This document shows positions 1 to 36,636 of a DNA stretch of 36,636 bases, in pieces (position 1 is the first letter of the stretch; each line of letters opens with the position of its first letter). The DNA is from Chthoniobacter flavus. GTDB taxonomy: Bacteria; Verrucomicrobiota; Verrucomicrobiia; Chthoniobacterales; CAKUMP01. A program made the translations under genes and the position numbers. Under the pieces are notes generated by a model that was not told the DNA's origin, ran no database searches, and saw nothing but the letters and a program-made list of their open reading frames with translations. The stretch spans positions 1 to 36,636 of the forward strand of contig DYRR01000003.1 in assembly GCA_020718605.1 (NCBI GenBank). Direction: 5' to 3'.

Positions 1-709
1 CCGTCGCGATAAATTTGGAATGATACCAGTCGGCACTCTCGGCGACATCGGTCTGCTCACCCCAGATTTCCGGGGACGCCGGAGGAAGGTCGCAATACCA
101 GTCGTAGAAGGAGAGTGAGAGGCCACCCATCAACTGGCAGAACCTCGCCCCCGCCGCGTAGCTGAGCATTGACATCGCGGGGATCGGTGAAAAACCGGCG
201 ATGCGATCCGGGCCGTAGCGGCGAATCGTATGCAGGTTCGCGGCGGCCATGATCTCGTTGACCTCGGCCCATGCGGCCCGGCGGAACCCGCCTTTCCCCC
301 GCGCTTGCTGATAGCTTTTTCTGGACTCCGGATCGTTCATGATCGAGGCCCACGCCGCGACCGGGTCGTCCGGATTTTTCTTTTTCGCCTTGCGCCAGAG
401 ATCAAGTAGAACCCCGCGCACGTAGGGAAATTTGACGCGGATCGGGCTGTAGATATACCAGGAATACGAGATCCCGCGCTGACATCCGCGCGGTTCATAG
501 GGAGGAATTTCCTTGTCAATGATCGGGTAGTCGAGTGCTTGAAGTTCCCAGACGACTACGCCGTTCTTTACGTAAATCTCCCAACTGCATGAGCCGGTGC
601 AGTTGACTCCGTGCGTGCTCCGCACTTTTTTGTCGTAGCTCCAGCGGGAACGGTAGAACCCCTCCCATGTGCGGTCTTCGGGGGCGAAAATATCCTGGAT
701 CCAGCTCAT
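1..709 (-). CDS. narG: Respiratory nitrate reductase alpha subunit NarG, N-terminal part (runs off the left edge)
   Basis: Hand translation of the minus strand from ATG at 709: [62 protein letters not shown]...[28 protein letters not shown]...[69 protein letters not shown]; characteristic NarG motifs including [11 protein letters not shown]. Open to the window edge, hence absent from the ORF track. Confidence 0.96.
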
Positions 710-710
710 A

Positions 711-1625
711 TTATTTCCTTCGGCGTTGGAGCCGTTTGTCCCGTCCGCGGGTTTTCCGTTGAATGTGAAGAAGGCCGAACATGCAGGCCAAGATCACGAT
801 GCCCACTCCTGCACCCGTCGTCGCGAAAAGCGGCGTCCCGTCCGCAGAAGGCCCGGCTTTCAGCGTTGCAAAATATTTTGCGAGGTGCATCGCCTCCTGC
901 TTCGTCACCGGATGCCGTGCATAGTGTGGCTCCATAATCTTGAATTTCGCCTGCTCGATCGCGGAGACCAGGGGAAGTTCGCCGCCGGTTTTCTCGAAAA
1001 TTCCGTTGAGTGGGAGCCCAAGATTTCCGCCAACCTGCTCCGCCTCATGGCAGGAGGCGCACGAAAGTCCGCCGTTCCTGAAGGGTTGCGCACCCCGGAA
1101 CAGATCCTTCCCGACCGCCGCATCGCCCGGGTCCATCTTCGACGCAAACTGAGCGGCCATCCGGATCTCTTCCGCTTTGAGTCGCACTTGTGAATCGGGT
1201 GATTTCAAAAAATCCATCAGTCCGGTCACGACATCATCCGACAAGGGCCCCGTCTTGGGTTCCATCTTCTTGATCGCTGTCGCCAGTTGCGATTCCGGCC
1301 ATCCCGACGCGATGTTTAATGCGGGGCCGGTGCGCTGGGTGCCATCCAAACTGTGACATCCGACGCAGGATGTCATGAATTTTGCCGCTGCTACGTCGCG
1401 CTTTTCCGTCCCGTTCATGGCGACTGCGGGCGTGGCTTCGGTGCGCTCGATAGCGCGATTTTCATGCACTGTCTCCTGACTCCAGCCAGAGGAGACCATC
1501 CGCGTTGCAATAACCAGAAATGCGATCGATCGTATTACGATGCGAGGTGAAGATGCGGAAGGTAACAATTTGGAATCGCACATTCCAGAATGTATTTTCC
1601 TGTGGCTGGCGAACATTGCCTTCAT
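711..1625 (-). CDS. Dihaem c-type cytochrome with C-terminal membrane anchor, upstream of and coupled to narG (NarC-like role possible)
   Basis: Two CxxCH motifs (CVGCH, CASCH), N-terminal hydrophobic segment, C-terminal TM segment followed by basic tail; stop TAA at 711-713 adjoins narG ATG at 707-709. Start codon uncertain (1625 or 1583). Confidence 0.85.
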
Positions 1626-1649
1626 CGTGCGCGGTGAGATTTTTCCAGT

Positions 1650-2381
1650 CTAGCCAGCCATGGCGGTTAGTTTTTTGGCTGCGGGAAACAGCACGCTATT
1701 TTCGAGGTGGATGTGCCGGTGCAAATCCTCTTCCAGATCCGCAAGACCCGCGAACAGTGCCCGGTAGGTATTGCAGGCATCGGCGGGCGGTTGGTATCCG
1801 TTTGTCAGATCATGAAGGCGCACCAGTGCCTGGCCTGCGTCATCGTGTTCGTGGATCATGCAGGCAATCGGGCCGTCAAGTAACACCGGTTCGGTTTCTC
1901 CCCGGCTCATGGTCGAGACCGCAGGAAAGAGAATTTGTTCCTCTTTCATCATGTGACTGTTCAACTCCGCTTCCAGCCCGCAATAGACTTGGAAAACATC
2001 CACAAGGGATGGCGTATGACCTCCGTGAACATGGGCAACGCGCTCGGACATCGCGCGAAGTCGGGGAAGCTCGCGACGCAAAAATGCGTGGTGCGTCGCC
2101 ACGATATAGTCGGTTAGTTCATGAGGAGGAAGCGTCGCCGGATTCGCGGCTCCAGTGGATTTTTCCAGAACCTCCGCCTCAAGCATCCCGATCACCTCAT
2201 CGAGCGCGAGTCCTTTGCGTTCACACGCCTCACGCAACGTGCGCCCGCCTTGACAGCAAAAATCAAGTTGAACCGATTGAAATATCCGGGAGCGGCTGGG
2301 GCGTTCCGCGACGAGTTCTCCGACCGTGCGATCCGAAAGGGCAGTGCCCTCCGGCGAATGTGAGACAGAATGGTGTGACAT
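1650..2381 (-). CDS. ric: Iron-sulfur cluster repair di-iron protein of the RIC/ScdA/YtfE family
   Basis: Protein MSHHSVSHSPEG...TVGELVAERPSRSRIFQSVQLDFCCQGGRTLREAC (ScdA-N domain) followed by hemerythrin-like His/Glu motifs (THHAFLRRELPRL, HEHDDAGQAL, EEDLHRHIHLENSVLFPAA). Confidence 0.93.
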   Translation of the reverse strand: MSHHSVSHSPEGTALSDRTVGELVAERPSRSRIFQSVQLDFCCQGGRTLREACERKGLALDEVIGMLEAEVLEKSTGAANPATLPPHELTDYIVATHHAFLRRELPRLRAMSERVAHVHGGHTPSLVDVFQVYCGLEAELNSHMMKEEQILFPAVSTMSRGETEPVLLDGPIACMIHEHDDAGQALVRLHDLTNGYQPPADACNTYRALFAGLADLEEDLHRHIHLENSVLFPAAKKLTAMAG

Positions 2382-2412
2382 CGCGGACAACCTGACAGTA
2401 CGTTTTGCCCAT

Positions 2413-2434
2413 ATCAAGATAAAAGTATCTTGAT
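2413..2434. promoter_or_regulatory. Perfect 9-bp inverted repeat (ATCAAGATA-aaag-TATCTTGAT), candidate operator upstream of ric
   Basis: Read directly; lies 32 bp upstream of the probable ric start. Confidence 0.65.
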
Positions 2435-2564
2435 TTACATAAATAAAGTCGCCACCTTCATGTGGTATGGAAAAACCTGTTGTAGCACCGGACTTTTCCG
2501 AGTGTCCAATGATTGTAATTTGGGAAATGACTCGGGCTTGTGCCTTGGCGTGTCGGCATTGCCG

Positions 2565-2786
2565 GGCGGGTTTCTGCCCTTCAGCGCGGGCAATGTGAGG
2601 GATGGCGAATTGCTGGATTTTTACCGGGCCTCGCCGGTTTTCAAAGCTCTATGCGACGAGGATGGTTTTGCAGGAAAGTGTGGCTACTGTGAATATCGGA
2701 GACTGTGCGGTGGCTCGCGGGCGCGGGCCTACGCGATGACCGGCGATTACCTCGCCTCCGAACCTCTTTGCGAATATCAACCTGTG
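2565..2786 (+). pseudogene. SPASM-domain remnant of a NirJ/AhbC/AhbD-like radical SAM protein
   Basis: ORF 2430-2948 contains FLPFSAGNVRDGELLDFYRASPVFKALCDEDGFAGKCGYCEYRRLCGGSRARAYAMTGDYLASEPLCEYQP, typical of the C-terminal SPASM region of haem-d1/alternative-haem radical SAM enzymes; no CxxxCxxC radical SAM core upstream. Confidence 0.8.
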
Positions 2787-2840
2787 CGGCAGAGTCATTC
2801 CGTCCAGCAATTCCTCCGATTTTTGGCAACAAAGATTACG

Positions 2841-3701
2841 CTATTTCTCGGGCGGCAGGCCGGGCAGTGTCTCCAGTTGTTCCCCACGCATGACCTGCGC
2901 CCAGGCACTGCAAAAACAGGCCCCCACGATAATGATGACCCCGCATAAATAGATCCACAACAAGAGCACGATGAGAACGCCGACCGCTCCGTAGAGGACG
3001 TTCACCTTCCAGATGTTGTAGGCGTAAAATATGAGCAGTTGCTGGAGTATTTTCAGGCATGCTGTGACCAGCAACGACGCCAGCCACACCTCGCGGAAGG
3101 TGGTTTTCCGCCGGGGCGACACGCTGTAGAGCATGGAAAGCCCGTAAAAAAGGATCAGGAACGGCAGCGAATACCGGGCGGCCTGGAAGACGAAAGGCAT
3201 GAAGTGAAGTTCCCAACTCATGGCCCGTTCCACAGTGGACACCACGACGGGAACCACAATCCCCAACAACAACGCGCTGGCCAGAATGCCGAGCATGGCG
3301 AGATTTTTCAGCGGAATCTTCCACCAATCCAGTTCCGTGGTGTGCCAGGCCCGGTTCACCCCCCGCACCAGCGCATGAAAAAAATGCGACGAACTCCAGA
3401 TGAGCCCGATCACCGCGATGATCCCAAGCTTTCGGCGGGCATCCACCACCCCCTGCAGGATCGCAAATACCCCGGTGCAGTCATCGCTCTCGAGCGGGAT
3501 GTAGGATTTGAGCGTGCCGATCACCACCGAAGTCACCGTGGCCGGGTCCAAAAAAATCGCTCCCATCGACACAATAAGCAGCAGCAGGGGAAACAGGGAA
3601 AAGAAAGCGTAGAACGCAAAGGCCGCCGCCCGCTGCTCTCCATCGATCTCGAAGAAACCCCACACGGTGCGCCTGATGAGATTCCATATCCGGAGAAACA
3701 T
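2841..3701 (-). CDS. YihY/BrkB-family inner membrane protein
   Basis: MFLRIWNLIRRTVWGFFEIDGEQRAAAFAFYAFFSLFPLLLLIVSMGAIFL...; multiple TM segments and family-typical N-terminus. Confidence 0.88.
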   Translation of the reverse strand: MFLRIWNLIRRTVWGFFEIDGEQRAAAFAFYAFFSLFPLLLLIVSMGAIFLDPATVTSVVIGTLKSYIPLESDDCTGVFAILQGVVDARRKLGIIAVIGLIWSSSHFFHALVRGVNRAWHTTELDWWKIPLKNLAMLGILASALLLGIVVPVVVSTVERAMSWELHFMPFVFQAARYSLPFLILFYGLSMLYSVSPRRKTTFREVWLASLLVTACLKILQQLLIFYAYNIWKVNVLYGAVGVLIVLLLWIYLCGVIIIVGACFCSAWAQVMRGEQLETLPGLPPEK

Positions 3702-3765
3702 TGCAGGGGAGTCTGAACTGCGGCGCACCCTCCTTCAAGCAGAGTTTCGCCCTCCCTCCCGGAGT

Positions 3766-4158
3766 TTACTGGGAACAAATACGGTGGATCTCCGCCGCAA
3801 ACTGGTCCATCCGGAACGGCTTCGTGAGGGCGCCGACAAATCCGAATTTCGAAAAATCGTCCATCTCGTCACAGTGTGTGCTGCCGCTGGCCGCGATGGC
3901 GCGCACCCCGGGATCAATCGCCTTGAGTTCCGGCAGCACCTCGACTCCGCCGCGTCCGTCGGGCAGGTTCAGGTCCAGCAACACCGCCCGGAACGGACGC
4001 CCTTCGGCCCGCGCCGCGCAGAACTCCGCAAGCATCGACTCGGCATCCTCGCACCCGACCACCTCAAATCCATCGCGTTCCAGAATAATCTTGCTCACGG
4101 TGAGGATCGACGCTTCGTCGTCCATTACCAGAATTCGATATGATGCTTGGTTGGTCAT
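3766..4158 (-). CDS. Single-domain response regulator (receiver only)
   Basis: YRILVMDDEASILTVSKIILERDGFEVVGCEDAESML...AVLLDLNLPDGRGGVEVLPELK...GALTKPF: DD, D and K receiver motifs; no output domain. Confidence 0.9.
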   Translation of the reverse strand: MTNQASYRILVMDDEASILTVSKIILERDGFEVVGCEDAESMLAEFCAARAEGRPFRAVLLDLNLPDGRGGVEVLPELKAIDPGVRAIAASGSTHCDEMDDFSKFGFVGALTKPFRMDQFAAEIHRICSQ

Positions 4159-4204
4159 GGCAGTAATTCGGTGAATGATTAACACCCCACAAGTCCCGCT
4201 TAAA

Positions 4205-4226
4205 GAGAAAACGGCGGAGACCGCCG
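4205..4226 (-). terminator. Rho-independent terminator downstream of hslO
   Basis: Minus strand: CGGCGG-tct-CCGCCG followed by TTTTCTCTTT. Confidence 0.75.
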
Positions 4227-4257
4227 GGCCATGGATCGGACGTCGCCCTCCTCCATG

Positions 4258-5058
4258 TCACTCTCGTGTGGCGTCGAGGCGCGCCTCGACCGATTCCCGC
4301 GTGACGGCATGCCGCGCACCGCACCGGGGACAATGCAGGCGCAACACTTCCTCTCCCTCGAAAAGGTCATCGGGCGACCGGCGCATGTGGGGAAGGAGCA
4401 TGGTGAGAATGCGGTCCTGATTGCAACCACACTCGAAACGATACCGGCGCTGTTCAAGCAGACTGAGTTCGGTCTCACAGTCAAGCCGGCGCACTACATC
4501 CTCGTCCACAGATTCCAGCCATGCGAGATCGCAATCGGGCTGAGCGCTCACCAGCACCAGATCTTCCTCACCATACCGAAACAGCCTGCCCGGGCGCTGC
4601 TCGCTCCTTGCGTAAAACACCTCCGCCGCACGTAAAAAATCATCCCCGGAAAACTCAGCCACACTGCGCCGGAAGGGTTGATCCGGGGCGGCCGTGTCGG
4701 AAAAAAACACTCCGTGCGGGGCTTCGCGCACATCCTCCGTGAAAGCAGTCCCCACGACCGTTCCGAGCCGGTTGTCCCCCGCAACGAATAGATTGACCAG
4801 GGGTGTCTGGAAATTCACGGTCCATGCAATGGATTCCTGCCGGGGACGGGACGCGCAATGCAGCGTGAGGCAGGCCAGCGCATCCCGCAGCAACAGATCG
4901 TACACGGGATCGAGGCGAACTCCGATATCCATTTGGTGAAGGTAAAGCCCCGCATACAAATCGGAAAATTCGGCCCGCGCGACCAGGGCATTGCGCCCGC
5001 GCACGAAATATGTGCGCACTTCAATACCGGGATCCGCTGGGACTGTTTGTTCAGACAT
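4258..5058 (-). CDS. hslO: Hsp33-family redox-regulated chaperone
   Basis: C-terminal CxC...CxxC zinc motif (FECGCNQD...LHCPRCGARH), Hsp33-like fold sequence; start MSEQTVPADPG. Confidence 0.85.
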   Translation of the reverse strand: MSEQTVPADPGIEVRTYFVRGRNALVARAEFSDLYAGLYLHQMDIGVRLDPVYDLLLRDALACLTLHCASRPRQESIAWTVNFQTPLVNLFVAGDNRLGTVVGTAFTEDVREAPHGVFFSDTAAPDQPFRRSVAEFSGDDFLRAAEVFYARSEQRPGRLFRYGEEDLVLVSAQPDCDLAWLESVDEDVVRRLDCETELSLLEQRRYRFECGCNQDRILTMLLPHMRRSPDDLFEGEEVLRLHCPRCGARHAVTRESVEARLDATRE

Positions 5059-5159
5059 GCAAAGCCCGCAGAATCGAGGTTGCCATGCCTTTGATAAAGA
5101 AAAAATCGCGCAATGCCACAGGCGCCCGGGGTGACTCATTGATAATGGTTCTGGCTTTC

Positions 5160-5212
5160 CTGGCCCGGCACGGGAGCGTCGGGACCTGCCAATGCGAATA
5201 GTCGGCGCCGGA
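5160..5212. repeat. Degenerate partial copy (copy 4) of the GGGA-loop dispersed intergenic repeat
   Basis: CCCGGCACGGGAGCGTCGGGACCTGCCAATGCGAATAGTCGGCG aligns with CTGTGCGGGAGCGCAGGGACCTGCCTTTCGTAATGTCGGCG at 32825-32863. Confidence 0.55.
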
Positions 5213-5269
5213 ACGCCATTATTTTCCTTCTCCGGGCGCCCCTGCGGGGGTTAAGAATGCCCGACACGC

Positions 5270-6235
5270 ATGACCAAATTCATTGAACACTTGAAGGTGC
5301 TCCGCATCGACCACTGGTTGAAGAATATTTTTATTCTGTTCGGACAGGGCGTCGCGCTGGTGCTTGTGGCCGGACTCCGCCCCGAATGGGGGGACTGGCC
5401 CGCCATCCGGCACACGGCCGCCCTTGCCGCATTTTCGCTGGTGCCGGCCTGTCTGGTGGCTTCCGCAAATTACATTCTCAACGAAATCCTGGACGCCCCG
5501 TTTGACCGCCTCCATCCGACGAAGTGTTTCCGCCCGGTCCCTGCGGGCACGGTGAGCGTGCCCGCCCTTTATGTCACGATGGCCGCCCTGGCGATCGTGG
5601 CATTCGCCCTGTCGCTGTGGTTTTTCAACCACGGCTACACCATCGCGCTCGCGCTGCTTCTGGCTAGCGGACTTGTTTACAACATCCCGCCGGTCCGTCT
5701 GAAGGACCGTCCGTATCTCGACGTGATATCCGAGTCGTTCAACAATCCGATCCGCCTCTGGCTGGGCTGGTATGCGCTGGCACCGGTGAGCACATTCCCC
5801 CCGCTCTCGATCGTGATGGCGTGGTGGTTCTTCGGCGCCCTGCTCATGGCGGGAAAACGCTATGCGGAATTCCGCTTCATAGGTGACGCGAAAACCAGCG
5901 GGGACTACCGCAAATCGTTCCAGGTGTACACGGAGCGTTCCCTGGTGATTTCCATGATCACCTACGCCAACTTTTTCTGTTTCTGCATGGGGATCGGCAT
6001 CGCGGTGTACCGGCCGAACCTGATCTTTGTCTTTCCCGTCGCGGTGCTGGCGATCATTGTCTATTTCCAGCATGCCATGTCCACCGAAGGCGCGAAGCTG
6101 GAGCCCGAACAGCTCATGCGCAATCCGCTCCTTATTCTCTGCACGATCGTGACGGCCTCCGCCTCACTGGTGCTGGCGTTCTGGCCGTCGGATCTCACGA
6201 AAATCTTCCGGTTTCTGGAGCCCATCGGATTCTAG
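5270..6235 (+). CDS. UbiA-family prenyltransferase (decaprenyl-phosphate phosphoribosyltransferase-like)
   Basis: LRIDHWLKNIFILF and NYILNEILDAPFDRLHPTKCFRPVPAG motif; polytopic membrane protein. Confidence 0.88.
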   Translation: MTKFIEHLKVLRIDHWLKNIFILFGQGVALVLVAGLRPEWGDWPAIRHTAALAAFSLVPACLVASANYILNEILDAPFDRLHPTKCFRPVPAGTVSVPALYVTMAALAIVAFALSLWFFNHGYTIALALLLASGLVYNIPPVRLKDRPYLDVISESFNNPIRLWLGWYALAPVSTFPPLSIVMAWWFFGALLMAGKRYAEFRFIGDAKTSGDYRKSFQVYTERSLVISMITYANFFCFCMGIGIAVYRPNLIFVFPVAVLAIIVYFQHAMSTEGAKLEPEQLMRNPLLILCTIVTASASLVLAFWPSDLTKIFRFLEPIGF

Positions 6236-6237
6236 CG

Positions 6238-7188
6238 ATGGACGAGGGAACCCTCATGGGACTGCGGGGAACCCTCGCCCGGCTCCGGCACATGCGCCCG
6301 GAGTCCGGCCTTGCATTGTGCGGGCTGGAGATTCCCGGCGAAGTGCTCGCGGCGGCGGGGTGGCCCCCACATGCCGTTGCCCCGGATGCAACCGGCACGG
6401 TGCTCTGTCTCGGAACCGCCGGGCCGCCCAATGACGCGGTGCTTCTTTGTGCCTTGGGAGAGGCCCGGACGGTTCCGGCGGGGTACCACGAAGTGCTGCG
6501 CCGCACTTTTTATCATTACCGCCCGCTCAACGACTGGCTCGCCACCCGCACCGGCTGGCTGCCCGCCACCCTCGCGCATCCGGCGCGGGTTCTCTGGAAA
6601 AAATCCGGGGCTCGGGAGGTGGTGGGCGCACGCATGTGCAGGCTCAGGCATCCGCTCTGGGTGGAGCAATATTTTCTCAAGGACGGCGAATCCCTTCCGT
6701 CGGCAGTCCGCGAGACCCGGGCGGACCGGATGCGGGACCTGGGCATGACGGTGCTCGGGATCGGTCACACCCCGCTTTTTGCCGCCAACACCGCCTCGCT
6801 GGCCACGACATTGCTTCTCGCCCTTGTGTGGCTGGGCATGGGACCGGGCGCGGGAGTGGGTTTGGCGGTCGGCCTCCTTGTCGCCGCCACGGCGGGCTGT
6901 GTGGCTTTCGAGCCCTGGGCGACCCGCCGCTATCTCACCGAAGACGCCCGCGAAGTCGTGCTGGATGAAGTCGCGGGCATGGCGCTCACGCTGCTGTTTC
7001 TTCCATCGGCCCCGGTGTGGTGGATGTTCGCCGTCGGCTTCTGCGCGTTCCGGGTGTTCGATATTTTCAAACCCGCCATCCACTGGGTGGAAAACACGGG
7101 CTGGCGCGGCACGATCGTGTGGGACGATCTCCTGGCCGGACTCTACGCGGGCGGCGCCACATGGATTTTCCTGCAACTCATGAGGTGA
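6238..7188 (+). CDS. Phosphatidylglycerophosphatase A (PgpA) domain with an extra ~165-aa N-terminal domain of unassigned function
   Basis: C-terminal half has PgpA motifs (LGIGHTPLFAANTASLATTLLLA, DAREVVLDEVAGMALT, FRVFDIFKP, GTIVWDDLLAGLYAG); N-terminal ~165 aa unrecognised. Confidence 0.82.
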   Translation: MDEGTLMGLRGTLARLRHMRPESGLALCGLEIPGEVLAAAGWPPHAVAPDATGTVLCLGTAGPPNDAVLLCALGEARTVPAGYHEVLRRTFYHYRPLNDWLATRTGWLPATLAHPARVLWKKSGAREVVGARMCRLRHPLWVEQYFLKDGESLPSAVRETRADRMRDLGMTVLGIGHTPLFAANTASLATTLLLALVWLGMGPGAGVGLAVGLLVAATAGCVAFEPWATRRYLTEDAREVVLDEVAGMALTLLFLPSAPVWWMFAVGFCAFRVFDIFKPAIHWVENTGWRGTIVWDDLLAGLYAGGATWIFLQLMR

Positions 7189-7215
7189 GTTCGCACCCGC
7201 CACCAGCGGAGGGAG

Positions 7216-7241
7216 GGGCGGCGCAATCCAATGCGTCGTCC
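7216..7241. repeat. Intergenic 10-bp hairpin (two G:T pairs) followed by a T-rich tract; possible terminator of the ubiA-pgpA unit
   Basis: GGGCGGCGCA-ATCCAA-TGCGTCGTCC then CTACCCCTATATTTTTC on the plus strand. Confidence 0.45.
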
Positions 7242-7422
7242 CTACCCCTATATTTTTCTGCGGCCAAAGTGCCAACTCAAGCGGCACGCCCCGCCGAAAT
7301 CAAAAAACGCATCCAGCGAAGCGTTGAGATTATGGCAGGCATACCGCCAATAGGCATTTGAATTGTCAAATTTGGAATCATATCGCCAGCGGCGAAATAT
7401 TGGGGATCGATGCGAAAGAATG

Positions 7423-7710
7423 CTACCCGCCGTCCGCCGTCCGTGGCGTCCGGTAATACACGGCGGTGTGCCCCACCTGCTGGATGAGGCGGCTGCCGGT
7501 CTCTTCCGACAGGCGCCGGGACAGAGATTTGCGCTCGTCCTTGAAAGACTCAAACCGCACCTTCACCAGTCCCGCATGGTCCAGAGCCTCCCCCAGGGCG
7601 GCGAGGAATCCCGGGGACACTCCGTCCCTGCCCAACCGCACGACGGGGTCGAGCAACTGGGCGCGTTGTTTCAATTCTTTCAGGGTGGGAGGTGTGGCGG
7701 GGCGATTCAT
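7423..7710 (-). CDS. yhbY: YhbY/CRM-domain RNA-binding protein
   Basis: LKELKQRAQLLDPVVRLGRDGVSPGFLAALGEALDHAGLVKVRF...; 4-bp overlap with cysS. Confidence 0.87.
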   Translation of the reverse strand: MNRPATPPTLKELKQRAQLLDPVVRLGRDGVSPGFLAALGEALDHAGLVKVRFESFKDERKSLSRRLSEETGSRLIQQVGHTAVYYRTPRTADGG

Positions 7711-9125
7711 GGGTGGTTGGCAGAGTTGGCGCGGGGACGCAGTTGTTGTCCGTCTTTGGTATCCTTGACTTCCCATCCCAGGGCGGCGATTTCATCCCGG
7801 AAACGGTCGCTCTGTGCCCAGTCTTTGTTGCGGCGCGCTTCCGCCCGGCTTGCGAGCAGCGCAGCCACCGCTTCGGGAATTGCCGCCACCTCCGGCCCGA
7901 GTGCGAGCACGGTATCGACGGATTTCCACCAGGCGAGCAGGGTCGCCGCATCCGAGGGCGGGAGGTTCCCGGCATCCATCCGGCGGTTGGATTCACGTAG
8001 CGCCTCAAAAAGCACCGCGAGCGCTGCGGAGATGTTCAGATCCTCGTCCAACGCCGCACCAAATCCGTCCAACCCGGCCACTGGCATCGCGATCGAGGGG
8101 GATGCGTCACCCGCCTGCGCGGTGAGACGGGCGATCCATTCATCCAACCGCACCAACGCGGCCCGTGCGGCGTCGAGACTTTCGAAGCGGAGATTCAGCG
8201 GCAACCGGTAATGCACCGAGAGAAGCGCATACCGGATCTCGCGTCCGGTGTACCCCCTGTCCATCAGGTCCCGCAGCGTGTAGAAATTTCCGAGTGACTT
8301 GGACATTTTCTGTCCGTCCACCAGCAGGTGCGCACAATGCAGCCAGGTGCGGGAGAAGGGTTTGCCGGTGCAGCATTCCGACTGCGCAATCTCGGCTTCG
8401 TGATGCGGGAAAATATTATCCACTCCGCCGCAATGGATATCCAGGGAATCGCCCAGCAACCGTGTGGCCATGGCGCTGCACTCGATATGCCATCCCGGAC
8501 GGCCCCGGCCCCAGGGGCTTTCCCACGCCACATCGCCGTCCGCCTCGTGCCATGCTTTCCAGAGCGCGAAGTCACCGAGGCTTTCCTTCTCATATTCATC
8601 CTGACTCACGCGCGCACCCGGACGCAGCTCGTCCAAATTGAGATGCGCGAGCCGTCCGTAGGCGGGAAATGTCGAGAGCCGGAAATACACCGAGCCGTCG
8701 TCGGCGTGATATGCGTGCCCGGTTTCCACAAGCGTTCGGATCATCGCGATCATGTGTTCGATATTCTCGGGGTCGGTTGCGGCGGGATACGCTTCGGCCT
8801 TGCGGATGCGGAGAATTTCCAGGTCTGTAAAAAATGCGGCCTTGAATGCCGCGGTGAAGTCCGCAAGCGGCACACCGCTGGTGCGGGCACCCCGGATTGT
8901 TTTGTCATCCACATCGGTGAGGTTCATCACCCGGCGTACACGGAATCCGCGGAACTCCAGGTGCCGCTGCAGGAGATCCTCGAAGACATAGGCCCGGAAG
9001 TTGCCGATATGGGCGCGCGCATACACTGTGGGGCCGCAGGTGTAGAGCCGCACCGTGCGACCCTCCGGATCGAGCGGAACAAACGGCTCGATGGCACGGG
9101 TGGCGGTGTTGTGGTAGCGGATCAT
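7707..9125 (-). CDS. cysS: Cysteinyl-tRNA synthetase
   Basis: RLYTCGPTVYARAHIGNFRAYVFEDLL, NLTDVDDKTI, WHIECSAMATRLLGDSLDIHCGG, KMSKSLGNF. Confidence 0.98.
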   Translation of the reverse strand: MIRYHNTATRAIEPFVPLDPEGRTVRLYTCGPTVYARAHIGNFRAYVFEDLLQRHLEFRGFRVRRVMNLTDVDDKTIRGARTSGVPLADFTAAFKAAFFTDLEILRIRKAEAYPAATDPENIEHMIAMIRTLVETGHAYHADDGSVYFRLSTFPAYGRLAHLNLDELRPGARVSQDEYEKESLGDFALWKAWHEADGDVAWESPWGRGRPGWHIECSAMATRLLGDSLDIHCGGVDNIFPHHEAEIAQSECCTGKPFSRTWLHCAHLLVDGQKMSKSLGNFYTLRDLMDRGYTGREIRYALLSVHYRLPLNLRFESLDAARAALVRLDEWIARLTAQAGDASPSIAMPVAGLDGFGAALDEDLNISAALAVLFEALRESNRRMDAGNLPPSDAATLLAWWKSVDTVLALGPEVAAIPEAVAALLASRAEARRNKDWAQSDRFRDEIAALGWEVKDTKDGQQLRPRANSANHP

Positions 9126-9601
9126 TCCGCCATCTCCACGGCGGCGACCGCCAGCGCGGCAATGCCCTCGCCGCGTCCGAGGCTGCCGAGGCCTTCGTTG
9201 GTGGTGGCTTTTATGCCGACCCGGCGCGGATCGAGCCCGAGCGCGGAGGAGAGGTTGGCGCGCATCGCGTCGAGATGCGGACCGATCTTCGGTTCCTCGG
9301 CGACGAGAGAGGTGTCCACATTCACGATGCGGGCGCCGGCGGCATCGAGGATCGCGCGGACCCGCCGGAGAATTTCCAGGCTGGAGATCCCCCCGATTGC
9401 GGGATCGGTGTTGGGAAAGTGATGGCCGATATCCCTCTCACCGGCCGCGCCGAGCAGCGCGTCGGCAATGGCATGGCAGAGCACATCGGCATCGGAGTGG
9501 CCCAGCAGACCGCGCCCGCCGGGAAAAGTCACACCCCCGAGCACGAGAATCCGCCCTTCCGCGAAGCGGTGGATATCATAACCGATGCCGGAGCGCGTCA
9601 T
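9122..9601 (-). CDS. ispF: 2-C-methyl-D-erythritol 2,4-cyclodiphosphate synthase
   Basis: RSGIGYDIHRFAEGR...LLGHSDADVLCHAIADALLGAAGERDIGHHFP...IKATTNEGLGSLGRGEGIAA. Start trimmed to ATG at 9601, overlapping suhB-like stop. Confidence 0.97.
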   Translation of the reverse strand: MTRSGIGYDIHRFAEGRILVLGGVTFPGGRGLLGHSDADVLCHAIADALLGAAGERDIGHHFPNTDPAIGGISSLEILRRVRAILDAAGARIVNVDTSLVAEEPKIGPHLDAMRANLSSALGLDPRRVGIKATTNEGLGSLGRGEGIAALAVAAVEMAE

Positions 9602-10350
9602 GAATGCAGTTGGAGATCCATCGTGCCGTTCCAAGCCACAATGGAGTACTTGTGCGGATTGTCGGGATGCGTGTCCGCGTTGACGCGTCCGCCCGCCGAT
9701 TCCACCAGCAGCACGCCCGCTGCGATATCCCACAGGCTCACACTGCTCTCGATGTAGGCGTCGAGGCGTCCGCTGGCCACGTAGGCGAGATCCAGCGCGG
9801 CGCTGCCCATCATGCGGCACTTGCGGGCGCGTTTCACCATCCGGTCGAGCGTGGGCAGCGAGGCGTTGATCGTCTCGATGGATTTGGAAAAACCGACCGT
9901 CACCATTGCGTCGGAAAGATCGGTGCGGGGGCTCACCCGGATGGGTTTGCTGTTGAGGAGCGGTGCCGAGCCGCGTTCGACGGTCCAGAGTTCATCCCGC
10001 ATGGGATCGTAAATGACGCCCAGACGCACCTCGTCCAGGAAACGCAGCGCGATGGAGATGCAGAAATGGGGGATGGAATAGAAATAATTCACCGTGCCAT
10101 CGATGGGATCCACGATCCACTCCCAGTCGCCGCCCTGCTTTCCGGAGATGCCCTCCTCACCGTAGAGCGCGTGGTCGGGAAACGCGCCCAATAGAATGCC
10201 GGCGATGAGATCCTGGGCCTGGACATCAAGTTCGAGTTTGATGTCGTGGGCTTCCCGGGCATTGACACCGAGTTCGCTTCCGAAGTTTTCGCGCAGCAGT
10301 TTCCCCGCTTCGCGGGCTGCGCGCACTGCAATATCGAGATGGTCGGACAT
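9598..10350 (-). CDS. suhB: Inositol monophosphatase family protein
   Basis: [68 protein letters not shown]. Confidence 0.93.
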
Positions 10351-10390
10351 GAGGAACGGACTTGTAGCGCACGGAAGCGCGATCGACAAA

Positions 10391-10427
10391 AGAAAAACGG
10401 GAGAAGGAATCGCTTCCTTCTCCCGTT
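10391..10427 (-). terminator. Strong rho-independent terminator downstream of the Lys/Ala-rich gene
   Basis: Perfect 14-bp stem AACGGGAGAAGGAA/TTCCTTCTCCCGTT with 4-nt loop; minus strand continues TTTCTTTTG. Confidence 0.9.
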
Positions 10428-10485
10428 CCGGAATCAACCGCAGACGCCCGGTCGGCAAGCGGCAGGGCGCGCCGCGGGTTGGAAT

Positions 10486-10665
10486 TTATTTCTTGCCCTT
10501 CTTGGCGGGGGCTTTCTTCACCGCGACTTTTTTCTTCGCGGGAGCTTTCTTGGCAACGGCTTTTTTGGCCGGAGCTTTCTTGGCTACGGCTTTCTTGGCC
10601 GGGGCTTTCTTGGCAACGGCTTTTTTGGCCGGAGCTTTTTTGGCAGGAGCTTTTTTAGCTGGCAT
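10486..10665 (-). CDS. Small histone H1-like Lys/Ala/Pro-rich repeat protein
   Basis: [61 protein letters not shown]-like AAAGGGGGTG upstream; own terminator. Confidence 0.88.
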
Positions 10666-10752
10666 GCAGGACACCCCCTTTCGTTCCGCAGTTGCGGAGG
10701 GAATCAAAGTGTGGAGAGATAATCACTTCTATGTGTGTGAACTAGTGATGTT

Positions 10753-11403
10753 TTATTTTTTCGTCAACAAATTTTCTTGCATCCCCTCAATTTTTTTTAT
10801 CAGCGCCACACCGAGCCCGCGCTTCGGCGCGGGTGGGAAACGATGCGAAGTGTGATCGGAAAAAAACATTTCGATCTCGTTCCAATCGCTTTCAAACCCT
10901 GTATCCATGCGGCTCACATCGTTTGCGATCACCGCGTCGCATTTTTTTTCGGCGAGTTTTTTTCGCGCGTATCGCGCGACATCGCGCGTCTCCGCAGCAA
11001 ATCCGATCACAAGAAATTTTCTTGGTGGAGACGGCAGTGATTTCAAAATGTCTCGCGTGGGAACGAGTTCGAGCGCGAATGCCGCTCCGCTTTTTTTGAT
11101 CTTCTCACGCGCAACGGATGCCGGCGTGTAATCGGCGACAGCCGCCGCCATCACGAGCGCGTCAATGCCCGCGAGATGCGAATGCACCGCGCGCAACATT
11201 TCCTCCGCAGTGGTCACGCGCACCAGGCGTGCGCCTTCCGGTGGCGCGAGCCACACTGGACCCGAGATCAGAGTCACCGTGTGTCTGCGGGCCAGTGCGG
11301 CTTCGGCAATGGCGTATCCCATTTTGCCGGAAGACCGGTTGCCGATAAACCGGACAGGATCGATCGGCTCGTGCGTGGGCCCGGCGGTGACGAGAAAATT
11401 CAT
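10753..11403 (-). CDS. coaB: Stand-alone phosphopantothenate-cysteine ligase (CoaB)
   Basis: [37 protein letters not shown]...[11 protein letters not shown]...IKK...LVPTRDIL...FAAET...NDVS. Start 11403 overlaps coaC stop. Confidence 0.93.
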
Positions 11404-11945
11404 GGTTGCCGCGCCTGAAGCAGCGTCAGTGCGCGCTCCATGATCCCATCGACCGGCCACAGCCGCCCGATGCCCTCGTATCCACAGGCCAGCATCCCCT
11501 CCTCGGGGCCGATAAAATCCGCGCCGCGCGTCCGCAATGTCTCCACATGGGCCTGCGTTGCGGGATGGGTCCACATCTTTCCGTTCATCGCGGGAGCAAT
11601 GAGCAACGGAGTGCGCGTGGCGAGAGCGATGGCCCCGAGCGCATCGCCCGCCAACCCCAGGGCAAGCCGCGCAATGCTGTCCGCCGTCGCGGGCGCGACA
11701 ATGAGCAGATCGGCGCGGTCGGCAAGCCCGATGTGGCCCGGACGCCACGATTCTTTCTCGTCAAAGAGATCGCACACGACGGGATTCTTCGAGAGCGTTT
11801 GAAGGGTGAGCGGCGTGATGAACTCCCGCGCGGCGGGGGTCATGATCACATGCGTGTCGTGGCCGGCTTTCACCAGACGACCCACCAGATCGGCGGCTTT
11901 GAATGCGGCGATGGATCCGGTGACGGCAACAAGGACGGTACTCAT
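11400..11945 (-). CDS. coaC: Stand-alone phosphopantothenoylcysteine decarboxylase flavoprotein (CoaC)
   Basis: VLVAVTGSIAAFKAADLVGRLVKAGHDTHVIMTPAAREFITPLTLQTLS...APATADSIARLALGLAGD...APAMNGKMWTHPATQ. Confidence 0.93.
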   Translation of the reverse strand: MSTVLVAVTGSIAAFKAADLVGRLVKAGHDTHVIMTPAAREFITPLTLQTLSKNPVVCDLFDEKESWRPGHIGLADRADLLIVAPATADSIARLALGLAGDALGAIALATRTPLLIAPAMNGKMWTHPATQAHVETLRTRGADFIGPEEGMLACGYEGIGRLWPVDGIMERALTLLQARQP

Positions 11946-12583
11946 GGCTGTTGTGTGGCTGGATCGGAGTCCGGGTGCGGGCTCATCCGGAGGGAGCGGT
12001 GGCGTTCCGCACACATGATGGCTCGAAAATTCGCCAGATCCTCCTCAATGGATCCGCTCGCGATGGTATAGCGGTACTCCCGCCAAAAGGCCATTTCCCG
12101 CCGCGCGTTGTCGATGCGGATATCAATTTGTTCGGGCGACTCGGTGCCGCGCTTCTCAAGCCGGCACCGCAGTTCATCGATGGTCGGCGGCATGATGAAG
12201 ACATCGGCCAGGGCGGTGTGGATCGCGGGATCGGCACACGCGCGGATCTGCGCCGCACCGGCGATGTCGATGTCGAGCAGCACGTCCGTGCCCGCGTCGA
12301 GATGATCCCGCACGGTGCGCAGCGGCGTCCCGTAGCGGTGCGCATGCACCGCCGCGTATTCAAGAAACCCCCCCGCTGAGACCATGGCGTCAAATTCCGG
12401 CCGGCCCACAAAATGATAATCCACACCGTCCTGCTCGCCCGGGCGCGGTGGCCGCGTGGTGCAGGATACCGAGAAGACAAAGTCCGCATTTTTCCGGAGA
12501 CCCTCGCGCAATGTCGTCTTGCCCGCGCCCGACGGTGCGGAAAGCACAAACAGAATTCCGGTGCGTGTGAATCGGTTATTCAA
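11942..12583 (-). CDS. gmk: Guanylate kinase
   Basis: RTGILFVLSAPSGAGKTTLREGL...SCTTRPPRPGEQDGVDYHFV...FLEYAAVHAHRYGTP. Best start is TTG at 12583 overlapping the yicC stop; the track ORF runs upstream into yicC. Confidence 0.94.
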   Translation of the reverse strand: MNNRFTRTGILFVLSAPSGAGKTTLREGLRKNADFVFSVSCTTRPPRPGEQDGVDYHFVGRPEFDAMVSAGGFLEYAAVHAHRYGTPLRTVRDHLDAGTDVLLDIDIAGAAQIRACADPAIHTALADVFIMPPTIDELRCRLEKRGTESPEQIDIRIDNARREMAFWREYRYTIASGSIEEDLANFRAIMCAERHRSLRMSPHPDSDPATQQP

Positions 12584-13448
12584 TGTTCTGAACCTGTTCC
12601 CGGATTTTCTCCATTTCGGATTTGCAGGCAACCACGCACTGGGAAATTTCGGCGTCGTTTGCTTTTGCCCCGAGAGTGTTGAGTTCCCGGGCGATTTCCT
12701 GTGTGAGAAAATCCAAAGGCCGCCCCACGGGCTCCGAACTTCGGAGTTGGTGTGCGAACTGGGCAAGATGACTCTCCAACCGCGTGAGTTCCTCTGAGAT
12801 GTCGGAACGGTCGGCAAAATATGCCAACTCACGCAGAAGGCGCTCGTCCTGCGCCTCGGTGGCGAATCCCGATTTGTGCAGACGCTCGCGCAGAGCCTCA
12901 CCGAAGCGTTTGGTCACTGCGGGATGCAGAGCCCGGATGCGGCGGATGGTCTGGCGCACATTTTTCAGGCGCCCGATGAGATCCTTGGCGAGATGCTTGC
13001 CCTCCCGCAGGCGCATCACGGAGAGATCGGCCAGGGCGGCGTCCAACGCCTCCAGCACTTTTGGCCAGGCGTCCTCCGGCAGAAGCCGCTTGTCCGAAAG
13101 CGCCAGTACGCCCGGCACGCGGGCGATCATCTCCAGATCGATCTCGCCCTTGAGCTTGAGATCCGAACGCAGATCCACCAGCGCATCCCGGACTTTACGC
13201 GCGAGATCCCGGTCCACTTTCGGCTCCGCATTGCCGCCGGAAAAAGAGGCGTCCACGGCCACGTTGAGCCGTCCGCGCGAGACGGCGCGGTGGACCGTCT
13301 CCCGCACCTGCATTTCCAGCGAGGAAAGATCCCTCGGCAGACTCACGCTCACATCGGTCTGCTTGCGGTTCACCGACTGGATTTCCACCGTATAGCGGGC
13401 GCCTCCATTCGCCGCGCTCCCGCGGCCATATCCTGTCATGCTTTTCAT
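12576..13448 (-). CDS. yicC: YicC-family endoribonuclease-like protein
   Basis: MKSMTGYGRG...EIQSVNRKQTDVSVSLPRDLSSLEMQVRETVHRAVSRGRLNV; C-terminal RPLDFLTQEIARELNTLGAKAND. Confidence 0.96.
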   Translation of the reverse strand: MKSMTGYGRGSAANGGARYTVEIQSVNRKQTDVSVSLPRDLSSLEMQVRETVHRAVSRGRLNVAVDASFSGGNAEPKVDRDLARKVRDALVDLRSDLKLKGEIDLEMIARVPGVLALSDKRLLPEDAWPKVLEALDAALADLSVMRLREGKHLAKDLIGRLKNVRQTIRRIRALHPAVTKRFGEALRERLHKSGFATEAQDERLLRELAYFADRSDISEELTRLESHLAQFAHQLRSSEPVGRPLDFLTQEIARELNTLGAKANDAEISQCVVACKSEMEKIREQVQNIE

Positions 13449-13479
13449 CGGGTTCTGATTTTTGGGGGATGGGCGGGGA

Positions 13480-14688
13480 TTATTTCAAAAGAATCTCCGC
13501 AGCCTGCGAGACATCCTTGTCTCCGCGCCCGGAGAGATTGATCACGGTGATGTGTTCCTTCGGCAGGGTCGGGCCGTGTTTGAGAATCCAGGCGACGGCG
13601 TGTGCGCTTTCCAGCGCGGGGATGATGCCCTCGGTCTCCGCCAGTTCCCGGAATGCGGCAAGCGCCTGGTCATCCGTCGCAAAATCATACTCGATGCGTC
13701 CGCGATCGCGGTAATAGCTGTGCTCCGGCCCGATGGCGGCGTAGTCGAGCCCCGCCGACACGGAGTGCGTGAGTTGGATCTGGCCCTGCGCATCGGCGAG
13801 AAGCCAGGTTTTTGTCCCCTGTAAAACCCCGAGACGGCCGCCCTGGAAGCGCGCGGCATGGCGGCCCTCGATGATTCCGTCCCCACCCGCCTCGACGCCC
13901 ATCATGCGGACACCCGGGTCATCCAGAAAGGGGTGGAAAAGGCCGATGGCATTGCTGCCGCCGCCGACACAGGCCACCAGCAGATCCGGCAGACGACCTT
14001 CGCGTTCAAGAATCTGGCGCCGCGTTTCCACCCCGATCACACGATGAAAATCACGGACCATCATGGGATACGGATGCGAACCCAGCGCCGACCCGAGGAT
14101 GTAATGGGTGGTCCGCACATTGGTGACCCAGTCGCGCATCGCTTCATTGATGGCTTCCTTGAGCGTGGCCTGTCCTGCCGTCACGGGCACGACTTTGGCG
14201 CCGAGAAAACGCATCCGCGCCACATTGAGCGCCTGGCGCTCCATGTCCACCGCGCCCATGTAAATAACGCACTCGCAACCGAACCGCGCCGCCACGGTGG
14301 CCGTCGCGACTCCGTGTTGACCCGCGCCCGTTTCCGCAATGATGCGGTGCTTGCCCATGCGCCGGGCGAGCAGGATCTGGCCCAGCGCGTTATTGATCTT
14401 GTGCGCACCCGTGTGGAGAAGATCCTCGCGCTTGAGATAAATCCTCCCGCTCCCGATCTTTTCGGAAAGCCGCCCGGCATGGTACAACGGGGTGGGGCGT
14501 CCGGCGAAATCGCCCAGCAGATCGTCCAGTTCCGCCTGAAATGAGGCGTCCGCACGGGCTGCCTCGTATTCGCGCGTCAGTTCGTCGAGAGCCGTGATGA
14601 GCGTCTCGGGAACAAAACGCCCGCCATACGGGCCGAAATGGCCGTGTGCGTCGGGAAGTGAATTTGCCTGGATATCTGGAGTGGTCAT
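13480..14688 (-). CDS. trpB: Tryptophan synthase beta chain
   Basis: [72 protein letters not shown]. Confidence 0.98.
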
Positions 14689-14824
14689 GAAGTCGCCGGA
14701 TTTCCGCCGGGCCGGATGCGGCCCCTCGGAAGAACGGCAAACATGGCATTCCCGGGCGCGCCCCGGCAAATGAAATCTGAACCCGGCCCCACCGAACCAC
14801 GCTCTTCCGATTGAGGCTGCGGAA

Positions 14825-15037
14825 TCACCCCTCCGAGATCACTGCGGATTCGCGGATCACGTCGCTCAGCAAGGCGTGAAATTCCGCCAATCCCGTGCTG
14901 GGAATGATCACGGTGTTTCTGCGGCCATGCGCCTCTTCGGTGATGCGCAGGAAATTCCCGCGTTCGTTCTGGCGGTATTCGATGGCAAAATGCTTGCGTT
15001 CGACTTGCAGTTCTCTGCTGGAGATGATGTTTTCCAT
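14825..15037 (-). CDS. Small PUR-alpha-like/DUF3276-type nucleic-acid-binding protein (70 aa)
   Basis: [70 protein letters not shown] resembles bacterial PUR repeats. Confidence 0.55.
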
Positions 15038-15153
15038 GATTGGGTGTATTCCGGGGGAAAAATACAGGACCGGTATTTGCCGGAGACCGCCCTGACTATG
15101 GCGATTTTCCATCGGTGACCAGTCTTTTTCTCGGAACGACGGAATTTTTCCCG

Positions 15154-15296
15154 CCCGAATCATTACGATTCTCTGGAGGATATAAAAAAATGGGGAAATT
15201 GTGCGGCGGGCGATCCCGCTCCTCCCGGAGCGGGCTACAGGCGGCTTCGTAGCCCTGCGCGGGAGCGCAGGGATCTGCCACTGCTAATGATCGGGG
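15154..15296. repeat. Dispersed intergenic element, copy 1 (imperfect TIRs, two hairpins)
   Basis: CCCGAATCATTACGATT...CTGCTAATGATCGGGG; core GATCCCGCTCCTCCCGGAGCGGGCTACAGGCGGCTTCGTAGCCCTGCGCGGGAGCGCAGGGATCTGCC nearly identical to 28697-28764. Confidence 0.9.
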
Positions 15297-15325
15297 TCTC
15301 CCGGGGATTCTTCGCCACAGCGGAC

Positions 15326-16300
15326 TCAATTTCCCCGCTGGAACACCTGCAAAAAAGCCGCCTCGATGGCCAGGGCTTCCTGGACATTCCGGCCCAGTTG
15401 ATCGCGCAATTCCTCCAGACGGTCGATCGCTTCCATCGCCGTTTTGTCCGTTATTGCCCGGGAAAGCACTTCGGTGGCCTCCGCGAAATCGGGATAATCC
15501 AGACGGGCCATCCCCTGGCGCTGCCGCAACACATCGGCCCACCAGCCGACCAGGGTTTCCATGAGTCTCTGGCGCACCCCGGCATATTCGGATGCGGCCA
15601 GTGCCTCGAAGTAATCCTCCCGCCCCGCCAGCCAGCGCCCGTCGGTCGTTTGTTTGTAGCGGGCCGACTCCGCTTTCATTTCCTCATCAACGGATTTTGA
15701 GATGCGGCCCTTGATGGCGGCAAGCTGTTCATGGAAATCCCGGGCCAGTGCGAACGCATCGGAGAATCCGCTCTTTGGCCGACGGGCGTTATCCCGAAGC
15801 AATTCCAGCACCGCCCGTTCGTCCCCGGTTACGGTGTGGTCGGCAGTCTCGCGAAGCGGGACCATGATGCAGCGGGAAAGGATCGTATCGAGCAGCATCT
15901 GGGGCTGGGCGCTGAGCAGCAGCAGCATGCTGTTGGCCGGCGGTTCCTCGAGCGTTTTCAAAAACGCATTCGCCGCCTGCGGTTGCATCCGGTCGGCCTC
16001 GCGGATAATCGCAACCTTTGTCCCCGGTCCCGAGGCCTTGAGTTGGAGGGCATGCTCGATCTCGCGGATCTGTTCGACAAGAATGCGCCGGGACTTGGAT
16101 TCCGGTGCGGCGATGCGCACATCGGCTCCGGCCAAAGGATCGCGGCCCGGAGGGGTTGAGTTCACCAGGCCGCAGAGATCCGAGGCCAGTGCCGTCTTGC
16201 CGCTGCCTGCGGGACCGGTGATCAAATACGCATGCGCAAGACGACCGGCCCGGTGCGCCCGCTTCAAATAATCTAATGCCGTGTCTCTGGAAAATGCCAT
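15326..16300 (-). CDS. holB: DNA polymerase III delta' subunit
   Basis: LKRAHRAGRLAHAYLITGPAGSGKTALASDLC...VEQIREIEHALQLKASGPGTKVAIIREADRMQPQAANAFLKTLEEPPANSMLLLLS. Confidence 0.92.
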   Translation of the reverse strand: MAFSRDTALDYLKRAHRAGRLAHAYLITGPAGSGKTALASDLCGLVNSTPPGRDPLAGADVRIAAPESKSRRILVEQIREIEHALQLKASGPGTKVAIIREADRMQPQAANAFLKTLEEPPANSMLLLLSAQPQMLLDTILSRCIMVPLRETADHTVTGDERAVLELLRDNARRPKSGFSDAFALARDFHEQLAAIKGRISKSVDEEMKAESARYKQTTDGRWLAGREDYFEALAASEYAGVRQRLMETLVGWWADVLRQRQGMARLDYPDFAEATEVLSRAITDKTAMEAIDRLEELRDQLGRNVQEALAIEAAFLQVFQRGN

Positions 16301-16312
16301 GCTATGGGGTGC

Positions 16313-16993
16313 TCAGGAAATCCGCGCTTCCCCGAAGGCGGGCGGCGGAAAAATTCCATGGATCTGTCCGGATAGGATTTCTAGGATCTCCGACTCGATC
16401 TCCCGCTCCGGACGCGACGCGTCCAGGCGGCGCACCCGGGACGGACACGCTTGTGCAAGACGCAGATACCCCGCCCGCACCGCCTCGTAAAAGGCGTCCG
16501 GCTCCTGCTCCATCCGGTCGGGCGGAGCCTCCGGATTGTTTCGGGCCGCCATCCGTCGGCGGGCTTCCGCAAGATCCAGATCGAGCAGGAAAGTGACATC
16601 AGGCAGGCAGCCTCCCACGGCAAAATCGTTGATGAACGCGACCGTGTCGGGCGCGAGCCGCCGGGCGACTCCTTGGTACACCGTGGTCGAGTCGAGAAAA
16701 CGGTCGCAAATCACCACCGCTCCGCGCTCCAACGCGGGCCGGATCCGCTCGCGGACGAGCTGGGCGCGGCTGGCCGTGAAGAGCAACAGCTCCGACTCCG
16801 GACACATTCCCAGGCCTTCCGGAGCGAACTGGAGCAAATGCCGGATGCACTCTCCGAGCGCGGTGCCGCCGGGCTCCCGCAGGACATCCACCTCGCGTCC
16901 CAGGGTGCGCAGCCTTTCGGACAGGAGAGAAATCTGCGTGGACTTGCCGCAGCCTTCCGAGCCTTCGAAACTGATAAAAACTCCCTGGTTCAT
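16313..16993 (-). CDS. tmk: Thymidylate kinase
   Basis: GVFISFEGSEGCGKSTQ...DVLREPGGTALGECIR...VICDRFLDSTTVYQGVAR...FLLDLDL. Confidence 0.96.
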   Translation of the reverse strand: MNQGVFISFEGSEGCGKSTQISLLSERLRTLGREVDVLREPGGTALGECIRHLLQFAPEGLGMCPESELLLFTASRAQLVRERIRPALERGAVVICDRFLDSTTVYQGVARRLAPDTVAFINDFAVGGCLPDVTFLLDLDLAEARRRMAARNNPEAPPDRMEQEPDAFYEAVRAGYLRLAQACPSRVRRLDASRPEREIESEILEILSGQIHGIFPPPAFGEARIS

Positions 16994-17049
16994 GCGGCGG
17001 AGATTTTTGACCGGTCCGATTCCCGTTGTCGATGACAATGCTTGGGGGT

Positions 17050-18117
17050 ATGGTGGAGCCCGTGTCATCCCCGATCCACATCTGTTTTGTCGAGACCGAA
17101 GAGGACGCGGAAAAGTTTTTCTGCGACCATCTGGATTGCGACGACGTGGAGCTTTCCTTCGTGTCCGGCCTCGACGAGGTGGACCCCGAAGTGGAGATTC
17201 TCTCCACCTTCATCTATTCCAAAATCGACCGGGCCTTCCTCGATGCGCATCCCATGCTGCGCCTTGTGGCGACCCGCTCCAATGCCATGGAACACATCGA
17301 CCATGCGGGGTGTTCCGAGCGCGATGTGCGGGTGATGAACGTTACCGAGTGCGGCGAAAACACGGTGGCGGAATACACCTTCGCGCTCATCCTGGCCCTC
17401 TCCCGCAGGCTGCGCGAGGCGATGGACAGCACCGCCCGCGGCAATTTTCAATACTCCGAATTGCGTGGAATCGATCTTATGGGGCGCATGCTCGGCATCG
17501 TGGGCGCGGGGCGCACCGGCCTCCACACCATCCGCATCGCCAAGGGGTTCGGAATGAATGTCCTGGCATTCGATCCGCAGCCAAATCCGGCCACCGCCCG
17601 TGACCTTGGCTTTGAATATGTCTCCTTTGATGAATTGCTGGAGCGCTCGGATATCATTTCCATCCATGCCCCCCCCGCCCCCGACACCCGCCATCTCATG
17701 GATGCCGGGGCGTTCGCCAAGTGCAAGATGGGTGCCCTGATCATCAACACCGCGCATGGCAGTCTCATCGACACCCCGGCACTGCTGAGGGCGCTCGACG
17801 AGGGGCGGATCGCCGGGGCCGGCCTCGATGTGCTCGAAGAGGAGCGCGTCATGAAAAAGGAGTCCGCCTCCATCATTGGCGAACAGATCGTGCGCAACCT
17901 GCGCGCCATCTCTTCGACCGATCAACTCCGCAAACAAAGCCCCCAGCGGGTGGCCGAACTGCGCGGGGTGATCCAAAACCGCGCCCTGATTTCCCGCCCC
18001 AATGTCGTCGTGACCCCCCATATCGCCTACAATAGCTACGAATCGGTCCAGCGCATCCTCGACACCACCCTTTCCTCCATTCATGCCGCCAAGGAAGAGA
18101 TTCTGAAAGCGCGTTGA
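17050..18117 (+). CDS. D-isomer-specific 2-hydroxyacid dehydrogenase
   Basis: GRMLGIVGAGRTGLHTIRIAKGFGMNVLAFDP, DIISIHAPPAPDTRHLMD, GALIINTAHGSLIDTPALLRALDEGRIAGAGLDVLE, NVVVTPHIAYNS. Start uncertain (17026 possible). Confidence 0.93.
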   Translation: MVEPVSSPIHICFVETEEDAEKFFCDHLDCDDVELSFVSGLDEVDPEVEILSTFIYSKIDRAFLDAHPMLRLVATRSNAMEHIDHAGCSERDVRVMNVTECGENTVAEYTFALILALSRRLREAMDSTARGNFQYSELRGIDLMGRMLGIVGAGRTGLHTIRIAKGFGMNVLAFDPQPNPATARDLGFEYVSFDELLERSDIISIHAPPAPDTRHLMDAGAFAKCKMGALIINTAHGSLIDTPALLRALDEGRIAGAGLDVLEEERVMKKESASIIGEQIVRNLRAISSTDQLRKQSPQRVAELRGVIQNRALISRPNVVVTPHIAYNSYESVQRILDTTLSSIHAAKEEILKAR

Positions 18118-18152
18118 CGAATGCGGGCGCCTGGGTGTCTGATGATGCTGCG

Positions 18153-18548
18153 ATGATTTACTTCTGGATATTTCTCGGGGGCGGGCTCGGCAGCCTGGCC
18201 CGGTTCCTGGGATCCGGGGCGGTGGCGCGCTGCTTCGGCGAAACCTTCCCATGGGGAACCCTGCTGGTGAATGTCACGGGCTCGCTTCTCATCGGCATGT
18301 TCGCCGCCCTCACGGGACCCGATGGACGCTGGCTGGTCGCACCCGCCGCGCGGCAGTTTGTCATGATCGGAGTGCTCGGGGGGTTCACCACATTTTCCTC
18401 GTTCAGCCTCCAAACTCTCGAACTGGCCCGCGACGGCGACTGGCTGCGGGCGGGCCTCAACGCGGTCCTGTCCCTCGTGCTCTGCCTCGCCGCCGTCTGG
18501 CTGGGCCATATCCTCGCCTCCACCCTCAACTTCTGGAAAGGTCTTTGA
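18153..18548 (+). CDS. crcB: Fluoride channel CrcB/FluC
   Basis: GGGLGSLARFLGS...FPWGTLLVNVTGSLLIGMFAAL...GVLGGFTTFSSFSLQTLEL. Confidence 0.96.
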   Translation: MIYFWIFLGGGLGSLARFLGSGAVARCFGETFPWGTLLVNVTGSLLIGMFAALTGPDGRWLVAPAARQFVMIGVLGGFTTFSSFSLQTLELARDGDWLRAGLNAVLSLVLCLAAVWLGHILASTLNFWKGL

Positions 18549-18553
18549 TTTTT

Positions 18554-18910
18554 ATGCAAATCCCACACGAAGCCGTCCGACTGGCCATTTACCTCGGGGA
18601 AAGCGACCGCTGGCATCACCGGCCCCTCTACGAAGCCATCGTACTTGAGGCGCGCGAACGGCATCTCGCCGGAGCCACGGTGCTGCGCGGTCCGATCGGG
18701 TTCGGCAAATCCAGCCGGCTCCACACCGCCAAAATCCTGCGCCTCTCCGACGACCTTCCCATCGTCATCGAGATCGTGGATTCGGAGGAAAAAATCAACG
18801 CGTTCCTGCCCGTTCTGGACGAAATGATGCAGGGTGGTCTCCTGACCATGGAACCGGTGCGCGTCCTCGACTACCGCGCGGGCACTCCGGCGAACGACAC
18901 CCCCGCGTAG
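18554..18910 (+). CDS. DUF190 family protein, in tandem with crcB
   Basis: AVRLAIYLGESDRWHHRPLYEAIVLEARERHLAGATVLRGPIGFGKSSRLHTAKILRLSDDLPIVIEIVDSEEKI. Confidence 0.9.
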   Translation: MQIPHEAVRLAIYLGESDRWHHRPLYEAIVLEARERHLAGATVLRGPIGFGKSSRLHTAKILRLSDDLPIVIEIVDSEEKINAFLPVLDEMMQGGLLTMEPVRVLDYRAGTPANDTPA

Positions 18911-18978
18911 CGGCGGGCGGAAGCGGGCCGACACGCTGCGGTCCAACACCGAAAAGGTCGTCAGAGCCGCGTTCGGGG

Positions 18979-20187
18979 CTATTTGTTATCCAGCATCACG
19001 GCCTTGTCGAAAGCCTTGAAGAAGTGCGGCAGGGCCGCCTCCACGCGGTTCCAATTGGGGATCATTGGGTCGCCCAGCGGATCGACCAGATATTCCTTTG
19101 CGGCACTGCGGATGCTTCTTACAAATGTCGCGACGGCAAGCTCCTCCTGGTGGCGGTCGTATTTCAGGCTGTTGATCTCGGCGTCCGCGGCGTAGAAACG
19201 CATGGTGTCCTCGGCTTTCCGAATGTAGGCACTGAGCAGGGTGTCGAAGATGCCGACATCGAGCTTCACGCCGTGGCCGGCCAGGGTGCGGAAGACGCAT
19301 TTCACGATGTCGGTGGCCATTTTGTTGAGGCCTTTCGCGGTGTCGCGGGCGGAGAGTTCCTGGTGTTTGTGGTCGTAACATTCGGCCATGTCCACCTGAC
19401 AGATGCTTTTGGGGGAGGAGACCCGGAACACTTCCGCGAGCATGCCGACTTCGACGCCCCAGTCGGAGGGGACGCGCGCACGGCGGATGATGTCGTGGTC
19501 GAGGCTCACTTCGCCGCTCAGCGGGTAGCGGAAGGTGTCGAGGTAATTGAGAAACACGTGATCCCCAATGATGCTTTGCAGGGAACGAATGAGCGGCGTG
19601 AAAAGCAGTCGCATCACGCGGCCGTTGAGCTTGTCGGTGAAGCGCGCACTGTAGCCTTTGCAAAAGTCGAAACCGAGATGGGGGTGGGCCACGGGAAAGC
19701 AGAGGCGGGCCAGAAGTTCGCGGCTGTAGGTGAGAATGTCGCAGTCGTGGACGGCGACCATGCGGGATTTTTCACTGGCGAGCACGTATCCGAAGCACAA
19801 CCAGAGATTGCGTCCCTTGCCGGAGGGGCCGGGATCGAGGTCGGATTCGATGAGTTGCTCCAACAGGCGCTTCATGCGCGGGCCGTCGTTCCAAAGAAGG
19901 ACGGGGTTTTGCGGCAACTGGCCGAAGGTGCTTTTCGCGCGTTTCCAATTGGCGGCATTCGCTCCATCAATGCCCACCACGATCTGCCTGATGTAGGTGA
20001 CATTCTTCAGTTCGCGAAGGATGCCGCGCAGGGCCTTGGTGCCGAGTTCGCGGACATGGCAAGGGAGAACGAGCGCGATGGGGGTTTGTTTGGAAAACTC
20101 ATGAAGGTCCGCCTCCAACCGGGCGATGTTGGGTTTGCCGAGCCGGTGCAATGTGGCCATGGAGCCATCCTGGAAAAAATCCGCCAT
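18979..20187 (-). CDS. Glucosyl-3-phosphoglycerate synthase-like glycosyltransferase (GpgS/MpgS-type)
   Basis: IALVLPCHVRELGTKALRGILRELKNVTYIRQIVVGIDGA...GPSGKGRNLWLCFGYVLASEKSRMVAVHDCDILTYSRELLARLCFPVAHPHLGFDFCKGYSARFTDKLNGRVMRLLFTPLIRSL. Confidence 0.72.
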   Translation of the reverse strand: MADFFQDGSMATLHRLGKPNIARLEADLHEFSKQTPIALVLPCHVRELGTKALRGILRELKNVTYIRQIVVGIDGANAANWKRAKSTFGQLPQNPVLLWNDGPRMKRLLEQLIESDLDPGPSGKGRNLWLCFGYVLASEKSRMVAVHDCDILTYSRELLARLCFPVAHPHLGFDFCKGYSARFTDKLNGRVMRLLFTPLIRSLQSIIGDHVFLNYLDTFRYPLSGEVSLDHDIIRRARVPSDWGVEVGMLAEVFRVSSPKSICQVDMAECYDHKHQELSARDTAKGLNKMATDIVKCVFRTLAGHGVKLDVGIFDTLLSAYIRKAEDTMRFYAADAEINSLKYDRHQEELAVATFVRSIRSAAKEYLVDPLGDPMIPNWNRVEAALPHFFKAFDKAVMLDNK

Positions 20188-20239
20188 GCCTCACTTTTTA
20201 CTGTCTGTTGGAATTGAGCAACCCTGGAAATCTGTTACA

Positions 20240-21811
20240 ATGTTTCCATTGTCCCGGAAAATTTCCCATCTTTGTGTTGTCCATCATCATCTTCGACCGG
20301 GAGGCGTGCGGCGAATCATCGAGCTGGCCCTCCCTTATTTGGTGGAGAAAAGACCCATCCGCTCCGTCACGCTGGCTGTGGGCGGGGCGGGGGATGCGGG
20401 TTGGATCGATGCCCTGCGCGCGAGTCTGGGCGGGGTGCCGCTTCAGGTTGTTTGTGAGCCGGCGTTCCGCTATTTCTCCGGGCAAAAATCCACGCCCGGG
20501 GCGCTGCGCCGAAAAATTTCCGCCGCGTTGGTGAAACTGGCTCCCAAGCCGGAAGAGACGCTTTTCTGGGTGCACAATCCCGGGCTTGCGCGCAATCTGC
20601 TGCTTGCCGATGAGCTGCGCCGGTTCGCTGCGCGCCACAAAACGACCCTGGTTTTTCATCACCACGATTTTTGGTTCGAGAATCGCTGGACGCGCTGGGA
20701 GGAGTTGCGTCGGGGTGGGTTTCGGTCCGTGGATTCCGTGGCGGAGGCCGTGTTTGCCGCCGGCACATCCGCCATTCACGCGACGATCAACCGGAGTGAC
20801 GCCGCCATCCTGCAACGTCACAAGACGGTGGCCGGGGTGTGGATGCCGAATCTGGCCGGACGTCGGCAGCCCTGTGCGGAAACGAAATGCGTGGAGGCGG
20901 CGCACTGGCTGGCGGACCGGTTGGGCGACGACGGACCGGTCTGGATTTTTCCCACCCGCTTTCTGCGCCGAAAGAATCTCGCGGAGGCCGTATTGTTGAC
21001 GCGCTGGCTGCGTCCCGAAGGATGGCTTGTCACCACGGCGGGGGTGAGTTCCGCGGAGGAGAGGGTTTACGCCCGGGAGCTTGAGAGCGCGGCGAAACGC
21101 GGTGGCTGGCGGGTGCGTTTCCGCATTCTCGAACGCGAAGAGGGGCGGGCTCCCTCGATTCCGGCACTGATGGCCGCCGCAGAGGTTGTGGTGATGACTT
21201 CCGCGCAGGAGGGTTTTGGGTTGCCCTGCGTGGAAGCGGTCGCGGCCGGACGTCCGCTCCTCGCCCGGCGGCTGCCCAATGTGGTGCCCGATCTGGAGAC
21301 TTTCGGATTTCGCCTGCCCTGGCTGTATGACGAAATCTGGATTGATCCGGCTTTATTGGATCTGGGGCGGGAACGCCGTCGTCAATGGGCGGCCTGGCGG
21401 GAATGGAAGGCGGAAATTCCCTCTTCGCTTCGCGCCCTGGCCGGCCGTCCCGCAGTCTTGGAGATTTCCGGGAGCGGCCCCCTGCCGTTCAGTCGTCTCA
21501 CCCTGACAGGCCAGTTGGAGGTGCTGGCGCAGCCCGCCGCAGAGGCGTGGGAGTTGTGTGCGCCTTGGAATCCGGGCCTTTCACGGTGGAGAAACCAAAT
21601 CGCATCCGGACGGTTTCGTGTTGCGGCCTGGCCGCGGCGCGCGGATGGTTTGATCGGCGGCCGCGCCTATGCGCGGAGGTTTTGGGAGGCAATAGAGAAG
21701 CGATCTTCGGTTGACGTTTCGGCGGCGGACTGTCATGCGGTACAGCGGGATTTTATCGGGGAAAGGCTTGGCACCGGCACGCTTTATCCCATTCTCTTTT
21801 CTGCAAAATGA
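20240..21811 (+). CDS. Glycosyltransferase, GT4-like, with extra C-terminal region
   Basis: HHHLRPGGVRRIIELALPYL; C-terminal VWIFPTRFLRRKNLAEAVLL...AAEVVVMTSAQEGFGLPCVEAVAAGRPLLARRLPNV. ATGA overlap with next gene. Confidence 0.8.
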   Translation: MFPLSRKISHLCVVHHHLRPGGVRRIIELALPYLVEKRPIRSVTLAVGGAGDAGWIDALRASLGGVPLQVVCEPAFRYFSGQKSTPGALRRKISAALVKLAPKPEETLFWVHNPGLARNLLLADELRRFAARHKTTLVFHHHDFWFENRWTRWEELRRGGFRSVDSVAEAVFAAGTSAIHATINRSDAAILQRHKTVAGVWMPNLAGRRQPCAETKCVEAAHWLADRLGDDGPVWIFPTRFLRRKNLAEAVLLTRWLRPEGWLVTTAGVSSAEERVYARELESAAKRGGWRVRFRILEREEGRAPSIPALMAAAEVVVMTSAQEGFGLPCVEAVAAGRPLLARRLPNVVPDLETFGFRLPWLYDEIWIDPALLDLGRERRRQWAAWREWKAEIPSSLRALAGRPAVLEISGSGPLPFSRLTLTGQLEVLAQPAAEAWELCAPWNPGLSRWRNQIASGRFRVAAWPRRADGLIGGRAYARRFWEAIEKRSSVDVSAADCHAVQRDFIGERLGTGTLYPILFSAK

Positions 21812-22536
21812 ATACGTTGAAAGCGGTCATCGTCGATGTCTATCAGACGCTGCTCGAAGTCGCGCATCCCGAGGGTGATCGGGAGGAGGCGTGGAAGCAG
21901 CTCTATCGGGAGTATTTTGACGCCCCCCCCGAAATGACTCTGGAACATCTGGCGGAACGTTGCCGGCACATTGTTTCCGGGGACCATTCCCAGGCCCACC
22001 GTGCCGGAGTCGTCCATCCCGAGGTGGTCTGGGCCGATGTGATGCGGCGGGCGCTGCCGACCTTTGCAGGACTGCCGGAGGAGAGGGGGGAGGATTTCCT
22101 TTTCCATCATATTCAACTTCTCCGCACTCTGAGTCTCGCCCCCGGATGCACGCGGCTGATGCAAATCTGCCGGGATCGCGGGATCGTGCTGGGCATCGTC
22201 TCCAACGCGCAGCCGTACACGCTGCGCGAACTGGACACACTGCTGCGGACCGGGGGCCAGTCGCTGGAGGGTTTCGAGAAGGATCTTTGCGTATGGTCCT
22301 TTGAGAACGGATTCAGCAAGCCGGATCCCCATGTGTTCCGGTTGCTGGCCTTCCGCCTGCGGCACCGCGGCATCCGGCCGGAGGAAACGCTGGTGATCGG
22401 AGATCGCAGGGACAACGACATCGGGCCCGCCGGGGCGCAGGGGTTTCAGACTTGGTGGATCAACGGTTCGCAGGAAGGCAATTGGCGGGCATTGCTTGCG
22501 GCCCGATTCACCCGGGCCGACGCCAGCCATGAGTGA
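21808..22536 (+). CDS. HAD-superfamily hydrolase (possible phosphatase)
   Basis: AVIVDVYQTLLEVA, GIVLGIVSNAQ, FSKPDPHVFRLLAFRLRHRGIRPEETLVIGDRRDNDIGPAGAQGFQTWWI. Confidence 0.9.
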   Translation: MNTLKAVIVDVYQTLLEVAHPEGDREEAWKQLYREYFDAPPEMTLEHLAERCRHIVSGDHSQAHRAGVVHPEVVWADVMRRALPTFAGLPEERGEDFLFHHIQLLRTLSLAPGCTRLMQICRDRGIVLGIVSNAQPYTLRELDTLLRTGGQSLEGFEKDLCVWSFENGFSKPDPHVFRLLAFRLRHRGIRPEETLVIGDRRDNDIGPAGAQGFQTWWINGSQEGNWRALLAARFTRADASHE

Positions 22537-22573
22537 TTAATCTTTTCACACCAATTTCATCCCGCCAAATCAT

Positions 22574-23860
22574 ATGAGTCTCACAGTTCCCCTCACCCGG
22601 TTTCCGCAACGCATCGGATTCATCTCCACCCGCTTTCACGGCACGGATGGAGTCACCCTGGAAGCCGCCAAATGGGCTTCCATTCTTGAAACCGAAGGGG
22701 CTGCCTGCTACTGGATGGCCGGACTGCTCGACCGGCCCGGCGCTGTCAGTTTTCTCGACGAGCGCGCGTTTTTTAATCACCCGGAAGTGGTGGAAGTTCA
22801 GGAGCAGCTTTTTGGCCGGACCACCCGCCCGCGCGAAATCACCGACCGGGTGCATCAGCTCAAGGAAGGCCTCAAAAATTCCATCTACGCCTTCATCGAA
22901 CGCTTTGATCTGCAGCTTCTGATCCCGCAAAATATTCTCGCCATTCCCATGCACATCCCGCTTGGCCTTGCGGTTACCGAAGTGATTGCCGAGACGGGCA
23001 TCCCGGCCATCGCCCATCACCACGACTTCACATGGGAGCGCGAGCGATTCACCGTCACCTCCGGCTCGGATTATCTCGCCGCCGCCTTCCCTCCCACGCT
23101 GCCGCACCTTGAACACGTCGTGATCAACAGTATGCAGCAAAGAGAGGTCGCCCGGCGCTATGGCCAATCGACCACGGTGATTCCGAACGTCATTGATTTC
23201 GAAACGCCCCCGCCTGCGGCGGACGGATACGTCGCCGATTTTCGCCGCGAAATTGGCGTCTCCGACGACGACATTCTTGTCCTGCAACCCACCCGACTCG
23301 TTGCCCGCAAGGGTATCGAGCACGCCATCGAACTGCTTCGCCGACTGAATGAGCCCCGTCTCAAACTCATTCTCTCCCATCCGGGCGGCGACGAAGGGGA
23401 TGCTTATGTCAGACTCCTGCACGACCGCATTGCCGACGCCGGCATCCACGCTTTGTTTATCGCCGACCGCATCGGCGAGTCCCGTGGGGTGAATGAATTC
23501 GGACAGAAAATCTACACCCTTTTCGACATCTACCCGCACGCCGACCTTGTGACCTACCCGAGTTATTACGAGGGATTCGGCAATGCCTTCCTTGAAGCCA
23601 TCTACTTCGGAAAACCCGTTGTGGTGAACACCTACGCCGTCTATGCCCGCGACATCGATCCACTCGGTTTCAAGACCATCGGGATGTCCATGCTCGTGAC
23701 CAATGAGGTCGTCGAACAAACCCGCAGGATACTGCGCAACCCGGCCCTGCGCGAACAGTGGGCGGTCATCAACTACGATCTCGGGCGGAAATTTTTCTCC
23801 CACTCCGTCGCCCGCCGCAAGCTTGCCGGCCGCATAGCCAAGCTCTTCGGCGAAGGGTGA
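22574..23860 (+). CDS. GT4 glycosyltransferase resembling mannosylglucosylglycerate synthase (MggA-type)
   Basis: RIGFISTRFHGTDGVTLEAAKWASILETEGAACYWMAGLLD...AIAHHHDFTWERERF...PTRLVARKGIEHAIELL...PSYYEGFGNAFLEAIYFGKPVVVN. Confidence 0.78.
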   Translation: MSLTVPLTRFPQRIGFISTRFHGTDGVTLEAAKWASILETEGAACYWMAGLLDRPGAVSFLDERAFFNHPEVVEVQEQLFGRTTRPREITDRVHQLKEGLKNSIYAFIERFDLQLLIPQNILAIPMHIPLGLAVTEVIAETGIPAIAHHHDFTWERERFTVTSGSDYLAAAFPPTLPHLEHVVINSMQQREVARRYGQSTTVIPNVIDFETPPPAADGYVADFRREIGVSDDDILVLQPTRLVARKGIEHAIELLRRLNEPRLKLILSHPGGDEGDAYVRLLHDRIADAGIHALFIADRIGESRGVNEFGQKIYTLFDIYPHADLVTYPSYYEGFGNAFLEAIYFGKPVVVNTYAVYARDIDPLGFKTIGMSMLVTNEVVEQTRRILRNPALREQWAVINYDLGRKFFSHSVARRKLAGRIAKLFGEG

Positions 23861-23996
23861 GAAAACCTTCCCGTCCGCAGCAAAATGGGCTCTGACTGTA
23901 AAAAAATGGAGTTGGCAACATGTGCCATCCCGACCTCTCTCGTAGCATGTGAGGAACTGGGAAAAGCGGAGGACCCTGTTCGAGTTGGCGGGGTAG

Positions 23997-24017
23997 GGAT
24001 GAGCGGCCCGCTCGTCC
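23997..24017. repeat. Intergenic hairpin within a ~290-bp non-coding stretch
   Basis: GGATGAGCGG-C-CCGCTCGTCC (one G:T-type mismatch). Confidence 0.5.
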
Positions 24018-24151
24018 GGTTCGAGGACGCGCGAGGCTGCACGTCTCCACCAAAAAATGGGCTCATCTCTTTTCCTTCCACGTCCGGATGTCTGAGGATG
24101 TTCGGGATCGGCTTGGCGCTTGTCCACAGCCGGTCGGCAAAAGGGGCGCAC

Positions 24152-24613
24152 TCAGGATTTTGCCATTTTGGCGGTGGCCGGAATGACTTTCAGACCGGAT
24201 AGTGCCGCCGCCTTGCGTTGCCGCGCGTCATAGGATGCAAAGGCCGTGCATCCGGCTTCCAGAGCCGCCGCAACATGCAGGAGGTCCAGGCTGCGGGTTC
24301 CGATGTCCCCCGAGTGCCGGACGGAAAGTTGCTCCGCACGGATGAAGACGGCACCAAGGTCATAAGCGGGCCGTGCAAATCTCCCCGCGTCCACATCCGC
24401 CGCGAATGCGCGGAGTGCCGCGGTTTCCTGCGCCCGCGTGATCTCCCCGCGAAAGCGTTTCAATCGGATTGCATTGGGAATTTCTATCTCATGCAAGTGA
24501 GAGTACGCGAAGGGAGTTCCAAGCCTGCGCAGGAGGGTTTCCGCCTCCTTCGAGTTTGGTTCTTCAATATAGCTTTTCACGAAAAGTCCGCTGTCCACAT
24601 AGGCTGCGCTCAT
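24152..24613 (-). CDS. vapC: PIN-domain toxin (VapC family)
   Basis: AAYVDSGLFVKSYIEEPNSKEAETLL...EIEIPNAIRLKRF...SLDLLHVAAALEAGCTAFASYDARQRKAA; 4-bp overlap with antitoxin ORF. Confidence 0.9.
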   Translation of the reverse strand: MSAAYVDSGLFVKSYIEEPNSKEAETLLRRLGTPFAYSHLHEIEIPNAIRLKRFRGEITRAQETAALRAFAADVDAGRFARPAYDLGAVFIRAEQLSVRHSGDIGTRSLDLLHVAAALEAGCTAFASYDARQRKAAALSGLKVIPATAKMAKS

Positions 24614-24858
24614 GTGTCCCCCCTGTCATAATCCAGCACGTCTTGAACGTCGCCCTTGGTGGGGCCGTTCGGAAACAACCTGCGCCTCCATGCCTCCCGG
24701 TCAGGCCATTCCGGGGCGGGGAGAGGGCCGCGCCGCGAGGGGGCTAGCGTGGCAAAGGGAAGTCCCCGCTTCGTGATCGCCACTTGCTCGCCGCTGTGAA
24801 TCCAGCGCGAAATGGTGGCAAAATTATTCCGCAAATCCGCGACGGTCGCCGTTTTCAT
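24610..24858 (-). CDS. Phd/YefM-type antitoxin of the PIN toxin
   Basis: MKTATVADLRNNFATISRWIHSGEQVAITKRGLPFATLAP; directly upstream of and overlapping vapC. Confidence 0.9.
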   Translation of the reverse strand: MKTATVADLRNNFATISRWIHSGEQVAITKRGLPFATLAPSRRGPLPAPEWPDREAWRRRLFPNGPTKGDVQDVLDYDRGDT

Positions 24859-24859
24859 T

Positions 24860-24876
24860 TGATAGATGATCTATCA
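24860..24876. promoter_or_regulatory. 17-bp palindrome TGATAGATgATCTATCA abutting the antitoxin start codon; probable autoregulatory operator
   Basis: Read directly; 1 nt upstream of ATG at 24858. Confidence 0.75.
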
Positions 24877-24945
24877 CGCCATCGCGGCCTGTCAAACGAA
24901 TTGAAGCGGAATGATTTTGTGGAACCGCCCACCCAGGGAGCAACG

Positions 24946-26718
24946 TCACTCCGGTTTGGCCGCGCGGGGCTGGATGTGCAGTTCGCGGAGCTGCCGCGGC
25001 TCCACCGGGGCGGGCGATTTGGACATGAGATCCTGGCCCCGGTTGTTCTTCGGGAACGCGATCACTTCACGGATGGATTCCGCGCCGAGCATGAGCATCA
25101 CCAGACGGTCCAGACCCAGCGCGATGCCGCCATGGGGCGGGGCACCAAACCGGAACGCTTTCAGGATATGGCCGAACATGGCCTCCTGTTGCTCCGCGCT
25201 CACGCCGAGTGCGTCGAACATTCTGGCCTGCAAATCGGATTCGTGGATCCGGATGCTGCCCCCGCCGATTTCCACGCCGTTGAGGACGACGTCGTAAGCC
25301 TCGGCCCGGATCGCCGCATAGTCGCCGCACTCCAGCAGGGAGCGGTCCTCGTCCTTCGGACGGGTGAACGGATGATGCACCGCCGCCCAGCGTCCTTCCT
25401 CGGGACTGAACTGGAGCAGGGGAAAATCGACCACCCACAGGAAATTCAGATCGGTGTTGCCTTCCAGGAGTTTCTGGATTTCGGCCACGCGCAGGCGGAT
25501 GCGTCCCAGCACCTCGCACACGATCTCCCATTTGTCGGCGCCGAAAAGGACCAGATCGCCTTCTTCGATGCCAAGCCGTTGCGTGAGTGCCGCTTTTTCC
25601 TGCTCCGAGAAAAACTTCACGATGGGGGATTTCCACCCGCCGTTTTCGACTTTGATGAATGCCAGGCCTTTCGCGCCATATTGGCGGGCCATGTTGGTGA
25701 GATCCTCGATCTGACCGGTGGTGATGCATGCGAAGCCCTTGGCATTCAAGGCCTTGACCACGCCCTTGGAATCGAGCGCACCGCGGAACACCTTGAATTC
25801 GCTCGCGCTGAAAATGTCGCCCACGTCGGTGAGTTCCAATCCGAACCGGGTGTCCGGGCGGTCGCTGCCGAAGCGGTTCAGTGCGTCCTGATACGTCATG
25901 CGCTCGAATTGCGCCGGGATCCCGCGTCCGAGCACCTGTTGGAACAACCGCACAAAGAGCCCCTCCATGAGCGCGAGCAGATCGTCGCGGTGGATGAAGG
26001 ACGCCTCGATGTCCACCTGGGTGAACTCCGGCTGGCGGTCGGCCCGCAGATCCTCGTCGCGGAAACAGCGCGCGATCTGGAAGTACTTGTCCAGCCCCGC
26101 AACCATGAGCAGTTGCTTGTATTGCTGGGGTGCCTGCGGCAGCGCGTAGAAACACCCGGGATGCAGACGGCTCGGGACCAGATAATCCCGTGCGCCTTCC
26201 GGCGTGCTTTTGGAAAGCACGGGCGTTTCGACTTCCAGAAATCCGGCGTCGTCCAGATAGTCGCGCACGATTTTCACGATCCGATGCCGCTGGCGCAGAT
26301 TGTTGAGCAGGGCCGGACGGCGGAGATCGAGATAGCGATAGGCCAGGCGCAGATCTTCGTTGGCCACATCGTCATCGATGGGAAACGGCGGCACATCGGC
26401 CTTGCTCAGAACAATGAGTGCGGTGGCCACGACTTCGATCGCGCCGGTGTCGAGCTTCCCGTTTTCTGTGCCTGCCAGCCGGGCCGCCACGCGCCCGGTG
26501 ACTTGGATTACATCCTCGCCGCGCAAATGCTGGGCGGCTGCGGCGACCTCCGCATTCTCCTCGGGACGGAACACCACCTGGGTAAGCCCCTCGCGGTCGC
26601 GCAGATCGATGAAGAGCACTCCGCCGTGGTCGCGGCGGGAGGCCACCCACCCCGACAGGGTGACGGTGGAGGAAATGTCGGAGGCGCGGAGAGCGCTGCA
26701 ATGGTGCGTGCGATACAT
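24946..26718 (-). CDS. aspS: Aspartyl-tRNA synthetase
   Basis: YRTHHCSALRASDISSTVTLSGWVASRRDHGGVLFIDLRDREGLTQVVF...ARDYLVPSRLHPGCFYALPQAPQQYKQLLMVAG...GIALGLDRLVMLMLG. Confidence 0.98.
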   Translation of the reverse strand: MYRTHHCSALRASDISSTVTLSGWVASRRDHGGVLFIDLRDREGLTQVVFRPEENAEVAAAAQHLRGEDVIQVTGRVAARLAGTENGKLDTGAIEVVATALIVLSKADVPPFPIDDDVANEDLRLAYRYLDLRRPALLNNLRQRHRIVKIVRDYLDDAGFLEVETPVLSKSTPEGARDYLVPSRLHPGCFYALPQAPQQYKQLLMVAGLDKYFQIARCFRDEDLRADRQPEFTQVDIEASFIHRDDLLALMEGLFVRLFQQVLGRGIPAQFERMTYQDALNRFGSDRPDTRFGLELTDVGDIFSASEFKVFRGALDSKGVVKALNAKGFACITTGQIEDLTNMARQYGAKGLAFIKVENGGWKSPIVKFFSEQEKAALTQRLGIEEGDLVLFGADKWEIVCEVLGRIRLRVAEIQKLLEGNTDLNFLWVVDFPLLQFSPEEGRWAAVHHPFTRPKDEDRSLLECGDYAAIRAEAYDVVLNGVEIGGGSIRIHESDLQARMFDALGVSAEQQEAMFGHILKAFRFGAPPHGGIALGLDRLVMLMLGAESIREVIAFPKNNRGQDLMSKSPAPVEPRQLRELHIQPRAAKPE

Positions 26719-26780
26719 AAGCCGGGGTTGGAATCGAATGGCGCTAAGTCAAGGGGGATTTTGGAGGTCGTGCGTATGTC

Positions 26781-26860
26781 GCCCCTTCAGGGCTTTGTTA
26801 TTAAACTACTTGAATCCCAGGGCGTTGCCCTGGGCTGGTATATTTTGCCCCTTTGGGGCA
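26781..26860. repeat. Cluster of three short intergenic hairpins
   Basis: GCCC-cttca-GGGC; CCCAGGGC-gtt-GCCCTGGG (26816-26834); TGCCCC-ttt-GGGGCA (26846-26860). Confidence 0.75.
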
Positions 26861-26942
26861 TCGCTGCTTAGGTTAGTGCCATTGGGGAACGGGGGATCAA
26901 TGCCGCGCGGAATCCTGCGGGCATCGGGAATCTGTGGAAAAA

Positions 26943-27968
<1,026 letters not shown>

Positions 27969-28031
27969 GGTGTGGTGTGGTTGGTTTGGAATTGGACAGC
28001 CCGCGGGCGGAACGCGGGCGGGAGTGGAAAA

Positions 28032-28511
28032 TCAGTCGTTCGAGCGGGCGAGCGCGACCTTGCCGGTGCGGGTGACTTCGGAGAGGCCGAAGTTGGCCAT
28101 GAGGGCGAGGAATTTGTTGATCTTGCTTTCGTTGCCGGTGATCTCGATGGCGAGTTTGGAGGGCTGGACGTCGATGATCTTGGCGCGGAAAATATCGCAG
28201 ATCTGCATGACCTCGGGCCGGGTGCGGGAGTCGGCATTCACACGCAGCAGCACGAGTTCGCGGTCCACATACTCGTCGTCGCGGAAATCGGTGACTGTGA
28301 TCACATCCACCAGTTTGTTGAGCTGCTTGGTGACCTGCTCGAGCACCTTGTCATCGCCCCGCACCACGATGGTCATGCGGGAAGTGGCGGGATCCATCGT
28401 CGGACCCACGTTGAGGCTGTCAATATTGAAGCCCCGTCCGCTGAACATGCCGGCGATGCGGGCCAGCACGCCGAATTTGTTTTCGACTTTGACTGAAATG
28501 GTGTGTCGCAT
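28032..28511 (-). CDS. ilvN: Acetolactate synthase small subunit
   Basis: MRHTISVKVENKFGVLARIAGMFSGRGFNIDSLNVGPTMDPATSRMTIVV...VTDFRDDEYVDRELVLLRV. Confidence 0.96.
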   Translation of the reverse strand: MRHTISVKVENKFGVLARIAGMFSGRGFNIDSLNVGPTMDPATSRMTIVVRGDDKVLEQVTKQLNKLVDVITVTDFRDDEYVDRELVLLRVNADSRTRPEVMQICDIFRAKIIDVQPSKLAIEITGNESKINKFLALMANFGLSEVTRTGKVALARSND

Positions 28512-28636
28512 GGAGAGTCGGGCATCATCCGGAGACACCTCCCTCCCGTCAAACCGAAAAATCAGCCTGGCGACGGTTTTTTCCCGAAGCCACCAGCGCC
28601 GGATGACACCGGTTCGCTTCCCGCCCAATCCGTAAT

Positions 28637-28781
28637 CACCCGAATCATTACGATCCTTTGGAGGATATACAGAAATGGGGGGAGTGTGCGGCGGGCGATC
28701 CCGCTCCTCCCGGAGCGGGCTACAGGCTGCTTCGTAGCCCTGCGCGGGAGCGCAGGGATCTGCCGATCCTAACGATTGGGG
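28637..28781. mobile_element. Dispersed intergenic element, copy 2, with imperfect TIRs and flanking direct repeat (MITE/REPIN-like)
   Basis: CCCGAATCATTACGATCC...GGATCCTAACGATTGGGG-type ends (right end reads GATCCTAACGATTGGGG); CGTAATCA(C) directly repeated at 28629-28637 and 28782-28790. Confidence 0.82.
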
Positions 28782-28862
28782 CGTAATCACGTTTCGGCGC
28801 GTTGCGGCGGGATCGCGTCCGCTCTGCGCAATCCCCAACTCCTCCCACATCGCCACCAGAGT

Positions 28863-28949
28863 TTACCAGGCCGCCGCAGCCCAGGAATGATAAGGGTCCT
28901 GGCGGTTGAAGAAGGCCACAATAAGACCCGTGTCGGCGATCTCTTTCAC
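28863..28949 (-). pseudogene. Truncated PIN-domain toxin remnant
   Basis: From GTG at 28949: (V/M)KEIADTGLIVAFFNRQDPYHSWAAAAW*; PIN N-terminus with first catalytic Asp, ending after ~28 aa; overlaps the stop of a short upstream ORF, as in TA operons. Confidence 0.7.
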
Positions 28950-29105
28950 TTGCGACCCGCAGCCCGGTTCCGGAGGCGTTCGCGGACGGAGGCGTTTGTG
29001 GCCGCTACGGAGCCGTTTTGGTAGAGGCCGACAAGATCCTCGGACGCAAAAGAACGGCACTTTTCCCTGTCGCCCCCTGAAATATCGTCTTCGACGCCGC
29101 GGGGA

Positions 29106-32585
<3,480 letters not shown>

Positions 32586-32647
32586 GCGGTCCCGGAGTGT
32601 ATTCCCGCCCTTCCCGATGTCGAGCCATTGGATGGTTGTGGGCGTCG

Positions 32648-32776
32648 CCCGAATCCTGACGATCTGAAACTTGACACGTCAGCTTCCGGGCTTGGTTCCC
32701 GCACAATCAGGGGCAAGCTGCCCCTGCCACTCTGCACCCATTCCCTCCACGGGCAGATGGATCGTCAGGATTGGGG
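32648..32776. mobile_element. 129-bp MITE-like element with 17-bp TIRs and 9-bp target-site-type duplication
   Basis: CCCGAATCCTGACGATC (32648-32664) vs GATCGTCAGGATTGGGG (32760-32776): 16/17 inverted match; flanks TGGGCGTCG / TGGGTGTCG (8/9). Confidence 0.8.
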
Positions 32777-32784
32777 TGGGTGTC

Positions 32785-32863
32785 GCGCTCCTCCCGGAGC
32801 GGGCCGCAACCTGCTTCGCAGCTCTGTGCGGGAGCGCAGGGACCTGCCTTTCGTAATGTCGGC
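32785..32863. repeat. Dispersed intergenic repeat, copy 3 (right part)
   Basis: CGCTCCTCCCGGAGCGGGCCGCAACCTGCTTCGCAGCTCTGTGCGGGAGCGCAGGGACCTGCC aligns with the cores of copies 1 and 2. Confidence 0.82.
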
Positions 32864-32949
32864 GATACGGGCGGTGAACCCGTGCGTTGGCATCATCGGG
32901 AACCATTTTTCCTCGCCGTGCGGGGTCTGAGGCGGTCATATCTGGGTGC

Positions 32950-34257
32950 ATGTTGAATTATATATGGCTTGGTCTGGTTCTGGCCGCCGTTCTTCTGGGC
33001 GGTTGGCAGGGGCATTTCAAGGAGGTCACCGAAGGCGCCTTTGAGATGGCCAAAACTTCCGTCACGCTTGCGATCGGCCTGGTGGGGGTGATGTCCCTGT
33101 GGCTGGGCGTGATGCGGCTGGCGGAGAAGTCCGGACTGGTGACTTTGCTGGCCCGCAGGCTCGCGCCGGTCCTGCGCCGTCTTTTCCCCGATGTGCCGGC
33201 CGAACATCCGGCCATGGGTGCCATGGTCATGAATACCGCCGCCAACATGCTCGGACTGGCCAACGCCGCCACCCCGCTGGGGCTGCGGGCCATGACGCAT
33301 CTGGAAAAGCTGAACCCCCATCCCGGCACCGCCACCAATGCGATGTGCACCTTCCTCGCCATCAACACCAGCTCGGTCCAGATCATTCCCGCAACCGCCA
33401 TCGCCATCCTTGCCTCGGCCGGATCGGCGAATCCCACGGCCATTGTCGGCACGGCACTCGTGGCCACGCTCTGCTCCACGGCCGTGGGTATCACTGCGGT
33501 GAAATTGCTGGAGCGACTGCCGGTGTTTCGAATCTCCGGGGCACCGAAGCCGCCCGGCCCGGCGGGTGATGAAACGGCGGATTCTGTGGAGGGGGATGCA
33601 TTGGCCGATCCTCCACGGCCCGTGCCCGCATGGGGCCGGGCGGTGCTCCTGTTGTTTCTGGGGTTTTTCGCTTGGATCGCCGTCCGGCAAATCATCGACA
33701 ACGGCGAGCCGCCGTTGTTTGTGGCGATGGTGGAGTCGGTCTCCCTGCTGGCGATTCCTTTTCTGCTGGGGTTATTTCCGCTGTATGCCGCGCTTCGCGG
33801 GGTGCCGGTGTATGAGGAGTTTGTCGAAGGGGCGAAGGAGGGGTTCCAGGTGGCGATCCGGATCATCCCGTTCCTTGTCGCCATTTTGGTTGCGGTGGGG
33901 ATGTTTCGTGGCGCGGGAGGCATCGGGACGTTGCGCCACCTGCTGGGACCGGCCTTGGAGTCGATCGGGTTTCCCGTGGATCTGCTCCCCATGGTGCTGG
34001 TGCGCCCGCTCAGCGGCGGTGCGTCGCTTGGGATGTTCTCCGAACTGGTCGCACATTTCGGCCCCGACCATCTCACCACCCGCATGGCCGCCACGATTTT
34101 TGGCAGCACGGAGACCACATTCTATGTCGTGGCGGTTTACTTCGGAGCGGTGGCAATCCGGCGCGCGCGGCACGCCATTGCTGCGGGACTGATCGCCGAC
34201 CTCTCCGGAGTGATCGCATCGGTGGTGGTCTGCCGCATGGTTTTTGGAGCGGCCTGA
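32950..34257 (+). CDS. Nucleoside-recognition (Gate) domain membrane protein, SpmA-SpmB fusion type
   Basis: FEMAKTSVTLAIGLVGVMSLWLGVMRLAEKSGL...MNTAANMLGLANAATPLGLRAM...NTSSVQIIPATAIAI; second half FVEGAKEGFQVAIRIIPFLVAILVAVGMFRGAG...ETTFYVVAVYFGAV. Confidence 0.88.
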   Translation: MLNYIWLGLVLAAVLLGGWQGHFKEVTEGAFEMAKTSVTLAIGLVGVMSLWLGVMRLAEKSGLVTLLARRLAPVLRRLFPDVPAEHPAMGAMVMNTAANMLGLANAATPLGLRAMTHLEKLNPHPGTATNAMCTFLAINTSSVQIIPATAIAILASAGSANPTAIVGTALVATLCSTAVGITAVKLLERLPVFRISGAPKPPGPAGDETADSVEGDALADPPRPVPAWGRAVLLLFLGFFAWIAVRQIIDNGEPPLFVAMVESVSLLAIPFLLGLFPLYAALRGVPVYEEFVEGAKEGFQVAIRIIPFLVAILVAVGMFRGAGGIGTLRHLLGPALESIGFPVDLLPMVLVRPLSGGASLGMFSELVAHFGPDHLTTRMAATIFGSTETTFYVVAVYFGAVAIRRARHAIAAGLIADLSGVIASVVVCRMVFGAA

Positions 34258-34261
34258 AAAC

Positions 34262-35527
34262 ATGATGCAATCCAACCGCCATCCATTCATCCAACCCGGG
34301 AACACTCCCCGCATCGCCTGCCTTCATGCACTGGCAGAGTGGGAGTCCGGACAGGTGCGCGCCGATGATCTGCTGCACCGGCCCGGGGTTTGCGACGGTT
34401 TTGCGGCGAGGGATCGTGCGCTGTTCACGGAATTGTTTTACGGGATACTCCGGAACCTGCGGGCGCTTGATTTTCTGATCGATCACCTGCGTGGCGGGGG
34501 GCTTGATCCGGTCACCCGCAACATCCTGCGCTGCGGTCTGTATCAGTTGCGCTGGCTTAGGATTCCCGACCACGCGGCGGTGAATGAATCAGTCGCATCG
34601 GCCGGGCGCGCCCGTGGTCTCGTGAACGCGCTGTTGCGGCGCTCGATCCGCGAGCGGGAGGATTTGGATCGTCTGCTGGCCGGGGCGTCGCCCGGGATCC
34701 GCCATTCGCATCCCGATTTTCTGGTGGCCCGCTGGGTCGCCCGGTTCGGATCCACCCGCGCGGAGGCAATGCTCGCGGAGGACAACCGTCCCTCGGAACT
34801 TTTTGTGCGGGTGAACCTGCTGCTCTCCACCCCGGAGGAACTGATCCGCGCCGTGCCGGATGCGGAACCCGTTGCCGGACGAGGGGATGTGTTCCGGGTC
34901 CGGCATCTTCCCGGGGATTTTCTGGAGCGGGGATTGGGTTACATGCAGGATCCGGCGACACTGGCCGCCGTGGAAATGCTCGATCCGCAATCCGGCGACA
35001 CGGTACTGGACGCCTGTGCGGCTCCGGGGGGCAAGGCGGCGTTTATTGCCCAGTGCATGGGGGATCGCGGCACCCTGGTGGCGACGGATTGTGACCCGGT
35101 GCGCCTCGGGCGGTTGCGGGAGAATCTGACGCGGCTGGGCGTGACGATCGCCCGGGTCGAGGCGGTGGATTGGGTGAGAGGGGTGGCGTCTGTCGGGATG
35201 TTTGACCGGATTTTGCTGGATGCACCCTGTTCCAACAGCGGAGTTCTGCGCCGCCGGGTGGATGCGCGCTGGAGGCTTGTGCCGGATGATTTTGTGCGAA
35301 TGGCGGCACGGCAGCTCCGGATGTTGAGGCATTTGATTCCGTGCTTGAAACCCGGCGGGCGGCTCGTCTATAGCACGTGCAGCATTGAGCCCGAAGAAAA
35401 CGGGGAAGTGGTTCGGGCACTGCTCTCCGCCACGCCCGCCCTGCGCCTCGAACGCGAACACGAATCCATCCCCGGCCCCGGTTCCCACGACGGAGCCTAT
35501 GCCGCGATTTTATCCAAAGATGTTTGA
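34262..35527 (+). CDS. rsmB: 16S rRNA (cytosine-967-C5)-methyltransferase RsmB
   Basis: NusB-like N-terminus; VLDACAAPGGKAAFIAQCMGDRGTLVATD, FDRILLDAPCSNSGVLRRRVDARW, GGRLVYSTCSIEPEENGEVV. Confidence 0.93.
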   Translation: MMQSNRHPFIQPGNTPRIACLHALAEWESGQVRADDLLHRPGVCDGFAARDRALFTELFYGILRNLRALDFLIDHLRGGGLDPVTRNILRCGLYQLRWLRIPDHAAVNESVASAGRARGLVNALLRRSIREREDLDRLLAGASPGIRHSHPDFLVARWVARFGSTRAEAMLAEDNRPSELFVRVNLLLSTPEELIRAVPDAEPVAGRGDVFRVRHLPGDFLERGLGYMQDPATLAAVEMLDPQSGDTVLDACAAPGGKAAFIAQCMGDRGTLVATDCDPVRLGRLRENLTRLGVTIARVEAVDWVRGVASVGMFDRILLDAPCSNSGVLRRRVDARWRLVPDDFVRMAARQLRMLRHLIPCLKPGGRLVYSTCSIEPEENGEVVRALLSATPALRLEREHESIPGPGSHDGAYAAILSKDV

Positions 35528-36635
35528 ACTGCTTGCCACCGAAGGCCGCGCCAGGTGCGGACGTCTCACCACGCCGCACGGGGTCATCGAGACACCCATT
35601 TTCATGCCCGTGGGCACGCAGGGAACGGTGAAGGGGGTGAGCCCGGAGGAATTGCGCGGATTGCGGGCACAGATCATCCTCGGCAATACGTATCATCTGT
35701 TTGTCAGGCCCGGACTGGACGTGATGAGGCATTTTGGCGGACTGCACCGGTTCATGGCGTGGGATGGACCGATTCTTACCGACTCCGGGGGGTTCCAGGT
35801 TTTCTCGCTGGCCAAACTGCGGCGCATCACCGAGGAGGGCGTGCATTTTCAGAATCACCTCGACGGCACGCCCACTTTCATCGGACCCGAGACGTCGATG
35901 GATATCCAGGAGACGCTGGGTTCCGACATCGCGATGGTGTTTGATGAATGTCCGCCGTTTCCCTGCGAGCGCGATTATGCGGCGCGCAGTCTCGCGCTCA
36001 CGCTGCGCTGGGCGGCCCGCTGCAAACTCTGGCAGGAATCCCGCCCGCGTCCGCCCCTGGTTTTTGGCATCGTGCAGGGATCGTCGTATGCGGATCTCCG
36101 GGCGGAAAGCGCGCAGGCCCTGGTGGAGATCGGGTTCGATGGATATGCCGTGGGCGGCGTGAGCGTGGGGGAACCGGAGCCCGAAATGATGGCCGCCATC
36201 GAGCACAGCGTGCCGTTTCTTCCGTCCGACCGTCCGCGCTATGCGATGGGACTGGGAACCCCCCCGCAGATGCTGGAGATGATCGCCCGGGGCATCGACA
36301 TGTTCGACTGCGTGCTTCCCACCCGCATTGCGCGCAATGGCACAGCCTTCACCGCCGCAGGCACTTTGAACCTGAAAAACAGCGGATTCGCGTTGGACCC
36401 CGGACCGATCGAGGACGGATGCCAGTGCCCGGCCTGCCGGACCTTCACGCGGGGTTATCTGCGGCATCTCATCAAGGCGGAGGAGATACTCGGGCTGCGC
36501 CTGGTCACGCTGCACAACCTGCATTTCTACCTCACCCTCATGGAGAAGACCCGCCATCACATCCAAGTCGGCACCTTCGATGAATTCCGGCGGGCCTTTG
36601 TCGCCGGATATCAGGTTCATAAAACAAAATTTTAG
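35499..36635 (+). CDS. tgt: tRNA-guanine transglycosylase
   Basis: TPHGVIETPIFMPVGTQGTVKGVSPEEL...ILGNTYHL..RPG, WDGPILTDSGGFQVFSL, MAMGLGTP-like YAMGLGTPPQMLEMIARGIDMFDCVLPTRIARNGTAFT. Alternative start 35520. Confidence 0.97.
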   Translation: MPRFYPKMFELLATEGRARCGRLTTPHGVIETPIFMPVGTQGTVKGVSPEELRGLRAQIILGNTYHLFVRPGLDVMRHFGGLHRFMAWDGPILTDSGGFQVFSLAKLRRITEEGVHFQNHLDGTPTFIGPETSMDIQETLGSDIAMVFDECPPFPCERDYAARSLALTLRWAARCKLWQESRPRPPLVFGIVQGSSYADLRAESAQALVEIGFDGYAVGGVSVGEPEPEMMAAIEHSVPFLPSDRPRYAMGLGTPPQMLEMIARGIDMFDCVLPTRIARNGTAFTAAGTLNLKNSGFALDPGPIEDGCQCPACRTFTRGYLRHLIKAEEILGLRLVTLHNLHFYLTLMEKTRHHIQVGTFDEFRRAFVAGYQVHKTKF

Positions 36636-36636
36636 A

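Follow-up and report, generated by a model that had tools for sequence, protein, structure and literature searches.

The 129-bp element B, which lies between dnaE and an spmAB-like gene, is very probably a MITE that inserted, with a 9-bp target duplication, into an older and related MITE, the interiors of both being REPs that appear to have been captured. The window is the whole 36,636-nucleotide stretch of DNA that was analyzed; in the assembly, which has 284 contigs with a total of 2.46 Mb and is 93% complete, it bears the label C244. The insertion of B beside the older repeat is a genuine mini-transposon event that followed an ordinary mechanism. MITEs and REPs are both known, and what is new is the occurrence of REPs as MITE interiors and of two interiors on one set of ends.

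Structure and Setting of the B Element

The sequence-only reading had proposed a 129-bp element with 17-bp terminal inverted repeats (TIRs) related to the ends of two other repeats in the window (copies 1 and 2), with a hairpin inside and direct repeats on its flanks, and each of these features was recovered (Table 1). The TIR pair was the sole structure of its kind in the window (inverted arms of 17 bp, one mismatch allowed, spanning 60–260 bp), and no such pair was found under the same criteria in 20 shuffled windows. The plus-strand hairpin CAGGGGCA-AGC-TGCCCCTG was located at 32708–32726, and the flanking sequences, which repeat each other directly over 9 bp with a single mismatch, abut both ends of the element. 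B is short and non-coding, and its site is the intergenic region between the divergent dnaE and spmAB-like genes. A search of the window against Rfam gave no match, and a promoter and terminator scan of this intergenic region detected one weak site each, both outside B; any effect of B on the neighboring genes would be conjectural.

Table 1. Positions of the elements, repeats, and neighboring genes in the window.
Feature	Position	Strand	Evidence or remark
Copy 1, full-length A element, inverted REP dimer	15154..15296	+	Similarity to copy 2; A profile
Copy 2, full-length A element, perfect 8-bp duplication CGTAATCA	28639..28781	+	Similarity to copy 1; A profile
dnaE (DNA polymerase III alpha), left neighbor	29106..32585	-	Pfam DNA_pol3_alpha, PHP
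Copy 3, claimed left part	32613..32647	+	Similarity to A left arms non-significant
Target duplication, left copy, TGGGCGTCG	32639..32647	.	8/9 vs. right copy; flush with B end
B element, 129-bp MITE, 17-bp TIRs	32648..32776	+	TIRs 16/17; other genomic copies
B left TIR, CCCGAATCCTGACGATC	32648..32664	+	Terminal inverted repeat match to right arm
36-bp unit, single in window B, doubled at C160 and C78	32698..32733	-	Unit boundaries identical
B GTGG-type REP hairpin, GTGG-CAGGGGCA-GCT-TGCCCCTG	32708..32730	-	23/23 identical in B' (C196)
B right TIR, minus-strand reading CCCCAATCCTGACGATC	32760..32776	-	Terminal inverted repeat match to left arm
Target duplication, right copy, TGGGTGTCG	32777..32785	.	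Overlaps first two bases of copy 3 hairpin 1
Copy 3, degraded A-family core, inverted REP dimer	32783..32858	+	82% to copy 1 over 76 bp
Copy 3 hairpins	32784-32803; 32822-32841		Within + core
spmAB-like gene, right neighbor, likely ATG start 32950	32950..34257	+	Pfam Gate, two stretches

Genomic Copies and Shared Ends of the A and B Families

Copies in the genome were counted by pattern and BLAST searches together with the stretches that were fetched. A search for the 129-bp element elsewhere, as the sequence-only reading had suggested, brought the number of B-type copies or ends to seven: besides the window, a full copy with 95% identity at C129, copies at C160 and C78 that each contain an extra segment, a partial copy at the contig end of C7, a 74% identical copy, named B', at C196, and a B' end that sits at a contig end at C167. 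Among the fetched loci, family A comprised about 36 full-length copies of about 143 bp, along with truncated and core-only copies; copies 1 and 2 share 91% identity over 143 bp. The TIRs of A and B fit a single consensus, with the common ends CCCSAATCNTNACGATC, and the two families have the same duplication length, in agreement with the earlier proposal that two subtypes of the element have their ends in common. Accordingly, A and B represent two subfamilies of MITE.

Several A copies departed from the regular form. A shortened A element at C21 (L132, about 1263–1366) lacks the left middle part and retains its two ends; the repeat GGTGTCG flanks it on each side. Extra DNA or short duplications were observed between the two REPs, beside the GTAG head, at C49 (L133, about 183–330), and likewise in the A copies at C249 (L073) and C19 (L074), as if the GTAG head were a rearrangement site in these copies.

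Target Duplications and Transposition

Flanking sequences were compared for 36 entries, which stand for 33 distinct elements because three of the B elements were included once from each end. The best direct repeat flush with the ends was mostly 7–8 bp over the 36 entries, and the range was alike for A and B (7–9 bp). The mean duplication score was 3.9, compared with 0.18 for randomly re-paired flanks, for which the highest trial mean was 0.64 (n = 500). Besides the window copy, three other B copies carry their own 7–8 bp target duplications. Transposition of the A and B elements is real. With 17-bp TIRs (about 15–30 bp being usual for MITEs), a target duplication, a short non-coding sequence, and several dispersed copies, B is very probably a non-autonomous DNA transposon (MITE) that inserted by transposition and left the 9-bp target duplication in the window; the one mismatch in this duplication counts against the insertion.

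Membership among the MITEs does not require a related autonomous element. A search beside the A and B ends for an autonomous element or a transposase was negative at every end in this 93%-complete, fragmented assembly. The solo ends at C23 and C33 had no transposase, their neighbors being, by eye, a VapC-like gene, an amidase-like gene, and the gene for ribosomal protein L21. Further TIR ends with two mismatches, considered as leads to an autonomous partner, turned out to be A copies or chance matches. Since A and B share ends and duplication length, one transposase for both is the simplest reading; a single transposase, putatively of the DDE type and absent from the assembly, probably moved both subfamilies, a view that stays indirect because no candidate was found beside any end in an assembly that is incomplete and fragmented.

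Insertion of B beside the Core of Copy 3

B adjoins the left edge of the copy 3 core. The sequence-only reading had further held that excision of B and one duplication would restore a whole copy 3 at 32613–32863, and this part of the proposal did not stand. With B left in, the A profile matched copy 3 at 32774–32858 with 56.5 bits (model positions 52–137 of 144); with B and one duplication excised, it matched at positions 46–137 with 55.9 bits, and a subfamily-2 profile gave 52.9 bits both before and after excision. The left remnant was not clearly above shuffled sequence (p = 0.07 for 32613–32647 and 0.15 to 0.44 for other cuts), and neither was the right remnant (p = 0.06 to 0.35). The full-length reconstruction was accordingly rejected. 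As excision gains nothing and the flanks do not clearly exceed shuffled sequence, the host is a degraded A-family core, of which only the REP dimer is secure; core-only copies also occur at several other places in the genome. The lack of improvement upon excision counts against a nested insertion in the window.

A second, independent case, which speaks for nesting, was found at C196, where B' splits an A-type element at the position equivalent to that in the window and lies between TGACAAG duplications. Removal of B' and one duplication moved the start of the subfamily-2 match from 49 to 16 and raised the score from 85.5 to 95.7 bits. The B-type elements of the two sites are 74% alike and have different duplications, and both lie at a similar place beside A-type REP dimers (n = 2). 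Taken together, the claim of a nested insertion holds as regards a TIR element with a target duplication at the left margin of an older copy of the dispersed repeat, and is unsupported as regards the exact extent of the host. B very probably integrated at the left margin of a MITE from the related family that is older and degraded, and the nested copies give the relative ages, the REP-dimer core being older and B younger.

A different explanation of this arrangement is that 32613–32863 is one composite repeat, B plus REP dimer, that moves as a unit without any nesting. It accounts for the B-type element directly to the left of an A-type REP dimer both in the window and at C196, but B occurs without the dimer at C129 and C160, each time in its own duplication, and about 36 A elements occur without any B; the differing duplications and the 74% likeness of the B copies in the window and at C196 likewise speak against a common unit. 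This explanation was already disfavored, and we regard it as very improbable. Alternatively, a RAYT (Y1 transposase) might move the elements as REPINs, that is, as inverted REP pairs, and the ends that look like TIRs would be incidental flanks. In favor of this, the A core has the form of an inverted REP dimer, some copies consist of the core alone, and Y1 transposases are encoded in the genome. However, IS200/IS605-type transposition is not known to produce a target duplication, unlike the flush 7–8 bp duplications at these elements; moreover, the same ends occur on two unrelated interiors, and the best Y1 gene is adjoined by a different REP. For the TIR-bearing copies the duplications already speak against movement as REPINs, which is unlikely, and insertion of B as a MITE into the older element is preferred.

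REP Hairpins as Interiors of the Elements

The REP-hairpin nature of the interiors was absent from the sequence-only reading. Both interiors contain a GTRG head with a palindromic stem-loop of 8-bp stems, the head being GTAG in A and GTGG in B. The A core consists of two hairpins, GTAG-CCCGCTCC-GGGA-GGAGCGGG and GTAG-CCCTGCGC-GGGA-GCGCAGGG, which are inverted relative to each other with the GTAG heads inside. Their stems are mostly kept over about 50 copies; the second hairpin shows a few compensatory changes as well as several wobble changes. The inverted pair is thus present in the A core, and also in the C66 copies, whereas B has a single REP. At C66 (L043, 273–399), two inverted GTGG REP dimers lie in frame in an ORF with no MITE around them; this ORF gave no match in Pfam. 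As judged from head and stem, the hairpins of A and B fit the GTAG REP class. According to PMC3733652, GTAG REPs have been reported from Verrucomicrobia, and GTGG heads occur in most members of one REP family of Opitutus terrae.

Between B and B', the TIRs were identical at 33 of 34 positions and the hairpin with its head at 23 of 23, in contrast to 40 of 74 (~54%) for the remainder. Because hairpin and TIRs are kept while the remainder is not, the hairpin may be under constraint or may have been recently exchanged; an exact hairpin in an interior that has drifted this far suggests some constraint on it.

The usual agents held responsible for REPs are Y1 tyrosine transposases (RAYTs), and REP elements and MITEs are usually separate classes served by different transposases. 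No RAYT flanked by A- or B-type REPs was found among the Y1 genes of this incomplete assembly. The best Y1 gene, at C42 (L092, 267–740), is flanked by the REP CCTGGGGCGTTGCCCCAGG, which differs from those of A and B, and the REP types of this genome therefore number at least three. The occurrence of two REP types inside TIR elements with common ends, with the hairpin exact and the interior drifted, suggests REP capture by a second transposition system. It appears that TIR elements captured the REPs, which would then have been amplified as their cargo, presumably in that order.

As a separate observation, a Y1 (IS200-like) transposase domain lies in frame inside carB at C14 (L093/L135, around 17525–17758), in one long open frame that also holds short in-frame inserts with a recurring GFQPxPSGK-type peptide.

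Doubled B Copies

At C160 and C78, the 36-bp unit with the B hairpin occurs twice with the same boundaries, flanking a segment of 37 nt and 36 nt, respectively, and the two segments are mutually unrelated. The 202-bp element at C160 lies as a whole inside one perfect 8-bp duplication, so that its doubling is not a false join; the doubled copy at C78 runs off the contig end. The geometry is that of CRISPR, with identical repeats and unrelated segments of near-equal length, one segment per copy in a total of two copies.

Such copies could have arisen if the B interior were a lone repeat of the CRISPR type to which Cas1-Cas2 added one spacer, duplicating the 36-bp repeat. The shared boundaries, the unrelated segments, and the intact duplication around the C160 element all accord with spacer acquisition. 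Nevertheless, no Cas1 was found at E <= 1 in this 93%-complete genome with a search that was positive in 10 of 14 control genomes. The segments had no source elsewhere in the genome and no convincing match beyond chance in viral contigs, phages, or plasmids, as far as two segments and poorly sampled phages allow; furthermore, the hairpin forms ordinary inverted REP dimers in the reading frame at C66, and the cases are only two. We consider an origin as a CRISPR repeat to be very doubtful, and REP-directed insertion or a longer ancestral array that has shrunk is at least as likely. Somewhat broader, and still improbable, is the possibility that the 36-bp unit takes up 36–37 nt of foreign DNA and is duplicated in a CRISPR-like or RAYT-driven reaction; if this were true, B would be a mobile DNA-capture cassette. 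The doubled copies offer a small, testable case of the capture of DNA segments at a hairpin repeat.

Comparison with Known Systems and Distribution

The bacterial MITEs RUP, NEMIS, ERIC, and Nezha resemble A and B in being short, non-coding, dispersed, and intergenic, with 15–30 bp TIRs and a target duplication; A and B differ from them in that the interiors are REP hairpins and that two unrelated interiors occur on one set of ends. As described in PMC3733652 and PMC3116915, GTAG REPs and REPINs share with A and B the GTRG head beside a hairpin with an 8-bp stem, inverted dimers, dispersal, insertions within reading frames, and an occurrence in Verrucomicrobia. In contrast to those REPs, A and B copies lie mostly inside TIR elements with target duplications, and a matching RAYT was not found for their REPs. 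Like A, GTAG-15 of Anabaena variabilis and CGTC-1 of Halothiobacillus neapolitanus are REP dimers that lie regularly within a larger symmetric sequence, although the excerpts of PMC3733652 describe for them neither target duplications nor a second interior on the same outer ends. Since REP dimers in larger palindromes are already recorded there for these two species, the novelty of A and B is limited to a variant. The BrickBuilt MITE of Porphyromonas gingivalis (PMC4596501) resembles doubled B in that the MITE contains a unit in repeated form, placed between leader and tail parts; its 23-nt units follow one another without spacers, whereas doubled B has unrelated 36–37 nt segments between its units.

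B was found in none of 196 relatives of the same order, among which no genome was of the same genus or family. In these genomes an allele of the site free of the insert was not observed, a point against the insertion. The TIR pattern, searched in 388 genomes of the phylum, gave outside this genome only scattered single matches at chance level, and the GTGG REP pattern, searched in 285 genomes, gave outside this genome two single matches with one mismatch each. No match was obtained in the GTDB contigs, from which records of the source genome were possibly excluded. Among the genomes searched, the REP-bearing MITE family with common ends was seen only in this genome.

Elsewhere in the window, a 15-bp tandem repeat was observed at 10501–10665 within a reading frame, where it probably encodes a lysine-/alanine-rich protein tail on the minus strand.
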